Part shown: positions 1 through 64,000 of the stretch, in pieces
Layout: every line of letters starts with the position of its first letter
How positions within the stretch are numbered: position 1 is the stretch's first letter
Source: Verrucomicrobiota bacterium
Lineage (GTDB): Bacteria; Verrucomicrobiota; Verrucomicrobiia; Limisphaerales; J093
Assembly: GCA_027493615.1 (NCBI GenBank)
Contig: JAOSKK010000023.1
Location: 124,001-188,000 of the forward strand
Direction of reading: 5' to 3'
Length of the DNA stretch: 64,000 nt
Made by a program: the position numbers and the translations under genes
Notes under the pieces: model-generated
The model's input: the letters and a program-made list of their open reading frames with translations, nothing else
Databases searched by the model: none
Told to the model about the DNA's origin: nothing

Positions 1-1388
1 CGCTCGCTGGCCTGGCCGACGGCTGAGCAATGGTCAAGGGTGTTGCGACTGCAGGACTACAACACGCGGGTCGTGGTGTTGGGCACCACGCTGCTGGGCC
101 TCGCAGCGGGCGTCGTCGGGAGCTTCACGCTGCTCCGCAAACGGGCCCTGATGGGGGATGCGCTCAGCCACGCGATGCTGCCGGGGATCGGACTGGCCTT
201 CATGATCTCCGTGGCAGCCGGCGGGACGGGCAAGTCGTTGCCGGTGCTGTTGACCGGCGCGACGTTGAGCGGCTTGCTGGGGCTGGGGACCGTGTTGGCG
301 GTCCGCCATTTCACGCGGCTGAAGGAGGACACGGCCCTGGGCATCGTGCTGAGCGTGTACTTCGGCGCGGGCGTGGCGGTGTTGGGGGTGGTCCAGCGCA
401 TGGGCGAAGGTCACTCGGCCGGACTCGAGTCCTTCATCTACGGCAAGGCGGCTTCGCTGGTGGCGGCGGACACGGCGGTGATCGCGGTGGCCAGTGCGTT
501 GGTCATCGGGGTGAGCGCGCTGCTGTTCAAGGAGTTCCGGCTGCTGTGTTTTGACGCCGGTTACGCGGCGACCCAGGGTTGGCCGGTGGTGCGGCTGGAT
601 CTGGTGATGATGAGCCTGGTCGTCGTGGTCACCGTGATCGGCCTCCAGGCCGTGGGGTTGGTCCTGATCATCGCCCTGCTGATCATCCCGGCGGCGGCGG
701 CGCGGTTCTGGACCGAGCGATTGCGCACCCTGACGTGGATCGCGGCCGGGATGGGCGCGGCCTCGTGCGCGATCGGGGCTGCCGCGAGTGCGTTGCTCCC
801 GAACCTGCCGTCCGGCGCAATGATTGTGCTGGTCAGCACCGGCCTGTTCCTGCTGAGCCTGCTGGGGGTCGCGAACGCGGCCCGATTCTCCGCTGGCAAC
901 GCCGGCGCGCGCTCAATCGCAAGGTCCGCCGGCAACATGTGCTGCGCGCCGTGTACGAGTGGAGTGAAGCGACGGCGGCCGGCCGGCCCGGAACGCCGGC
1001 GCTCACGGTGCCCTCGGTGCCCCTCCCGGCGCTCTTGGCTCGCCGTTCGTGGTCGGCCCGCGAGCTCAGCCGGGAACTTGACCGCGCCGCGAAGGACGGG
1101 TTGCTCGAGCGGCGTGCCGATCAAACCGTGGCGTTGACGAAGTCCGGACTGACCGAGGCCGCCCGCGTCGTGCGCAACCACCGACTGTGGGAGGTCTTCC
1201 TGATCACGTATGCCGACATTGCGCCGTCCCATGTGGACCGGGACGCGGATGCGATTGAGCACGTGCTCGGGACCGACCTGGTGGCGGAACTGGAGTCCCT
1301 GCTCGCACGGCAACCGTCACCGCCTGCCGTGCCTCTGAGCCCGCACACCATCGCCGGTGTGCCGGCGTCAGGCTCAAGCGGAACCTGA
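1..1388 (+). CDS. Metal (Mn/Zn/Fe) ABC-3 permease fused to a DtxR-like domain; 5' partial, frameshifted
   Basis: Inner-membrane permease of a manganese/zinc/iron ABC importer. The frame is open from base 1, so the start lies upstream. About eight hydrophobic segments follow, with the ABC-3 signature GDALSHAMLPGIG near the start. After LFLLSLLG the homology moves to another frame, which continues RRRALNRKVRRQHVLRAVYEW and a winged-helix/dimerisation region ending ...LESLLARQPSPP. That is the layout of permeases with a C-terminal DtxR/MntR-like metal-sensing domain. The two halves join perfectly if one G is added to the GGGGG run at 864-868, so the break is probably a sequence error. The gene lies 7 nt before the second permease, as in mntB/mntC-type operons; the ATPase and binding protein would be upstream. 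The metal cannot be told from sequence. Confidence 0.85.
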
Positions 1389-1395
1389 ACCGACC

Positions 1396-2311
1396 ATGCT
1401 CGCGCGCGTGCTGGAGAGTCTGCGTTCCTGGGAATGGGCCCTGGACGGCTGGATTGTCGTCGCGGGGGGCGCTTTGTGCGGCGGCCAGCGCGCTGGTGGG
1501 ATCGTTCCTGGTTCTTCGCCGGATGAGCATGATGGGGGATGCGATCAGTCACGCGGTGTTGCCAGGGTTGGCGGTGGCGTTTCTGGTCACGGGAAGTCGG
1601 GCGAGCGTGCCGATGTTCCTGGGGGCGGCGGTCGTGGGGGTCCTGACGGCGCTGTTCACCGAGTGGGTGCGCGGTCTTGGGAAGGTGGACGAGGGGGCAA
1701 GCATGGGCGTGGTGTTCACGTCGTTGTTTGCGCTGGGCCTGCTGCTGGTGGTGCAGGCCGCCGACCATGTGGACTTGGATCCTGGCTGTGTGCTGTATGG
1801 GGCCATCGAACTGACGCCACTGGACACCGTCACCCTGGCCGGACGCGAGGTGCCGCGAGTGGTGGTGATGTTGGGAGTGGTGTTCCTGCTGAATCTCACC
1901 TGCGTGCTGGTGCTCTACAAGGAACTCCAGATCAGCTCTTTCGACCCGGCGCTGGCCACCACGCTGGGGATCAACGCGCGCGGGCTGCATTTCCTGCTGA
2001 TGACGCTGGTGGCGGTGACGGCGGTGGCCTCGTTCGAGACGGTGGGCAACATCCTGGTGGTGGCGATGCTGGTGGTGCCGGCGGCGACGGCGTTTCTGTT
2101 GACGCGACGGCTGAGCGTGCTGCTGGTGCTGGCGGTGGGGTTCGGGGTGGGTTCGGCGGTGGTGGGACACGTGGCGGCGCTGGCGGTGCCGGCGGCCTTT
2201 GGCTACGCGAGCACGAACACGGCGGGGATGATGGCGTTGACGTCGGGCGTGGGGCTTCTGGTGGTCATGGTCGTGACCCTCCTTCGGCGGGGTCAGCCCT
2301 TAAGGGATTAA
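1396..2311 (+). CDS. Second metal ABC-3 family permease (frameshifted near its start)
   Basis: Partner permease of the preceding gene. The ATG at 1396 begins MLARVLESLRSWEWALDG. The frame changes in the G run at 1464-1469, where one G too many is present, and continues GALCAAASALVGSFLVLRRMSMMGDAISHAVLPG to the TAA at 2311. The conserved GDAISHAVLPGLA motif and about eight membrane segments define the ABC-3 (MntB/ZnuB/TroCD) family. Joined length is about 305 residues, normal for the family and without the DtxR-like extension of its neighbour. Two unequal permeases suggest a heterodimeric pore. A start at 1454 would remove the first helix and is unlikely. Confidence 0.85.
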
Positions 2312-2399
2312 GGGCTCGCCCGGCCACCCGCTCCCAATGGACGGCCTTTGAAGGTCCTGCGCGGAGGGGTCCGAAAGGGGGGCCAGGGCCTCTTTACCG

Positions 2400-2503
2400 T
2401 CCGTAGGCGCCGACGTGAGGAGGCGTTGGAAGCGGGGGAGAGCCGCTCCGCCTCCTCACGTCGGTACCCACCCCATCGGCTCCTGACGTCGGCGCCTACG
2501 GAC
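2400..2503. repeat. REP-like palindromic cluster, GTAGGCGCCGACGT family
   Basis: Three copies of one short palindromic repeat sit between the permease operon and the convergent SDR gene. A forward copy starts GTAGGCGCCGACGTGAGGAG at 2403. A reversed copy lies at 2449-2468 and a second reversed copy at 2480-2499, so the block can fold into a long hairpin. A fourth copy is at 9419. The leading GTAG tetranucleotide is the hallmark of REP elements moved by RAYT-type Y1 transposases. The block may also end transcription from both sides. Confidence 0.7.
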
Positions 2504-2538
2504 GCTCGCGGTTCCCGGCCGGGTGTGAACAACCCGGG

Positions 2539-3249
2539 TCAGCGGGGACGAACGATGAGTTCCTCGACGATGACGTGGGCCGGGAGATTGACGCACAGCA
2601 GGACGCACTCAGCGACGTCATCGGCGCGGAGCATCCGGGCACGGGCCTCGGCGTCGGGCGGGTGCGGTCGCTGGTCCAGCAGGGGCGTGTCGATGTCTCC
2701 GGGGAAGATGGCACAGGCCCGCACCCCGCGGCTGCGTTCCTCGGCATTGATGCTCTGCGTGAGGCCGGCGAGGCCGAACTTCGACATCACATAGGCGGGC
2801 CCCGCCTTTGGGCTCGCGGCCTTGCCGGCGTCGGAAACGATGTTGATGATCGTGCCCGATCCCCGCTGGCGCATGCCCGGCAGGAACGCCTGCACGCAGA
2901 AGAACGCGCCGTGCAAGTTGGTGTTCATGATGTCGAGGTAGTCCCGCAAGGAGAGCCCCTCGAGCGCCCGACGCGGCACGTTGGTCCCGGCGGCGTTCAC
3001 CAGCAGCTCAACCGGGCCCAACTCGGCCTTGATCCGGTCCCCGAGACGGGTGACCGCGGCGACGTCGCGCAGGTCACAGGGAGTCGGCAGGCATTGATCG
3101 GCATGGGGGTCCGCCGCGGCGCGGGTTTGCTCGAGGGACTCCAGGTGGCGTCCCACGAGCGCCACCCGCCAACCTTGCGCGGCCAGGCGAACAGCCACCG
3201 CCCGGCCCACACCGCTTCCAGCGCCGGTGACAACAGCGTTTTGGTTCAT
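2539..3249 (-). CDS. Short-chain dehydrogenase/reductase (SDR)
   Basis: Cytoplasmic NAD(P)-dependent oxidoreductase of 236 residues, the usual length of a classical SDR. Visible motifs are the glycine-rich cofactor site TGAGSGVG (8-15), NAAG (85-88), catalytic Ser139, and the YxxxK pair Tyr153/Lys157. The PGDIDTPL segment is the usual post-catalytic PG motif. The substrate cannot be assigned. The gene stands alone, converging on the metal-permease operon across a palindromic repeat block, with a pseudopilin gene upstream on the same strand at 93 nt. Confidence 0.88.
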   Translation of the reverse strand: MNQNAVVTGAGSGVGRAVAVRLAAQGWRVALVGRHLESLEQTRAAADPHADQCLPTPCDLRDVAAVTRLGDRIKAELGPVELLVNAAGTNVPRRALEGLSLRDYLDIMNTNLHGAFFCVQAFLPGMRQRGSGTIINIVSDAGKAASPKAGPAYVMSKFGLAGLTQSINAEERSRGVRACAIFPGDIDTPLLDQRPHPPDAEARARMLRADDVAECVLLCVNLPAHVIVEELIVRPR

Positions 3250-3342
3250 GAGGGGAAGGCCCTTTCCGAGGGTTCCTTGCGGGGAATGCCCGAGGTGGAG
3301 AGGGAAATGGAGGGGAGGGGAAGGCTGGGAAGCTCCGCGGGA

Positions 3343-4207
3343 TCAGCGCGTGTTCAGACTCGAGGTGCGGTCCGAGAGCCAGATCATGTCCTGGTTGTTC
3401 GGGGACTCGACATTCAGGGTCAACTGTCCGTTGTTCTTGGCGGGCGGTTTGGTGCGGGGATCCAGCCACTTCTTGATCTCGGCATGGCCGTCGGCGAAGG
3501 AGATGCCCGCGGCGCCGTTATGGTAGCTGGCGGGGAAGTCGATGATGCGTGCGCGGGCGGGGGCCTCGACCATCATGTTTGCGAACCCGCCGGCATTGAT
3601 GCTGTCGGGATGTTCGTCCAGCATGACGTAGCACTGGGAAGGGGGCGGGGCCACAATGTCGACGGTCTTGTAGAAGACACGGTATTTCTTCGAGCTGACG
3701 TTGGCCTGGAACCCCGCCGGGTCGAGCCAATCGCCCGGCCCTCCATAGGCCTGGCTCATGCCCATGCTGCGCACCCGCAGGAACGTTCCGCCGGCATTGC
3801 GGACGGTGCTGCGATCGGCGGGGCAGTGGTAGACCTCGACCGCAGTCAGGTAATGGGCGAATTTCGAGCGGGCCGGGTCGCGGAGGGCGGCGGTGTTGGT
3901 GTTGTCGGGGGTTGCCGCCATTGAAATCCAGCCATCCATCCACCCAGGCGGTGGGCTCAACCGGCCGCACATAGCCCGAGGAGGTCACTTTGTCGTGGTT
4001 GTCGTCGGCGTACATCTGCCAAACGAGCTGGAGCTGCTTGAGATTGCCCATGCACTTGATGCCGTGCGCCTTGGCTTTGGCCCGGGCGAGGGCAGGCAAC
4101 AACATGCCCGCGAGGATGGCAATGATCGCGATCACCACCAGCAACTCGATCAGCGTAAAGGCCCCGCGGCGCCGCGCACCGCCGGCACTCGGGCACCGAA
4201 CAGACAT
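3343..4207 (-). CDS. Type II secretion-like pseudopilin (H-X9-DG family), frameshifted
   Basis: Exported pseudopilin-like protein. After a short basic leader comes the prepilin peptidase site [13 protein letters not shown], followed by a hydrophobic helix, then [16 protein letters not shown], typical of the Verrucomicrobia/Planctomycetes DUF1559-like H-X9-DG family. The C-terminal part ([30 protein letters not shown]) is in another frame. The frames join if one base is removed from the 5-nt run at 3907-3911. I start at ATG 4207; a GTG at 4219 is possible. It is transcribed away from xylA across a 201-nt divergent gap. Such genes are usually scattered and act outside a full pseudopilus cluster. 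Confidence 0.85.
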
Positions 4208-4408
4208 TGGCGTTTTCACGATGCCGGGCAGGATGGACCAGAACGGCGTCCGAGGCAAGCAGTGCCTGCGCAGGGCTGGGGAGGTCGCCGGTCGCCACTT
4301 CCGACGCGGATGCACCCGGCCGGCGTGCGAGCGGCGAACCAGGGTCACGCGACTCTTGTCAACACCCGCCTCCCTCACTAGGCTCCGCCCGAACATCGCG
4401 CGCTCAAC

Positions 4409-5743
4409 ATGAAGAAAGCCCACGTCTCCACCGAGTATTTTCCCGGCATCGGCCCCATCTCTTACGAGGGTCCGGACTCGAAGAATCCCCTGGCCTTCAA
4501 GTGGTACAACCCGGAAGAGATCGTCGAGGGTAAGCCGATGAAGGACCACCTTCGCTTCTCCGTGGTGTACTGGCACACGATCCGCGGCATCGGGGCGGAC
4601 ATGTTCAGCATGACCCGCGCGTGGCAACGGCCCTGGGAAGACGGCACCGACTCGCTCGACATGGCCCTCAAGCGCGTGGGGGTGCTCTTCGAGTTCTGCC
4701 AGAAACTGGGGGTGCCCTTCTACGCGTTTCACGACCGCGACGTGGCCCCGGAAGGCCGCAACCTCCGGGAGACCAACAAGAACCTCGACCGCGTGGTCCG
4801 CGAACTGAAGAAGTACCAGCGGGACACCGGCATCGGCCTCCTTTGGGGCACCGCCTGCCTGTTCGTCCATCCGCGCTACATGCATGGCGCCGCGACGAGC
4901 TGCAATGCCGACGTTTTCGCCCACGCCGCGGCCCAGGTGAAGAAGGCCATCGAGGTCACCCACGAGCTGGACGGCGCCGGCTATGTCTTTTGGGGCGGCC
5001 GCGAGGGGTACTCGACACTCCTGAACACCGACATGAAGCGCGAGCTGGATCATCTCGGCGCGTTCCTGCACATGGCCGTGGACTGGAAGAAGAAGATCGG
5101 CTTCCAGGGCCAGTTCTACATCGAGCCCAAGCCCAAGGAACCCACCAAGCACCAGTACGACTCCGACGCCGCCGCCTGTCTGAATTTCCTCCGGCAATAC
5201 AACCTGCTCAGCCACCTCAAGCTGAACCTCGAGACCAACCACGCCACCCTCGCCGGCCACACAATGCAGCATGACCTCGAAGTCGCCAGGGCCGCCGGCG
5301 CCCTCGGCAGCATCGACGCCAACACCGGCGACCTCCTCCTCGGCTGGGACACCGACCAGTTCCCCACCGACATCTATCTCACCACCCAGATCATGCTCAC
5401 CGTCCTCAAGTACGGGGGCTTCACCACGGGCGGCACCAACTTCGACGCGAAATGCCGCCGCGAAAGCTTCGAACCGGTCGACCTGTTCCACGCCCACATC
5501 GGTGGCATGGACGCCTTCGCCCGCGGCCTCAAGATCGCCGCCCGCATTCGCGCCGACGGTCGCCTCGCCGAATTCGTCCGCCAGCGCTACGCGTCCTGGG
5601 ACAGCGGCATCGGCCGGGACATCGAAAAGCGCAAGGTGGGCTTCGAGGAACTGGAGGCTCACGCGCTCAAGCTCGGCGAAGTCCGCAACAACGCGAGTGG
5701 CCGGCAGGAGATGCTCGAGAACCTCATCAACGAGTTCATCTGA
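4409..5743 (+). CDS. xylA: Xylose isomerase
   Basis: Interconverts D-xylose and D-xylulose (also glucose/fructose) in the cytoplasm. The 444 residues match class II xylose isomerases. The catalytic pair is in FHDRD (His108, Asp111). Metal-binding glutamates and aspartates lie in [38 protein letters not shown] and [10 protein letters not shown]. No xylulokinase gene adjoins it. It is followed after 4 nt by a Tat-exported Gfo/Idh/MocA protein, so the two are probably cotranscribed from the divergent promoter region 4208-4408. The reading frame is intact. Confidence 0.97.
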
Positions 5744-5747
5744 CCGC

Positions 5748-7061
5748 ATGAACACACTGACTCGTCGAGGCTTTCTCCAGCAGTCGGGCGCCCTTGCCAC
5801 CCTACCGGTGCTGGGGGGACTCCTCGCCCCCGCCGCCAGTCGCGCCGCCGCCAGCGAGAAGGTCCGGGTGGGCCTCATCGGCTGCGGCGGCATGGGCAAG
5901 GGTGACCTGTCCACCTTCTTCCTCAACCCGGAGGTTGAGTGCCCGGTCGTCTGTGATCCGGATGACCACCAGTGCGCCAGCGCCGCCACGCTGGTCGAGG
6001 AGAAGCGCGGGAAACGCCCCGACACCGTGAAGGACTTCCGGCGCGTCGTGGAGCGGGCGGATGTGGACGCGGTGATCGTGGCGACGCCCGATCACTGGCA
6101 TGCCTTGCCCACGGTGATGGCCTGCCAGGCGGGGAAGGACGTGTACGTGGAGAAACCTCTGGCCCTGACGATCGCCGAAGGCCGCGCCATGATCGAGGCC
6201 GCGAAGCGCCATGGCCGCGTCTGCCAAATGGGCGCTCAACGGTTGAGCAGCCCCACCTACCGCGAAGCCACGGATTTTGTCCGCTCGGGCCAGCTCGGCA
6301 AGGTCGGCCTCGTCCGCGCCTGGGCTTATCTCGACTGGATCCGGCCCATCGGCAATCCGCCTGACGCCGCGCCGCCGGCCCACCTCGACTACGACCTCTG
6401 GCTCGGACCCGCCCCCAAGCGCCCCTACAATCCGAACCGCTGCCACTTCAACTTCCGGTGGTTCTGGGACTACGCCGGCGGTTTGATGACCGACTGGGGC
6501 GTGCACCTCATCCAGGTGCTCCTGTGGGGCATGGGCAGCGAACCGCCGAAGGCCGTGATGTCCAGCGGCGGCAAGTACGTCCTCGAGGACAACTCCGAGA
6601 CGCCAGACACCCAGATGACCGTCTATGACTTCCCGGCCTACACCCTGGTCTGGGAACACAAGGTGGGCATCGGCCTCGGCCTCTACAACCGCCCGTGGGG
6701 CATGGCCTTCGTCGGCACCGAAGGCACCCTCGTCATCAACGACACCGGCTGGGAAATCCTCCGCGAGCCGAGCAAGGACGCCCTCGAACCAAAGAAGTTC
6801 CCCGGCGGTCCGGACCCGCGCCCGGCCCATGTCCGCAATTTCCTCGACTGCATGAAGTCGCGGCAGGCGCCCGTCGAGAACCTCGACGTCGGCCACCATG
6901 TCTCAACCGTCGCGCACCTGGGCAACATCGCGCTGCGCACCGGTCGTCGCATCGTCTGGGACCCCGCCGGCGAGTCGGTCGTGGGCGATGCGGAGGCGAA
7001 CGGGTTGGTGACCGTGCCGTACCGGGCGCCGTGGAAGCTGCCGTACCTGCGCCCGGCTTGA
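5748..7061 (+). CDS. Gfo/Idh/MocA family oxidoreductase with Tat signal
   Basis: NAD(P)-dependent oxidoreductase of 437 residues, probably acting on a sugar or inositol-like compound outside the cytoplasm. The N-terminus [14 protein letters not shown] is a twin-arginine signal followed by a hydrophobic stretch and an alanine-rich cleavage region. The Rossmann motif [11 protein letters not shown], the EKPLALT motif and the [17 protein letters not shown] segment define the Verrucomicrobia/Planctomycetes exported branch of this family. It starts 4 nt after xylA, which suggests translation from the same mRNA. The exact substrate is unknown. Confidence 0.9.
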
Positions 7062-7071
7062 GCAGGCCCGG

Positions 7072-9339
7072 TCACTCGACCGCCACTTCGTAGAGCATCC
7101 GCGCGCCGTTGGAGGCGTCGCCAGCCACGTCGGCGGTGAAGGTGAGTTGCCCCTCGTTCTTGGTCGAGGGCACTTCCGCCAGACGCCGACCGCTGGGGGC
7201 GAGCGCCCACACGCGATAACGCCCCGGCAAGGATGCCGCGAGGCTGACGTCCGCCTTGCCGGCGCGGATCAGGTGCGGCATCCGCCCCCAGTCGAGCAAG
7301 GTCTGGCGCGCTTCCTCGGCGTACTTGATGTCGGTGTTCTGCAGGTCGGTCAGGTGCGTGATCAACAGCCGTCGGCTGCCCCGGATGGGCTCGCGATCCA
7401 GCGCGCTGACCCAGACCGTCGCGTCCGCCCCCGCCATCCGGAGCGTCACGCCAGCCTGGGCGGCATGCACGGTCTGGCCGGCCGGGGCGTAACCGCCGGC
7501 GGTCCGTGGCGTGTCCAGGACGAGCCGGTCGCTCGGCGCGTCGATCCACACCTGGCCGGTCTCGCTCTGATAGCTCTTCCGGGCAGGATCCGTCACGTTC
7601 TCAGACGTCACCAGTCCGCGCTGTTTCACGGCACTCCAGAGGGCCGCGTCATCGATCCCGTACGGGTTGGCGATCAGCGCGTCCTTCGGGCCCCAGGCAT
7701 CGGCCGGCGTCTTCCATCCCAGCGGCAGGACCAGGTCATGCGGCAGCGTGCGCGCGGGCTCGGCCAGCCAATGCGTCCCGATGCGCGTCACCCAGGCCAG
7801 CCAATGCCACGAGGGCGCGAGTGTCGGAACCTTCTTGGGCGGTTCGGCCAGGTCGGCGGGCGTCATCACCACCGCCACGGAGTGGGGTGCGGGCTGAAGG
7901 TCCCCGCGCAGAAAGAGCAACAGGGATGCCCGTTCGGCGGCCTGACCCAGCGGATCGCAGGCCATGTCGAAGTAGTTGATGCGTGACGGGGTGAACATGG
8001 CTTCCCGGCTGTGGCTGTAGGCGAACCGCCAGATCCCGTCCCAATCCTGCAGCGCACCCAGGGCGCCCGTGAGAATGCCACCGACGCCGCGGAACCGGCC
8101 GGGGCCCGAGTAATTGTACTCGGTAATGGTGAACGGCCGGTCGAAGAGGCGTGTGAAGCTGAGGTTGCGCCCCCCGGTGGCGCCGCCGGCCAGCGGGCTG
8201 GTGTTCGGACAACGGCTGGGCAACCGCCACGACCCTTCGAGGAATTGCGGGTGATCGACGTAGAAATGGTCGTCCACGTAATCGTACACGGCGCGGGCCC
8301 CCTGGTCGGTGGTGAAGCGGGTCCAGGAGTTGGCGTTGCTCACCAAGGCGCGGCACCCGAGGTCTTCGCGCAGGAAGCGCTTCATCCGCGTTACCATGTC
8401 CCGCTCGGTTTCGGCGAAGAACCGGAGGCAGTCGCGCGTGCGCAGCTTGCTGTCGTAGATGTTCTCCGGCAACGCGACCGAGCCTTGCGCGAGTTCCTCG
8501 CCTTCGCCGAGTTCACCGCCCCAGGCTTTGGCGAGGGCGGCGCGATCGGGATAACGCCTGGCCAGCCAACCGTTCCAGGCCTGCTGCCACTCGGGGTAAG
8601 TGCGCAGGTCTTTGAGGAAATTGCCGAAGTTGCCCTCGTTGATCATCGACAGCCAGGCGAGGGCTGGCTCGTCGGCATAGCGGCGCTGGGTGTAGGGATT
8701 GACGTGATCGAGCAACGCGCGGCTGAAGGCCTTCCAGTTCTCAAAGGCCCCGGCGTGCACGGGTACCAGGATCTTGAACGTATCCATGGGCACCGATCCG
8801 TCGCGGTCCACGCCAATGTCACGCCAGGGCACGGGCCGGGACACAAAGAGATCCGTGGTGAGGTAAATGCCCCGGCGGATCAGGGCCGCCATCAGGTAGT
8901 CGAACTGGTCCAGCTTCTGCGGATTGAGCTTGGTCGTCGGCCGCTGTCCTTGGGTGAGATCGCGCTCGTAGTGATGGATGCGCAGGGCGTTGTAGCCGAG
9001 GCGAACCAGCCGCTCGGCCAACCGGTCGGCCTCTTCCTTCGACATGTAGTGCGCGCCGAAACACAGGTTCACGCCGTAGAAGCGACGCGACACCTCAGGA
9101 GAACTCTCGAACGCGAAGTGCCCTGCCCGATTCACGATCACCCAGCCGTGTTTGCCCGCCGGGGCGTCGACCATCCCCATCGTCGAGAAATCCAGGGCCG
9201 ATCCAGGTTCGATGTCCAACTCAGGTTGCAGCGGGATCCAGTCAGGACCGGCGGTGAGGGTCACCGGCGCGGCGGGTTCAGCAGCGGAAGCGCAGGTCAG
9301 CGCAGCGACCAGGCAGGTGGGAAGGAGCAAAGCTTTCAT
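7072..9339 (-). CDS. Secreted clan-A glycoside hydrolase-like protein
   Basis: Exported protein of 755 residues with a signal peptide ending near CASAA (20). A (beta/alpha)8 domain, about 85-480, resembles GH5/GH42-type enzymes. Likely acid/base Glu235 is in SMINEGNFG and likely nucleophile Glu407 in ITEYNYSG. A beta-rich C-terminal region follows, with TADVAGDASNG near the end. I chose the start at the codon giving a clean signal peptide; the frame is open further upstream. It converges on the xylA operon with only 10 nt between stops. The substrate is not predictable; a beta-glycan is likely. Confidence 0.8.
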   Translation of the reverse strand: MKALLLPTCLVAALTCASAAEPAAPVTLTAGPDWIPLQPELDIEPGSALDFSTMGMVDAPAGKHGWVIVNRAGHFAFESSPEVSRRFYGVNLCFGAHYMSKEEADRLAERLVRLGYNALRIHHYERDLTQGQRPTTKLNPQKLDQFDYLMAALIRRGIYLTTDLFVSRPVPWRDIGVDRDGSVPMDTFKILVPVHAGAFENWKAFSRALLDHVNPYTQRRYADEPALAWLSMINEGNFGNFLKDLRTYPEWQQAWNGWLARRYPDRAALAKAWGGELGEGEELAQGSVALPENIYDSKLRTRDCLRFFAETERDMVTRMKRFLREDLGCRALVSNANSWTRFTTDQGARAVYDYVDDHFYVDHPQFLEGSWRLPSRCPNTSPLAGGATGGRNLSFTRLFDRPFTITEYNYSGPGRFRGVGGILTGALGALQDWDGIWRFAYSHSREAMFTPSRINYFDMACDPLGQAAERASLLLFLRGDLQPAPHSVAVVMTPADLAEPPKKVPTLAPSWHWLAWVTRIGTHWLAEPARTLPHDLVLPLGWKTPADAWGPKDALIANPYGIDDAALWSAVKQRGLVTSENVTDPARKSYQSETGQVWIDAPSDRLVLDTPRTAGGYAPAGQTVHAAQAGVTLRMAGADATVWVSALDREPIRGSRRLLITHLTDLQNTDIKYAEEARQTLLDWGRMPHLIRAGKADVSLAASLPGRYRVWALAPSGRRLAEVPSTKNEGQLTFTADVAGDASNGARMLYEVAVE

Positions 9340-9376
9340 GGCAGAACACGGGCTGATGTCGGCCGGCAGCCTCCTG

Positions 9377-9652
9377 TCAAATCGGCCATCCGACAAGCCA
9401 AAGTGCTGGCCTTGGGCTGTAGGCGCCGACGTCAGGGAGGAACTCGTAGACGCGGTCGGGTTCGAGTGGCTTGAGGACGACTCGCTCCACCGCCGTCCCG
9501 ACCAGTTGGCCGATCAGGGTGTGCGAGCCCTCGCCGGCGGTGAGCTGTTCCCCGAGACGCAGGCCGTACCGCGCCCGTTGCTCGGCCGCCGCCGGATCAC
9601 CGGCCTCGAGATAGCGCGTTTCCAACGCGGCCATCACGATGCGTGCGCGCAT
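9377..9652 (-). CDS. Small hypothetical protein, possibly a remnant ending in a REP copy
   Basis: A 91-residue frame. Residues 9-60 (ETRYLEAGDPAAAEQRARYG, then LRLGEQLTAGEG and LIGQLVGTAV) resemble helical repeats of larger Verrucomicrobia proteins that carry LISQLV motifs. The last residues are encoded by a GTAGGCGCCGACGT repeat and then read towards the neighbouring gene, so the natural C-terminus may have been lost. It has no clear start signal. I regard it as a possible gene fragment. Confidence 0.35.
   Translation of the reverse strand: MRARIVMAALETRYLEAGDPAAAEQRARYGLRLGEQLTAGEGSHTLIGQLVGTAVERVVLKPLEPDRVYEFLPDVGAYSPRPALWLVGWPI
9419..9440 (+). repeat. Single REP-like copy, GTAGGCGCCGACGT family
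   Basis: The 18-nt sequence starting GTAGGCGCCGACGTCAGG is identical in its core to the cluster at 2403-2499. It lies at the 3' end of a small leftward frame and just upstream of the secreted glycosidase gene. Confidence 0.65.
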
Positions 9653-9775
9653 GCCGATTGGACAGGGCCGGGCCTACGGCGTCACATCGTCAACGGGCGA
9701 GGAGAGCCGGCGCGGGACCGGACGCAGGGGGAAGGCGTTTGAACGAAAACCGTCCCGCGCCTGTCGGAGCCCATC

Positions 9776-10087
9776 ATGAAGCGCGCGCATGTAGTGGTTC
9801 CTTGGGAAGCAGGCCTGCATCTCCGCCCCGCCTCGAAACTGGTGCGACTCGCTCAGCAATTCCGCGCGACCGTCCTCATTCGCTGTGGCGAAAGGATCGC
9901 CAACCTCGGCAGCATCCTGAGCGTCGTCGCGCTGTGCGCCGTGGCGGGAACCACACTCGAGGTGCAGGCGGCCGGCGAGGATGAAGTCGAAGCCATCCGC
10001 GCCGTGGAAGCCGCCTTCACACTCGAAGGCGCCCTGGGCGAGAGCCACGACCCAACCCGCAGACCCGCCGATCCGCAGATCCGCTGA
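9776..10087 (+). CDS. ptsH: HPr-family phosphocarrier protein
   Basis: Small cytoplasmic phosphocarrier, 103 residues (HPr is usually 85-90). Phosphorylatable His15 is in GLHLRP and Ser46 in LGSIL, so both the PEP-dependent and the HPr-kinase-dependent sites are kept. The segment [20 protein letters not shown] matches the family's second half. No EI or EII gene is nearby. In organisms without a full PTS such HPr proteins are thought to be regulatory; that role is inference here. The last 15 residues look like tail added by the GC-rich spacer. Confidence 0.85.
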
Positions 10088-10096
10088 CCGCCGGAT

Positions 10097-10929
10097 TCAA
10101 CGTCCCACCCGCACACTGGAACGTTCCCGCAACCACTCGAAGTCGGTGGGCGGCGTCGCTTCGGAATCCGCCGATCCCCCGGGCACCGGCGGACGGATGG
10201 TACCGGGCACCACCCAACGCCGGGTCTCGACATGCCCGTCGGTGAAGGTAAGCACCGCCGCCCCTGGTGGTACGAGCCCGGCAGGTTGCCCCACTTGAGC
10301 TCGTGGAACCGGTTCATGAAGAAGCCGTCGTTGATCGTGTCGGGATGCTCATCCATGAACACAAAGATCTGCGACGGCACCACCAGGTCACTCGAACGGA
10401 CGAACTGGACGTAGTCCGGATTGAACCGGTTGGTCAGCACCCCGGGATCGCCGACCAGGGAGTTCATCGAGTAACTGCGTGTGCGGGGACCCGACAGGGC
10501 CCGGGCCTTGTCGGACGGACATCGAAACACGCCTGCGGACCTGCCCGCGTAGGCGCCCAACAGCCCGTGCGTCACGTACGTGACGTTCGTGTTCTCTTCG
10601 CTGTCGGACCAGTCGAGCACATTGTTGACCCAGTTGTTGCGCTCGATGCGCGTCTGATCCACGCCGTGGTTGTGGACGTAATGATCCCGGGCGTCGTCGG
10701 CATACAGGTTCCAAGCCAGGGAAAGCTGGCGGAGGTTGCCGGTGCAGGCCGCCGCCTGGGCCCGCGCTTTCGCCCGCCCGAGCGCCGGAAGGAGGAGCCC
10801 GGCCAGCACGGCGATGATCGCAATCACCACGAGCAACTCGATCAGCGTGAAGCCGTCCGGACAAACCTGCCGGGGTTCGCGAGGGAATCGGCGGGTGGGT
10901 GCGTTTTCGCGGGGAAGGAATGGATCCAT
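10097..10929 (-). CDS. Type II secretion-like pseudopilin (H-X9-DG family), frameshifted
   Basis: Second pseudopilin. The leader is followed by the processing site [12 protein letters not shown] and a hydrophobic helix, then [26 protein letters not shown] and [14 protein letters not shown]. After [10 protein letters not shown] the homology continues in another frame as [16 protein letters not shown]. Adding one base to the 4-nt run at 10261-10264 joins them. ATG 10929 is preferred over a TTG two codons upstream. It converges on HPr (9 nt) and lies 17 nt from the antiporter gene upstream. Confidence 0.82.
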
Positions 10930-10946
10930 AGACAACTGGAGCCCGA

Positions 10947-12400
10947 TCAGCCGACCACCGGACGGCGGGTAACTGGGGAATCCTGACCCTGGTCCGGCTC
11001 CGGCCCGGCGTGGGGACGCGGAACCGATCGCAACGCGGCGGGCAACCAGAGCCGCAGCAACGGCCCGGTCATGACGGTGGTGATCAGCGCCATCAACACG
11101 AACATCGTGAAAAGGGGTTTGGTGAGGAGGCCGAGGTCATAGCCGATGTTGATCGCCACCAGCCCCATGAGCGCCCGGGTGTTCATCAAGGCCGCCACGC
11201 ACGCCGCCTCGCGCGGCGGGCTCCCCGCCCAACGAGCGCCGAGGAAACAGCCACCGAGTTTGCCGGCCACGCCCGCCAACAGCACGACGCCGCAGCCGAG
11301 CCAGGCAACGGGGGTGCTGAGCGAGCCCACCTCCGTGCGCAAGCCGGTGTTCGTGAAGAAAATGGGCACCAGCGCCACCAGCACGAAGTCCCGGAACCGC
11401 TCCCGCCACGCTCGAACCAGCGTGACTTCCTGGTGCAAAGCCACACCCAGCAGAAAGGCGCCGAAGATCGAGAAGATGCCGAGAAGATTGGTCGCCACGG
11501 CACACGCGAACAACACGGTCAGCAGCACGGCCAGATACGTGGCGGGGACTTGCCGCGGGTTCGGGGCTTGTGAAGCCAGTCCGCACGTGGCCTGCCCGGC
11601 ACACTCCGCCGATTTCAGCGACGGCGAGTGCCGGCCGAGGTGCAGGCGAGCAGCCGGTTCATTGACTTGTGATCGGGATCCTCTGACGGCACGCAGAAGC
11701 TGCACCGCCAGAAGCGCCGCAAGGCGGGTCCCACGATCCCGATCAGCAAAAGGAAGAACGCCCCCACGCCAAGCACCTGTCCCGCCAGCGGTCCCCAACT
11801 AAACCGGGCGGTCACCAGCGCCGTGGCCGCCGCCAACAGGATCCAGCCGATCACATCGTCCACCGCCGCTGCACTGATCGCCACCACCCCCAGCGGAGTC
11901 CGCTCAAGGCCCATCTCCAGCAGGATCCGCCCCATGATCGGCAGCGCGGTGATGCAGAGGGCGATGCTGATGAACAGTTGGAATCCCAGCCGGTTGGTTT
12001 CCGGCGCAAACTCGCGGTGCAACCAAGGGCCGATAAGCACCCCCAGCAGCGCCGGGGCCACAATCCCCATCGCCGAAACCGCGAGCACCACCCGCGATCG
12101 GGTGGTGAGATGCCCGAAGTCGAATTCCATCCCCACCTGGAACATCAAGAGGATCAACCCGAGCTTCGCCAGCAGTTGCAGCGACTGCGACGTCTCCGGC
12201 GGAAACAACCACTGAATCGCCTCCGGCCAGACCCAGCCCAGCGCTGACGGCCCGAGCAACAGGCCGCCGAAGATCTCGCCCACGGCCAGCGGCTGCCCGA
12301 AGCGCTGACCCAGCCGGCCGAACAACCAGGCGACGGCAATGATCACCATCCACTGGATGAGCACCAGTTTCAGATGACTCTCAATGGCGGTCGGGTTCAT
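10947..12400 (-). CDS. CPA2-type Na+/H+ (or K+/H+) antiporter, frameshifted
   Basis: Inner-membrane cation/proton antiporter with about 12 membrane helices. The first half ([20 protein letters not shown] to [11 protein letters not shown]) has the [15 protein letters not shown] motif and the [10 protein letters not shown] acidic pair typical of CPA2/NapA-like exchangers. The second half ([47 protein letters not shown]) is in another frame. The break lies between about 11590 and 11700; I could not place it to the base, and more than one indel is possible. Its start faces nadA across a 328-nt gap. No RCK/TrkA domain is visible. Ion specificity is not predictable. Confidence 0.85.
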
Positions 12401-12558
12401 GAATCGGGGTGTAACCAGTCTAGTCCGCCTCACGCCACACCCGGCCATCGGGCTTGCCCGGCGGCGGTCGCCCTCGGCCCCGCGAAGGTGCGAATCAGCA
12501 ACATGACCGCGGCACATTAGGGGCCTCTCCCGAAACCGCAAAGCCGGAAAACAGAGAC

Positions 12559-12666
12559 GAAAAGCGCCGCTGGAAGTCGGCGCACTCCAGACGCTTCGCG
12601 CGTGCCGGACGGTGTGGGCCTCGCGAAACGTTTGGAGTGCGTGCGGTTCACCGCCGCTTTGCGTGA
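12559..12666. repeat. BIME-like inverted pair of palindromic repeats in the antiporter/nadA gap
   Basis: Within the 12401-12728 gene-free region, AAAAGCGCCGCTGGAAGTCG... followed by CGCACTCCAGACGCTTCGCG is mirrored by TTTGGAGTGCGTGCGGTTCA...CGCTTTGCGTG. The two copies are imperfect inverted repeats around a spacer of about 20 nt. A related pair lies at 44626-44733. The rest of the gap must hold the divergent promoters of the antiporter and nadA genes, but I see no clear -35/-10 pair. Confidence 0.65.
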
Positions 12667-12728
12667 CTCAACGCCCGCTCCTGGGAACGGCGGTTGCGTG
12701 GGACGGGGGCGCTGTCTAACTTCAACCT

Positions 12729-13754
12729 GTGATTGACGTGGCTGACAACTTGACCGCGACCCCGGCCTGGCGGGCCATTCGCCCGCCATTGCCCGCCGCC
12801 CGGCAGGACGCGCTGACCCAGGAGATCCTCGCGCTCAAACGCGAGCTGAACGCCGTCCTGCTAGCCCACAACTACCAGGTGCCCGAGATCCAGGACCTCG
12901 CCGACTACGTGGGCGACTCGCTCGGCCTCTCGCAGCAGGCCGCCCAGACCCACGCCGATGTGATCGTCTTCTGCGGCGTGCATTTCATGGCCGAAACCGC
13001 CAAGATCCTCAACCCGCACAAGGTCGTGCTCCTGCCCGACGCGGACGCCGGATGTTCGCTCGAGGAGAGCTGCCCCGCCGATCAACTGGCCGCCTTGCAG
13101 GCCACCAACCCGAACTTCTGGACGATCGCCTACATCAACTGCTCCGCCGCCGTGAAGGCGCTCAGTGACGTCATCTGCACCAGCGGCAACGCCGAGAAGA
13201 TCGTCAAGGCCGCCCCGCCGGACCGCGACCTGCTCTTCGTGCCCGACGAGAACTTGGGCGAATGGGTGCAGGAACGCACCGGCCGGCCCATGACCCTCTG
13301 GCGCGGCAACTGTTATGCCCACGTCGAGTTCCGGCGGGACAACATCCTCAAGCTCCGCGAACGGTTCCCGAACGCCCGCGTCGTCGTCCATCCGGAGAGT
13401 CTCCGGGAGGTGCGCGACCTCGCAGACGTCGTGTGCTCGACCGAGCGGATGATCAACTACTGCCGCACCAGCCCCGACCGCCAGTTCATCGTGGTGACCG
13501 AGTCCGGCATCCTGCATCGGATGCAAAAGGAATGTCCGGACAAGGAATTCCTCTGCGCGCCCGTGTACGACGTGATGCGGATGCCCTCGGACGCCTGTCG
13601 CTGCAGCGAGTGCAAGTACATGAAGATGAATACGCTCGAGAAGCTGCGCGATTGCATGCGCCGGCGGGCGCCGCAGATCGAGCTGCCCCCCGCCATCCTG
13701 GAGCGGGCCCGCCTGCCCATCGAACGCATGCTCGAGATCTCGGCGCGGCCCTGA
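12729..13754 (+). CDS. nadA: Quinolinate synthase
   Basis: Condenses iminoaspartate with dihydroxyacetone phosphate to give quinolinate in NAD biosynthesis; a [4Fe-4S] enzyme in the cytoplasm. The 341 residues fit the family. Conserved blocks are LLAHNYQVPEIQDLADYVGD, GVHFMAETAKILNP, DADAGCSLEESCPAD, VICTSGNA, HPES and TESGI. The three cluster-ligating cysteines should be Cys109 (AGCS), Cys195 (WRGNCYAH) and Cys295 (SECKYM). The start is GTG at 12729. nadB and nadC are not nearby. The frame is intact. Confidence 0.97.
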   Translation: MIDVADNLTATPAWRAIRPPLPAARQDALTQEILALKRELNAVLLAHNYQVPEIQDLADYVGDSLGLSQQAAQTHADVIVFCGVHFMAETAKILNPHKVVLLPDADAGCSLEESCPADQLAALQATNPNFWTIAYINCSAAVKALSDVICTSGNAEKIVKAAPPDRDLLFVPDENLGEWVQERTGRPMTLWRGNCYAHVEFRRDNILKLRERFPNARVVVHPESLREVRDLADVVCSTERMINYCRTSPDRQFIVVTESGILHRMQKECPDKEFLCAPVYDVMRMPSDACRCSECKYMKMNTLEKLRDCMRRRAPQIELPPAILERARLPIERMLEISARP

Positions 13755-13843
13755 GCGTTCTTCCGACGAACCGGAATGCAGAAGGGGTGTCCATCCAGGC
13801 CGGTTCCCGGTCCCTGAGCAGATCGAAGAGAACCACGTCCCTT

Positions 13844-13924
13844 CCCCCATCCCCGATGTTCGTAATCGGTGGAAGGACTCCCCGTCCTGTATTCTCCGCC
13901 GATTACGAACATCGGGGATGGGGG
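13844..13924. terminator. 30-bp near-perfect inverted repeat between nadA and galM
   Basis: Arms 13844-13873 (begins CCCCCATCCCCGATGTTCGT) and 13895-13924 are reverse complements with one mismatch, separated by 21 nt. The position between two convergent genes suits a bidirectional terminator. The long arms and the mismatch also suit a REP/BIME or MITE-like element. There is no T-run, so a simple intrinsic terminator is not certain. Confidence 0.6.
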
Positions 13925-13989
13925 CTGAAGGAGGTCCGGCGGGAGAGCCGGCCGGCTGAGCCTGACCGGCTCCGGGCGCGTCCTTCCCG

Positions 13990-15138
13990 CTACCGCGTGC
14001 CGAACTTATGCACCGTGCTGTGCTGGTACGTCTGGTTTGGCCGCAGCACGACGCTGGGGAACCGCGGCTGGTTCGGCGAGTCCGGGTAGTGCTGGGTTTC
14101 CAGGCAGAAGCCGTGGTGCTGCTGGTAGACGATCCCCCGTTTCCCGGTCAGGGTGCCATCGAGGAAGTTGCCGGAGTAGAACTGGACACCCGGCTGGGTC
14201 GTCAGGATCTCCAGTGTCCGGCCGGTCTTGGGTTCATAGACCCGGGCGCAGAGGGCCAGGCCTTTGCCGGCGCGATTCAGCACGAAGTTGTGGTCGTAAC
14301 CCTGGGGGACGTTGGTCAGTTGGCCCAGGTCCCGCCCGATCGGTTTCGGGGTGGTGAAGTCCATGGGCGTGCCTTTGACCGGCGCAATCTCGCCGGTCGG
14401 GATGAGGGTGTCGTCCACGGGCGTGTAATGGGCGGCGTTGAGCATGAGCTCGTGCCCGAGAATGTCCCCTTCGCCCGCGAGGTTGAAGTAGCTGTGGTTG
14501 GTAAGGTTGAGAATCGTCGTGTGGTCGGTGCTGGCCTCGTAATCCATGATCAACTCGTTCGCGTCGGTGAGGGTGTAGGTCACGCGGACCGCGAGATTGC
14601 CGGGATAACCTTCCTCGCCGTCGGGGCTGGTGTAGCGGAAGCGGACGGCCACGCCGTTCTTGACGGGAACGGGCTCAGCAGCCCAGACCACCTTGTCGAA
14701 GCCCTTGAGCCCGCCGTGCAGGGCGTTCGGGCCATCGTTCATGGCGAGGGTGTAAGTCTGGCCTTCGAGGGTGAACTTGCCTTTCGCGATGCGGTTGGCG
14801 TACCGGCCAATGACGGCGCCGAAGTACGGATGGCCTTTGAGGTAGCTGTCGAGGTTGTCGAACCCGAGCACGATGTCACCCAACTGGCCCTGCCGGTCCG
14901 GGGTGTATAGCTCGGTGATCAACGCCCCGTAAGTCATCACCTTCAGGGTGATGCCACGGGCGTTCTTCAGCGTGTAAAGGTCCACGGCGGTGCCGTCCGG
15001 CAACGCGCCAAACGGGGTCTTTTCAAGGGTGGCTTGCATGGAGGGTTGGGACTTGCCGCACCGGCAGGTGGAACACCCGGTCAGGGTCCCGGCTGCCAGC
15101 GCCGCGAGGGTCACGAGGGTGAGCAGGTTTCGTTTCAT
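13990..15138 (-). CDS. galM: Aldose 1-epimerase (galactose mutarotase), lipoprotein
   Basis: Interconverts alpha and beta anomers of aldoses. A lipobox (LTGC near residue 21) shows it is a lipoprotein, so it acts in the periplasm or at the outer membrane. Family motifs are VIGRYANRIAKGKF, ALHGGLKGFDK, NHSYFNLAG (catalytic His), QPGVQFYSGN and the catalytic glutamate in FCLETQHYPDSPN. The start is the ATG at 15138, which gives the signal peptide MKRNLLTLVTLAALAAG. It lies 43 nt downstream of the Na+/sugar symporter on the same strand, which suggests joint use in uptake of a sugar. Confidence 0.95.
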   Translation of the reverse strand: MKRNLLTLVTLAALAAGTLTGCSTCRCGKSQPSMQATLEKTPFGALPDGTAVDLYTLKNARGITLKVMTYGALITELYTPDRQGQLGDIVLGFDNLDSYLKGHPYFGAVIGRYANRIAKGKFTLEGQTYTLAMNDGPNALHGGLKGFDKVVWAAEPVPVKNGVAVRFRYTSPDGEEGYPGNLAVRVTYTLTDANELIMDYEASTDHTTILNLTNHSYFNLAGEGDILGHELMLNAAHYTPVDDTLIPTGEIAPVKGTPMDFTTPKPIGRDLGQLTNVPQGYDHNFVLNRAGKGLALCARVYEPKTGRTLEILTTQPGVQFYSGNFLDGTLTGKRGIVYQQHHGFCLETQHYPDSPNQPRFPSVVLRPNQTYQHSTVHKFGTR

Positions 15139-15181
15139 GAGGTTCGGTAGGATGGCGGGGGAAAAACGCCCATGGCTGAGG

Positions 15182-17238
15182 CTACCGGGCAATCCCCCAA
15201 GGGCTGAAGATCACGTAGAAAAGCAACACGATGGCAATCACCGCGAACCCCGCCACCCGGGCGCGGCCGCAGGACTCCAGGGCGATCGTCGTTCGGGCCT
15301 GGAAGACGACCGGTTGCGGCAGCGGGCGCAGCAGGGTCATCGCGGTCATGACCGCCAGGCACAGCACAAAGCAGATGGCCATCGCGTTCAGGAACTGCAC
15401 TTGCGGCACGAACAGCATGAGGAAGCCGTAGCCCACCATGTTCGTAAGCAGGCCCACGGTGCCGCAAGCCGGCGGGGCGCGCCGCACCAGCAGGCCGAAG
15501 GCAAACACCGCCAGGATGCCGGGCGACACGAACCCCTGGCCGGCCTGGATGATCGTGAAAATGCTGTTGCTGATCTTCGGGTTGCCGAGTTGCGGAGCCA
15601 GCAGCACGGCCACGACGGCAAAGCCCACCACGGCCATCCGCCCCACCAGCACCACGCGGTCCTGGCCCGCCTGCGGCGCAAGGTACTTCCGGTACACGTC
15701 CATCGAGAAAATGGTCGAGGCGGCGTTGAGCATGGCAGCCAGCGAACTCACCACCGCCCCCAGCAGCGCCGCGAGCACAAAACCCACCAGCCCGTACCCC
15801 TGCGGCAACACGTTCCCCAGCAGTTGCGCCAGCGCCGTGTCGTACTTGTACGAAATCAGCTTCTCGCTCGCAATCGGCTGGCCCGCCACGGCCGCGTTCA
15901 CCTTGACCGTGTCGTTGAACGCGGCCACCTCGGCGGCCAGGCCCGGATTCACATTGGCCCACGCCCGGTCCTCGGCCACAAAGACCGCAAAAGGCGCCGG
16001 CGCCAGCGCCTTGAACCGGTCCTGCGTCAAGGGCAGAACGAACGGATGCCGGACTCTCGCCTCCTGCAGGGCCCGCTCGCTCGGGTAAATCGCCAGCAAA
16101 TACCGCCCCGCGGGCCACGCCGCCACCCGCTCCGCCGCCGGTGCCATCTCGGTCTCGACGAACTGTGTCTGCGGATTCGCCTTGAGGTACCGCGCCAGCG
16201 CCGTGGCCTTGTCCGCCGACGCCTCAATCCGCATGTCGTTCGAGTAGAGATTGAACGCGATGATCCCCGGGATCACGATCACGAACGGAATCAGCAGCTT
16301 CATGAACGCCGCGAACACGATCCCCGCTGCCCCTGCGCCAGCGACGCCGAGCCCAGCGTCCGTTGCGTGATGTACTGGTTCAGCCCCAATAGTAGAAGTT
16401 CGGAATCCACAACCCCAGCAACAGCGCCGTCCACGGCAACACCGGATCGTCCGCCGGCAGGAACATGTTCAGCCGGCTGCGATTCAGCTCCATGAACCGC
16501 TCGAACGCACCACTCTCCGCCGCCAGCGTCCGCACTTCGACCGCCCCCGTCTGCGCGCTCACCACCATGGCCGCTTCGGTCGCCCCGCCAAGCTGTTGGA
16601 ACGCGCAGAACATGATCACCGCCCCGCCCACGATCAGGGCGCTGCCCTGGATCAAATCCGCCCAGGCGCAAGCCTTGAGTCCGCCGGCCGTCACGTACGC
16701 CATCGCAATCAGGCCGATGATGAGCGAACCCTGCGCCAGGGTGAGATGATGACCGGCCTTCCCCGCAAGACTGCTCAAGGTCAGGGCCCCGGAGTACGTC
16801 ACGGCCCCCCAGCAGCAGCAGATAGATCAGCATCGTGGCCACCGCCATGATCGTCCGCGCGGAGGCGTTGTACCGGTACTCGAGGAACTCGGGCATCGTG
16901 TAAATGCCCGCGCGCAGGAAATACGGCAGGAACGCAAAGGCCACCACCACCAGCGTGACCGCCGCCATCCACTCGTAGCTCGCGATGGCCAATCCCACAT
17001 GACTCGCCGCGTTCCCGCTCATCCCGACAAACTGCTCGGTCGAGATGTTCGCCGCGATAAGCGAAAAACCGATCAGCCACCACTTCAGACCGCGCCCCGC
17101 CAGGAAGTAGTCCTCGCTCCCCTTCTCATGCCGGCTCTGGACCAACCCCACCGTGACCACGGCAGCCACAAAGACCACGAAAACGAGAACGTCCGGTCGG
17201 GTGATGGTGAACGAGGCCAGCATGGTTGCGGAGAGCAT
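15182..17238 (-). CDS. Sodium:solute symporter (SSS family, SGLT-like), frameshifted three times
   Basis: Inner-membrane Na+-coupled sugar transporter. The N-terminal part carries SEDYFLAGRGLKWWLIGFSL and ANISTEQFVGMSG, typical of SGLT-like SSS proteins. The middle (TYSGALTLSSLAGKAG, GGLKACAWADLIQG, LLGLWIPNFYYWG, LNQYITQRTLGS) and the end (FMKLLIPFVIVIPGIIAFNL and following helices) are each in other frames. One-base changes in the runs at 16805-16810, 16384-16387 and 16322-16325 restore one frame of about 680 residues. A start at 17238 or 17223 is possible. It is followed by galM, so a sugar substrate is likely. Confidence 0.88.
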
Positions 17239-17487
17239 AGGCTTGTGACGCGTCTGGTGTAACGACCGCCCTCCCCGCTGTCAATCCGCCCTCCATGCGA
17301 CGCCCGCCAAAATTTGCCTTTACCGGAAGGTCCGCAGGCGTCAGCGTGCCCCCTCCTGTTCGAGAACTGGTCACTTCCAAGGCCTCGTGAATCCTCAGGT
17401 GAACGTGGTTCAGTGATGATTTGAGACCCGAAAACCGGGAGTCGTCCGGCCCATACGTCCGGCCCATCCCGAACAGCACGGCATCAC

Positions 17488-17787
17488 ATGAGCACCAGAC
17501 TGTACGTCGGGAACCTGTCCTTCAACACCACCGAGGACCAACTCCGGGACGCCTTCTCGGCCTACGGAGTCGTGGCCGAATGCACCCTGATGATGGACCG
17601 CGACACCGGCCGTCCTCGAGGATTCGGCTTCGTCACCATGGGCACTCCGGAAGAGGCCCAAGCGGCCGTTGCCGGCCTGAACGGTCAGACCCTCGACGGT
17701 CGCAACCTCACCGTGAACCTCGCCCGTCCTCGCGAGGAACGTCCCCCGGGCGGCCGGCGGGAATCTCGCGGCGGGGGCCGGTATTGA
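17488..17787 (+). CDS. RRM-domain RNA-binding protein
   Basis: Small cytoplasmic RNA-binding protein of 99 residues with one RNA recognition motif. RNP2 is LYVGNL (5-10) and RNP1 is RGFGFVTM (44-51). The Gly/Arg-rich tail (PPGGRRESRGGGRY) is usual for bacterial RRM proteins, which are often cold-inducible. It is divergent from the SSS transporter across 249 nt and 129 nt upstream of infA on the same strand, so it may share translation-related regulation; that is inference. Confidence 0.93.
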   Translation: MSTRLYVGNLSFNTTEDQLRDAFSAYGVVAECTLMMDRDTGRPRGFGFVTMGTPEEAQAAVAGLNGQTLDGRNLTVNLARPREERPPGGRRESRGGGRY

Positions 17788-17916
17788 GACGACCCCTCGC
17801 CGGGTCACTCCGGGCGCGACCCCGCGGCCGCGCCCGAGAACGGCAACCCCACCGGCGGCCCTTGGCCGCTGGCGAGGGCGCCCTGACGTGTCTTTGCCCT
17901 CTCCCTCCCCTTGCTG

Positions 17917-18132
17917 ATGAAAGAAGACCATATCGAAGTCGAAGGCTGCATCACGACCGTGCTCCCTGGCACGATGTTCCGTGTGCAACTGCCCAACAAT
18001 CACTCCGTGCTCGCCACCATCTGCGGCAAGATGCGCAAGCGGTGGGTCCGCTTGACCGTCGGTGACCGCGTCAAGATGGAGATGTCCCCTTACGACCTCA
18101 ACAAGGCGCGCATCGTCTGGCGCCTCAAGTAG
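17917..18132 (+). CDS. infA: Translation initiation factor IF-1
   Basis: Single OB-fold protein of 71 residues that binds the 30S A site during initiation. MKEDHIEVEGCITTVLPGTM, FRVQLPNNHSVLATICGKMR and ELSPYDL-like MSPYDLNKARIVWR match the whole length of IF-1. I start at ATG 17917; a TTG two codons upstream would add two residues. The gene follows the RRM gene rather than ribosomal proteins, an unusual but known position in this group. Confidence 0.95.
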   Translation: MKEDHIEVEGCITTVLPGTMFRVQLPNNHSVLATICGKMRKRWVRLTVGDRVKMEMSPYDLNKARIVWRLK

Positions 18133-18152
18133 TCCGGGGTTTACTTGGCGCC
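18119..18152 (+). terminator. Possible hairpin across the infA stop codon
   Basis: GGCGCC...AAGTA (18119-18131) pairs with TACTTGGCGCC (18142-18152) around the infA stop. The stem is GC-rich with one bulge and has no following T-run. It could end infA transcription, but the evidence is weak. Confidence 0.35.
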
Positions 18153-18194
18153 CCGGCCCATGCGAGGGTCCGCGGCATCAACTGACTCGCAAAC

Positions 18195-18974
18195 ATGAAC
18201 TCGCTGCCGTGCCTCCTGCCCACCGCGTGCCTCGCCGCGTGCCTGCTGTCGCTCACCAGCACCGCCGCCCCCCAGGTCGGCGTTGGTACCAGACCCGTCC
18301 CGGGAGCCGAACTGATTTTCGATGGCTCCCGCCAGATGCTCGACGAGAAATGGACATACTGGGAAGGACCCGGTTTCGCCTCCTCCCTGCCGATCAAGTG
18401 GCGTTTGGTCGATGACCCCGTCGATGGGGGCAAGGTCCTCTCGACCCTCGAACCCGCCGCCGCCGGCGGCAAGTACGGAGCCGCTGACCTCGTCACCAAG
18501 AAGGCCTACCGTGACTTCCGCCTGCACATCGAGTTCCTCGTCATGGAACCCGGCGGCAACAGTGGCGTGTACCTCCAGAACCGCTACGAAATCCAGGTGC
18601 TCGACGGCGACCGCACCAAGCATGGCATGGGCGCGATCATCAACGAGACCGAATCCCCCTACCACGCCTACCACGGCGTCGGGAAGTGGAACGCCTACGA
18701 CCTGGTCTTTCGCGCCGCCCGTTTCCGCGACGGGCGCCGCGTCGAACCGGCCCGGGTCACGATGTACTTCAACGGCCAGAAGGTTCACACGAACGTGCCC
18801 ATCAACCAGGTCTGGGGCGGTCCCAATTCCGGTATCGATGGCGGCAACGACGGCGGCAAAGGCATCACCGACACCCCCGGCGGCCTCAAGCTCCAGGCCG
18901 AAGGCCACGACGTCCGCTACCGCAACATCTGGATCAAGGAACTCGATCTGCTCGCGCCGAATACGGACTTCTGA
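18195..18974 (+). CDS. Secreted DUF1080 (3-keto-disaccharide hydrolase-like) protein
   Basis: Exported protein of 259 residues with a signal peptide ending around TSTAA (24). It has the DUF1080 beta-sandwich, seen in ELIFDGSRQM, KKAYRDFRLHIEFLV, NSGVYLQNRYEIQVLD, HGMGAIIN and VRYRNIWIKEL. Members are concanavalin-like and some hydrolyse 3-keto-glycosides; the activity here is inferred from the family. It is very common in Verrucomicrobia, where it often accompanies exported Gfo/Idh/MocA proteins, though none adjoins it here. Its 3' end overlaps the convergent GT2 gene by 41 nt. Confidence 0.9.
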   Translation: MNSLPCLLPTACLAACLLSLTSTAAPQVGVGTRPVPGAELIFDGSRQMLDEKWTYWEGPGFASSLPIKWRLVDDPVDGGKVLSTLEPAAAGGKYGAADLVTKKAYRDFRLHIEFLVMEPGGNSGVYLQNRYEIQVLDGDRTKHGMGAIINETESPYHAYHGVGKWNAYDLVFRAARFRDGRRVEPARVTMYFNGQKVHTNVPINQVWGGPNSGIDGGNDGGKGITDTPGGLKLQAEGHDVRYRNIWIKELDLLAPNTDF

Positions 18975-19770
18975 GTTCCGCCGCCCGGCGAACCATCGCT
19001 CGCCTTCCTCCGGCGGACCGGCGCAGCCGCCAGACCCCAGCCAGGTCGGCGCGAATCGTCCGGAACAGCCGAACACGGCTGTCGGGGTCATCGACCCAGC
19101 GGACCGGGATCTCGGCGATGCGCCAGCCCTGCTGCTGGGCCAGGGCCAACAATTCGGTGTCGAAGAAGAAGCCCCGGTCCTCCACTTGCGGCAACAGCGC
19201 CCGCGCCGCCGCCCGCGACAGCGCCTTGAAGCCGCATTGCGCATCGTGAGTGCGCAGGCCGAGCACGCGCCGGAGCAGTTGGTTGTAGCAACGGCTGATC
19301 CACTCCCGCTTCCAACCACGCGTCGTCTGTGACGCCGGCAACAACCGTGAGCCAATGGCCAGGTCCGCCTCCCCTTCGAGAATGACCCGGATGAGCTCGG
19401 GCAAGTGCGCGAGATCCGTCGAGAGATCGATGTCCATGTAGCTGACCACGTCGGCGTCGGTGCCCAGCCAGGCCGTCTTCAGGGCCTCCCCGCGCCCCGG
19501 CTGCGGGAGGTGGATTGTGCGGAGGGACAGCCCGCAGGGGGCTGGGTCGGTATCGGCAAGACGACGCGCGGCTGATCCGGTGCGATCCACGGCCCGAGCC
19601 ACCCGCTGGGCCTCGGCAAAGGTGCCGTCCGTCGAGCCATTGTCCGCCATCACCAGTTCCCATCGCCATTGGGACAGTTGGTCGAGGACGACCATGAGCC
19701 TGGCCGTGCTGAGGGCCAATTGCGCGACCTCGTTGAACACCGGCAACGTGAGGTTGACCCACGGACGCAT
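18934..19770 (-). CDS. Family 2 glycosyltransferase (polyprenyl-phosphate sugar synthase-like)
   Basis: Probably transfers a sugar to a polyprenyl phosphate at the cytoplasmic face, like DPG/dolichyl-phosphate glucose synthases. It shows the GT2 start VNLTLPVFNEVAQL, MADNGSTDGTF, the metal/nucleotide site VSYMDIDLSTDL, IGSRLLP and the family-typical LRTHDAQCGFKALSR and FFFDTELLALA. ATG 19770 is preferred because it follows the upstream stop by 4 nt. It ends a leftward six-gene operon. With the GT-C-like gene upstream it forms a classic donor-synthase plus transferase pair. Length 278 residues. Confidence 0.88.
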   Translation of the reverse strand: MRPWVNLTLPVFNEVAQLALSTARLMVVLDQLSQWRWELVMADNGSTDGTFAEAQRVARAVDRTGSAARRLADTDPAPCGLSLRTIHLPQPGRGEALKTAWLGTDADVVSYMDIDLSTDLAHLPELIRVILEGEADLAIGSRLLPASQTTRGWKREWISRCYNQLLRRVLGLRTHDAQCGFKALSRAAARALLPQVEDRGFFFDTELLALAQQQGWRIAEIPVRWVDDPDSRVRLFRTIRADLAGVWRLRRSAGGRRAMVRRAAELRSPYSARADRVP

Positions 19771-19774
19771 GGGT

Positions 19775-21286
19775 TCACCTCCACGCGTCGGACCTGCCAG
19801 ATGCACGCCATCCCCACACTAGGCCCGCCACCAGCAGACCGGCGTACAGCCCGGCAGCGACCCCGGGTGGGAACCCGCACAGGACCGACAAGGCGTTGTA
19901 CGTGAACTCCCCGCGCAGCAATCTCGGGATGTGAAGCTCGGACAAGGGCACCGCCACGTCGTAAACCGGGCACGCATCCGTCACGGTGGCCAACGTAACC
20001 ATGCCAACCGAGAGCGCGGCGAGCACGGCGCCGAGGGTGGGCCAGCGCTGCATCCCAAGAGCACACGGCAGAGCAACCAGCGGGAGGATCGGCGAGAGGT
20101 AACGCGCACTGAGCGTATACCCCGCCTGCCAATCCCAAGTGCGGCCGGAGATCACCACGACCTGCAAGAGGGGAACCACATACGTGAGCCACAGCCAGGC
20201 CGGTCGCTCCCGCGCCATCCACACCCAGCCCAAACCCGCCAGGAGGAGGAACGGGGTCCAAAACACGAGCCCGCGGGTCGGGCCGAACAACAACCGCAGC
20301 AGGTTCTCGAGGTCAGGCCATTGGATGGCGTACAGACCCTCGGCCATCTCGGGAAAACTGGCCTGGTAGCTGTAGGGGAGCTCCCAGGGGACGCCGACGG
20401 TGGCCCAACTGTACGCGGGGACCAGGAGGAGCGGCGGCACAACGCCCACCAGAAACCAGAGCCCCCCGCGCCGGCGTTGCCAGATCACGAAAAGCCCGAG
20501 AGCAACGACCACCAGGCCGGCGGTGTACTCGCTGGCCAGGCTCAGCCCCAGGCACCCACCCGCCAGACCATGGCGCCAGCCAGGAAGCCGGATCGGCTCG
20601 GCCGCCATTGGCTTCTCGGTTGGCCGCGACGTCGGATCATCGCCCGAGCGCCGAGGCGGCGGGTCTTCGAACAGAGCCAACGCCCAAAGGGCGACACTGA
20701 TGAGGCCGATGGTCTGCGCGTGACTGAAGAGCATTGTCGAGTACGGCAGCGGCAGCGAACCGAGCCACAGCGCCATGACCGCCACCCAGGCCGCCCGCGC
20801 CCGGACCAACCGCCCCAGCCAGATCCAAAGGAGGCACCCGCCCAGCGCCGCCGGTAGCGCCTGCGACGCGGCACACGCTACCCAACTTCCCGCCAGCCAG
20901 ACGGTCCGATCAACGCCGTCCGGTCGGACTTGCTGGACGATCTCGTGAGCCAGCCAGAACCCGGGCAACGCCACCACCACCGTGCCCGGAGCTTTGTCCG
21001 AGTAGTAATGCCCCGCGTGCCATGCCTTGTCGGGCGTGTTCTCATGATAGGGATCAATCGCCAGCGTCCCGTGCCGAACGATCGCGAACAACAGGTCGAG
21101 TCGTGAAGCCGGCGTGGGACCATCGAATCGCTCCTGGTGGATCGAGCCCAGCACCGCCACCAGCCAGATTCCCAGGACCCAAGCCAGCCGCGTGCTCCCC
21201 CCACACGGCTCACCCCGCCCGGTCCACCGGCACGGCTCCGGACGCGCCGACCGCGCCGGGCTAGTGTTGACTTGCCCCGTTTCCAT
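19775..21286 (-). CDS. Polytopic GT-C/PMT-like membrane glycosyltransferase
   Basis: About ten hydrophobic segments in roughly 500 residues. The first periplasmic loop has the acidic, tyrosine-rich stretch IDPYHENTPDKAWHAGHYYS and DKAPGT, as in GT39/PMT-like GT-C enzymes that use polyprenyl-phosphate sugars. A later basic loop holds a WPFLE-like WPDLENLL segment. I start at 21286, which overlaps the MauE-like gene by 26 nt; the frame is open to 21346. It is followed after 4 nt by the GT2 gene. The acceptor is unknown; a secreted product of the same operon is a fair guess. Confidence 0.7.
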   Translation of the reverse strand: METGQVNTSPARSARPEPCRWTGRGEPCGGSTRLAWVLGIWLVAVLGSIHQERFDGPTPASRLDLLFAIVRHGTLAIDPYHENTPDKAWHAGHYYSDKAPGTVVVALPGFWLAHEIVQQVRPDGVDRTVWLAGSWVACAASQALPAALGGCLLWIWLGRLVRARAAWVAVMALWLGSLPLPYSTMLFSHAQTIGLISVALWALALFEDPPPRRSGDDPTSRPTEKPMAAEPIRLPGWRHGLAGGCLGLSLASEYTAGLVVVALGLFVIWQRRRGGLWFLVGVVPPLLLVPAYSWATVGVPWELPYSYQASFPEMAEGLYAIQWPDLENLLRLLFGPTRGLVFWTPFLLLAGLGWVWMARERPAWLWLTYVVPLLQVVVISGRTWDWQAGYTLSARYLSPILPLVALPCALGMQRWPTLGAVLAALSVGMVTLATVTDACPVYDVAVPLSELHIPRLLRGEFTYNALSVLCGFPPGVAAGLYAGLLVAGLVWGWRASGRSDAWR

Positions 21287-21811
21287 CCGACCGGTCGCCG
21301 GGCGTTGCCGCGGGCGTGGAACGACCGGCCACCCGTGGTCGGCCATGCCACGCCAGCCCGAGGTAACTTCCCACCAGGAAGTAGGCGATCATTGCCGTGA
21401 CTATGAACTCGTACGTCCAGCCCGGCATCGACGCCCCGCCACCGGGCACACCTAGACATCCACAAGACGACGGGGCGGGGCTCAGCCACAACCCAACGTG
21501 ATACGACGCGAACAGACCTCCGACCCAGGCCACCACGGCCAGACGGTGGCGTCGGTCGGGCAGCAGCAGAACCAGACTCACCACCGCCAACTCGAACAGC
21601 CCCGCCACGAACATGACCTGACCATTTGTCAGACCCCCGATCCAGGGCGCCTGCCGGGCCAGCGGAATGCCCGACGCGCCGCTCGCCCCGGCTCCCAGCG
21701 CCTGGAAGACGCTGAAGCCCTTCAGCCGGCCGTGACCAGGAGGAGGCCGATGACCGTCGCCAGGAAACCGTCGGTCCCCCGCCATTTCCATGTCAGCGCG
21801 CCGAAGTGCAT
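21261..21811 (-). CDS. MauE/DoxX-like redox membrane protein, frameshifted
   Basis: Four-helix inner-membrane protein of about 183 residues. The ATG at 21811 gives MHFGALTWKWRGTDGFLATV followed by IGLLLVTAG. The frame then changes near 21726, where one C seems missing from the plus-strand run, and continues LKGFSVFQALGAG to the end. The CGCLG motif before the last helix is characteristic of MauE-like proteins, which are linked to disulfide formation in secreted cysteine-rich partners. It sits between a Cys-rich secreted protein cluster and a GT-C-like gene, 42 nt downstream of the membrane-anchored protein. Confidence 0.7.
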
Positions 21812-21853
21812 CAGGTCGGATCAGGTCGCGTCCACACAGGACTTCGAAAACGC

Positions 21854-23139
21854 TCAGCGCCGCGCGGGAGCCGGTGGGGCAGGCTTGGCGCGGCGGAGCA
21901 GCAGCGCCGGGACGACCAGCAGAGCCGTACAGACGCCAAGGGCAAGCAACACCTTCGGCCATCGCGGTTTCCCTGGCAGCAGGCCGGCTTCGGCAACGGC
22001 CGCTCCCGCGGGATTGTGCACCAGCTCAGCGACACCTTGCCCGGTGCTGGCCGCCACGACGTAACGCTCGGGGAACTCGGGGCAAAGGTCGGCCAGGCGG
22101 CGAACTCCCCGGCCGGGTCCACCCAATCGTAGATGACCTGCCGCTGCACCCGGCGGCCGTCCTCTCCGGTCGTCTCGGTCGTCCAGAGGCGCGGCCAACC
22201 GGAAACGTCCACCCTCGCGCTCGGAAACCAGGGAGGGCCCCTTGGGTCCAGACAACGCGATCCGCAGCAGGCGGTCCGGATCGGTACGGTCCGCCCAATA
22301 CTGCACGCGGAGGGCCGGTCTCCGGGAACCCCCGCGCCGGGTGAGGTCGAAACAGCGTACGCCCTGGTCCCCCCACTTCAACTCCGTGACCTCGAGGCGG
22401 AACGCAGCGTGGGTTCCCTCGGCCAAGCGGGAGACCTGGGCGCGATCCAGCGAGATCCCCAAAGCCGCCCAGGGCCGGATCGGGGAAGGGTCGCTCGGGG
22501 CGACCAGCGCGTTCGTGCTCCCCACGGCCGCCAAGAGCGGGAGCACCAGTGGCGGTTCCAGGGTGTAACCTTCCCAGAGAGGATCCAGTGGAACCTGGCT
22601 GGCCTCGATCGGGTAGAGGGTGGCCGATTCCAGGGTGTGATTGGCGATGAACGCCATCACGTTCGTGAAGCTGGGGTCCGCGATCCGGACGTAGCTGCGC
22701 CGGCTCGGAAGGGGCACCGAAGTCCATACCTCGTCTTTGCGGTAGAGCTCCCCCGCCAGCCAGACCTCGACCTCGAACGTGCTGGTGCCCGGAGTGGGCC
22801 TGGCGGACGCCTTCACGGCGCAGCGCGGCGAGCTGACGCTGCTGGGCGGCGGTCAGACCCCGGTCATGCGTGCGCGAAGCTTGTTCCTGCCGACGGATTT
22901 CCTCGCCGATTTGCCGCTCGGTCCAGGCGGGGGGTGCGGATTTCGACGCGGGCGCGGAAGTGGCAGCGCGCAGGGGCCGGCCGCGTCACCCGGACGAACA
23001 GCGCGGTGATTTCCTGCAGCGTGGCACGCCGGGGATTCGCACCCTCGGTCGCAGCCGCTTCCGCGGCACGGACCGGCCAGCCAAGGCCAAGGACGACCGC
23101 GAGCATCGTGGGCAGAGAAGGACGCAGCATGGGAGCCAT
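21854..23139 (-). CDS. Unknown exported protein with C-terminal membrane anchor, multiply frameshifted
   Basis: No family recognised. A signal peptide (MLRPSLPTMLAVVLGLGWPV) starts near 23139/23130. The coding frame then changes at least four times: near 22930, near 22825, near 22212 and near 22100. Recognisable stretches are TERQIGEEIRRQEQASRTHD, FEVEVWLAGELYRKDEVWTS, YVRIADPSFTNVMAFIANHT, WPRLWTTETTGEDGRRVQRQ and VIYDWVDPAG. The end is one hydrophobic helix (WPKVLLALGVCTALLVVPAL) with a basic tail, so the body is probably periplasmic. Joined length is about 425 residues. It sits between the Cys-rich protein and the MauE-like gene. Confidence 0.6.
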
Positions 23140-23198
23140 GAGTCGGTGGTTGCAGAGCGGATGAAGGACCTCGGCGGGCTTCACGACTTCCTCGCATG

Positions 23199-23728
23199 TC
23201 AGGGGAGCTCGAGCCGATCGGGGCATCCGCGACCCCACGGATCCTCCGGATGAACCTTGAGACCGTAGAGGGGGTGCGGGTGCCCTCGACACAGTAGCGG
23301 ATACCGCAGCCGAAACACTCCTTGCTCATCGTGGCCAGACATCCCAGACACCCCGGCCCGGTCGGGGCGATGGCACAGGCGTACGCACACGTCGCCCCTC
23401 CCAACAGGTAGCAGTACGTCCACTTGGTCCAGTTGACCGCCGTCGAACAGGTGGCATCCCACCCCACTTCGGCGGACCGGTTCCGGCAGATCCAGTAACC
23501 GCTGGGGGCCGGGGCACAGAAGTAGTAACCGTCCGTGTGGTAGCTGCGTGAGTCACACGTGCCGTCGGTTCCCGCAGGGTGGTTCCGGCACTGGCACCGG
23601 AAGTCTTCCGCACAACGGTACTGCAGTCGGAAGCAACTCCCGGAGGCCTGGATGTTCTGGAGGCAAACCCCAAGACCGAGGGTGACGGCGAGCGCAACCG
23701 TGAGGGCGTTCGTGAGCTGGCTTTTCAT
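23199..23728 (-). CDS. Secreted cysteine-rich protein, frameshifted near its end
   Basis: Novel-looking exported protein. A signal peptide MKSQLTNALTVALAVTLGLG is followed by about 150 residues with some 17 cysteines, for example CAEDFRCQCR, CAYACAIAPTGPGCLGC and ECFGCGIRYC, plus many aromatic residues. Adding one base to the 5-nt run at 23270-23274 moves the frame to TPLYGLKVHPEDPWGRGC, ending at a stop at 23199; without it the frame runs on for 100 meaningless residues. The cysteine spacing matches no family I know. Even cysteine distribution suggests disulfides or a metal site. It lies 46 nt after a pseudopilin gene. Confidence 0.65.
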
Positions 23729-23774
23729 GGGTAGTCAGGTGCTTGTGTTTGGCATGATCCGGACAGGCTCGGCC

Positions 23775-24579
23775 TCAGGGTTCTTTCGCGAGGACGGGGC
23801 CGCCCAAAGTGTGTTGCTGCAATCGAAGAAGGTCTTCCCGGTCGGCGGGTGACTCGGCCGGCTTCCAGTAACTCGGCCGTGGCGTGAATCGTTTCGGGTG
23901 TTGCCACTTCCAGCGCTCGCCGTGCCCATCCACGAAAGAGAACACCCCGGTCTGCGCGTGGCGGTCCGCGGGCAGGTTCACCCAGCGGCGGTCGGGAGCC
24001 GGCCACACCAGGAAGTGCGCATCATCGATCGAGTCCGCAGCCTCGTCTACGAAGCCGAAGAGCCGGGCCGGGTCGGTCACCGCAGCGAGACGCTCCACAG
24101 TCCGCTGCCGCTCGGCGGTGCGGCCGCCCAGATTGCCGTTCAGGGACACGCTCCGGGTGCGGCGCCGGTTCAGCGGCTGACCGGCGAGCGGGCGGGCAGT
24201 GGACCGGTCCGCCGGGCAGACGTAAAGGGCCACCGCGCGGTTGTAGCCGTATGCGAACCACAGACCTTGCTGGATGGGGCGCGCGTCGCGGTCATGGGGG
24301 GCGTTGCTCAAGCCAATCCAGGAATCGGGTGCGCTCCGCCAGTGTCCCTCGACGAGTTGGGCGCGATTCGGCGGCACGCTCCCCGCGGAAGTCATCGACG
24401 TACAACTGCCAGGCGACTTGAAGCTGCCGGAGGTTGGCGAGGCAGATCGTGCCGCTCGCCTTGGCCCCGGCTCGGCTCGCCGCGGCCAACAGCAACCCCG
24501 CCAGGAGCCCGACGACCGCGAGCACCGCCAGCACCTCGAGCAGGGTGAACGCCCCGGGCGCCGGGCTCTTGAAGTGCAT
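23775..24579 (-). CDS. Type II secretion-like pseudopilin, frameshifted; first gene of the Cys-rich operon
   Basis: The start MHFKSPAPG/AFTLLEVLAVL has the prepilin processing site with Glu at +5 and a long hydrophobic helix, then NLRQLQVAWQLYVDDFRG. Removing one base from the 4-nt run at 24381-24384 joins this to SVPPNRAQLVEGHWRSAPDS, CPADRST and FSFVDGHGERWKWQ of the H-X9-DG type. It is the promoter-proximal gene of the leftward operon and is divergent from the WPFYG-repeat gene across 215 nt. Its presence here may mean surface delivery of the following Cys-rich product, which is speculative. Confidence 0.8.
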
Positions 24580-24794
24580 CCTGGTGATCACGCCCCCAGC
24601 TTCACGCCGAACACTCCCCCGCGACAACGGGAGGTTCCGGCAAGCAAAGACAAAGACGGGCAAGGACCGTCGCGCCCCCGGCAGCGACAGCCCCGCCACA
24701 GCACGGCGGCCGGACCCATGCCCGACGCGTTGCCCCCCCGCGCTTGACCCTCGTCCGGGCCTACTTAGGATGCGGCGCGTTGCGGGGAATACAC

Positions 24795-26323
24795 GTGAAC
24801 CATCCGGTACGCCGCCTCTTGCCCAGCTTGCTGTGGACCGCCCTCATCGTGGGGGCGTCGCCGGGCGTGCCGCCACGGAGCCGGTCTCCGCCGGCTTGCT
24901 CTACCACCAGTTCCCCCTGACCCTCGACCACGGCATCCGCGTCGAAGCCCTGGGTCCGCTGGTGGCCACCGAGACCCGTTGGCCCGAGGACGCCGTGCCG
25001 CCCGGCACAGACCCGCTCGACGCCGAACCGCCGGTCACGCAGATCGCCCGCACGTTCACGCTCGCCCCCTTGTTCAACTGGAACCTCGAGCCCACCGTCG
25101 AGAACGTCTCGTGGGACTTGGCCTATCCGGTCATCACCTACGACCGCTACGGGGGCGAGTACCGGCTGCAGGTCTTCCAAATCCTCAGTTTCTCGGGCGG
25201 CAAGACCCAGGCCCACGCCCAGGGACGGGCCTTCACCCTCGTGCCCTTCTTCTGGTTCCGCCGCTCGGACGAAGATCCGTCGCTCAACTACAGCGCCGTC
25301 TGGCCCTTCTACGGGTATCTGCAGAAGCGGCTGTTCCGCGACGAAACCCGTTTCCTCCTCTGGCCGGCCTGGGTTCAAACCCGCCGGCGCGATGTGGTGA
25401 CGGACAACTACCTCGTACCGATCGTCCACGTCCGACGCGGCGACGGTCTCCAAGGCTGGCAGGTGTGGCCGTTCTACGGCACGGAACACAAGGACCTCAC
25501 CACGCGCACCAACGGCTTCGGCGAGGTCGAGTCGGTGCCCGGCCACGACAAGCGATTCGTCCTCTGGCCCTTCTACGGCCACAACGACCTCGATACTGGA
25601 TCGACGAACCCCATCCAGCAGCGGCTCCTTCTGCCCTTCTACAGCCTGCAGCGGTCCCCGGCCAAAGACCGCGACATCTACGGCTGGCCGTTCGGTGTCA
25701 CGCTCGTCCGCGACCGCGAGCTGGCGTACGACCAGACCTCGTTCCTCTGGCCGGTGTTCACGTTCGCCCATGGCGAAGGCAAGCAAGCCACCCGCGTGTG
25801 GCCCCTCTATGGCACCACCCGCTTCCGGGAATCGCATTCCCGCTTCGTGCTCTGGCCGCTGTACTACCGTAAGGACACGCAGCGCGACCCTCTGGAACGG
25901 CACGTCACCCGCATCGGGTTCTTTCTCTACACCGGCTTCGAAACCAGCAACCACCAGACCGGCACTTCGAGCAAACGCGCGGACCTCTGGCCGTTCTTCA
26001 TCTCGCGGCGGGATATGGCAGGCAACGAGCGCTTCCAGGCCCTGTCCATCTTCAGCCCCCTGCTCGCCGAGAACGTCAGCATCCGGCGGCTGTACGAGCC
26101 GCTCTGGGCGCTGTGGCGCTCCGAACACCACGCCGCCAGCGATACCCGCAGCCAGTCGCTGCTCTGGAACCTCTACCGCCGCGAGACCTCCCCCGAACGC
26201 GCCAAGGTGTCCCTGCTCTTTGGCCTGGTGCAGCACACGGCGGATGCCCAGGGCAAACGCTGGCGCTTCCTCTACCTTCCCACGAAGAAGAAGCCTCGCC
26301 CGGGACCGGCACCGCACTCTTGA
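24795..26323 (+). CDS. Exported WPFYG-repeat protein of unknown function, upstream of mla genes
   Basis: About 510 residues. The GTG at 24795 gives a signal peptide MNHPVRRLLPSLLWTALIVG. The frame then changes in the GGGGG run at 24851-24855, one G short, and continues VAGRAATEPVSAGLLYHQFP. The rest is a tandem series of about ten to twelve units of 35-50 residues, each with LWPFYG-like cores: VWPFYG twice, LWPFYG, LLPFYS, GWPFGV, LWPVFT, VWPLYG, LWPLYY, LWPFFI. Aromatic strands alternating with charged loops suggest a beta-rich, perhaps outer-membrane fold. It precedes mlaE by 80 nt on the same strand. I know of no assigned function. Confidence 0.75.
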
Positions 26324-26403
26324 CCGGCGGGCCGCGGCATCGAGACTGACTCCCCGACGGGCGCAATGGGCACGACCGACTAACGACCGATTGTTGATGC
26401 GGC

Positions 26404-27150
26404 ATGTTTCAGGACATCGGTGAAATCCTGCTCCTGCTGGGGCGCACCCTGCGGGCGCTGCCGCACACTCTCCGGCAACAACGGAAGGTGTGCGATCAGC
26501 TCTTCGAAATTGGCAACGCAAGCCTGCTGATGGCCTGCGTACTCGCGCTGTTCATCGGCGGCGTGCTCGCCCTTCAGACCGGGCCCACGCTGGCCGAGCG
26601 GGGCCTGCAGAGCTTCATCGGCCAGCTCGTGGGCCTGGCCGTCTGCCGCGAACTTGCCCCCGTGATGATGGCCGTGCTGATCGCCGGCCGCATCGGCTCG
26701 GCCATGGCCGCCGAGATCGGCTCGATGCGCGTCTACCAGGAGATCGATGCCCTGCGGACGATGAACATCAACCCGGTGCATTACCTGGTGCTGCCGCGCC
26801 TGATTGCCATCAGTATCGGGCTGCCGGTGCTCGTGCTCTTCGCGATCCTCGTCGGCTGGATGGGAGGGGCGGTCGTCTCCTTCTTCAATCAGGCGATCGC
26901 GGTCTCGTTTGAGGGCTACTTCAACAGCCTGCGCCAGGGCCTCGAACCGTTGGATGTCGTAAACGGCCTCCTCAAGAGCTTCGTGTTCGCCGTGGTCATC
27001 GGTGTGGTCTCCTGCCATCAGGGCCTCAGCACGATCGGGGGCCCCCGCGGCATCGGGCGCTCGGTCACCAAGGCCGTCGTCAACTCCATCGTCCTCATCC
27101 TGCTCCTGGACTATTTCCTGACGCGGATCCTGATGCACCTGCACACATGA
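26404..27150 (+). CDS. mlaE: Mla-type ABC transporter permease
   Basis: Inner-membrane permease of the MlaFEDB-type lipid transporter, which moves phospholipids between the inner and outer membranes. The 248 residues include the conserved ALQTGPTLAERG-like start, CRELAPVMMAVLIAGRIGSA, AAEIGSMRVYQEIDALRTMN and five helices ending in VNSIVLILLLDYFLT. The ATPase and MCE genes follow with 1-nt spacing and a 4-nt overlap, so all three form an operon. Confidence 0.95.
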   Translation: MFQDIGEILLLLGRTLRALPHTLRQQRKVCDQLFEIGNASLLMACVLALFIGGVLALQTGPTLAERGLQSFIGQLVGLAVCRELAPVMMAVLIAGRIGSAMAAEIGSMRVYQEIDALRTMNINPVHYLVLPRLIAISIGLPVLVLFAILVGWMGGAVVSFFNQAIAVSFEGYFNSLRQGLEPLDVVNGLLKSFVFAVVIGVVSCHQGLSTIGGPRGIGRSVTKAVVNSIVLILLLDYFLTRILMHLHT

Positions 27151-27151
27151 G

Positions 27152-27919
27152 ATGAACGCCCCCGCCTCCCAAGGCATCGGCCTCCAGGTCCGTGACCTGT
27201 GCAAGAGCTACGACGGCCACGCCGTGCTCAAGCACCTCACCTTCGAAGTCCCAGCGGGCGAGATCTTCGTCCTCATGGGCCCAAGCGGCAGCGGCAAGAC
27301 CGTCCTTCTCAAACACCTCATCGGCCTCGAATCCCCTGACACCGGCGACATCCTCGTGGCCGGCCAGCCCGTCAGCGACCCCGGCGTCATGACCCGCTAC
27401 CGGGTCGCCATGGTTTTCCAGTCCGGCGCCCTGCTGAATTCGCTGACCGTCGGCGAGAACGTCGGCCTCTACCTGAGCGAGCACCGTCTCAAGCCGCCCG
27501 CCGAGATCGCCCGCGTGGTCGCCGAGAAGCTCGAACTCCTCGGCCTCAAGGGCACCGCCGACAAGATCCCCGCCGAACTCTCCGGCGGCATGAAGAAGCG
27601 CGTCGCCATCGCCCGCGCCCTGGTCGTCGAACCCCAGTTGATCTTCTACGACGAGCCCACCAGCGAACTCGACCCCCTCATCGCGGTCACCATCGGCCGG
27701 GAGATCCTCAACCTCAACCGACGCCTGCAGGTGACCAGCATCGTCGTCACCCACGACCGCGACCTCGCCTTCGGCATCGCCGACCGCGTGGCCCTGCTGC
27801 ACGAGGGCGAGATCCTCGCCCTGGGCACACCGGACGAGGTCCAGGCCGACCCCAACCCCCTCGTGCAACGCTTTCTCAAAGCCGACTTCCGTTTCACCCC
27901 TGAACCCGCGCTCCCATGA
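27152..27919 (+). CDS. mlaF: Mla-type ABC transporter ATP-binding protein
   Basis: ATPase powering the lipid transporter at the cytoplasmic face. Of 255 residues, Walker A is GPSGSGKT (43-50), the Q-loop glutamine is in VFQSGAL (90), the signature is LSGGM (143-147), Walker B is LIFYDEPT (163-170) and the switch histidine is in VVTHD. The sequence SGALLNSLTVGENV and the LSGGMKKRVAIARAL block are typical of MlaF rather than of general importers. Its start follows the mlaE stop by 1 nt and its stop overlaps mlaD by ATGA. Confidence 0.96.
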   Translation: MNAPASQGIGLQVRDLCKSYDGHAVLKHLTFEVPAGEIFVLMGPSGSGKTVLLKHLIGLESPDTGDILVAGQPVSDPGVMTRYRVAMVFQSGALLNSLTVGENVGLYLSEHRLKPPAEIARVVAEKLELLGLKGTADKIPAELSGGMKKRVAIARALVVEPQLIFYDEPTSELDPLIAVTIGREILNLNRRLQVTSIVVTHDRDLAFGIADRVALLHEGEILALGTPDEVQADPNPLVQRFLKADFRFTPEPALP

Positions 27920-28893
27920 GAAACACCCTCGAAACCCGCCTCGGCATCTTCTTCGCCCTCGCCGTCATCGTCGGGGCCCTCATCCTCGAAACCATCGGCA
28001 GCCTCGACTTCTTCCGCCGCGGCCGCACCGTCAGCGCCCGGTTCGACAACATCCTCGAACTCAAGGTCGGCGACGGGGTCAAGATGGCCGGCAAAGCCAT
28101 CGGCCGCGTCACCGCCATCGAGTTCGCCGATTCGAAGGTGCTCGTCGCGATGAAGATCACCGACCCCACGGCCGTCATCCGCACCGACAGCCGGGCCACG
28201 ATCAAGTTCAGCGGGCTCATGGGCCAGAACTACGTCGCCATCGACTTCGGCCCCGGCAAAGGCGCCCTCATCGACGCGACCGGCACCGAACTCGAGAGCT
28301 ACGCCCAACCGGACCTCAACGTGCTCCTCTCCCGCCTCGAAGGCGCCACCAGCGGCATCCAGAAGCTCACCGACAGCTTCAGCGACTCGAGTCTCAGCGA
28401 CGTTCTCCTGCCCTTCACCGACTTCCTCAACGAGAGCAAGCCGCGCATCCTGAACGTGCTCACCAACGCCGAACGCATCTCCGCCCAGGTGGCCGCCGGC
28501 GAGGGCACCGTGGGCAAGCTCATCTACGAGGACGCCCTCTACAGCGCCGCCCTCAGCACCGTCACCAACCTCAGCGCCACCGCCGATGACGTCCGCCATC
28601 TGGTCAGCGATGCCCAGGCCACGGTCGCCGACGTCCGCGCCGGCAAGGGCACCGTGGGCCGCCTGATGACCGATGAAACCCTCTTCTCCGAGGTCACCGA
28701 GGCTGCCACCAACCTTCGGGAGGTCATGCAGAAGATCAACCGCGGCCAGGGCACGGTGGGCAAGGCGATCAACGACGACACCCTCATCAACAACGCCAAG
28801 CTCACCCTCCAGAAGCTCGACAAAGCCACCGAAGGCCTCGAAGACCAGGGCCCTCTCACCGTCCTCGGCATCCTCGTCAACCCGCTGTTCTGA
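27916..28893 (+). CDS. mlaD: MCE/MlaD-family lipid-binding protein
   Basis: Membrane-anchored MCE protein that forms the periplasmic lipid-binding ring of the transporter. One N-terminal helix (LGIFFALAVIVGALILETIG) is followed by the MCE domain at about 40-120, with VSARFDNILELKVGDGVKMA and GKAIGRVTAIEF. A long helical C-terminal part follows, with GEGTVGKLI, GKGTVGRLM and GQGTVGKAI repeats. At 325 residues it is longer than E. coli MlaD (183) and resembles MCE proteins with long alpha-helical tails that may span the periplasm. No mlaC or mlaB gene follows. Confidence 0.93.
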   Translation: MRNTLETRLGIFFALAVIVGALILETIGSLDFFRRGRTVSARFDNILELKVGDGVKMAGKAIGRVTAIEFADSKVLVAMKITDPTAVIRTDSRATIKFSGLMGQNYVAIDFGPGKGALIDATGTELESYAQPDLNVLLSRLEGATSGIQKLTDSFSDSSLSDVLLPFTDFLNESKPRILNVLTNAERISAQVAAGEGTVGKLIYEDALYSAALSTVTNLSATADDVRHLVSDAQATVADVRAGKGTVGRLMTDETLFSEVTEAATNLREVMQKINRGQGTVGKAINDDTLINNAKLTLQKLDKATEGLEDQGPLTVLGILVNPLF

Positions 28894-29179
28894 GGGCGGC
28901 CCCAGCGGGTCTCGCCCCTCTTCGCGGCCATCCGCCCTTGCCCGAACTCTCGGCCGGTAACTGGCCGCCAAAAGGCGCACAAGCCGCAAGAGAGCAACCC
29001 GCGGATCCTTCCCGCCTCACCCGCTTGCGAGTCTTGCACCTCCTCGCGGCTGTCCTCTTGCTCAAACCAAAAACCGGCAAATGCCGGCAACACCCGCAAG
29101 AAATGCCCGAACGCAAATCGGCGGTAGCGCACCTGCTGCCTAAAGCGGTGGATCTTAGAACGACGTACCACCACCTCCC

Positions 29180-29548
29180 ATGCGAGACATCACGCGCTTG
29201 TGCGACACGGTTCGTGAGACCGCCTTCGCCATCCACAAGTACCACAAACAAGGGCACCTGGAAAAAGTCTATGAGAACGCCCTTACCCATCGCCTGCGCA
29301 AGCTGGGCCTCGACGTCAAACAGCAGCATCCACTCACGGTTTACGACGAGGATGGCACAGTCATCGGCGAGTACTTCGCCGACCTGTTCGTGGAGGGCCG
29401 GCTGATGAACTTCGGAGCTCCGCGCTTCGAGATCCGCAAGTACGCTTTCTCGCAAGTTACGGACGACCGCCCTCGAGGCGGTCTGCTTTCGAGCCTTCTC
29501 GGCTTCGTATCCTCAGCGCTGGCAGCTTCCGCCCTCTTTCGCGGCTGA
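29180..29548 (+). CDS. GxxExxY protein with internal deletion (probably inactive)
   Basis: Starts like the GxxExxY family (PD-(D/E)XK superfamily): an N-terminal helix, then the hallmark GHLEKVYENAL at about 26-36 and LDVKQQHPLTVYDEDGTVIG EYFADLFVEG. Family members then have about 40 residues with the LIVELK catalytic core and a QLLNYL helix. Here FVEGRL passes directly into MNFGAPRFEIRKY, the family's last strand. The loss is in frame, so it is unlikely to be a homopolymer error. The last 25 residues are hydrophobic tail outside the family. The 286 nt upstream hold no other recognisable gene. Confidence 0.75.
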   Translation: MRDITRLCDTVRETAFAIHKYHKQGHLEKVYENALTHRLRKLGLDVKQQHPLTVYDEDGTVIGEYFADLFVEGRLMNFGAPRFEIRKYAFSQVTDDRPRGGLLSSLLGFVSSALAASALFRG

Positions 29549-29593
29549 CAACCACGCCCTCGCCAACATTCGAGTTTCCCCGGCGCACTCACG

Positions 29594-31080
29594 TCACGCC
29601 AGGATCGGCTTCACGACGTGGGCCTCCGCGTCCACGCCCGTCAGCTTCATGTCCACCCCCTGCCACTTCACCGTGAACCGCCGATGGTCGATGCCCAGCA
29701 GGTGGAGGATCGTCGCGTGCAGATCGCGCACGTGGACCGGATCCTCGACAATGTTGTAGCTGAACTCGTCGGTCTCGCCGTGGATCGTCCCGCCCTTCAC
29801 CCCGCCGCCCGCCAGCCACATCGTGAAGCACCGGGGGTGATGGTCCCGCCCGTAGTTGTCCTTTGACAACCCGCCCTGGCTGTAGATCGTCCGGCCGAAC
29901 TCGCCCCCCACAGGATCAGCGTGTGCTCGAAGAGCCCGCGGGCCTTCAGGTCCTGGATCAGCCCGTACGTGGCCTGGTCAATGTCCTTGCACTGCATCGG
30001 GAGCCGGCCGCCGAGGTTGCCATGGTGATCCCAGTTGTTCAGATACACCTGCACGAACCGCACGCCGCGCTCCACCAACCGCCGCGCCAGGACACAGGTG
30101 TAGGCAAACGTCCCGGGCTTCCGGGCTTCCTCGCCGTAGAGCTCGTACGTTGAAGCGGGCTCGCTTGTCACCTGCGCCAGCTCGGGCACGCTCGACTGCA
30201 TCCGGAACGCCATCTCGAACTGCTGGATCCGTGTGTGCGTCTCGGGATCGCCCACCAGCGCGTAGTTCAGCTCGTTCAGCTCCCGCAACCCGTCGAGCTG
30301 GCGCCGCCGCACCTCGGCCGGCACGCCCGGCGGGTTGTTGATGAACAAGATCGGATCGCCCGTGCTGCGGAACGAGACGCCGGCGTGTTCGCCCGACAGG
30401 AACCCGCTGGACCAGAGCCGCGCGCTGATGGCCTGGATCTGCTCCTTGTTCGTCGGCTCGGCCACCAGCACCACGAACGTCGGCAGATTCGCGTTCATCG
30501 AGCCCAACCCGTAGCTCACCCACGACCCGATGCACGGTCGGCCGCTCACCATGCTCCCGGTCTGCATGTGGCAGATGGCGGGCTCGTGGTTGATCGCCTC
30601 GGTGTGCATCGACCGGATGAACGCCAGGTCGTCCACGCACTTGGCCGTCTGAGGCAACAGCTCGGTGTTCATCCACAGCCCGCACTGCCCGGCCTGGCTG
30701 AACCGGTACTTCGACGGCGCAATCGGAAAACGCTGCTGCCCCGAGGTCATCGTCGTCAGCCGCTGCCCCATCCGCACCGAGTCGGGCAGGTCTTTGTCGT
30801 ACCAGTCCGCCATCACCGGCTTGTAGTCGAACAGGTCCATCTGCGACGGCCCGCCCACCATGTGCAGGTAAATCACGTTCTTCACCTTCGGCGGGAAATG
30901 CGGCAGGACCCGCCCGGCCACCCCGGACGCACTGGCAGGCGGAGCCTCCGCCGTCTCACCCCACAAGCTGAACGTGCTGCTCAGGAGCGATGTCAGCGCC
31001 GCATAGCCCAGGGCGTTCTTCCCCCGGGCGAAGAATTGCCGGCGAGTCTCGTAACGGACGTAATCTTGAAACGGGGACAT
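29594..31080 (-). CDS. DUF1501 family protein, frameshifted
   Basis: Exported sulfatase/phosphatase-fold protein of about 490 residues. The N-terminus has [18 protein letters not shown], a twin-arginine-like signal. [47 protein letters not shown] and [12 protein letters not shown] are DUF1501 hallmarks. The conserved end [12 protein letters not shown]...[21 protein letters not shown] is in another frame; adding one base to the 6-nt run at 29904-29909 joins it to HTLILWG. It lies 34 nt downstream of the PSD1-type gene; the pair is a standard unit in Planctomycetes and Verrucomicrobia. Molecular role not established. Confidence 0.92.
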
Positions 31081-31114
31081 GGCGGGATCGGGTCAGGGTC
31101 CGGCGGATTCGACG

Positions 31115-34100
31115 CTACTTGCAGAGCACTTCATCCAGGTTCAGCAACTGATTGGCCACCATCGTCAGCGCCGCCAGTCGCGGGGTGGAGACTTCGGCGG
31201 GGGGCGGGGTGAAACCCACGGCCACCAACCGCTCCGCCTCCGACGGTTGCGCGCGGTAAAACGCCTCGAGGTCGGCCAGCGTCCGCGCCACGACCTGACG
31301 TTCCGCGGGCCGCAACGGACGTGCGAGCAGACGCTCCGCCACGTCGTCCAGCGCGGCTTCCGCGGCGCCGTCCGACCGCGCCAGGGCCAGACCGGCCAGA
31401 TGCCGGGCCGCCTCGATGTACTGCGGATCGTTCAAGGTCGCCAGGGCTTGCAGCGGCGTGTTGGTGCGTTCGCGACGCACGGTGCAGACCTCCCGGCTCG
31501 GCGCGTTGAAGATCTCCAGGGCGGGCGGCGGCGCGGCGCGCTTCCAGAACGTGTAGAGACTGCGCCGAAAAAGCCCCTCACCATCGTCGCGCTCGTAATA
31601 GCGGGTGCCGCTCTCCGGCATCGCCACCGCCTCCCACACCCCTTCCGGCTGATAGGGCTTCACGCTCGGACCGCCGACCCGCGGCACCAGCAGCCCGCTC
31701 GCGGCCAGCGCGTAGTCCCGCACCATTTCGGCGTCCATGCGGAAGCGCGGGCCCCGACTCAACAGCCGGTTCTCGGGATCCCGCGCAAGCTTCTCCGGGG
31801 TGCTGACGGCGCTCTGGCGATACGTCGCTGAAGTCACCAGCAGGGTCAGCAGGCGCTTCACATCCCACCCGCCTGCCTGGAACTCCACCGCCAGCCAGTC
31901 GAGCAGCGGCTGGTTCACGGGCGCTTCGCCCATCACGCCGAAGTCATCCGCGGTCTTGACCAGGCCCACGCCAAAGAGTTCCTGCCAAAGCCGGTTCACC
32001 GTGACCCGCGCGGTCAGCGCGTTGTCCGGCGCCACCAGCCAGCGGGCCAGTCCCAGCCGGTTCGTGGGCGCCCCCGCGGGGAACGGATGCAGGGCGGCCG
32101 GCGTCGCCGCCGTCACCTGCTCCCGCGGCTGATCGTACTGACCCCGAAACAGGATGTGAGCCGTCGGAACGGAATCCGGCTTCTCACGCTGGATGTGGGT
32201 GACGGGGCTCCGCCCACGGATCCGGAAGCGTTCGTTTTCCAGGGCCGTCAGTTGACGGCTCGCGCCGCGCCAGCCCTCGTGCTGCGTCACGCGGAAATAG
32301 CGCCGTAACGCTTCGCGGGCGGGGTTGTTCGTGCTGGCAAAATCGACCCGCGACAACACCTCCGCCAACCGCGGCGCCACCGCCAACGCCGCCACTTCCG
32401 CTGGATCCAGGCGGCGCTGATAGAGCCGCACATCCTGCACCGCCACGCCTTCCAGCTTGTCCCCGCGTTCCCGCTGCCCGAGCCGCAAGGGAAAGGGCGA
32501 ATGAATCGAGCCCTCGAGCCGGTCCTGCTCCCGGTTCCCGGCCACTTCAAGCCCGTCCACAAACAGCTTCACCCCGTCGGCGCGGGTCGATCCGTCGTAG
32601 CTGACGGCCACGTGATGCCACCTCCCACGCTCGAGGGACTTCCCCGGCGACCGCACTTTCAACGCCACCGCCGGCCAGCGATGCACCAGATGGATACCGA
32701 AGTGGTCGTCCCGCACAAAGAAGTCCCAGCCCCGATGCCCCTCCGGTTCGCCACCCATCCGCCCCAGGATGGCGCCGCCGCCCTTAAAGTCCTCGGGCAG
32801 GAAAACCCAGGCCGACGCCGAGAAGGGTTCGGTCGCCTGCAAGGCGCCCCGGTCCCCCAAATGAAAGCCGTTGTCCGCAGTCAGGATCGGCGCCGGCCCG
32901 AGCACGCCTCCCCGCCACTCGAGCCGCGTGGGTCCGCCGAACTCAACACGCTGCCGCCCCACCCGCCCCGTCACCCGCGTGCCCTCCCCTTCCGTCAGCG
33001 GCAACCGCAGCACCTCGCCCCCAGACTCAGCCGCGGTGGCAGGCGATGCGGTCGAACCGACCGGACCCAGTTCGTGAACGCCACGTCGGCTGCCTCGGTT
33101 TGAGCCTCGCGCACCCGGCACGCCGCCTCGATCTCCTCCGGCAGGGCCTTCCAGCGCGCGCGGTCCTCGTCGGTCTGCGGCACCACCATGTACAGGTCGC
33201 CCTCCCGCCAGTTCCGGTCGAACCCGGTCTGCTGCGTGTTTCGATAAAACGCCGCGAGCGAGTAAAAATCCTTCGTCGTGAATGGATCGAACTTGTGGTC
33301 GTGACAGGCACCGCAGTTCGTCGTCAGCCCGAGAAAGACCCAGCCGGTGGTGGTCACCCGGTCGTTCGCGTAGTTGGCCAGGTTCTCCTCCTCGATGGTC
33401 CCGCCTTCGTTGGTGGTCATGTTGCACCGCTGAAAGCCCGTGGCGACCCTCTGGTCATCCGTGGGGTTGTCGAGGAGATCCCCCGCGATCTGCTCCACCA
33501 CGAACTGGTCGAAGGGTTGGTTCCGGTTGAAGGCCCGGATCACCCAGTCCCGGTACGGCCACATCTCGCGGTAGTTGTCGAAATGCAGTCCGTGGGTGTC
33601 CGCGTAGCGCGCGGCATCGAGCCAGTACCGGGCGCGGTGCTCGCCGTAGTGGGGCGAGGCCAGCAACGCCTGCACGTAGCGCTCGTAGGCGTCAGCCGCG
33701 GGATCCTCGAGAAACCGCTGCAACATCTCCGGCGCCGGCGGCAGCCCTCGTGAGGTCCAACGCCAACCGGCGGGCGAGCGCGCGACGATCCGCCTCCGCT
33801 GCGGGCGTGAGGCCCTTCGCTTCGAGTCCGGCGAGGATGAACGCGTCCACCGGATTGCGCACCCACTCGGCGTCGCGAGGGGCCGGGGATCCGGGCGCGT
33901 GGGCTTCACGAAAGCCCAGTGTCCCTGCCAGGAGCGCCGGCCAGGATCCACTGCTCGATCAACCGCTTCTGCTCGGGCTCGAGCTTCTTGTGGGACTCCG
34001 GAGGCGGCATCAGGTCGTCCGGGTCCTCGGTCACGATGCGCTTCCAGAGCGCGCTGCGCGACGGATCGCCGGGCATCACGGTGGCCGGGCGACGGGCGGT

Positions 34101-34349
34101 CGGTTCGAACAAGCCCTCGCGCGTATCGAGGCGCAACCCCGCCTTGCGGGCGCCAGGGTCCGGCCCGTGACAGGCCAGACAGTTCTCGGCGAGGATGGGT
34201 CGGATGTCGCGGGCGAACTGGATTGCACCCGGCCCGGCGGCCCGCAGCGCGGCGGGGCCCCTGAGGACCACCGCTGCGAGGAGGGCCGCGCAGCGCCGGC
34301 CCCGGATCACGGCACCTGTCGTCCGCAGCAACTGAAGCGACTGATTCAT
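31115..34349 (-). CDS. PSD1-type protein: cytochrome c-like, DUF1549, LamG and DUF1553 domains; frameshifted
   Basis: Large secreted protein of about 1,070 residues. A signal-like N-terminus (ATG 34349) is followed by a haem-binding PSCyt1 domain with CLACHGP. Then comes DUF1549 ([45 protein letters not shown]), an inserted LamG/concanavalin-like domain ([34 protein letters not shown]), and C-terminal DUF1553 ([46 protein letters not shown]). Coding moves between three frames near 33925, 33880, 33750 and 33035, each explicable by one base. It is upstream of and cotranscribed with DUF1501. Polysaccharide-related surface function is likely but unproven. Confidence 0.88.
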
Positions 34350-34782
34350 GGAGCTAACGGCCGGCACTCTGGCGTCCCGCGGTCCCCTTGGCCAATGAAA
34401 ACCACCCTGGCGGCCACCCGACTCCCGGCACTTGCCCGGCATGCGCCGGCTGCGTGGGCCAGTGCGCCCGCCGGGGGCCATGCGATCACCCACCGAGAGG
34501 GTCGGCATTGCGTGCCCAGCGCGCGCAGGCAACGGCGAGGTCAGCCCACGGCCTCTGGGCTTTAGTTGCTGTCTCCTGCGACGGCTTTACCCTCGGTTCC
34601 CTGGTCCCGGCGCCAACCCACCCTCCCTGCTCCCCTGCCACCCCCACACCCCGCGTCCGCCGTCTAACTGGTCAAGTCGAGCCCAACGGCTGCTCTTAAC
34701 CGGTCGGGCAGAAGTTCGGCTGCCTATACATCGTTCGCCACAAGAGGATTGCGCCGCCCTGTGAAGGGCGTATTGCTTGGGC
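34350..34782. other. 433-nt gene-free region with an attC-like sequence (34662-34709)
   Basis: I see no convincing gene here. It should contain divergent promoters for the PSD1-type gene and the toxin-antitoxin pair. At 34662-34709 there is a sequence like an integron attC site: GTCTAAC as the left box, GTCAAGTCGAGC, a short centre CCAACGGCT, then GCTCTTAAC, and GTCGGGC where GTTRRRY is expected. The inner boxes GTCAAG..GAGC and GCTCTTAAC can pair. One base deviates from the consensus right box. A small hairpin CGCCCTGTGAAGGGCG follows near 34755. Confidence 0.35.
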
Positions 34783-34998
34783 ATGACGACGATCGACGTG
34801 CAGCGGATGTCGCGTGAGGAGAAGCTGAAGCTGATGCATGAGCTTTGGGAGGACTTGGCCCGCGAGGGGGACGCCGTCGAGTCCCCAGCTTGGCACGGGG
34901 AAGCCTTACGAGAGACGGAGCAGCGCGTGGTTTCGGGCGTCGAGCAGGTTCGCGATTGGGATGAGGCGAAGGCCGAACTGCGGAAGCGAGCCGGATGA
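34783..34998 (+). CDS. Antitoxin, putative addiction-module component (TIGR02574-like)
   Basis: 71-residue protein starting MTTIDVQRMSREEKLKLMHE, with LWEDLAREGDAVESPAWHGE and ETEQRVVSGVEQVRDWDEAK. This matches the small helical antitoxins of ParE/RelE-type pairs. It should bind and neutralise the toxin encoded next and autoregulate the operon. Its stop overlaps the toxin start by 4 nt (ATGA). ATG 34783 is chosen over a TTG two codons upstream. An attC-like sequence lies 75-120 nt upstream. Confidence 0.85.
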   Translation: MTTIDVQRMSREEKLKLMHELWEDLAREGDAVESPAWHGEALRETEQRVVSGVEQVRDWDEAKAELRKRAG

Positions 34999-35288
34999 GG
35001 CTGCGGATTCTGGATTCGGCGTTAGAGGACCTGGACCGCGGGAGGCGATTCTACGAGCGGCAAGGCGAGACCTTGGGGGCGTATTTCCTGGACAGCCTGT
35101 TTGCGGAGATCGATTCGCTTGTCTTGTATGCAGGGGTCCACCGGAAGGTCTTCGGTTTTCATCGACTGATCGCCCGGAGATTCCCGTATGGCGTGTACTA
35201 CCGAGTTGAGGACGGCGAGGTGGTGGTCGTGTGGCGGGTGCTGGACCTGAGGCGTTCCCCATCGGTGATCCGAAAGGCTCTCGAATGA
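34995..35288 (+). CDS. RelE/ParE-family toxin
   Basis: 97 residues with the ParE/RelE fold: MRLRILDSALEDLDRGRRFY, FAEIDSLVLYAGVHRKVFGF, RRFPYGVYYRVEDGEVVVVW and RVLDLRRSP. The FPYGVYYRVEDGEVVV strand pair and the terminal arginine-containing RVLDLRR are typical of the family. Whether it cleaves ribosome-bound mRNA or inhibits gyrase cannot be told. It is translationally coupled to the antitoxin. Both genes appear intact. Confidence 0.88.
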   Translation: MRLRILDSALEDLDRGRRFYERQGETLGAYFLDSLFAEIDSLVLYAGVHRKVFGFHRLIARRFPYGVYYRVEDGEVVVVWRVLDLRRSPSVIRKALE

Positions 35289-35868
35289 TGGCGAACCAGT
35301 CGGTCGAGGCAACGGCCACCCGCCCTCGGCTTCCGCCATGCCGCCAAGACATCGAGCGTCGGATGGGCTGCCGACGCCAGGTTCTGGTGGCCGTGCCTCA
35401 CCTCTGACGTTCGAAGGTGGAATCACAACCGGCATGCCAGCATCCCTCGGATTGCCAGACCGTATCCGCAACCGCCGCGGGGCCTCGGGCCAGACCGCCA
35501 CGGGAAGGCCGACCTCTCCTGACTGGACGGGAGCGAGGACACCGGACCATACAGCCGCGAAGAGGCGCAGGAGGCTCACAATCAGGACCTCTTGCTATTT
35601 TTGCGCTTCTTTCCGGCAAGGCAGCACACGCTTCCCGGAGTCGGTGAGGATGGGGCTGCACACCTGGTTACCAAGCCGTGACTTCGCGCGACGGGTCTCC
35701 AAAACCGGCGACCACGAGGAAGGCATCAGGCTGTCGAACCACGCGGTCGAGGCGAACCGCCGCCCCGCTGCTCCGCCCGGTGGTGGCAGCCAGTTCGGAT
35801 CGTCCTGCTCCGCCCGACCCGCTGCCGGCCATTACCGCTCGCACGTCGGATTCGCTACCGGTGGCGGC
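35289..35868. other. 580-nt gene-free region after the toxin gene
   Basis: An open frame crosses this region into the GH43 gene, but its protein is basic and Pro/Arg-rich with no recognisable homology, so I do not call it. Two similar short segments stand out: GAACCAGTCGGTCGAGGCAA just after the toxin stop (35293-35312) and GAACCACGCGGTCGAGGCGA near 35739. They share GAACCA..CGGTCGAGGC and could be recombination-site or repeat remnants. The GH43 promoter should lie in the last 150 nt. Confidence 0.4.
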
Positions 35869-36927
35869 ATGAATCCCACCCGAACGATGGACATCCTTCG
35901 GTTCGTTGCAGCCGCGGCGGTCACGGTCCTCAGTCTGGTCATGATGGGCCGGGCCGACCCTCTCCCGGCCGCGGACCCGGTCTCCCTCCCGCCGCCCCGG
36001 ACCTCGGAGTCGCTAAAGGACCTGACGAACTCCGTCCGCATGCTCATGGACGAACCGCTGCGGGACCCGTCCATCTGCCTGGGGCCGGACGGCACGTATT
36101 ACCTGACCGGGACCAGCGAGCCTTTCTGGGGCTTTAACAACGCCAACGGCATCCGGGTCTGGCGATCTGCGGACATGCTGAAATGGGAACCGCTCGGCAC
36201 GGTGTGGCGGTGTGGCGACAGTCCATGGCACAAGCCGTATCTGGAGGCCAAGAAGCCGCTTTGGGCGCCGGAGATCCATTACACCAAGGGCACCTTCTGG
36301 CTCACCTACAGCATGCCTGGCTGGCAGGTGGAGGATCACTTCGAGAACTGCGGCAGCGGACTGTTGCGAAGTACGACCGGGAAGCCGGAGGGTCCCTACG
36401 TGGATGTGTCCCCGCTCGAGCGGTTGGGTGATGAGATCGACGCGTCGCTTTTCGAAGACGATGACGGCACGCTGTATTTCGTCTGGCACTGCGGCAAGAT
36501 CCGCCGGCTCAAGCCCGACGGCAGCGGACCGGCCGAGCCGATGCGGAAGTTGACGCTCAGCGTCCCGGACCCGGATCCGGCACATCATGCGGACCTCTGC
36601 CGGATGGTTCACGGACCCGGCTCCTTCGACCACATCGGTTATGAGGGCGCGTTTCTCCTCAAGATCGGTGGCACCTACATTCTTGCCGGCTCCGACCACT
36701 ACGAGGGCGGCAAGTACACCTGCTGGATCGCGACTTCCAAGAACGTCTATGGTCCCTATGGCGCGCGCTATCCGGCCATCCCGTATGGGGGCCACAACAT
36801 GTTCTTCCAGGACAAGGAAGGGCAGTGGTGGTCCACCCTCTTCAACGGACCGATCAACGAACGTCCCGGCATTCTGCCGGTCGAGATTCAGTCCAATGGT
36901 CAGGTGTCCCTGCGGAACGCGAAGTGA
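35869..36927 (+). CDS. Secreted family 43 glycoside hydrolase-like protein
   Basis: Exported five-bladed beta-propeller enzyme of 352 residues, likely an arabinofuranosidase, xylosidase or related debranching enzyme. A hydrophobic signal (ILRFVAAAAVTVLSLVMMG) precedes the catalytic domain. The three GH43-type acids are visible: Asp66 in RDPSICLGPDGTYYLTGTS, Asp191 in IDASLFEDDDG and Glu259 in YEGAFLLK. VWRSADMLKWEPLG and WAPEIHYTKGTFWLTYS are also typical. It stands alone on the plus strand, converging on a Gfo/Idh/MocA gene across 196 nt. Confidence 0.9.
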   Translation: MNPTRTMDILRFVAAAAVTVLSLVMMGRADPLPAADPVSLPPPRTSESLKDLTNSVRMLMDEPLRDPSICLGPDGTYYLTGTSEPFWGFNNANGIRVWRSADMLKWEPLGTVWRCGDSPWHKPYLEAKKPLWAPEIHYTKGTFWLTYSMPGWQVEDHFENCGSGLLRSTTGKPEGPYVDVSPLERLGDEIDASLFEDDDGTLYFVWHCGKIRRLKPDGSGPAEPMRKLTLSVPDPDPAHHADLCRMVHGPGSFDHIGYEGAFLLKIGGTYILAGSDHYEGGKYTCWIATSKNVYGPYGARYPAIPYGGHNMFFQDKEGQWWSTLFNGPINERPGILPVEIQSNGQVSLRNAK

Positions 36928-37123
36928 GTCCGCCTTTCCGCAGGGTCTCCCGACACGCATCGCGGGCCAGTCCCAGCTATGGGAAAGTGCCTGGCTGACG
37001 CCGACGGTTCGTCAGCCTCACCATCGGGCAGCAGTCGCGGCGGGGATCAGGACGCGGAATCAGCGGACGAGCCCCGCCCCTGAGGCGATGACCTTTGAAA
37101 GGAGGGTGTCCGGTTCTACTACC

Positions 37124-38407
37124 TCATCCCTCCATCTTCCAGGGGGCGCGCATCGGTTGGGAGATCAAGGCGTTTGCCTGCGGGTCGTCGATGAAGCGCT
37201 GCTTCTTTGAGTCAAAACGCAGCGGCCGACCCGTCTGCACCGCGATTTTCGCCAGGTTGATGATCGTGCAGGAGCGGTGCCCGTTGACTTCGTTCAGCGC
37301 GAACTTCTTGCGCGTCTTGACCGCCTGGATGAAGTCGGTCAGTTGCGGCTCCGGGTCGGGCAGGTCGCGCAGCTTCTTCTCGAGCTCCGGGATGTTGCTC
37401 TCGAAGTCCCGGCTGAGCCAACCCTTCGGCCCGGCGATGAAGGGCGCGGTATCCTTGTTCTCGCCGTCGAGGATGATCTCGCAGCCGTCGGCGTACTTGA
37501 GCCGAACGCGACGCCAGGGGAGCACGGCGTCGGGATGTTGCGGGTCTGTGTCCGCTTCGACCTCCACCGGGCTTTCGCTGTCCTTGTCGAGGATGTACTG
37601 GACGGGGTCGAGGTAGTGCTGGCCCATGTCGCCGAGGCCGCCGCCATCGTAATCCCAGTAGCCGCGGAAGCTGCCATGAACACGATGCGGGTGGTAGGGC
37701 TTCATCGGGGCCGGACCCAGCCAGAGGTCGTAATCGAGCTCGGGCGGGATGGGTTGCGGGGTGAGGTCGGTGCGACCGCACCACTGGTTCTGTTTCCAGT
37801 CGAAGCCGGTGGGGCCTCCAAGGGTGACCTTGAGCGGCCAGCCGAGCAAGCCGGCCTGGACGATCTTCTTGATGGGTTTGACGGTGATCCCCATGCCGTA
37901 GAAGCCACCCTCGAACCGGAACCAGGTGTTGAGACGGAAGATCCGGCCGTACTTGGCCACGGCGGCCACGACGGCTTCCCCTTCGGCGATGGTGCGGGTC
38001 ATGGGTTTCTCGCACCAGATGTCCTTGCCGGCGCGGGCGGCAGCGACCGAGATCAGGCCGTGCCAGTGCGGCGGAGTGGGGATGTGGACGATGTCGATGT
38101 CGTCCCGGGCCAGCACTTCGCGGAAGTCCTTGTAGGCTTTGACGCCCTCGCCCCCGATCTTCAGGGCGGCCTTGAGGTGGTTCTCGTCCACGTCGCAGAC
38201 GGCCAGCAGTCTTGATTGCGGGTTGATCGATTTCAAGTGGCCCTGGCCCATGCCGCCGACGCCGATGACGGCTTTGGTCAGGGTTTCACTGGGCGGGGTG
38301 ACGCCGGCTCCTCCCAGCACATGTCGGGGCACGAGCTGGAGGGTGGTGAAGGTGGCCACCGACGTCTTCAGGAAGGCGCGGCGCGTGAACAGTTGATTTC
38401 GTTTCAT
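37124..38407 (-). CDS. Gfo/Idh/MocA family oxidoreductase with Tat signal
   Basis: 427 residues. The start [20 protein letters not shown] is a twin-arginine signal. AVIGVGGMGQGHL is the Rossmann motif, WCEKPMTRTIAEGE the conserved Glu-Lys-Pro, and WDYDGGGLGDMGQHYLDPVQ the C-terminal domain hallmark of the exported Verrucomicrobia branch. The substrate is unknown but probably a sugar derivative. Its start overlaps the apparent end of nuoG by ATGA, although the two have no evident functional link. The frame is intact. Confidence 0.92.
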   Translation of the reverse strand: MKRNQLFTRRAFLKTSVATFTTLQLVPRHVLGGAGVTPPSETLTKAVIGVGGMGQGHLKSINPQSRLLAVCDVDENHLKAALKIGGEGVKAYKDFREVLARDDIDIVHIPTPPHWHGLISVAAARAGKDIWCEKPMTRTIAEGEAVVAAVAKYGRIFRLNTWFRFEGGFYGMGITVKPIKKIVQAGLLGWPLKVTLGGPTGFDWKQNQWCGRTDLTPQPIPPELDYDLWLGPAPMKPYHPHRVHGSFRGYWDYDGGGLGDMGQHYLDPVQYILDKDSESPVEVEADTDPQHPDAVLPWRRVRLKYADGCEIILDGENKDTAPFIAGPKGWLSRDFESNIPELEKKLRDLPDPEPQLTDFIQAVKTRKKFALNEVNGHRSCTIINLAKIAVQTGRPLRFDSKKQRFIDDPQANALISQPMRAPWKMEG

Positions 38408-40291
38408 AGGCTGGGGTTCTTGTGCCAGAAGACCGACCGGAAAGCCATGAAGAATCGAGCGGAGGAGGGAAGGGAGGCGAAACTCGCCGCCCCACAATGG
38501 CAGTCTCGCCCTGCCGGTAAGGCAGACGGGAAGCCCCTTCGGCATGCTTCATCCTGCCCTCTGCCTCCCGGTTCACGCACCGGGGGAGGAGGAGGGGGCA
38601 GTGGGGGGAGGGCAACGGAGACGCCGGAGTCGCCGAGCGCGGCCCAGGTGAGGCCGTGGAAGCCCGCCACCTCGGCGGCCATCTGGTTGAACAGGGCCTC
38701 GAGGCTCGTCGGAACCGCGCGGCCCGAGACGCGCGCGAGGAGTTCGCCCAGGAACTCGGTCTCGGGTCGCGCGTCGCCGGGCGGTTCGATGGCCTTGGAG
38801 AAGCGCTGCACCCGACCGTGGACGTTGGTGAAGCTGCCTCGTTTCTCGGCGTGGGCGCAGCCGGGGAGGGCGTAATGGGCCAGCGCGGCGGCCGCGTTGG
38901 GCAGGATGTCGGACACCACGAGCGTCTCGAGCCGGCGCAGGGTGTCGGGGTCGAGACCATGTTTGGTGACGTCCTCCCCGATCACGATCAGGCCGGTGAG
39001 GGTGCCGGCCCGAATGCGCTCGGCGAACCGTGGGAGGTTGGAGCCGGGCGGGCGGGCGGCGAGCCCCAGGAGCCGGGCGCCGGCGCTGTTCGGGTTCTTG
39101 TCGGCGTGAACCAGCAGCGAGTCGCCTTCGCCGGAGCGCGGCACGGTGTCGGTGACGGCGCCGAGGTGTTGGGCCAACCGGCGGAGGAGGTAGAGCTCTT
39201 CGTTGGTCTGGCGGGAGGAGGCGACGATGCCGACATGTCCGGGGCTGGCCTGACGGAGCCGCTGGGCGAGTTCGTCGAGGACCTGGGTCCAGGGGGCGGG
39301 CTGGCCGTGGCGACGCACCTCGGTGAGGCGGTCCGGGCGGTTGAGCCAGGGGGTAGTTGAGACGGCCGGCGTCGCACATCCAACTCTGGTTGACGGCGTC
39401 GTTGTCGCGCGGGGTGAGGCGATAGACGCGGTTCTCGCGGGAACCGATCACCACGTTGCAGCCGGTGCCGCAACTGGTGCAGACCGACTTGGTTTCCTTG
39501 AGGAACCAGACGCGCATCTGGAAGCGAAAGTCCTTCGAGGTGAGCGCGCCGACCGGGCAGATGTCCACGGTGTTGAGCGTGTAGTTGTTGTCGAAGGCGC
39601 GACCGGGATAAGCAGCGAGGGTGCTGTAACTGCCGCGGTTGAGGATGCCGAGGGCGTCGTCGTGCACGATGTCGCGCGTGAAGCGGATGCAGCGGGTGCA
39701 CAGGATGCAACGTTCGTCGTCGAGCAGGATGCGCGGGCCAAGATCGACCTGCTTGGGCTTGTGCACCTTGGTTTCGACGAACCGGCTGGCGGACTGGCCG
39801 TACTGGACGGAGTACTCCTGCAGCTTGCACTCGCCGGCCTGGTCGCAGATCGGGCAGTCGAGCGGGTGGTTGATCAGCAGGAACTCGAGCACCCCTTCGC
39901 GCATCGCTTTCACCGATGGCGTGCTTGTGTAGATCTCCATTCCCGGCGAAACGGGTGTGGCACAGGCAATCGCGGGCCGGGGCGACTTCTGGATCACGAA
40001 CGATCCGTCCACGCGCCGCAGGGGTTCCCGGTCAGGCCCGAGGGCCGGGGTGCCGTACTCGACGAGGCACATGCGGCAGTTGCCGGCGACCGGGAGCCGG
40101 GGATGATAGCAATAATGCGGCACGTCCACGCCGGCGCGTTCGCAGGCCTGGAGCATGGTGGTCGGCGCCGGTCTGCCGGCCCAGTCCAGCGAGAGTCGGG
40201 GCACGGTGATCGGCCGGCCATCGACCACGACCCTCAACCGGTCCTGGGCGGGCGGATGGGCGGTCGCCGGTGCGGGAGAGGCAGAGCTCAT
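38404..40291 (-). CDS. nuoG: NADH-quinone oxidoreductase subunit G-like iron-sulfur protein, frameshifted
   Basis: Electron-transfer subunit of complex I. A [2Fe-2S] domain ([18 protein letters not shown]) is followed by the His-ligated cluster segment [17 protein letters not shown], two [4Fe-4S] sites ([20 protein letters not shown]) and the N7-type [10 protein letters not shown] of the molybdopterin-oxidoreductase fold. Removing one base from the GGGGG run at 39349-39353 joins LNYP to [15 protein letters not shown]. The C-terminal domain continues to [13 protein letters not shown]. The true end is unclear: stops at 38573 or 38404 depend on another possible indel. About 600 residues, shorter than E. 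coli NuoG. It overlaps nuoF by 4 nt. Confidence 0.9.
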
Positions 40292-41741
40292 GAGGTGAGG
40301 GCGGCGATGGGGGAGGCCGGAGGCGTGACCGCCGTGCGACGGGCTTCGGTCCGGCGGGCTTCATCGGCCCGGCCGCGGGCGATGAACTCCTCCTTGAATT
40401 TGCCCACGAAGCTCTGCACCGGCCAGGAGCAGGCTTCGCCGAAGGCGCAGATGGTCCGCCCGCCGGGAATCTGGTCGGCAATGTGGAGCAGGTCATCGGC
40501 ATCCCGGGCCCGCCCCTCCCCGTGCGTCAGCCGGTGGAGCACCTTGGACATCCAGAGGGACCCTTCGCGACACGGGGTGCACTGGCCGCAGCTTTCGTGG
40601 GCGAAGAACTCGCTGATGTTGGCCAGCGCCTCGACGAGGTCACAGGTATCGTCCAGCACGATGATGGCCCCGGAGCCGGACATGCTGCCCGCGGCCATGA
40701 TGGTGGTGAAGTCGTAGGGCAGGTCGAGCACGTCCCTTTCGACCTCGACCTCGCTGCCGTCGGGGGCACGTTCCTTGAACTTCAGCCTGTCGCCGGGCTT
40801 GAAGACCTTGGCGGAGACGCCGCCGGGGATGACGGCCCGGAGCTGGCGCCCCTCGCGCAAGCCGCCGCCGAAGGCCGGATCAAAGATCAGCTCGCGCAGG
40901 GTCACCTTGCCGACCTCGATTTCGAAGTAACCTGGGCGCCGCACGAGCCCGCTGAGGCACACGAGCCGTGTGCCGGTGTTGTGGGGTGTGCCCAGTTGGG
41001 CGTACGCAGTGCCGCCCATGTCCAGCACGTGCTTCACCGCACAGAGCGTCTCGACGTTGTTGACGATGGTGGGGCAGAGATAGAGGCCCAGGACGGCGGG
41101 GAAATACGGGGGCTTGATCCGCGGGTAGGGTCGTTTGCCCTCGAGCGACTCGATGAGACCGGTTTCCTCGCCGCAGATGTAGGCACCGGCGCCGCGGTGC
41201 ACGTGGATCTCGAGATCGTAGCCGCTGCCCAGGATGTTGCGACCGAGGAAACCGCGGTCGCGCGCCTCGGCGAGGGCGCGATTGAGTCGTCGGGCCCCTC
41301 AACGAACTCGCCGCGGATGTAGATGTAGGCCAGGTGCACGTCGTTGGCGAAGCTGGACAGGATCATCCCTTCGAGCAACTGGTGCGGGTCCTTGTAGAGG
41401 ATCTGTTTGTCCTTGAAGGTGCCTGGCTCCGACTCGTCGGCATTGCAGATGAGATAGATGGGCTTGCCGCTCTTGCGGTCCACCAGCGACCACTTCAGGC
41501 CGGTCGAGAAGCCCGCGCCGCCGCGACCGCGAAGGCCGGAGGTGCTCACCTCCTGCCGGAGTTGTTCCTGCGGCGTGAGCGTGCGGCCGTCGGACAGCGT
41601 CTTCGGGGACAAGGCCAGGGCTCGTCGCAACACCTCATAGCCCCCGTGGCGCAAGTAGCATTCGAGATCCGGGGTGTAGCCCGGCGAGTCGAGGTGTTCG
41701 AGGATGAGACGGTGTTCCTGTGGCATGACGGCTTGGTTCAA
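40288..41741 (-). CDS. nuoF: NADH-quinone oxidoreductase subunit F, frameshifted
   Basis: NADH-binding, FMN-containing subunit at the tip of complex I. The glycine-rich site [16 protein letters not shown] and [12 protein letters not shown] bind NADH and [43 protein letters not shown] and the fourth cluster cysteine in RTICAFGEA follow. The homology jumps frame at EFVEG; adding one base to the run at 41295-41298 gives [20 protein letters not shown] and joins the halves. Joined length is about 485 residues. A start at 41726 (MPQEHRLIL) is also possible. nuoE and the membrane subunits are not here. Confidence 0.93.
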
Positions 41742-41830
41742 CCCCGCGCCGGGACGGATTCTGCCGGAACCGTCGAGGGTATGCCAAGGCTTGACTGGCG
41801 GGGCGCAATCCGTAGGGTCACTCCGCCGGT

Positions 41831-41904
41831 TGCCCGATGGTGTAACGGTAGCACAGCAGACTCTGGATCTGTATGTCTAGGTTCAAATCCTAGTCGGGCA
41901 GCCA
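41831..41904 (+). tRNA. tRNA-Gln (anticodon CUG)
   Basis: A full cloverleaf of 74 nt with an encoded CCA. The acceptor stem TGCCCGA pairs with TCGGGCA. The anticodon stem-loop GCAGA-CTCTGGA-TCTGT carries CTG, reading CAG. The T-arm is CTAGGTTCAAATCCTAG. It lies 89 nt upstream of nuoF on the opposite strand and about 100 nt before an inverted-repeat element. Confidence 0.96.
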
Positions 41905-42008
41905 ATTTCATTGGGGTTTCTGAGCGCCCGGGGATCCTGCACAGCATCTGCACAGCATCCCGCCGCTTGGGTACCAAGAGTGGGTTGCCCTGTCAAAGTC
42001 ACCAAGGA

Positions 42009-42217
42009 ACAATGGGGTCAAACATTGACATTTGACAATTCGCGCGAGTACGGCGAATGCGCGGACCGCGGCGCGTCGTTGGGGGATCCACGGGGCGGGC
42101 AGGTCGCTGCCCTCCTGGGGTTCCAGCGGTTCTGGCGGCAGGGGCGGTGACCGCATGGGCGCGGGGCGCGCGTGGTGGACGGGCAGAATGTCAAATGTCA
42201 ATGTTTGACCCCATTGT
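42009..42217. repeat. MITE-like element with 29-bp perfect terminal inverted repeats
   Basis: Arms 42009-42037 (begins ACAATGGGGTCAAACATTGA) and 42189-42217 are perfect reverse complements. The 151-nt interior is GC-rich and has no gene. The element is 209 bp and sits between tRNA-Gln and tRNA-Ser. Termini starting AATGGGGTCA are frequent at non-autonomous repeats in environmental bacteria. It may be moved by a transposase elsewhere. No target duplication is evident. It accounts for most of the gene-free stretch 41905-42337. Confidence 0.75.
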
Positions 42218-42337
42218 CCGGCAGCGAATCGACTTGCCCGGGAGGCGGACTCGTGCGAAGAACGCCGCCGGTGGTCGGTAGTCCGGCGCGTGGGGGCACC
42301 AGGGCTTTCCCCCCTGGGCTGTGGATCATCAACGGCG

Positions 42338-42428
42338 GGAGAGATGGCTGAGTGGTTTAAAGCGCACGCCTGGAGAGCGTGAGTGGGCTAATACCCCACC
42401 GGGAGTTCGAATCTCCCTCTCTCCGCCA
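42338..42428 (+). tRNA. tRNA-Ser (anticodon GGA)
   Basis: Class II tRNA of 91 nt with an encoded CCA. The acceptor GGAGAGA pairs with TCTCTCC. The anticodon loop CTGGAGA carries GGA, reading UCC/UCU. A long variable arm (GTGGGCTAATACCCCAC) and the T-arm GGGAGTTCGAATCTCCC follow. A truncated RTX gene ends 36 nt downstream on the other strand. Confidence 0.97.
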
Positions 42429-42464
42429 GTCCAGGAGGTGCCCCACCGAGGTTTCAGTCCTGGA

Positions 42465-42920
42465 TTACAACGTTCTGTCCCGGCCCCCGTCGAGGACGTC
42501 GATTCCCGGCCCGCCCAACAACACGTCGTCGCCCTCGCCGCCGCGGAGAACATCCGGGCCGCTGCTGCCGATGAGCACGTCATGCCCGGCCCCGCCGTTT
42601 CCGGTCAACGCGATGAGGCCGGCGATGAGGCCGGAGGCGTCCAGCAGGTCGTTGCCAGCGAGCAGGTTGAGCGTGAGCCGGTCGTGAGCCGCCTCGCTCC
42701 CGGTGATTGTAACGGCGGCGGACAAGCCGAGGACGCGGACGCCAGCAGTCGAACCGCTCACCAGCACGGTATCCGCGGCGGCGGTGCCCTGGACGATGAC
42801 GTCGCTGCCGTCGAGGGCGCGGAAGTGGACTTCTTCCAGGCCGTTACCGTCCAGGATCATGGAAGCGACGTTGCGGAAAAGGCGCCGGCGCTCCTCGCCG
42901 AGGGGCATCGTGACCGACAT
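42465..42920 (-). pseudogene. C-terminal fragment of an RTX-type calcium-binding protein
   Basis: 151 codons matching only the end of large secreted repeat proteins. DTVLVSGSTAGVRVLGLSAA, VTITGSEAAHDRLTLNLLAG and NDLLDASGLIAGLIALTGNG precede two nonapeptide blocks, GGAGHDVLIGSSGPDVLRGG and EGDDVLLGGPGIDVLDGG, that bind Ca2+. There is no signal peptide or start region, and upstream DNA to 43203 holds no in-frame continuation I can recognise. The gene was probably truncated by rearrangement next to tRNA-Ser. Confidence 0.75.
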
Positions 42921-43203
42921 GCACCCGCTGGTTCCGGCGAAAAGCCTGCGTGTTTGCGGAGGTATCGGGGATTCCCGGGCCCGATGGGAGGGAAGAGCGT
43001 GTTCGCGTCATGCCCCTCAGTGCGAAATTCGGACCGGAACCTGGCCAACGGCGCGTTGTGGCCTGGCGGGACGCGCGGCAGCCGGCTGCCCGCGTCGGTC
43101 GATCCGCGGCTGAAGCCCCACCGGGGCGGGTGCGGGGTGAGGATCGACCTTGATCGTCCGCCGGGCGTGCGGCAGGCTGCCGACCGTCGAACAAATCGCG
43201 GCC

Positions 43204-44281
43204 ATGAGAACTCTTCACATCCGTCGGGGGCGTGGGGAAGCGGTTGGCGTCTTTACGACCTGGCTCGTCGCCGCGGCGGCGATGGTGGGGTTTATCGTGG
43301 GGGGCGAGCCCGGCTGCGGACCTGGCGCCCGCGTTTCCTCCGCAGGTGCAGCGGCCGTTGGAGATGGAGGACTGGCCGGCGCTCCTGACCGCGCTGGCGG
43401 GTGACCCACTGACCAACGCGACGTTGCGGCTGGTGGCGACCCGGGCGCTTTTCGAAACGGGGCGTCTTCCGGAGGAACTGTTCGCGTGGGTGCATGGTTC
43501 GGGTCCCGAGCTGCTTTCCACCAGCGAGCTCAAGGACTATGCGGGGGCGGCGCACCTCGGCGAGACGTTGCTGCAGCTCGGCTATGTCAATGGCGCAGAG
43601 CGTCTGGCCTTTGACTCGCTGGAGATGGAGGGGGAAAGCGCGGTGGCGCTGCGCACGCTGGCCCGCCTCCACCTGATCAAGGGGCTGACCAATGCCGCCG
43701 TTATCTTCCTGAACCGACTCGACGCATATCCCGAGCACCGCGCGTGGACTGCCCGGTTTCGGGCCGGGCTGGCCAGCGACTCGCCGAACGCTGCCGACCC
43801 CACGATCTCCCGCATCCGGGCGAACCTCGTTACCGGCGACCGGATCGCGGCGGGGTTGACGACCGAACGTCTGCTGCGCCAGGCCCTCGAAGCGAATGCG
43901 CGGAACCTGATGGCCTTCGGAGTTCCTCGTGGCCCATCAGCTCCTGGAGCGACGGCTGCTCTTCGCGCTGCGGACGCTGGCGAGCTCGCCGCAGGTCCGC
44001 GAAGGGCCGTTGGCGCGCCACTATGCCGAGGCGGTGCTGCTGCACCGGAGTCTCTACCCGGGCATCGCGCTCGACGCCCTGCTGCCGCGGGTGCCGCCGG
44101 GGGTGGCGACGAACTTCGAAGGTTTCCGGGGATGATGAACCGCGCGGCGGGTTCGGTGGAGCAGGCACGGCCCCAGGCGTGGCGCGATTTCGGCAACACC
44201 TACTGGTACTACTTCTTCTTCGGCCCACGCGCGGAAGCCAACCGTCCCCAAACTCCCGCGACTCCCAAGCCTCATGAATAG
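43204..44281 (+). CDS. DUF6057-like membrane/exported helical-repeat protein, frameshifted
   Basis: About 355 residues after joining. One N-terminal membrane segment (TTWLVAAAAMVGFIVG) is followed by TPR-like helices: EDWPALLTALAGDPLTN, RALFETGRLPEELFAWV, LGYVNGAERLAFDSLEMEG, LHLIKGLTNAAVIFLNRLD and NARNLMAFEFLVAHQLLERR. It ends in FGNTYWYYFFFG, the aromatic end motif I associate with DUF6057 proteins. One-base changes at the G run 43299-43304, near 43918 and at 44128-44131 restore the frame. The long N-terminal membrane part of larger DUF6057 proteins is absent. It precedes a TolB-like gene, a pairing also seen in Bacteroidota. Function unknown. Confidence 0.7.
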
Positions 44282-44625
44282 CATTCTCGAACGGGCAGAC
44301 TGGCCGCAACCAGGAGCGCCCCCTCAGCCTCGCCGTCATGCCCGGTAACCGCGGACTGGGTGCGGCATGCGACCCGGAGGGGCAGCTCAAAGCTCGAAAC
44401 CCAAAGCTCAAGGGAAGCTCCGGGATTCCCGGGGCCGCACCGGTCCGGTGCCGGCCAGCCTGCCAAGGGGCGCGGAAATCCTGGGCACTGGCCGGGCCCG
44501 GGGCTTGGGAATGCTCCGACTTCCACCGGCGCTTGGGAGAGGGCGGCGGTGGACTGGACGCCCGCAGTCCACGGTCGACGGGGAGCGTCCTGCGTCTGGT
44601 GGACCTGCCCAAGGGCCATGAGCCT

Positions 44626-44733
44626 GAAAGCGCCGGTCAACCGGACGCGCTTCGGACGCTTCGCGCGGGATCGCCATGCCTCCGAAGTCGCAAGGCGTAT
44701 GGAGTGCGGGGGGTTCACACCCGCTTTGCGTGC
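44626..44733. repeat. BIME-like inverted pair, same family as 12559-12666
   Basis: GAAAGCGCCGGTCAACCGGA and CTTCGGACGCTTCGCGCG form the left copy; TATGGAGTGCGGGGGGTTCA and CACCCGCTTTGCGTG form the right, inverted copy. They match the 12559-12666 pair in order and spacing. The right copy supplies the apparent start codon and first residues (MECGGFTPALRA) of the following gene. The remaining gene-free DNA 44282-44625 contains a palindrome near 44550 (GTGGACTGG...CAGTCCAC) and no gene that I can support. Confidence 0.65.
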
Positions 44734-46204
44734 TCGGTTCGTGGGGAGCACCTGGTTGGCTTGCGCGGCGCTGTTGCTGGCCGGCGTCCGGTGTGGGGGC
44801 GAGACCTCCCGGTCCTCCGAGCCTCCGCGATCGCCACGGTTGGCTCCGGACTACCGCGAGGTGGTCATTCCTCCCAACCTCGCGCCGCTGAACCTGGCGA
44901 TTCGGGAGCCGGGCCGCGAGTACGCGTTGCGCATCACCGGCTCCCTGGCTGGGGCGTTCGAGGTCCGGCAATCCCATCCGGCGGTGCGCTTCCCCGGAGG
45001 CGTGGAGGCGCCTCCTCGAGGCCAACCGCGGCGGCGTGCTGCGGTGGAACATCGAGGTCGTCAGTGCAGCGGGCGAGCGGCGGGCGTATGCCCCGTTTGA
45101 GACGCCGGTGGCCGAGGAGGCGATCGACCCCTACGTCGTGTATCGGCGGCTCAAACCGCTCTACTCCACCTACCGACACCTGGGAGTGTACGAGCGCCAT
45201 CTGGAGAGCTTCGAGGAGCGGCCGGTGCTGCGCAACGAGACCATCGGACAAGGCTGCGTGAACTGTCACACCTTCCTGCCGGGGGCCCCGGATCGTTTCG
45301 CGCTCAGTTTCCGTGGCCGGGCAGGCCCCGCGACGCTCCTGGTCCAGAGCAACCGCATGACGCGCGTGGACCGCAAGCTGGGGTACCTCGCCTGGCATCC
45401 CAACGGGAAGCTGCTGGCCTTTGCCGACAACGAAATCACCCAGTTCTTTCACCTGGCGGGACCGATGAATCGCGACGTGTACGATGCCCGCTCGGACCTC
45501 GGCATTCTCCACGTGGAAAACCGCCAGGTCGAGAAGCCGGCAGCCCTCGGGGCGCCCGACCGCAACGAGAACTGGCCCTGCTGGTCGCCCGACGGGCGCC
45601 ATCTCTACTACTGCAGCGGACCCGTGCTGGCCTTTGAGGAGGCCCGCCGCTTCCGCTATGACCTCCATCGGATCCCTTACGATCCGGACCGGAATCAGTG
45701 GGGCCGACCGGAACGCCTCCTCGCCGGTGCCGAGCATGGCCTCAGCGCGCACCAACCCCGGGTGTCCCCGATGGCCGGCACGTCGTGTTCACAGGGAGTG
45801 AGTCGGGCAGTTTCCCGCTCTTTCGTCCGGAGAGTGACCTGTTCCTCCTCCGGCTGGACACCCGAGAATGGGAGCGGTTGCCGATCAACAGCGAGCACGC
45901 GGAGACCTGGCATTGTTGGTCGTCCAACGGGCGCTGGCTGTTATACGTCAGCCGCGGACTCGACGGCGTGTTCGCGCGCCTGCTCATCGCGCACGTGGAT
46001 CCTGCCGGCCGGTTCTCGAAACCCCTGCTCCTGCCTCAGGAAGACCCGGCGTACTACGACACGTGCCTGGACAACTTCAATGCGCCCGAACTGGCCCGCG
46101 GACCCGTCCCGGTTTCGGAGGAGGAACTGGCCCGGGCTTACCTCGCTGCTGCAACCCCGACCGCCCCACCGCCTTCAGAGTATCGGAATCACGGCAGCGA
46201 CTAG
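44699..46204 (+). CDS. TolB-like beta-propeller lipoprotein with a CxxCH haem motif, frameshifted
   Basis: About 500 residues. A hydrophobic leader (LACAALLLAGVRC) ends in a lipobox-like cysteine. A beta-sandwich-like region (EPGREYALRITGSLAG) precedes RLKPLYSTYRHLGVYER. Then comes a c-type haem site GCVNCHTF, followed by PD40/TolB blades: LGYLAWHPNGKLLAFADN, NWPCWSPDGRHLYYCSGP, PDGRHVVFTGSE and TWHCWSSNGRWLLYVS. Frames change near 45000 and at the run near 45764, each by one base. The start in the repeat is uncertain; a GTG at 44739 is possible. It follows the DUF6057-like gene. A periplasmic electron-transfer or sensing role is possible but unknown. Confidence 0.72.
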
Positions 46205-46240
46205 CCAGGAACTCTCATGCCGGGGCCAAGTCTGCGGATC

Positions 46241-47641
46241 TCACCAGCCCGGGTCCGGTTTGGGCACGGCTTTGAGTCCGGGAGCGCCGGTGATGTAGAT
46301 CGGGCTTTCGCCCAGCGGCAAGGAGAGGCTGGCGGTGCGCAGCGGGTCGAATTCGATGAAGCGGCGGGTGCCGAAGAGATCGTGGACCTGGAGGCCGCGT
46401 TCCGTGTTGTTCACGCGCACGTAGGCGAAGGGGCGGGTGCTCCAGGCGACAATCCGGTCCTCGGCCTTGGCGGCGTCAGTGAACACCACCGCGAAGATGT
46501 CCGGACCAAAGGCATCGTTGCGCACCCATTGCTTGCCCTCGAGCATGCGGGTCATCCAGCCGTAGGCGGCGTGGGCGTATTTCGGGGAGAGATCAAAACG
46601 CGTGAGCCCGACCATGTCCGCTTGGTCGAACTGCCGCACGCCCTGGTCGCGGAGGGTCCACCAGAACACTTTGGCGATCTGCTGGGAACCCAGTGCGAGG
46701 GCGTGGAAGCGGACGAGGAGATCGGCCTGGCGGAGTTCACTGGTGCCGTAGGGATGGAGATGGGTGTTCCAGCAGATCTCGGTCACCCAGAGGGGCTTGG
46801 AGCGGTTGAGCTGCTGCATCACCTTTTGGAGTTCGGCGGTCTGTTCCAGGAAGGTCATGTTGACCAGCGCATAGTTCGTCGGCAGCTCGCCCCCGTGCCA
46901 GACCTTGACGTACTGGTCGAGGGTCCACCAGTCGAAGGGGTCCTCGGGCGCGTTGGGCGGGCGGTAGGGGTGAAAGGCGACGATGTCGAACGCACTGGCC
47001 GGCACCTGCCGCAGCACCCGGCCGGCCCAGAGCACATCACAGAAGGCCATGTTCAGCGCAACGATTTTCGCCGGCCGGTGGGCGTCCCGGATGGCAAGGC
47101 CGGCGGCGGTGAGCAGGCGGGCGTAATCGCCCGCCGAACCCTGCCAGAAACCGCCGTTGGGCTCGTTCCAGATCTGCCAGTGGTCGACCCGACCCGCGTA
47201 GCGCAGCGCGGCGGCGGCGGCAAACTTGGCGTAGGCCTCGACCCCCGGGGCGGTGCGCGGATCGTGGAAGGGAGGGGCGTAGGCGAGACAGCCCAGGAGC
47301 TGGATGCCGCGGGCGTGGCAGGCGTCGACAAGTTGATCGTAGGGCTGCCAGTGGTACTCGCCGGGCTGACGCTCGATGCGGCGCCAGGAGAAGTCCTGAC
47401 GGGCCCACTTCACGCCCAGTTCCTGCATGACGTGGAGGTGTTCTTCGAAACCCGGCAGGGCCGGGTCCAGGGCGGTGTTGATCCCGAAAATCGAGTTGGT
47501 AAGCAACTCGGTGGCGAAGGGCGCCGGGGGCAGGTCGACGCGGAAGCGGGATTCGGCGGTCGGAAGCTGGGCGGCGTGGGCCAAAAGGAACAGTGGGACT
47601 GTAGCCCAAGCCAGCCGGCGGAGTGGGCGAGCATTCGTCAT
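46241..47641 (-). CDS. Secreted clan-A glycoside hydrolase (GH39/GH5-like)
   Basis: Exported (beta/alpha)8 hydrolase of 466 residues with a signal peptide (LRRLAWATVPLFLLAHAAQ). Likely acid/base Glu160 is in WQIWNEPNGGFW and nucleophile Glu288 in LWVTEICWNTH. LGVKWARQDFSWRRIE near residue 75 and VAFHPYRPP are typical of GH39-like beta-xylosidases and related enzymes. It ends in a small beta-domain. Substrate is not predictable. The start at 47641 is the only one giving a signal peptide; the frame is open into the tRNA gene. It converges on the TolB-like gene with 36 nt between. Confidence 0.82.
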   Translation of the reverse strand: MTNARPLRRLAWATVPLFLLAHAAQLPTAESRFRVDLPPAPFATELLTNSIFGINTALDPALPGFEEHLHVMQELGVKWARQDFSWRRIERQPGEYHWQPYDQLVDACHARGIQLLGCLAYAPPFHDPRTAPGVEAYAKFAAAAALRYAGRVDHWQIWNEPNGGFWQGSAGDYARLLTAAGLAIRDAHRPAKIVALNMAFCDVLWAGRVLRQVPASAFDIVAFHPYRPPNAPEDPFDWWTLDQYVKVWHGGELPTNYALVNMTFLEQTAELQKVMQQLNRSKPLWVTEICWNTHLHPYGTSELRQADLLVRFHALALGSQQIAKVFWWTLRDQGVRQFDQADMVGLTRFDLSPKYAHAAYGWMTRMLEGKQWVRNDAFGPDIFAVVFTDAAKAEDRIVAWSTRPFAYVRVNNTERGLQVHDLFGTRRFIEFDPLRTASLSLPLGESPIYITGAPGLKAVPKPDPGW

Positions 47642-47797
47642 GGGGGCATGGTTGGAGAAGCGGACGCCGGAGGGAAGTCTGTTTGCACAGGAGAACCCGC
47701 CTTCACGGCTCGCGATGGTTCGCCTCCGTTTGCGGCGCGGCTTCGTCACGCCCGCTCGCACCCGTTCCCACTCGCCGCCCGAGCGGCGAGCGAAAGC

Positions 47798-47874
47798 TGG
47801 TCGGAGCGACAGGATTTGAACCTGCGACATCCAGCTCCCAAAGCTGGCGCTCTACCAAGCTGAGCTACGCTCCG
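47798..47874 (-). tRNA. tRNA-Pro (anticodon UGG)
   Basis: Complete 77-nt cloverleaf on the minus strand with encoded CCA. The acceptor CGGAGCG pairs with CGCTCCG. The anticodon stem-loop CCAGC-TTTGGGA-GCTGG carries TGG. The D-arm is GCTCAGCTTGGTAGAGC and the T-arm is CAGGTTCAAATCCTG. It starts with C, as proline tRNAs do. Confidence 0.96.
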
Positions 47875-47996
47875 ACGCCGTTGACTAAACACGCCCGGTG
47901 TCCCGGGCGCAATGCTCAAATCGGTGAATAACTCGCGTCCCGCACCGCCTTGTCCCAGATCGCCCGCTCTGTCACAACCCCCCCGGATCTGATGCC

Positions 47997-48668
47997 ATGA
48001 AGTCTCCTTCCAAACCCGACACCGAAACCCAGTTGCTCGACCTGCTCAAACAAGTGTTGCCCAAGGCCACCCCGGACCCCCGGCTGGCCGGCAAGATCTA
48101 CGAGGCGGTCGAACACGAACTCAAAACCCAGGCCCGCGCGGCCGCCTTCGCCAAGTTCTGTCGTCGCGTCACCCTCCCCGACCTCGAAGCCAAGAGCGTC
48201 GCCGACGTCCGCGATCAGCTCCACGCGTCATTCCGGGACGGCGATGTCACCGTGAAGCCCGATCGCAAGGCCAAACTCCTCGCCGTCGAAGTCGCCCTTG
48301 CCGATGGCCAGCAGTTCCGCGGCGAAATCCCCGTCCGCACCAACGGCGGGGCCGATCCGGAAGCCAACGGCGAACTGGCCCTTAAGTTCGTCCCCTTCCC
48401 CGTTTGTCTGCCGGGCGACCCCGAGCTCGTGTGGCTCCTGGCCAAGCACGAGAACCTCACCGCCGACGAGGCCGCCATGGCCCTCGCCAAGGCTGAGGAG
48501 GATTTCTGGGCCTCCAAGACCGGCCAAAAGCTCCTGCGCGACCGCGTCGAGCGGAGCTTCCCGGAGTTCATCGCGCGCGTCCCGACCGGTGTGCTGCGGG
48601 ACGCCGGCCTGCGCCGCCATTACAAGGAACCGGAACCGATCCAGACTTTGCGCCCGCCGGTTGGCTAA
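47997..48668 (+). CDS. Conserved hypothetical protein, 223 residues
   Basis: I do not recognise a family. The protein has no signal peptide or membrane segment. It is charged and predicted mainly helical at the N-terminus (ETQLLDLLKQVLPKATPDPR) and C-terminus (AKAEEDFWASKTGQKLLRDR), with a beta-rich centre (AKLLAVEVALADGQQFRGEI). The even codon use, long intact frame and ATG after a GC-rich leader support a real cytoplasmic protein. It lies 116 nt upstream of the deacetylase-like gene and 122 nt from tRNA-Pro. Confidence 0.8.
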   Translation: MKSPSKPDTETQLLDLLKQVLPKATPDPRLAGKIYEAVEHELKTQARAAAFAKFCRRVTLPDLEAKSVADVRDQLHASFRDGDVTVKPDRKAKLLAVEVALADGQQFRGEIPVRTNGGADPEANGELALKFVPFPVCLPGDPELVWLLAKHENLTADEAAMALAKAEEDFWASKTGQKLLRDRVERSFPEFIARVPTGVLRDAGLRRHYKEPEPIQTLRPPVG

Positions 48669-48784
48669 TTGGGAACGGCGAAGCCCCTCGCCACGCGTGG
48701 CCGGAAGCCTGGCAGGCGATCCAAGTGGGCGACACCGACTGGCCGGGCTTGCCGGAGGACGATGAGCCCCGGCATGCTCCGGCC

Positions 48785-49780
48785 ATGAACGTGTCCACCC
48801 TGTCCATCCTCCTCGCCGGCGCGGCGATCACCGGTTCCCTTCCGGCGGGGGAACCGCCGTCCCTGGCCGAACGCCTGGGTTACCGGGCCACGGACCGGCT
48901 GTTGATCATCAATGGCGACGACGCCGGCATGTGCCACGCGGCCAACGCAGGCACACTTGAGAGCCTGGAACAAGGCCTCATGACTTCCGCCACGCTCATG
49001 GTGCCCTGCCCGTGGTTCCCGGCGATCGCGGACTACGCCCGGTCGCGGCCGCATCTGGACCTCGGGGTGCACCTGACGCACACAGCCGAGTGGAAGCTCT
49101 ATCGTTGGGGACCGGTGGCGCCGCGCGAGCAGGTGCCCGGTTTGATGGACCCGGACGGTTACCTCTGGCGCTCGGTGGAACAGGTCTACGCGCACAGCAC
49201 GCCGGAGGAAGCGCTGACGGAGGGACGGGCGCAGATCCGGCGAGCCCTGGCCGCAGGGGTGGACCTGACGCATCTCGATTCGCACATGGGCACGCTGCAA
49301 TACGACGTCCGTTACATGGAGACCTATCTGAAGCTGGCCCTTGAGTTCAACCTGCCGGTGCGAATGGCGTCGCAGAGCACGCTCGAGAAGTTCGGCCAAC
49401 CCGGCCTCCGCGCCCGGTTCGCCGCCCAGGGCATCGTGTTCCCGGACGGCCTGATCCACGAGGAGCTGCGGGAGGCGCGCGGGGACGTGAAAGGTTTCTG
49501 GCTTCGCACGCTTCGAAACCTCCCGGCTGGCGTGACCGAACTCTACATCCACGCCGCCCATCCCACCGAGGAACTGCGCGCCATCACCGGCAGTTGGCAG
49601 ACCCGCGGCGAGGAGTTCGAAGTGTTCACGCGGGATGCGGAGGTGCGCAAGCTCCTGGCCGACCAAGGGATCATCCGCATCGGCTACCGCCCCTCCGCGA
49701 CCTCCAACGTTCCCAAGGGGTCAGTAGATAGTATGGTACACGCGGCCGCGTCGGATCTGAAAAAAGCACAATACTATTGA
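48785..49780 (+). CDS. Exported ChbG/HpnK (YdjC-like) carbohydrate deacetylase
   Basis: Metal-dependent deacetylase of the YdjC/ChbG fold, 331 residues, acting on acetylated sugars outside the cytoplasm. A signal peptide (MNVSTLSILLAGAAITGSLP) precedes the metal site LIINGDDAGMCHAANAG (Asp45/Asp46), LDLGVHLTHTAEW and THLDSHMGTLQ, whose histidines bind metal. The last 20 or so residues (VPKGSVDSMVHAAASDLKKA) are encoded by a palindromic element at 49716-49790, which also provides the stop. The ancestral end was probably near RIGYRPSATS. It converges on the SGNH hydrolase gene with a 7-nt overlap. Confidence 0.85.
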   Translation: MNVSTLSILLAGAAITGSLPAGEPPSLAERLGYRATDRLLIINGDDAGMCHAANAGTLESLEQGLMTSATLMVPCPWFPAIADYARSRPHLDLGVHLTHTAEWKLYRWGPVAPREQVPGLMDPDGYLWRSVEQVYAHSTPEEALTEGRAQIRRALAAGVDLTHLDSHMGTLQYDVRYMETYLKLALEFNLPVRMASQSTLEKFGQPGLRARFAAQGIVFPDGLIHEELREARGDVKGFWLRTLRNLPAGVTELYIHAAHPTEELRAITGSWQTRGEEFEVFTRDAEVRKLLADQGIIRIGYRPSATSNVPKGSVDSMVHAAASDLKKAQYY

Positions 49781-49790
49781 CTGACCCCTG
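49716..49790. repeat. 75-bp palindromic element forming the ends of two convergent genes
   Basis: Left arm AGGGGTCAGTAGATAGTATG (49716-49735) and right arm ATACTATTGACTGACCCCT (49771-49789) are imperfect inverted repeats. The stop codon of the deacetylase-like gene (49778-49780) and that of the SGNH hydrolase (49774-49776) both lie in the right arm. The GGGGTCA outer end recalls the termini of the 42009-42217 element. Confidence 0.7.
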
Positions 49791-51165
49791 GGGAGGGAAG
49801 GAGCTCAAACAGCGCGTCCACAAACACGCTCATCCCCCGGGCGTCAGGGTGGTTGATCGAGTTCAACATCAGCGTCGTGTAGGGGATCCCCTGACGCCAC
49901 AGCCGGCCGTACCGACGCGCCGCGTCCGCCAGCGCCACGCCATGTCGCGCCGCGAACTCTCTCAGCCCCGCCACATAGGGACGCGGGTCGTCGTCGATGT
50001 CGCGCTCGCGGTCCAGACCCATCCAGTCCGGACGCACGTAGTGCGGGGTCAGAATGATCCACTCAATCCCCTGGCTGCGGAAATCTGCCAGGAACCGCCC
50101 GTAGTGTTCCTCGACCTGGGCGGGATTGAGCCAAGCATCGTTGACGAACTCCGAGATCACCAGGTCCGGTTTCGCCCCCAGCACCTTCTCGCGGTAGTTG
50201 TGCGGGCTGCCGGGCGGTTCCGCCACGTAGCTGGCTGTGTTCCGGCCCCCCCAGGCTTCCGTCACCAACTCGATGCGCGCCTTCGGATAATGCCGACGCA
50301 ATCGGGCCACGAACTGCTCCTGCCACCGCTCCCGCCCCGGATCCGCCAGGTAACTGCCGTCCGTAACCGAATCGCCCCAAGCCAAAATGCGGATCGGTTC
50401 GCCCGTGCCCAGCTTGCGTAGGGAATTGGGTAGCAGCCGTTCGGCCACGGTGGGGGAGGGCTTGGGCGGTTCCGGATACGCCGTCTCCAAGACTGGAAAC
50501 AAGTGCTGCGGCGCGAGTCGGGTCAGCCGGCCCGGCAACCATACACTCGCCAGGTGTCGCTCGCCGGGAGCCAGGGCCGGGAGCGTCGGGGCGGCAGAGC
50601 GGGGTTCGCCCCGCCGAAGCTCCAGGTCGCCCGCCCCCGTGAGCACGATCGCATCCAGACGTAGCGGGGCGTAGCGATACGAGGCAAACACCGGCTGGCC
50701 CTCGGGAATCCCTCGTTCGGCGACGCGCCCGACGGTGCCCCAGACGAGATCCGCCAGGTAATCCTCTCCCGCGCGCCAGAGCCGGGCGCCGGGGCCGGGT
50801 CCGTCGCGGAGTTCGAGGCTGTCGGGGTCCAGCAGGAAAGGAGTCGTGGTTTCCTGCGCCTGCACAGCCCGGAGCTGGGCGCCCTTGACCCAACCGCCGG
50901 CGTTGGGGTTGAAGAGCGGCAGGGCGTCGTGGCGCTCGGCAGTGATGGTGACGGACTCCGCAGGCGGGACCTGGAGAACGGCCCGGCGGACGGCGGAACC
51001 GTCGCGCCACACGGCGCTCAACGTCCAGTCGCCGGTCAACGTCAGCTCCAGCGGTTGGCCGAGGGTCTGGCCGGCAAACGCGAGTGCGACCAGCAGCCTC
51101 GCCCTGGCGGGAAAGGCAGCTCCGCGGGGAGCGGCCTGTTCCTTCCGCACCTGCCTGGCGGCCAT
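49774..51165 (-). CDS. Exported SGNH/GDSL hydrolase
   Basis: Esterase/lipase-fold enzyme of 463 residues. A basic start with a hydrophobic leader (RARLLVALAFAGQTLGQPLE) is followed by about 200 residues of beta-rich N-terminal domain. The catalytic domain has block I AWGDSVTDGSY (Ser266), GGRNTASYV as the glycine block, SEFVNDAW (Asn342) and the end block NSINHPDARGM (His439). It may deacetylate or de-esterify polysaccharides. ATG 51165 gives the best signal peptide. The last residues SPGVSQ come from a palindromic element. It is divergent from uvrA across 194 nt. Confidence 0.85.
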   Translation of the reverse strand: MAARQVRKEQAAPRGAAFPARARLLVALAFAGQTLGQPLELTLTGDWTLSAVWRDGSAVRRAVLQVPPAESVTITAERHDALPLFNPNAGGWVKGAQLRAVQAQETTTPFLLDPDSLELRDGPGPGARLWRAGEDYLADLVWGTVGRVAERGIPEGQPVFASYRYAPLRLDAIVLTGAGDLELRRGEPRSAAPTLPALAPGERHLASVWLPGRLTRLAPQHLFPVLETAYPEPPKPSPTVAERLLPNSLRKLGTGEPIRILAWGDSVTDGSYLADPGRERWQEQFVARLRRHYPKARIELVTEAWGGRNTASYVAEPPGSPHNYREKVLGAKPDLVISEFVNDAWLNPAQVEEHYGRFLADFRSQGIEWIILTPHYVRPDWMGLDRERDIDDDPRPYVAGLREFAARHGVALADAARRYGRLWRQGIPYTTLMLNSINHPDARGMSVFVDALFELLPSPGVSQ

Positions 51166-51359
51166 CAACCGCGGAACGTGCAGGTGGGACGCCCGCACCA
51201 CAGGTTCATGGGGAGGTGCGGCAGGGGGTGGGCGGAGCGGAACAACGCATGGCCGCAGGGTCGGGTCAGACACTCGGCCGGTCAAGCGGAAGGCCGCCCC
51301 CTTTCGATCCGGGCCCCCGGCGTTTGACAGGCCGGCGGCGCTCCTTACGCTGCCAGGGA

Positions 51360-54300
51360 ATGCGGCCGCCAACGTCGCCCACCCTCATCCGCCTGCGCGG
51401 GGTGCGGCAGAACAATCTGAAAGGGTTTGACCTCGACCTTCCCCAGAACCGGCTGGTGGTCTTCACGGGCCGGAGCGGGTCGGGCAAGAGCTCGCTCGCC
51501 TTTGAGACCCTGTTCGCCGAGGGGCAGCGGCGTTACATCGAGACCTTCTCGCCGTATGCGCGGCAGTTCTTCGATCGCATGGACAAGCCGCGGGTGGACA
51601 GCATCGAGGGGATTCCACCCGCGATTGCCATCGAGCAGCGCAACGCGGTCCGCAGCACCCGCTCGACGGTGGGCACGCTGACCGAGATCGGCGACTACCT
51701 GAAGGTGCTCTGGCCGCATCTGGCGCGGCTGCACTGTCGCGGGTGCGGGCAACCCGTCACGAAAGACTCGCCCCAGACGGTGTGGACGGTGGCCCGGCGG
51801 GTCTGGTCGGATGCCGAGGTCCTGATCACGTTCGACGTGCCGCTCTCGGCCAAGCTGTCCCTGGCCGAATCGCTGGCCTTCGTGGCCAAGCAAGGTTACC
51901 AGCGCCTCCTGATCGCGGGAGAAGTGGTGCGGTTGGCCGACCTCCAGAATCCAGACGCCCAAATCAGCCATTCGCTCACCGTGGTGCAGGACCGGCTTCG
52001 CCTGACCTCCGCCAACCGCGCGCGCTGCGTCGAGGCCTGCGAGCAGGCCTACCACTTCGGCAAGGGCCGATTGCGGGTCCACCGGGCCGACCCTCCGCGG
52101 AACCGCCGGGCACGCTCCACTTCAGCCAGCGTCTCCATTGCGCCGCGTGCGACCTCGAGTATCGCGACCCGACCCCCGCGCTGTTCAGCTTCAACCACCC
52201 GCTGGGGGCGTGTCCGCGGTGCAAGGGGTTTGGGCGCATCATCGAGATCGACTATCACCGGGCTGTTCCCGACCGTTCGAAGACGCTGGCCCAGGGCGCG
52301 GTGAAGCCCTGGCAGAGCGGGGTGAGCGCCGAGTGCCAGGACGACCTCCGGAAGTTCTGTCGGGCCCGGAACGTCCCGATGGATGTGCCGTTCGCCGCGC
52401 TGTCGGAGGAACACCAGCGCTGGGTCCTCGAGGGCGATCCGGACTACGGCACCGACGAGGAGCACCAGTGGCCGCGGTCGTGGTATGGCGTGAAGGGCTA
52501 TTTCCGCTGGCTCGAGACCAAGGCCTACAAGATGCACGTGCGCGTGCTGCTGAGCCGGTATCGCGCGTACACGCCCTGCCCGGACTGCCAGGGGCGGCGC
52601 CTGCGCCCCGAAGCGCTGCTCTATCGGCTCGCCCTCCCAGCGGGGACGCTCCCGCGACCGGAGGCGAGCTCGCCAGCGGAGGTCGCGAAGGACTCGCTGA
52701 CCCTGGCGGACTTCTACGCCCTGCCCATCCGCGACGCATGCAAGGTCATGGAGCGCGTGTCGCAGACCCGGGCCCCACGTCCCTCAACCGCCACCAGCGC
52801 TGCTTCCGGCGCGGCCGATCCCGTCGCCCTGGCCCTCGAGGAAGTCCGCGCCCGATTGGGCTATCTGGTGGAAGTGGGCCTCGGCTACCTGACGCTGGAT
52901 CGACCCACCCGCACCCTCTCGGGTGGCGAGACCGAACGCGTCAACCTGACGGCGTGCCTCGGCTCGCGGCTGGTGAACACCCTCTTTGTCCTGGACGAGC
53001 CCAGCGTCGGCCTGCACCCGCGCGACACCGACCGGCTCATCCGCATCCTCGAACGGCTGCGCGATGCCGGCAACACCGTGGTGGTGGTGGAACACGAGGC
53101 CAGCGTGATCCGCGCGGCGGACCTGGTTGTGGATCTGGGCCCGGGCCACGGGGAGACCGGCGGCGAGGTGGTCTTCCAGGGTCCCGTCAGGGAACTCCTG
53201 CAAGACCCCCACTCGCTGACCGGCCAATACCTGAGCGGGCGCCAGGCGATTCAACTGCCGCCCCGCCGGCCGGTCGGCCAAGGGGCAAGTACGAAGGGCC
53301 AGGGGCGAAGGGCCAAGGGCGAAGGGCCAAGGGCGAAGGGTGGAGGTGACATGGGGGCGGGCGGGTTGTCGGTTCCCGCACTGGCGCTGGTCGGGGTGAC
53401 GCGCCACAACCTGCGCGATCTCAACGTGGCGATCCCCCTCGGACGGTTCGTGGTCGTGAGCGGCGTGAGTGGTTCGGGCAAGACCACGTTGATCCGCGAG
53501 GTGCTGTATCCGGCCCTCGAGGCCAGGCTGAAAGACGGCAGCACCCCTGCGAACCGGGAGCGGGCAGCCGAAGCGGCCGATGGCGACGAGGGCGAACGCG
53601 ACAGCGACGCCGGCGAGGAGACTGCATGGGTCGGGTCGCGACCGGGGTTGCGAAGCCTCGAGGGCTGGGAATGCCTGGGCCGGGTGATCCTGGTCGATCA
53701 ATCCCCGCTGGGTCGCACGCCCCGGTCAAACCCGGCGGTGTACATCGGCGCCTTCGACGAACTGCGTGAGTTGTTCGCGTCCAGCGAAGCGGCCCGGCAA
53801 CGCGGCCTCGACGCCAGCGCGTTCAGTTTCAACTCGCGGCAGGGTCAGTGCGAACGCTGTCGGGGCGCGGGGTTCGAGAAGATCGAGATGCAGTTCCTGA
53901 GCGACGTGTTCATCCGGTGCCCGGATTGCCAGGGGCGACGCTATCGCGCGCACGTCCTGGAATGCCGGATTCAGGCGAACGCGCCGTCCGGCCCGTCCTC
54001 CGCACCACGCGGGGGTGGCCGGCGCGCCGAGGCCGAAGCCGGTTGGTCCATCGGGGAGGTCCTGGACGCAACGGTGGCCGAAGTCCTCGCGTGGCTGGCC
54101 GGCTTCCCAGACTCGCGACCGGCCCGGCGGGCAGCGGCGCGGCTGGAACGACTGCAAGCCGTGGGCCTCGGTTATCTGCGTCTCGGACAGCCCATCAACA
54201 CGTTGTCCGGCGGCGAAAGCCAGCGGCTGAAACTCGCGGCCCACCTCGCCGAAGCCGCCGGCGAAGCAACCCGGGCGCGACGGTCTGAGCTGCGGGCGCC

Positions 54301-54598
54301 CGCGCCGACGCTCTTCCTGTTCGACGAACCCACCACGGGCCTGCACTTCGAGGATGTGCGCATCCTCCTGGAGGTCTTCCAGCACTTGGTGGATGCGGGC
54401 CATTCGGTGGTCGTGATCGAGCACAACCTCGAGGTGATCAAGTGCGCCGACTGGGTCCTGGAGCTGGGTCCCGACGCCGGCGATGAAGGTGGTCGACTCG
54501 TGGTGGCAGGCACACCGGAGGATGTCGCCGCGTGCCCCGGAAGCCCCACGGGCGAGGCCCTGCGCGCGATGGGGCTGGGTCTCACCTCCGCTTCGTGA
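51360..54598 (+). CDS. uvrA: Excinuclease ABC subunit A (UvrA), frameshifted
   Basis: DNA damage recognition ATPase of nucleotide excision repair, about 1,079 residues. The first ABC half has Walker A GRSGSGKSSLAFETLFAEGQ, RYIETFSPYARQFF, and zinc-site CAACDLEY/CPRCKGFG. Its signature is TLSGGETERVNL, with LDEPSVGLHPRD. The second half has GVSGSGKTTLIREVLYPAL, QCERCRGAGFEKIEMQFLSD, CPDCQGRRY, TLSGGESQRLKLAAHLAEA and LFDEPTTGLHFEDV. Adding one C near 52093 joins VHRADP to SAEPPGTLHFSQ. A low-complexity insert lies at 53279-53345, and a charged linker follows the second Walker A. It could be a UvrA paralogue rather than the housekeeping copy. Confidence 0.9.
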
Positions 54599-54688
54599 AC
54601 CGGCGCTGGCTCCGTGGTCCTCGCCATCCCCGGAGACGGGACCGGTTCCTGGGGCGAATGACCTTGCAGGGCCCGCTTCCTTCGCGCG

Positions 54689-57600
54689 ATGCTCCGCCCC
54701 ACGCGAAACCGCGAACCTCTTGTCTGTCGATCCCGTCGTCGGCAATCGCCCGGCCGGGTCCTCCTGTTCCTGCTGCTGAGCCTGTCAGTGGTGGGCGAAC
54801 GGGCCCTGGTCATTACCGAGTTCATGGCGGACAACGCGGGCGTGATCGCGGATGGCTTCGGGCAGTATCCGGACTGGATTGAGATCCACAACCCGGGCGC
54901 GCTGCCGGTGGACCTGGCCGGCTGGCGGCTGCGCGATCGGCGGCAATCCTGGAGCTTTCCCCCGGGCACGATCGCACCCGGAGCCTACCTGGTCGTGTTC
55001 GCTTCCGACCGAAGCCTCCCGGGTGCGGTGGACCCGGCGGGGAACCTCCATGCCGACTTCGCGCTGGATAAGGGAGGCGAACCCCTCGCGCTGGTGGATC
55101 CTTCCGGGCGTGTGGTGTTCGAATACCCGGCACCGGTCCCGCCCCAACACGAGGACGTCTCGTACGGTCTCCTCGCCGAGCAGCATGTGCTGGTGAACGG
55201 CGATTCGCCCGCCCGCTGGCTCGTGCCCACCGGCCCCGTGGATCCGGCCTGGCGCGGGGGAGACGATTTCGATGACACGGCGTGGGAAGCTGGCTCGGCT
55301 GCCGTCGGCTTCAACCTCGACCCCGGACCGGTGCTCCACAACCGCGGGGCGATCATCGCCTATCGCGTGGCGGCGGGAACCTCCGGGACCCAAAACTACG
55401 GCGGTTCGCTGGGCATGGATTTCGTCGTCGCCCAGACCGTCATCGTCACCCAACTCGGGGTGTTCGACGACCGGGCCGACGGACTGCGCGCCACGCTGAC
55501 CGCCCAGCTCTGGCGGCGGGACGAGCGCGGCACGCCGACCTCGTTTGGCGATGACCGCGGCGCGGCGCTGCTGGCCGAACTCACGTTCACGCCGACCGCT
55601 CCGGGCACGCTGGAAGGGGGCAGCCGCTTCAAGCCGCTGGCGCAACCCCTCGCCCTCGGCCCGGGCAGTTACACCATCGTCGCTTACGGGTACAACGACG
55701 CCGAGCGCAACGGCAACGCCGGCACGGGCAGCGCCGTGGAGGCGTTCACGACCGACGACGGCGACGGTGCGATCCGCTTTGTGGGGTTCTCGCGGTACGG
55801 CGCCGCCGGGGCTTTTCCGGCGACCGTCGATACGGGTCCCGAAGACCGCTACGCCGCCGGCACCTTCACGTTCGTGTTGGGCAGCGATCCGGACGTGCGC
55901 ACCGACGTCCGCGCCGCGCTGCACCCGCGCAGTGCCACCCTCCTGCTGCGCATTCCGTTCGACCTCGCGCAGGTCGACGCCGACACTTCCTTCCTGTTGC
56001 GACTCGGGTATGACGACGGGTTCGTCGCCTGGCTGAATGGGTTCGAGCTGGCCCGCCGCCACGCGCCGGACGTGCTTGATGCGGACGCCGCGGCCACGGC
56101 CAGCGCCAACGCCGTCGAGTCCTTCCCCTTCGTCGCGCCGCCGGGATGGCTGCGCGAAGGGCGCAACGAGCTCGCCATCCAGGGTTCAACCTCGCCGCCG
56201 ATGACCGCGACTTCATCCTCCTGCCGGAACTCATCGCCGTCCGGCTCGAGCGCGGCGCCCCCGTTACTTCCGGCACCCCACACCCGGTGCCCCCAACACC
56301 GCCTCGGACGTCATGGGCTTCGCCGGAGAACCGGTCTTCTCAACCGGCCGCGGTTTCTACGAGCACCCCATCACCGTCGATCTCCGGACGCCCCCCCCGG
56401 GGGTCGAGGTGCGCTACACGACCGATGCCTCGACACCGTCCTCGGTGCACGGCGTGCGCTACACCGAGCCCATTCCCATCGCGACCACGACCGTCCTGCG
56501 CGCGGTGGCTTACGGGCCAGGCCTCGAACCCTCGCGCGTGGTGACGCACACCTACCTCTTCCTCCACGACGTCGCCGTGCAGAGCAACGCCCCGTCAGGC
56601 TACCCGTCGTCGTGGGGCGGAGTCACCGCGGACTACGGCATGGTGTCCGGCGGCAGCGCGTATGCGCGCGCCGCGGGCAACGCGTCCTACACCCCCGAGC
56701 AGGCGCGAGACGCGGTGGCAACCGCGCTGCGCGCCCTGCCGTCCCTCTGCCTCAGCACCGATACCCCCCACCTGTTCGATCCGGCGACGGGTCTGTACCT
56801 GAATCCCGCCGGGCGCGGCGAGCTCTGGGAGCGCCCGGTGTCGGCGGAACTGCTGCTGCCGGACGGATCCCCGGGGTTCGAAGTCAACGCCGGCCTGCAA
56901 GTCATGGGCTTCACGTCACGCAGCCTCACGGCGACGCCGAAACTGAGCTTCCGGCTGCTGTTCGAGCGCCAGTACGGGCCCGGGTGGTTGCGCTATCCGT
57001 TCTTCGGGCCAACGGCTGCGGCGCAGTTCAACTCGATTGCGCTGCGGGCCAACTCCCGCGACTCGTGGGTGGCCGAGTACGCCGGGTTCGGCTCGGCGCT
57101 TTATCTCGCGGATCAGTGGGCCAAGCAGACGCAGTTCGAGATGGGCCAACCGGCGCCGCGCGGCCGGTTCGTTCACCTGTATCTCAACGGCCTTTACTGG
57201 GGGATCTACAATCCCACCGAACGGCCCGACGCCGCGTTCGCCGCCAGCTACCTCGGCGGGGAGCGGGCCGACTTCGACGTGGTCAAGTTCTGTTGCCCGC
57301 ACCTGCTGGAGGACGGCGACATGGCGGCCTGGAACCAGTTGCTCGCCGCGTGTCGCGCCGGCCTGGCAACGGAGGAGGCCTATCAGCGTGTCCAGGGCCG
57401 GCGGCCGGACGGCGCGCGCGATCCCGCCCTGCCCTGCCTGCTCGACGTCGACAACTTCATCGACTACGCCCTCAACGGTCAGTTCCACGCGTCGGTGGAC
57501 TGGCCGGGCAACTACTACGTGGGCCGGGACGCGGTCGAGGCGCGCACGGAAGGCTTCAAGTTCTTCCAGTGGGACAACGACCTGGCCTTCGCCGGGGGCA

Positions 57601-59225
57601 ACCTCCAAGCGAACAAGGTCCAGCCGGACCCCGGCCACTCCTGGTGGACCACCTCGCCGGGGGAAGTGGACATCGCGTTGCGGCAAAACGCCGAGTATCG
57701 CCTTCGCTTCGCCGACCACGTCTACCGCCATTGCTTCCACGCCGGGGCCCTCACGCCGGCGGCCAACATCGACCGCTGGCAACGCCTCGCCGCGACCCTC
57801 GAGCCCGCCCTCTACGCGGAGTCAGCCCGCTGGGGAGACGCCCGCGCCGCGTTGCGAACCGTGCAGGACCACTGGCGACGTCGCAGCCAGTACATGGTGA
57901 ACACCTACTTCCCGGCGCGCACCGCGATTGTCCTCGAACAGCTCCGCGCTCACGGCCTGTACCCACGCCTCGCCGCTCCCGAGTTCGAACACCACGCCGA
58001 CGTGCTATCGCCAGGTTTCGCGGTGCACCTCACCGCCACGGCCCCCGTCTACTGCACGCTCGACGGCAGCGACCCGCGGCTGCCAGGCGGCGCCGTGAAC
58101 CCGCTGGCCCTCCGCCTTGCCGCCCCGGCAGATCTCCTCCTCGACCACAGCGCCACCGTCCGGGCTCGCGCCTACGACGGCACCTGCTGGTCGGCCTTGC
58201 ACGAGGCGCGTTTTGTCGTGGGCCGCGCACCGCAGCCAGGTGACCTGATCATCTCGGAACTGCACTACCGCCCGAGCGACCCGACCGACGCCGAGCGGGA
58301 GGCGGGGTATGAGGCCGCCTCGGCGTTCGAGTTCCTCGAACTGCTCAACACCAGCGACCAATCGCTGGACCTGCGCGGCCTGAGGTTCAGCCGCGGCATC
58401 GAACTCGACGGGTCGGCGGCCGTCCTCGACACCGTCGAACCGGGCGGTTGCGCACTGGTGGTCGCGGATCCGGACGCCTTCCGATTTCGCCATGGATCGC
58501 AAGCGGCGGCGCGGGTCGCCGGGGCCTTTGGCAGTGACACGCATCTGAGCAATGAGGGCGAGCGCCTCACCCTCGTGGACGCCGCCGGTACCGTGCTGTT
58601 CGATCTCACCTACCGCGCGACCGCTCCCTGGCCGGAAAGCCCCGACGGTCAGAGGTCCAGCCTGGTCTACACCGGCGCGGGTGATCCCGCGGACCCGACA
58701 CGCTGGCGGGCCAGCCTGGTGTCAGGCGGCACCCCGGGCGAGATCCTCTCCCTTTGGGACGAGTGGCGACGCCGTTACTTCACGGCCACCGAACAGGACG
58801 ATCCGGCGGTCAGCGGGCCAGGGGCGGACCCTGACGATGACGGACTCGCGAACGCGCTGGAGTGCGCGTTCGGATCGGACCCGCGCGAACCCCGTCCGGC
58901 CGTGGACTGGCTCAGCGCGCGGCTCGAGCGCGCTGGTTCCGGCGGGCTGTCCGAGGACTTCGTGGTGCTCCGGTTCCGACGCCCGACCGACGATGCGTTG
59001 GCGGTAGGCATCGAAACCTCGTCCGACCTCATGCGGTGGGAGCGTGCCGAGGGATCGCTCATGTGGACGGCGGTCGAACGCGACCGGAACGGCATCTGGG
59101 AAACCGCGGAGTTCCGCACGGCCAAACCGGTCCTGCCGGCGGAATCCCCGCAAGCCTACTGGCGCCTTTCGGTGGCCATCCGCTCGCCCCGCCGACGAAC
59201 AAGAGCCGACCAGCCTGACGTCTGA
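54689..59225 (+). CDS. Large secreted lamin-tail/CotH kinase-like surface protein, frameshifted
   Basis: About 1,510 residues. A signal segment (GRVLLFLLLSLSVVGERA) is followed by a lamin-tail domain (LVITEFMADNAG, DWIEIHNPGALPVDLAGWRL). Next come beta-sandwich regions, a chitobiase-type domain (GFYEHPITVDLRTP, GVEVRYTTDASTPS) and a CotH kinase-like domain (RFVHLYLNGLYWGIYNPTER, FKFFQWDNDLAFAGGN). A second chitobiase-like unit (VYCTLDGSDPRLPGGAVNPL) and a C-terminal lamin-tail domain (LIISELHYRPSDPTDA, EFLELLNTSDQSLDLRGLRF) follow. Frames change near 56184 and 56293 by one base each. This layout is typical of Verrucomicrobia and Planctomycetes. It starts 90 nt after uvrA. Kinase activity is unproven. 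Confidence 0.85.
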
Positions 59226-59319
59226 GGCCGGTGGCCCGGCCCCATGGCACCCAGGCCGGTGGCCTGACCCGCGACGCCCGGGCCACCGGCCTGAACCCAC
59301 CGCACCGAGGCCGGTGGCC
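59225..59319. repeat. Cluster of four AGGCCGGTGGCC palindromic repeats
   Basis: Direct copies at 59225-59236, 59253-59264 and 59308-59319, and an inverted copy at 59281-59292 (GGCCACCGGCCT). The first copy overlaps the last codon of the CotH/LTD gene and the last abuts the transposase element. The repeat differs from the 36-bp repeats next to it. Confidence 0.7.
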
Positions 59320-59491
59320 TCGACCATCGTAGCCGCGGGCATCGCCCGCGGGCCCCGTGCCCCCCATGAATCCCGCGCCCTGCAAGGGCAAACCAGCGGC
59401 CAACGGCCGTGGGCCCCCTCCCGCGAAATCCCGACCTTTACCCTCCTTCGCCCTGTAGCCGCACCGGGCCACAAGCGATGATCGGCCCCGT

Positions 59492-59944
59492 ATGCCGCAA
59501 TCTCTCCACCTTTTGGGCGCACATCTGGTCTTCTCAACGAAAGAACGCCGCCCGTGGCTCAGCCTCGCCATCCAGCAGCGGGTCTGGGCCTATCAGTCAC
59601 GCATCCTCCAGAATCTCGGTTGCTGCTCGATCACGATCGGTGGCGTGGAGGATCATGTACACGTGTTGTGTCAACTCACCAAGAAGCACGCCCCGATGAA
59701 GGTGGTGGAAATGGTCAAGAAGGACTCGTCGAAGTTCGTGAAGACGCTGGGCGCGGATTTCCGGGCCTTTCAATGGCAGAATGGCTACGGCCTGTTCAGC
59801 GTGAGTCCTTCCCAATTCGAGGTCGTCCGCCAGTACGTGCTGAACCAGGCCGAGCATCATCGAAAGGAGGGGTTCCAGGACGAGTTGCGTCGCATCCTGA
59901 ACAAATGCGGCGTGACGTATGACGAGCGCTACGTGTGGGGTTGA
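59492..59944 (+). CDS. IS200/IS605-family Y1 (HUH) transposase
   Basis: Single-strand-specific transposase of 150 residues. The HUH motif is His55-Val-His57 in GGVEDHVHVLCQL and the nucleophilic tyrosine is Tyr115 in VRQYVLNQAEHH. The conserved segments AHLVFSTKERRPWL, FQWQNGYGLFSVSPSQFEVV and CGVTYDERYVW match the family throughout, so the gene looks intact. There is no tnpB. The flanking GTAG stem-loops suggest a domesticated RAYT rather than a free IS. Confidence 0.93.
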   Translation: MPQSLHLLGAHLVFSTKERRPWLSLAIQQRVWAYQSRILQNLGCCSITIGGVEDHVHVLCQLTKKHAPMKVVEMVKKDSSKFVKTLGADFRAFQWQNGYGLFSVSPSQFEVVRQYVLNQAEHHRKEGFQDELRRILNKCGVTYDERYVWG

Positions 59945-59954
59945 GTGAGGTTTG

Positions 59955-59973
59955 CCCGCCCTTACAGGGCGGG
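59955..59973 (+). terminator. Hairpin after the transposase gene
   Basis: Perfect 7-bp stem CCCGCCC/GGGCGGG with loop TTACA, 10 nt after the stop. It may end transcription or serve as a transposase recognition hairpin. The rest of 59945-60253 holds the right 36-bp repeat and a gene-free stretch before the Phd/VapC pair. Confidence 0.5.
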
Positions 59974-60253
59974 AGATTCCTCAACGCGGGGCCCGCGGGC
60001 GATGCCCGCGGCTACGATGGTCCAGGTCGTTGGCTTGCGTGTCGCAGGTCAGGTCAGAGGCCTCGCTTCGGTGGTCCCGGGTCGTCCACCGGGCTCGCGC
60101 TGCCGGAGGGTTGAAGGTCGGCCCTGGTGAAGGGGCGCTCCCGGCGGAGACCGCTGGTCCATCGGAGGAAGGCAGGGCGACGCGTCGGCCCGCAACGCGG
60201 CCTAAGCAGTGACACGGCTTGCTTAGTCCAGGTCGATTAGCTAAGGTGTCGCC

Positions 60254-60499
60254 ATGATGGTGAACATCCATGCCGCCAAGACGCGGCTCTCGGAGCTGGT
60301 GGCCCGCGTCGAAAAAGGCCAGCGCATCACCATCGCCCGCGCCGGCAAACCGGTGGCCCAACTCGTCCCCGCGCCCAAGGCCCGGAGCCCACGGCTGCCC
60401 GCGGACGATCCCCTCCTCCACCTCGAGCAGTTCGGCTTCGATGGACCCGGAGGTCACCTCACGGCGAGCGAGAGCGATCGGCTGGTCTATGGCACGTGA
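60254..60499 (+). CDS. Phd/YefM-type antitoxin
   Basis: 81 residues starting MMVNIHAAKTRLSELVARVE, then KGQRITIARAGKPVAQLVPA, the standard Phd/YefM DNA-binding domain. The variable C-terminus (LHLEQFGFDGPGGHLTASES) should wrap around the toxin. It would neutralise the PIN toxin encoded next and repress the shared promoter. The genes overlap by 11 nt. ATG 60254 or 60257 is the start. Confidence 0.9.
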   Translation: MMVNIHAAKTRLSELVARVEKGQRITIARAGKPVAQLVPAPKARSPRLPADDPLLHLEQFGFDGPGGHLTASESDRLVYGT

Positions 60500-60908
60500 C
60501 GTCCTCGTGGACACCTCCGGGCTCTACGCCCTGGCCGATCGCCAGGACGCCGAGCACCAGCGGGCCGCCGAGTGTGCCCGCAATCTCGCCACCAGCGGGG
60601 CCCGCCTCCTGGTGACGGACTACATCCTGGAGGAAGCCCTCACGCTCGCCCGCGCCCGGGCCGGTGCCGCGGCGGCGCTCAAACTGCTCGAGATCGTCGA
60701 ACGAAGCGCCGCCTTCTCGCTGGTCTGGATCGGCGCCGAGCAGTTCCAGGCGGCCAAGAACTTCTTCCGGAAGCACGCGGACCACGATTACTCCTTCACC
60801 GACTGCACCAGTTTCGTGGTGATGCAGCAGCTCCGGATCCGCCAGGCCGTGACGACCGACCAGCACTTTGCGGAAGCCGGTTTCGAGCCGTTGCTGCCGC
60901 CCGCGTGA
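60489..60908 (+). CDS. VapC-type PIN-domain toxin
   Basis: Predicted Mg2+-dependent ribonuclease of 139 residues. The PIN acids are Asp8 (VLVDTSGLYAL), Glu48/49 (TDYILEEALTLA), Asp105 (SFTDCTSFVVM) and Asp124 (AVTTDQHF). The pairing with a Phd antitoxin rather than a classic VapB is common. ATG 60489 overlaps the antitoxin, implying coupled translation. Its stop overlaps the following transporter start by 4 nt (GTGA), an unusual link to a housekeeping-type gene. Confidence 0.92.
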   Translation: MARDVLVDTSGLYALADRQDAEHQRAAECARNLATSGARLLVTDYILEEALTLARARAGAAAALKLLEIVERSAAFSLVWIGAEQFQAAKNFFRKHADHDYSFTDCTSFVVMQQLRIRQAVTTDQHFAEAGFEPLLPPA

Positions 60909-61915
60909 ACCGCCGCCAGCTCGACCCCTTGGTCTTCCTTCGCCTTCTGACCAACGCGTTTCCGCTCTGGGTGCTGGCGGGCGGGGCGCTGGCCCTCTGG
61001 CACCCCCCCTGGTTCACCTGGTTCACGGGCGACTGGATCACGTGGGGCCTCGCCGTGATCATGCTGGGCATGGGAATCACGCTTCGGGTCGAGGACTTCC
61101 GCGCCGTCGCGCGCGCCCCGCGGGTGGTGGGGTTGGGCTTCGGCGCCCAGTACCTGATCATGCCCTCCCTGGGCTGGAGCATCGCGCACGCCCTGGACCT
61201 GCCCACCCCCTACGCGGTGGGCCTCATCCTCGTCTCCTGTTGCCCCGGGGGCACTGCCTCGAACGTCGTCACCTTCCTGGCGGGTGGGCGGCTGGCGCTG
61301 TCGGTCCTCATGACCATGGCCTCGACGCTGGCGGCGGTGATCATGACGCCGCTGCTCACCAAAGGGCTGGCCGGCACCCTGGTGCCCGTGCCCGCCACCG
61401 GGCTCCTGCTGAGTACGGTCAAGGTGGTGCTGGCGCCCGTGCTGCTGGGCCTCGCCCTGCATCACCTGGCACCCCGCGCCGTCCGGTGGATCCTGCCCGC
61501 GGCACCGCTGGTCTCGGTGATCACCATTGCCCTGATTTGCGCCAGCATCATTGGGAGCAGTGCCAACGCGTTGCGGAGCTCGGGTGGTCGCCTGTTGTGG
61601 GCGGTGGTGCTGCTGCACAGCGGCGGGTTCGGCCTGGGCTATCTGGCGGCGCACCTCGGGCGGCAGGACCCCACGGTGTGCCGCACAGTGTCCATCGAGG
61701 TGGGCATGCAGAACTCCGGCCTGGGCGCCGTGCTCGCGCGCACCCATTTCGCGGACCCGCTGACCGCCCTGCCTTGCGCGCTGTCCGCGACGGTCCACTC
61801 GGTGATCGGCAGCCTGCTGGCAGGGTGGTGGCGTTGGCGGGGTGCCGGGGGAACGGGCCGGCATCAACGGGCGGCCGGTGCGCCTTCCCCAGGCCCGGCA
61901 GCCGGTCCGCGGTAA
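60905..61915 (+). CDS. Bile acid:sodium symporter (BASS) family transporter
   Basis: Inner-membrane Na+-coupled organic anion transporter, 336 residues with about nine to ten helices. The hallmarks are LGMGITLRVEDFRAV, VGLILVSCCPGGTASNVVTF (the crossover motif), and SIEVGMQNSGLGAVLA. The GTG start at 60905 overlaps the vapC stop. The natural substrate is uncertain; bacterial members carry keto acids or pantothenate-like compounds. The C-terminal tail overlaps the convergent GAF gene by 52 nt. Confidence 0.92.
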   Translation: MNRRQLDPLVFLRLLTNAFPLWVLAGGALALWHPPWFTWFTGDWITWGLAVIMLGMGITLRVEDFRAVARAPRVVGLGFGAQYLIMPSLGWSIAHALDLPTPYAVGLILVSCCPGGTASNVVTFLAGGRLALSVLMTMASTLAAVIMTPLLTKGLAGTLVPVPATGLLLSTVKVVLAPVLLGLALHHLAPRAVRWILPAAPLVSVITIALICASIIGSSANALRSSGGRLLWAVVLLHSGGFGLGYLAAHLGRQDPTVCRTVSIEVGMQNSGLGAVLARTHFADPLTALPCALSATVHSVIGSLLAGWWRWRGAGGTGRHQRAAGAPSPGPAAGPR

Positions 61916-62371
61916 AGCGCCGCCAGTTCCCGCGCCAGGGCCTCGAGGTGGGCCTGGTCCACCTCGTCGAAGGCCGCGGGTTGGTCGGAGTCGATGTCCA
62001 GCACGGCGCGCACCGCGCCGGTCGGATCCAGCACCGGCACCACGATCTCGGACCGCGTCGTGCTCGAGCAGGCGATGTGGTACGGCAGCGCCGTCACGTC
62101 CGCGACCCGCTGCGTCGCCCGCTCCCGGGCGCAGCGGCCGCACACCCCACGCTCAAAAAGGGATCGTCAGACAGCCATGCCCGCCCTGATACGGACCCAC
62201 TTTGAGCAGACCGGGCGCCGTCACACGATAGAACCCCACCCAGTCAAAGGCCTCGAACGCGTGGTACAACTCCGCCACGACCGTCGACTGGACCGCGATC
62301 TCGTCCTGCTCGCCGGCAATCAGGGCGCACAGGCGACGCATGACTTCCCGGTACCGTTCGGTCTTGTCCAT
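61864..62371 (-). CDS. msrC: Free methionine-(R)-sulfoxide reductase (GAF domain), frameshifted
   Basis: Reduces free Met-R-sulfoxide in the cytoplasm. Joined length is about 168 residues. The three active-site cysteines of the family are present with the correct spacing: Cys67 (GGHGCLTIPF), Cys77 (GVCGRCA) and Cys101 (YHIACSS), 10 and 24 apart as in E. coli. SEIVVPVLDPTGAVRAVLDI completes the GAF domain. The frame breaks in the AAAAA run at 62155-62159 (plus strand); removing one base joins IPF to ERGVCG. It lies 80 nt downstream of an oxidoreductase gene. Confidence 0.9.
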
Positions 62372-62451
62372 GCCGGGCGCCCGTCGCGCAGCGTTCGTCC
62401 AACAAACGCAGACGAGGGGCGACGGTGGAGGTCCAGCGGGGCGTCTCCGCC

Positions 62452-63582
62452 CTACGCGGGCAACGAGAACGCCGGCAGCTTCACGATCGCTCCGCCCTTG
62501 AGGGCGGATTCGTGGGCGCACAGGCCGACACACGTCCAGTTGGCGGACTGCTGCGCGTTCGGGAACGGATCGCGATCCTCGATCAACGCCATCAGGAACT
62601 CGTGGGCCAGGTGGGGATGGGAGCCGCCATGACCGGCGCCCTGGGTGAAGCTGAGGTGGGTCTTCTTGCCCAGGTCGTACACGCCCTTGGTGGTGAACCG
62701 GCGAATGGGCGCCGGCAACCGCTTCGCAAAGTCGGGCGCCTTGACCAGCTTCGGGATCTTGGGTTCGGGCAGCTTGGCGCGATGCAGCACCAGCGGCTCG
62801 TGCTCGATGAGCGGCCATTCCACCGAGGCCTTCGAGCCGTAGACGTCGAAGCTTTCCCGGTATTGCCGGGCCACGTCGAACAGGGACCGGTAGATGCGGG
62901 CGGCCAGGTCGGACTTGTGAAACTTGATGTGGGTGGTCTCGATGGCGAAGGGCGATCCGTACTTCGCGATGAGCTCCTCGCGGATCGTGCCGGAGCCGAA
63001 GCAGGAGACGTATTCGGCCGTGGCGTTGGTCAGCGCACAGACGGGGCCCACGCAATGCGTGGCGTACCACATGGGCGGCAAACCGGGCCAGTAATTCGGC
63101 CAGCCGTCCATGTCCTGCTGATGGCTGGCCTGCAGGAACTGGATCTTGCCCAGCGTCCCCTCGTCGGCAAGTTGCTTGATGTAGAGATACTCGCGCGCAT
63201 ACACCACCGTCTCCATCATCATGTACTTCAGGCCGGTCTTGCGCTGAAGGTCCACGATCTTCCGGCAGTCCGCGACCGAGGTCGCCATGGGCACCGTGCA
63301 GGCCACGTGCTTGCCGGCCCGCAGCGCGGCGAGGGACATCTCTGCGTGGTCCGGGATGGGCGTGTTGATGTGCACGGCATGCACGTCCGGGTCGGCCAGC
63401 AGATCCCGGTAGTCGGTGTACCGCTTGGCGATCCCGAAGGCGTCCCCGATGGCGTCGAGCTTCTCCGGGGTACGCTGGCAGATCGCTTCGAGGCGTGCGT
63501 GCGGGTGCCGCTGGTATATCGGGATGAACTCGGCGCCGAATCCCAACCCAACGATGGCGATGTTGATGCGGTTCTGGCTCAT
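62452..63582 (-). CDS. Gfo/Idh/MocA family oxidoreductase (cytoplasmic)
   Basis: 376 residues without a signal peptide, unlike the two Tat-exported homologues in this window. The Rossmann motif is IVGLGFGAEFIP, HINTPIPDHAEM precedes GKHVACTVPMATSV, where the usual EKP is replaced by TVPMA, so the catalytic set is atypical. THIKFHKSDLAARIYRSLFD and GAGHGGSHPHLAHEFLMALI are found in a branch common in soil bacteria. ATG 63582 is preferred over a start at 63621. The substrate is unknown. Confidence 0.9.
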   Translation of the reverse strand: MSQNRINIAIVGLGFGAEFIPIYQRHPHARLEAICQRTPEKLDAIGDAFGIAKRYTDYRDLLADPDVHAVHINTPIPDHAEMSLAALRAGKHVACTVPMATSVADCRKIVDLQRKTGLKYMMMETVVYAREYLYIKQLADEGTLGKIQFLQASHQQDMDGWPNYWPGLPPMWYATHCVGPVCALTNATAEYVSCFGSGTIREELIAKYGSPFAIETTHIKFHKSDLAARIYRSLFDVARQYRESFDVYGSKASVEWPLIEHEPLVLHRAKLPEPKIPKLVKAPDFAKRLPAPIRRFTTKGVYDLGKKTHLSFTQGAGHGGSHPHLAHEFLMALIEDRDPFPNAQQSANWTCVGLCAHESALKGGAIVKLPAFSLPA

Positions 63583-63650
63583 GGCAGGTCCTGATGTCTC
63601 TGGGTGTTGACGACGTGGCACGTCGGTGTTTCCGGGAATCGCGGCGGACT

Positions 63651-64000
63651 CTACGCGGCCAAGCCGGACGTTTCAACCGTGCTTTTGCGCGGCGCTTCCC
63701 GCTCGCCAGCAAGCAGTCCGGTGGCCGCAACCCGCAACCCGGCCTGCAACCGCTGGCGCGCGCGAGTCATCACGACGTAGTTGTTCACGCCCCCAATCGC
63801 CCCCCAGAGCAACGTGACCGCCAGCCAGCTCCACACCCCCACCACGAACAGCGCCCCGATAAACACCAGCCAGGGCACCACCAACACCCGGAAGATCGCC
63901 CGTAACGCCGCCCACTGCGGACGCCGCCCCGCCACGCTGTACCACATCGCCGCCCAGGCCAGCGTCGGCATGTCCCACGCAAACAGCACCATCGCCACCA
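63651..64000 (-). CDS. C-terminal part of a polytopic membrane protein (partial at window end)
   Basis: About 115 residues with three hydrophobic segments: FAWDMPTLAWAAMWYSVAG, FRVLVVPWLVFIGALFVVGV and LAVTLLWGAIGGVNNYVVMT, then RARQRLQAGLRVAATG. The pattern resembles the end of ABC-2 type permeases of this phylum, in which a membrane helix with WxxMW is followed by a GRRP loop. The start is beyond base 64000. The assignment is tentative. Confidence 0.6.
   Translation of the reverse strand, partial: VAMVLFAWDMPTLAWAAMWYSVAGRRPQWAALRAIFRVLVVPWLVFIGALFVVGVWSWLAVTLLWGAIGGVNNYVVMTRARQRLQAGLRVAATGLLAGEREAPRKSTVETSGLAA

Follow-up and report, generated by a model that had tools for sequence, protein, structure and literature searches.

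The light chain of methylamine dehydrogenase (MADH), whose TTQ is formed by conserved tryptophans, is a small secreted Cys-rich protein and a known client of MauE. MauE-like proteins are widespread, and to our knowledge hardly any of their clients are known except in methylamine metabolism. In RiPPs, a leader peptide is removed by a dedicated protease and the core is modified. The role of MauE has been described as speculated, and decRiPPter yielded three Streptomyces candidate families in which a mauE homologue accompanies a predicted precursor containing at least eight Cys residues (PMC7794033). This lead was the only one that we found in the literature on MauE with secreted Cys-rich proteins or in Verrucomicrobiota.

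The locus described here lies in a 64,000-nucleotide stretch of Verrucomicrobiota DNA (the window) and shares features with several known systems. As in the mau cluster, a MauE-like membrane protein is tied to a small exported, putatively multi-disulfide protein. However, the client is not homologous and lacks a conserved Trp, and a predicted LolA-fold partner, GT-C, GT2 and GtrA proteins, and a pseudopilin are added. The decRiPPter candidates, which are computational predictions, also have a mauE homologue adjoining a Cys-rich precursor, but they come from a different phylum; the products here are protein-sized (85-190 aa), have signal-peptide-like N-termini as judged from hydropathy, and are accompanied by glycosylation genes, a pseudopilin, and the LolA-fold partner. 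Protein glycosylation from polyprenyl-phosphate sugars (DPMS, GtrA, PMT/GT-C, and PglL-type ligases) has counterparts in DPMS-related GT2, GtrA, PMT_2, PIG-V, and Wzy_C proteins, whose genes are here embedded in cassettes for Cys-rich proteins. The Verru_Chthon cassette (TIGR02596, TIGR02599) and the H-X9-DG pseudopilins likewise place pseudopilins in Verrucomicrobiota gene cassettes, but the gene set differs, and the pseudopilin of a related locus (G076, see below) scores far below the cut-offs of these models. The first-pass annotation of the window knew of no described system of this kind. For the gene set as a whole this agrees with the literature searched, whereas the pairing of MauE with a Cys-rich precursor had already been predicted in Streptomyces (PMC7794033).

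The cluster consists of the following six genes:

24579-23775, minus strand: pseudopilin-like gene with a prepilin N-terminal motif; frame broken near 24381
23728-23199, minus strand: secreted Cys-rich protein of about 176 aa with a signal peptide; frame broken near 23270
23139-21854, minus strand: exported, membrane-anchored 'unknown' (predicted LolA-fold) protein of about 425-430 aa; frame interrupted at several points
21811-21261, minus strand: multi-TM, MauE-like protein carrying CGCLG; frame interrupted near 21724
21286-19775, minus strand: GT-C-like polytopic protein whose loop reads NTPDKA...SDKAPG; reading frame open as far as 21346
19770-18934, minus strand: GT2, dolichyl/polyprenyl-phosphate-sugar-synthase-like, with PF00535 over cut-off

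From the pseudopilin to the GT2, the genes are spaced by 46, 59, and 42 nt, a 26-nt overlap between the MauE-like and GT-C-like genes, and 4 nt. When the coordinates were rechecked, the order of the six leftward genes and all five gaps were exactly those of the first-pass annotation. In the window assembly, four of the six frames (pseudopilin, Cys-rich, LolA-fold, and MauE-like) are interrupted by indels near 24381, 23270, 22929, 22794, 22212, 22079, and 21724. Comparison with a 93%-identical contig from the same genus (G001, loci L028/L006; MAG Verrucomicrobiales bacterium H5_VER1, JABTUJ010000047) showed that these breaks are 1- or 2-base differences, mostly in homopolymer runs. Further indels of the same type occur at other points of the region aligned to G001, and a nearby symporter-like gene (16300-17238) is also broken in the window assembly. 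All six genes are open in G001, where the LolA-fold gene is one frame and the pseudopilin homologue is intact (267 aa; TIGR02532, 24.5 bits against a cut-off of 16.3). The frame breaks resemble sequencing errors or damage that arose very recently. In codon comparisons between the window and G001, dN/dS was 0.107 for the Cys-rich gene, the lowest of the six, 0.18 for the GT2, 0.24 for the pseudopilin, 0.28 for the LolA-fold gene, 0.31 for the GT-C gene, and 0.34 for the MauE-like gene. All six genes are under purifying selection, and values of 0.11 to 0.34 indicate that they are real. Together with the open frames in the sister genome, they disfavour a pseudogene remnant.

The Cys-rich protein of the window contains 18 Cys residues, 17 of them in the mature part after the signal peptide. 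Its relatives are 169-194 aa long with a hydrophobic N-terminal signal, and 12 Cys residues are conserved in nearly all of them. The additional ones fall mostly inside a hydrophobic, Gly/Ala-rich segment with an inner hydropathy of up to 2.3. No match was found in Pfam, NCBIfam or PDB sequences, nor to any named Cys-rich family, and by these comparisons the protein represents a new family, characterised by 12 conserved Cys residues. A likeness of the hydrophobic segment to halocin C8 found no support. The disulfide prediction proposed in the first-pass annotation came to nothing, as the AF2 model (pLDDT 55.6) was too poor for a disulfide pattern.

Protein searches of 146 relatives revealed clear homologues of the Cys-rich protein in other families, at 30-34% identity, and with iterated profiles 10 of 320 genomes from the order yielded members (E < 1e-14). 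Among 388 genomes drawn across the phylum, no convincing member was found outside the order, and in a single-protein scan of genome contigs only the source of G001 matched. In G076, which belongs to a different family, GT-C-like, MauE, Cys-rich, LolA-fold, GT2, and pseudopilin genes lie on a single strand in another order, with one frameshift in the LolA-fold gene. The presence of the same six types in another family and in a different order indicates that the cluster is more than chance, and with the strong purifying selection on the Cys-rich gene it led us to reject a chance gene cluster. All six types occur together only in the window/G001 and in G076, and the two GT-C-like proteins are not alignable by BLAST. 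Other loci hold fewer components. G281 has Cys-rich, LolA-fold, MauE, and PIG-V GT-C genes and an acyltransferase gene. In G098, G294, G305, and three G124 loci, the LolA-fold gene directly follows the Cys-rich gene, and one of the G124 loci also has a MauE gene just upstream. In G017, a Cys-rich gene stands alone at the end of a contig. In all ten loci with a downstream flank, the LolA-fold gene is directly downstream of the Cys-rich gene; two more family members, at contig ends, are outside this count. As several loci consist of only this pair, neither MauE nor glycosylation is strictly required in cis.

The partner encoded by this invariably adjacent gene matches no PDB or Pfam family by sequence. 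It is predicted to adopt the LolA/LolB/RseB half-barrel fold from the AF2 model of its G001 orthologue (pLDDT 75.5, pTM 0.70). LolA-superfamily entries head the VIA-align list, with Z scores of 12.7 for DUF1329 (rmsd 6.0 over 193 residues), 12.6 for LolA3, 12.2 for LolB, about 10 for LolA, and 9.2 for RseB, and Foldseek also returned DUF1329 (E 1.1e-4). LolA is an outer-membrane lipoprotein carrier that is soluble in the periplasm. Nearly all members of the present family have a C-terminal TM helix, which argues against a soluble LolA-type carrier. The family further differs from LolA/LolB and RseB/MucB in its roughly doubled length and in having a Cys-rich protein as genetic partner.

The window MauE-like protein (17.8 bits) and its counterparts in G001 (20.7), G076 (26.7), and G281 (19.7) score below the PF07291 gathering cut-off of 27. 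The window protein matches the MauE domains of homologous fusion proteins in a profile comparison (99.7%, E 1.7e-26), and one of these, L132, reaches 29 bits, which is over the cut-off. Hydropathy indicates several TM segments in these proteins, and the C-x-C-x-G motif and K, E, and Y residues are invariant in 26 MauE-like sequences of the subclass. Viral contigs contained no relatives. A PF07291 search of the 146 relatives, carried out independently of the Cys-rich genes, gave strong MauE matches and many weak ones, often several per contig. From the weak matches, 20 loci were picked blind to their neighbours, and a second locus of the window genome was added. Secreted Cys-rich ORFs (a signal-like N-terminus, at least 8 Cys, and at least 4.5% Cys) numbered 24 in 268 kb of these loci, with ORFs called mechanically and several loci cut by MAG contig ends, compared with a single one, that of the window itself, in 234 kb of loci that served as controls and had been chosen for other queries, not drawn at random. 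Within 1.6 kb of 22 of the 33 MauE-like genes of this subclass lies a secreted Cys-rich ORF on the same strand, in more than half of these cases within 300 bp; the other 11 genes have none within 1.6 kb. Loci of the strong MauE class contained three such ORFs in 96 kb, and none of 16 MauE-like matches in other orders had a secreted Cys-rich neighbour. The first-pass annotation had named two findings that would speak against it: a Cys-rich ORF lacking homologues, and Cys-rich and MauE-like genes that never co-occur in relatives. As described above, 10 of the 320 genomes have a homologue, and the co-occurrence is far above background across the order.

The Cys-rich proteins fall into about 28 clusters unrelated by BLAST, a few perhaps spurious ORFs, and some form tandem arrays. 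About eight loci encode a fusion of the MauE domain with an exported domain, which mostly has a C-terminal TM anchor and whose homology to the LolA-fold protein is unsupported (hhalign probability 6%). The L148 fusion joins MauE to a polytopic region that is GT-C-like by residue pattern only, as Pfam finds nothing there. The one-contig genome G109 has an array in which genes for GtrA, MauE plus exported domain, Cys-rich, and PIG-V-like proteins alternate. On its contigs C39 and C36, the window genome carries at least five additional MauE-like genes of this subclass, four of them close to unrelated secreted Cys-rich ORFs. The C39 locus combines MauE, a Cys-rich gene, two GT-C-like proteins 58% identical to that of the window, and a pseudopilin fragment resembling the window's. 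Together, these loci supply about 20 concrete pairs of MauE and putative client and a candidate LolA-fold partner, and they hold a reservoir of uncharacterised disulfide-rich proteins.

The first-pass annotation read the GT2 and GT-C genes as protein glycosylation machinery, and DPMS-like GT2, GtrA flippases (matches of 1e-8 to 4e-26), and GT-C or O-antigen-ligase-type transferases (PMT_2, PIG-V, and Wzy_C ligase proteins) do recur at these loci. On its domain content, the window GT2 is a DPMS-related GT2 domain protein. PF00535 scores are 55-59 bits, and the protein resembles dolichol-phosphate mannose synthase (PDB 5mlz, E 9e-4); weak AglJ/PpgS-type matches are all below their cut-offs, and no equivalog cut-off is reached. 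The window GT-C-like protein has no Pfam or family HMM match on its own and no PDB relatives by sequence. It is related (1.6e-23) to an L137 protein, which matches the putative glycosyltransferase model NF047440 below cut-off (9e-10); GT-C proteins of other types in such loci exceed the PMT_2 or PIG-V cut-off. These genomes commonly encode GT-C, GT2, and pseudopilin proteins. Pseudopilins number 13 in the 268 kb of loci and 104 in the 7.6 Mb genome, which corresponds to about three times the genomic density. Through these loci, disulfide formation may be linked to protein glycosylation and pseudopilins in Verrucomicrobiota.

We consider that the cluster is probably one example of a modular system that recurs in this Verrucomicrobiota order and makes disulfide-rich secreted proteins. 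The Cys-rich protein would be exported via its signal peptide, and the C-x-C-x-G of the MauE-like protein would drive its periplasmic disulfide formation, as suggested by MauE biology, gene pairing, and fusions. Its fold and invariable adjacency suggest that the membrane-anchored LolA-fold protein is a chaperone or holder dedicated to the Cys-rich protein and binds it, probably through the hydrophobic Gly/Ala/Cys segment at the centre of the latter. The GT2 may make a polyprenyl-phosphate sugar, and the GT-C protein would transfer sugar, at the periplasmic face of the membrane, to the Cys-rich protein, the pseudopilin, or both. The diversity of the Cys-rich sequences, their arrays, and their patchy distribution suggest, speculatively, that the product faces outward, perhaps as a competition effector or a variable surface component. 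More tentatively, a common, order-specific periplasmic machinery could export and mature many unrelated, fast-diversifying disulfide-rich proteins from interchangeable cassettes. The machinery in such a reading would comprise the MauE oxidase, a membrane-anchored LolA-fold or similar partner, glycosyltransferases using lipid-linked sugars, and the pseudopilin.

The unit could be smaller, with only the Cys-rich, MauE, and LolA-fold proteins belonging together and the GT-C, GT2, and pseudopilin genes serving neighbouring glycan or filament functions in the same variable islands. Pair-only loci without glycosyltransferase and pilin genes fit such a division, as do the abundance of pseudopilins in the genome (104) and the change of GT-C type from locus to locus. 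So does the codon usage in G109, where GC3 is about 0.7 in the GtrA and GT-C genes and about 0.4 in the MauE, exported, and Cys-rich genes. We nevertheless regard it as rather unlikely, given that the six types stand together in two distant families, that MauE is fused to a GT-C-like region in L148, and that C39 repeats MauE, a Cys-rich gene, the 58%-identical GT-C-like protein, and a related pseudopilin.

The Cys-rich protein might also be a disulfide-stabilised, membrane-active antibacterial, a bacteriocin-like toxin from which the LolA-fold protein protects the producer while the other genes mature or deliver it. Its hydrophobic Gly/Ala-rich centre would suit such a role, and so would the unrelated Cys-rich clusters, the tandem arrays, and the patchy occurrence (10 of 320 genomes). 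The two-gene cassettes of G294 and G305 and the lone G017 gene are AT-rich islands in GC-richer genomes, which suggests transfer of minimal cassettes. However, no bacteriocin family in Pfam or NCBIfam matches the protein, LolA-fold proteins are carriers or sensors and not known immunity proteins, and glycosylation genes and a pseudopilin would be unusual for a bacteriocin. We judge a toxin unlikely. Much less probable still is an arrangement like that of MADH, in which the Cys-rich protein would be an enzyme subunit with a tryptophan-derived cofactor and MauE would aid its maturation. The general resemblance to the MADH light chain, a small secreted Cys-rich MauE client, speaks for it, but the Cys-rich members gave no Me-amine-dh_L match (hmmscan, PF02975, E up to 10), a PDB sequence search returned no MADH chain, and an 11-sequence alignment contains no invariant Trp. 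A genome search with PF02975 was also empty, although it was run without a positive control. We therefore rejected the Cys-rich protein as a MADH light chain.

The profile of the LolA-fold protein also matches (E 1e-25 to 1e-36) the C-terminal part of several proteins of 610-660 aa that begin with an ECF-type sigma factor (Sigma70_r2 and r4). Judging from these matches, the ectodomains of these ECF sigma factor fusions are homologous to the LolA-fold protein, an arrangement that recalls the RseB theme. The domain shared with the partner of the Cys-rich protein may hint at the ligands of those sensors.

Horizontal acquisition is likely for the Cys-rich genes at three of the fetched loci, in two cases with the gene of the LolA-fold partner, since these AT-rich genes (GC3 of the Cys-rich genes about 0.3-0.4) lie inside GC-richer host genomes:
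L043:2361-4063, AT-rich Cys-rich gene and LolA-fold partner gene
L044:228-1975, AT-rich Cys-rich gene and LolA-fold partner gene
L095:5582-6148, AT-rich Cys-rich gene

A tandem array occupies part of the one-contig genome G109:
chromosome about 2276000-2296000 (L132, L133), GtrA, MauE/exported, Cys-rich and PIG-V-like modules
Its GtrA/GT genes are GC-rich and near-repeated, with GC-poor cargo genes lying between them. The cargo looks as if it had been swapped through recombination.

When Cys-rich ORFs from L132, L133, L134, L142, L147 and L174 were compared by eye, several otherwise unrelated proteins turned out to have, in their C-terminal halves, a common stretch resembling Y-x-G-x-C, which hints at one fast-diverging superfamily. 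The window genome, G000, holds further loci with MauE-like genes, secreted Cys-rich proteins (unrelated), GT-C-like proteins and pseudopilins:
C39:80000-99999 (L097), MauE-like and Cys-rich locus
C36 (L174, L175), MauE-like and Cys-rich loci

Five ECF-type sigma factors have a hydrophobic segment in the middle and end in a domain homologous to the predicted LolA-fold protein:
L073:6442-8277
L074:2005-3888
L076:5208-7082
L077:5721-7613
L078:373-2274
These fusions may be one-piece transmembrane sigma sensors with a predicted RseB-like ectodomain. A different fusion joins MauE to a polytopic region that resembles GT-C proteins by motif only, without a Pfam match:
L148:7208-9190, MauE domain fused to polytopic region

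Two other features of the window were noted, the first broken by frameshifts (indels at 16325-16805 versus the same-genus genome G001), the second beyond a divergent gene at 24.8-26.3 kb:
16300-17238, minus strand, sodium/solute-symporter-like gene, frameshifted
26404-28890, plus strand, MlaE-, ABC- and MlaD-like lipid transport genes

What the first reader, a model, noticed from the sequence alone, without database searches (positions are those of the whole stretch)
24795..28893. WPFYG-repeat exported protein linked to an Mla lipid transporter
An exported protein with ten to twelve aromatic repeats (VWPFYG, LWPFYG, VWPLYG, LWPLYY, LWPFFI and others) lies 80 nt upstream of mlaE-mlaF-mlaD on the same strand. 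No mlaA, mlaC or mlaB is present. The MlaD homologue has a long helical tail with repeated GTVGK/R motifs. The repeat protein may be an outer-membrane or periplasmic partner for lipid flow, taking the place of MlaA/MlaC. This is inference from position and composition.
Basis: partly seen in the sequence, partly recalled or inferred. Interest (0 to 1): 0.68.

Follow-up and report, generated by a model that had tools for sequence, protein, structure and literature searches.

The report
Beta-ribbon partner of bacterial lipid transporter
A family of exported proteins with no database name, predicted to be long thin beta-sheets edged with tryptophan-proline motifs, is almost always encoded beside one particular lipid transporter in a large bacterial phylum, and may be the missing piece that links that transporter to the outer membrane.

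Summary
The finding is real. An exported protein ("WPF" here) ends 80 nt before mlaE-mlaF-mlaD at 24795-28893. It matches no Pfam, NCBIfam or PDB sequence. In the order, 132 of 146 genomes carry it; of the 126 with both WPF and the cognate MlaE, 113 have WPF directly upstream. In the rest of the class 33 of 34 are adjacent; in other classes of the phylum 71 of 85, and 20 of 20 fetched loci read WPF-mlaE-mlaF-mlaD. WPF and this MlaE are also lost together. MlaA and MlaC are not found in the genome.

With 77 homologues AlphaFold2 gives a confident model (pLDDT 92.4, pTM 0.78): about 45 short antiparallel strands, most like freestanding single-layer sheets (CPAP G-box, MORN, OspA), not an enzyme and not a clear membrane barrel. 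Thirteen prolines are invariant, each in a strand link beside aromatic residues. I read WPF as a fourth, dedicated component of the verrucomicrobial MlaEFD system: a periplasmic beta-ribbon that docks or feeds the MlaD needle on the outer-membrane side. System membership is well supported; lipid handling is inference. A published survey finds no barrel on PVC MlaD, so this speaks to an open question.

The parts
24795..26323 (+). WPF gene: exported repeat protein; signal peptide from GTG 24795 in one frame, mature body 24872-26323 in the next frame
   Evidence: order-wide family
24851..24855 (+). run of five G where the same-genus relative has six: site of the apparent 1-nt frameshift between signal peptide and body
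25127..25993 (+). core of the WP-repeat array (mature residues 86-374): 13 prolines invariant in 77 homologues, each in a link between predicted strands
26404..27150 (+). mlaE permease (PF02405)
27152..27919 (+). mlaF-like ABC ATPase
27916..28893 (+). mlaD-like MCE protein, 325 aa: N-terminal segment, MCE domain (residues 35-112), long tail with three GTVG motifs, hydrophobic C-terminal end
28849..28890 (+). hydrophobic C-terminal tail of MlaD; the equivalent end is conserved as ...RETSPxxxFxSxxFGAF in the other classes

Best explanation
WPF is a dedicated fourth component of the verrucomicrobial MlaEFD (MCE) lipid transporter. It is exported by the Sec route and forms a long single-layer antiparallel beta-ribbon of about 22 hairpins. 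One edge carries repeated W-P-[FL]-[YF] turns and the opposite edge polar turns. [quoted passage not shown] Shown by computation: the gene order, co-occurrence, export-type N-terminus, repeat, and fold prediction. Inferred: physical contact with MlaD, lipid binding, position in the envelope, direction of transport.
For: Linkage: order 113 of 126 genomes with both genes adjacent, same strand, median distance 57 nt between the matched stretches; 13 not adjacent. Co-occurrence in the same 146 genomes: both 126, WPF only 6, MlaE only 2, neither 12 (Fisher p 1.3e-11, not corrected for kinship). Class outside the order: 33 of 34 adjacent, and the 34th, G510, runs from WPF into the start of mlaE near its contig end. 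Other classes: 71 of 85 adjacent; 20 of 20 fetched loci have WPF-mlaE-mlaF-mlaD (these were picked, 19 of them from the adjacent set). WPF goes with one MlaE type only: none within the roughly 12 kb fetched around each of the three other MlaE-like sites of the same genome. Signal-like N-termini in nearly all homologues read. Model with 77 homologues: pLDDT 92.4, pTM 0.78, five models 91.5-92.4. Best structural matches are CPAP G-box Z 11.8, MORN-type proteins Z 9.6-10.8 and OspA Z 10.0, and the ApoB100 belt Z 10.0 with model 1, 8.1 with model 2. All 16 conserved prolines examined lie in links between strands. A MORN ribbon interacts with single phospholipids but not vesicles (PMC7725318, abstract and section headings seen). 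MlaD of PVC bacteria lacks the barrel (PMC10665443). The genome has LptD and TamB matches.
Against: No lipid binding, localisation or contact with MlaD was tested. Structural matches share shape, not sequence, at 3-12% identity and rmsd 5-9; CPAP and OspA are not known as lipid carriers (recalled), and the MORN authors conclude that MORN repeats are protein-protein modules. A few homologues seem to have lipoprotein signals (by eye L010, L013, L073, L076, L086), so anchoring may differ. Nine order genomes have WPF and MlaE apart without an obvious contig break. In other classes 14 of 85 are not adjacent and 21 WPF genomes have no MlaE listed at the cut-off used. MlaD itself is long enough to span much of the periplasm, so a second bridge may not be needed.
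Confidence: 0.5

Rival explanations
1. WPF is an outer-membrane beta-barrel partner of MlaD, like the barrel domain of Veillonella MlaD or plant TGD4: about 22 long strands, each kinked at its W-P motif, form a pore or lipid gate.
For: Polar-hydrophobic-polar stretches of about 17 residues recur with one W-P centre each, and hydrophobicity autocorrelates at 17-22 residues. LptD and FimD match over much of the model at Z 6-8.5. Export signal. Some homologues end in an aromatic residue.
Against: The confident model breaks every one of those stretches at the proline into strands of 6 residues on average. Single-layer sheets score higher (Z 10-12) than LptD, FimD or porins (Z 5.7-8.5, rmsd up to 17). 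Hydrophobic residues cluster on both faces near the motif rather than alternating. A few homologues look like lipoproteins (by eye).
Confidence: 0.2
2. WPF is a structural collar or adaptor that stabilises or positions the MlaD hexamer against the outer membrane (as PqiC does for PqiB) and itself carries no lipid.
For: Same linkage evidence. MORN repeats were concluded to be protein-protein modules (PMC7725318 abstract). PqiC is described as an outer-membrane lipoprotein that tethers the Pqi MCE needle (PMC10897342 abstract and headings). The MlaD C-terminal end is conserved and could be a docking point.
Against: The invariant row of W, P, F and Y is unusually hydrophobic for a purely scaffolding surface; no interface was modelled.
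Confidence: 0.25
3. Gene order is ancestral and carries no shared function; WPF is an unrelated envelope protein.
For: 13 of 126 order genomes and 14 of 85 in other classes have the genes apart.
Against: Adjacency persists between sequences only 21-26% identical, genes that have separated are still both kept, and the two are missing together in 12 of 146 genomes against 8 with only one. A neutral arrangement would not be expected to last across classes.
Confidence: 0.05

Closest known systems
Minimal MlaEFD of Veillonella parvula with barrel-tipped MlaD (PMC10665443)
   Same: mlaE, mlaF and mlaD in one operon, long MlaD, no MlaA or MlaC
   Different: there the outer-membrane part is a barrel fused to MlaD; here MlaD has no sequence evidence of one and a separate repeat protein is encoded first; the paper reports the barrel absent from PVC MlaD and mentions no such partner in section 9 or in the part of section 10 that I read
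E. coli Mla (MlaFEDB + MlaC + MlaA)
   Same: MlaE, an ATPase and an MCE protein
   Different: MlaA and MlaC families not found; MlaD longer; WPF added
PqiABC / LetAB MCE systems (PMC10897342 abstract seen; LetB recalled)
   Same: MCE needle with an outer-membrane-side partner (PqiC)
   Different: PqiC is an octameric lipoprotein; WPF is a predicted long beta-ribbon; the inner-membrane part here is an ABC transporter
TGD1/2/3 with TGD4 in chloroplasts (recalled; only search listing seen)
   Same: MlaE/ATPase/MCE set working with a separate partner in the outer envelope
   Different: TGD4 is a beta-barrel (recalled); no sequence relation tested
MORN repeat proteins and CPAP G-box (TCP10) domains
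   Same: predicted single-layer antiparallel beta-sheet built of short hairpins
   Different: no MORN sequence match in 77 members; the matched examples are eukaryotic; the repeat is W-P-based, not Gly-based (MORN signature recalled)
NCBIfam NF047486 LA_1737 family (Leptospira; origin recalled from the name)
   Same: weak match inside two homologues (L042, 1.7e-6; L067, 0.01)
   Different: 28 bits against a cut-off of 60; the other 75 members do not match at 0.1

Membership tests
MlaEFD / MCE transport system (the operon) | MlaE permease, ABC ATPase and MCE-domain protein encoded together | tested here: met
   PF02405 4.5e-73, PF00005 2e-33, PF02470 1.2e-17 in consecutive genes
Canonical proteobacterial Mla | MlaA (PF04333) present | tested here: not met
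   no match in the own genome, 80.8% complete; the same search rings in E. coli and Caulobacter
Canonical proteobacterial Mla | MlaC (PF05494) present | tested here: not met
   no match in the own genome; rings in E. coli and Caulobacter
Canonical proteobacterial Mla | MlaB STAS protein | not tested
   STAS is a generic domain; no search was made
Barrel-tipped MlaD (Veillonella type) | C-terminal beta-barrel on MlaD | tested here: inconclusive
   only a tail of 213 residues follows the MCE domain, ending in a short hydrophobic segment; MlaD was not folded. The paper reports no barrel in PVC
MlaA or MlaC family (for WPF itself) | match of WPF to PF04333 or PF05494 | tested here: not met
   no such Pfam hit in the window protein or in any of 77 homologues at E 0.1
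Outer-membrane beta-barrel | closed barrel with membrane-spanning strands | tested here: inconclusive
   model has 45 strands of mean length 6 and matches single-layer sheets best; barrels appear at lower Z; coordinates could not be inspected
MORN repeat | MORN sequence signature | tested here: not met
   no MORN match among 77 members against Pfam at E 0.1
MORN repeat | single-layer sheet of beta-hairpins | tested here: inconclusive
   Z 10.4, rmsd 5.3, 169 residues to 6t6q: shape alike, homology not shown
LA_1737 family NF047486 | score above the curated cut-off | tested here: not met
   best 28.1 bits against 60; 2 of 77 members match at 0.1; the model rang in none of 141 class genomes nor 14 controls

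The most novel reading that the evidence does not exclude
WPF is a new kind of intermembrane lipid conduit: a single-layer beta-ribbon of about 45 strands, roughly 20 nm if flat and so able to cross the periplasm, whose continuous edge of W-P-F-Y turns holds acyl chains and hands phospholipids to or from the MlaD hexamer. It would differ from the MCE tunnel, the Lpt jelly-roll bridge and the TamB/AsmA groove, and would be the general solution in Verrucomicrobiota.
Probability: 0.3. Interest if true: 0.9.

Novelty: new variant of a known kind. Interest (0 to 1): 0.72.

Why it matters
Most bacteria with two membranes have MlaEFD but no MlaA or MlaC, and it is unknown how their transporter reaches the outer membrane. 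A 2023 study proposed a barrel on MlaD, found it in about 10% of sequences and in none from PVC, and asked whether non-homologous proteins fill the gap (PMC10665443, section 9 and part 1 of section 10 read). WPF is a concrete, phylum-wide, usually single-copy candidate encoded in the same operon, with a confident and unusual predicted fold. It makes the question directly testable, and it defines a protein family that Pfam and NCBIfam do not hold.

Tried and rejected
Soluble enzyme: no family match and an all-beta repeat model. Closed membrane barrel: kept as a rival. Spread by plasmids: no match for the window protein or for L042 in 72,556 plasmid records. Sequence relatives of known structure: none. 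Relatives outside the phylum could not be searched: genome scans were capped and no handle outside the phylum was at hand; only the weak LA_1737 lead points outward, and its literature search gave only unrelated papers. Print: searches for the motifs gave only unrelated hits; searches for Verrucomicrobia with MlaE or MCE and for MCE gene neighbourhoods listed no paper whose title points to such a partner; only PMC10665443 was read in part, so I cannot say that none exists. Structural families absent from the VIA lists (LptA, TamB, VPS13 type) are not excluded. A test of correlated trees was left out because vertical descent alone would give a high value. Rows left out before counts: MlaE matches weaker than 5.5e-87 were not counted as the cognate MlaE; only the best-listed WPF stretch per genome was used, the own and one same-order genome were left out, and genomes below the printed rows are missing. 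L049, L050, L051 and L057 were left out of alignment A4 (overlong or odd N-termini); L001, L006, L036, L040 and L041 were left out as copies of rows already in or close to them.
Full report
WHAT IS THERE. The + strand at 24795-28893 holds four consecutive genes. The first encodes the exported repeat protein, called WPF here. It stops at 26323; mlaE begins at 26404, mlaF at 27152 and mlaD at 27916. Pfam names the last three clearly and gives nothing for WPF; NCBIfam and PDB sequences also give nothing. WPF occurs once in the genome.

A FRAMESHIFT IN THIS COPY. The signal peptide read from GTG 24795 and the mature body are in different frames. DNA alignment with the relative shows one G missing from a run at 24851-24855. 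Other members have signal-like N-termini in frame, followed by a shared motif (G)PLYxxFxLTLxxGxRTExxGPL in the order. dN/dS of the body to the relative is 0.13, against 0.05, 0.09 and 0.16 for mlaE, mlaF and mlaD. A sequencing or assembly error, or a very recent lesion, is the simplest reading.

LINKAGE AND CO-OCCURRENCE. In 146 genomes of the order sample (own included), 132 have WPF and 128 have the closely matching MlaE (E at or below 5.5e-87). Both are in 126. In 113 of those WPF lies directly upstream on the same strand, with a median of 57 nt between matched stretches. Of the 13 others, G008, G019, G025 and G043 have WPF or MlaE close to a contig end; nine look like real separations, for example G109, where both lie on one contig 0.58 Mb apart. 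WPF without this MlaE: 6 genomes (three of them at contig starts, one a 162-nt fragment); MlaE without WPF: 2, both 57% complete; neither: 12. In the phylum sample 160 of 387 genomes match the WPF profile. Outside the order but within the class, 34 genomes with WPF all have a listed MlaE and 33 are adjacent; the 34th, G510, runs from WPF into the start of mlaE near its contig end (L042). Seven class genomes with only a weaker MlaE match (E about 1e-56 to 1e-58, against 2e-105 or better where WPF sits beside a whole MlaE) were listed without WPF. In other classes, of 106 genomes with a listed WPF row, 85 have a listed MlaE, 71 adjacent and 14 not; 21 had no MlaE at the cut-off, one of which (G441) proved adjacent when fetched; 18 listed MlaE genomes had no listed WPF row, some because their WPF rows fell below the printed part. 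All 20 fetched loci read WPF-mlaE-mlaF-mlaD. Three other MlaE-like sites in the own genome, two of them with an MCE domain, have no WPF nearby.

ANATOMY OF WPF. The 77 aligned sequences have 21-93% identity to the window protein. Thirteen prolines are invariant; spacing is mostly 17-22 residues or about twice that. Around each proline residues -4 to +2 are hydrophobic (aromatic at -1 in 82% and at +2 in 62%), and charged residues are commonest at about 6 to 9 residues on either side. With 33 sequences AlphaFold2 gave pLDDT 85.6 and pTM 0.66; with 77 it gave 92.4 and 0.78, with five agreeing models. The second model has 45 strands of mean length 6, and all 16 conserved prolines checked fall in links between strands. 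Structural comparison puts single-layer antiparallel sheets first: CPAP G-box Z 11.8 (rmsd 5.6, 148 of 154 residues), radial-spoke and Morn1 proteins Z 9.6-10.8 (that the radial-spoke chains are MORN proteins is recalled), OspA Z 10.0; ApoB100 Z 8.1; LptD, porins and ushers Z 5.7-8.5 at rmsd up to 17. Foldseek E-values for the short sheet matches are weak (0.02-0.03 for CPAP and Morn1, probability 0.99-1.00). The best-matched part is residues 285-478; the N-terminal half is less tested. I could not view coordinates, so a flat, curled or rolled ribbon cannot be told apart; about 45 strands would make roughly 20 nm if flat (inference).

MLAD. The window MlaD has 325 residues: an MCE domain at 35-112 and a long tail with three GTVG motifs. 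Of 23 MlaD rows found in the loci searched, one was cut off by the locus end; the remaining ends are alike, in the other classes as RETSPxxxFxSxxFGAF. This hydrophobic end is a candidate docking or anchoring point.

HOW IT MOST LIKELY WORKS. Shown by computation: one conserved operon-like order, joint loss, export-type N-terminus, predicted beta-ribbon. Inferred: WPF stands in the periplasm on the outer-membrane side of the MlaD hexamer and either passes phospholipids along its aromatic edge or docks the needle. The MORN analogue gives modest support: TbMORN1 interacted with individual phospholipids but not vesicles, although its authors see MORN as protein-protein modules (PMC7725318, abstract and headings). 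LptD and TamB matches in the genome fit a lipopolysaccharide-bearing cell with other lipid routes.

COMPARISON WITH WHAT IS KNOWN. Grasekamp et al. 2023 (PMC10665443; outline, passages, section 9 and part 1 of section 10 read) found MlaDEF widespread, MlaABC mostly proteobacterial, a barrel on MlaD in about 10% of sequences and never in PVC, and asked whether missing parts are replaced by non-homologous proteins. WPF fits that gap. PqiC (PMC10897342, abstract and headings) shows that MCE needles can have outer-membrane partners. My searches listed no paper whose title points to a WPF-like partner; I did not read most of the listed papers.

LIMITS. Many of the genomes are fragmented, and the named relatives are MAGs. 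Co-occurrence statistics ignore kinship. Distribution beyond the phylum is untested. Function is untested.

Noticed in passing
24851-24855: G run one base shorter than in the same-genus relative; it puts the WPF signal peptide out of frame with the body
   Followed up: partly
L042:1435-2892 and L067:1432-2799: weak matches of WPF homologues to NCBIfam NF047486 (LA_1737 family), hinting at the same repeat in another diderm phylum
   Followed up: partly
28849-28890 (C-terminus of MlaD): a short hydrophobic end, conserved across classes of the phylum, terminates MlaD and may dock it to WPF or the outer membrane
   Followed up: partly
G000:C38 451511-451777 and G000:C36 219672-219914 (L091, L092): two further MCE-domain loci in the same genome without WPF; on C38 the MlaE and ATPase matches lie in one open frame
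   Followed up: partly
29180-29548 (+): PD-(D/E)XK nuclease-superfamily protein (PF13366) next to the operon
   Followed up: no
29797-31080 (-): DUF1501 protein; further along the same strand a 770-residue open frame at 31115-33427 that was not searched
   Followed up: no
24292-24699 (-): open frame with a prepilin-like stretch (GAFTLLEVLAVLAVVGLL, by eye) just upstream on the other strand
   Followed up: no
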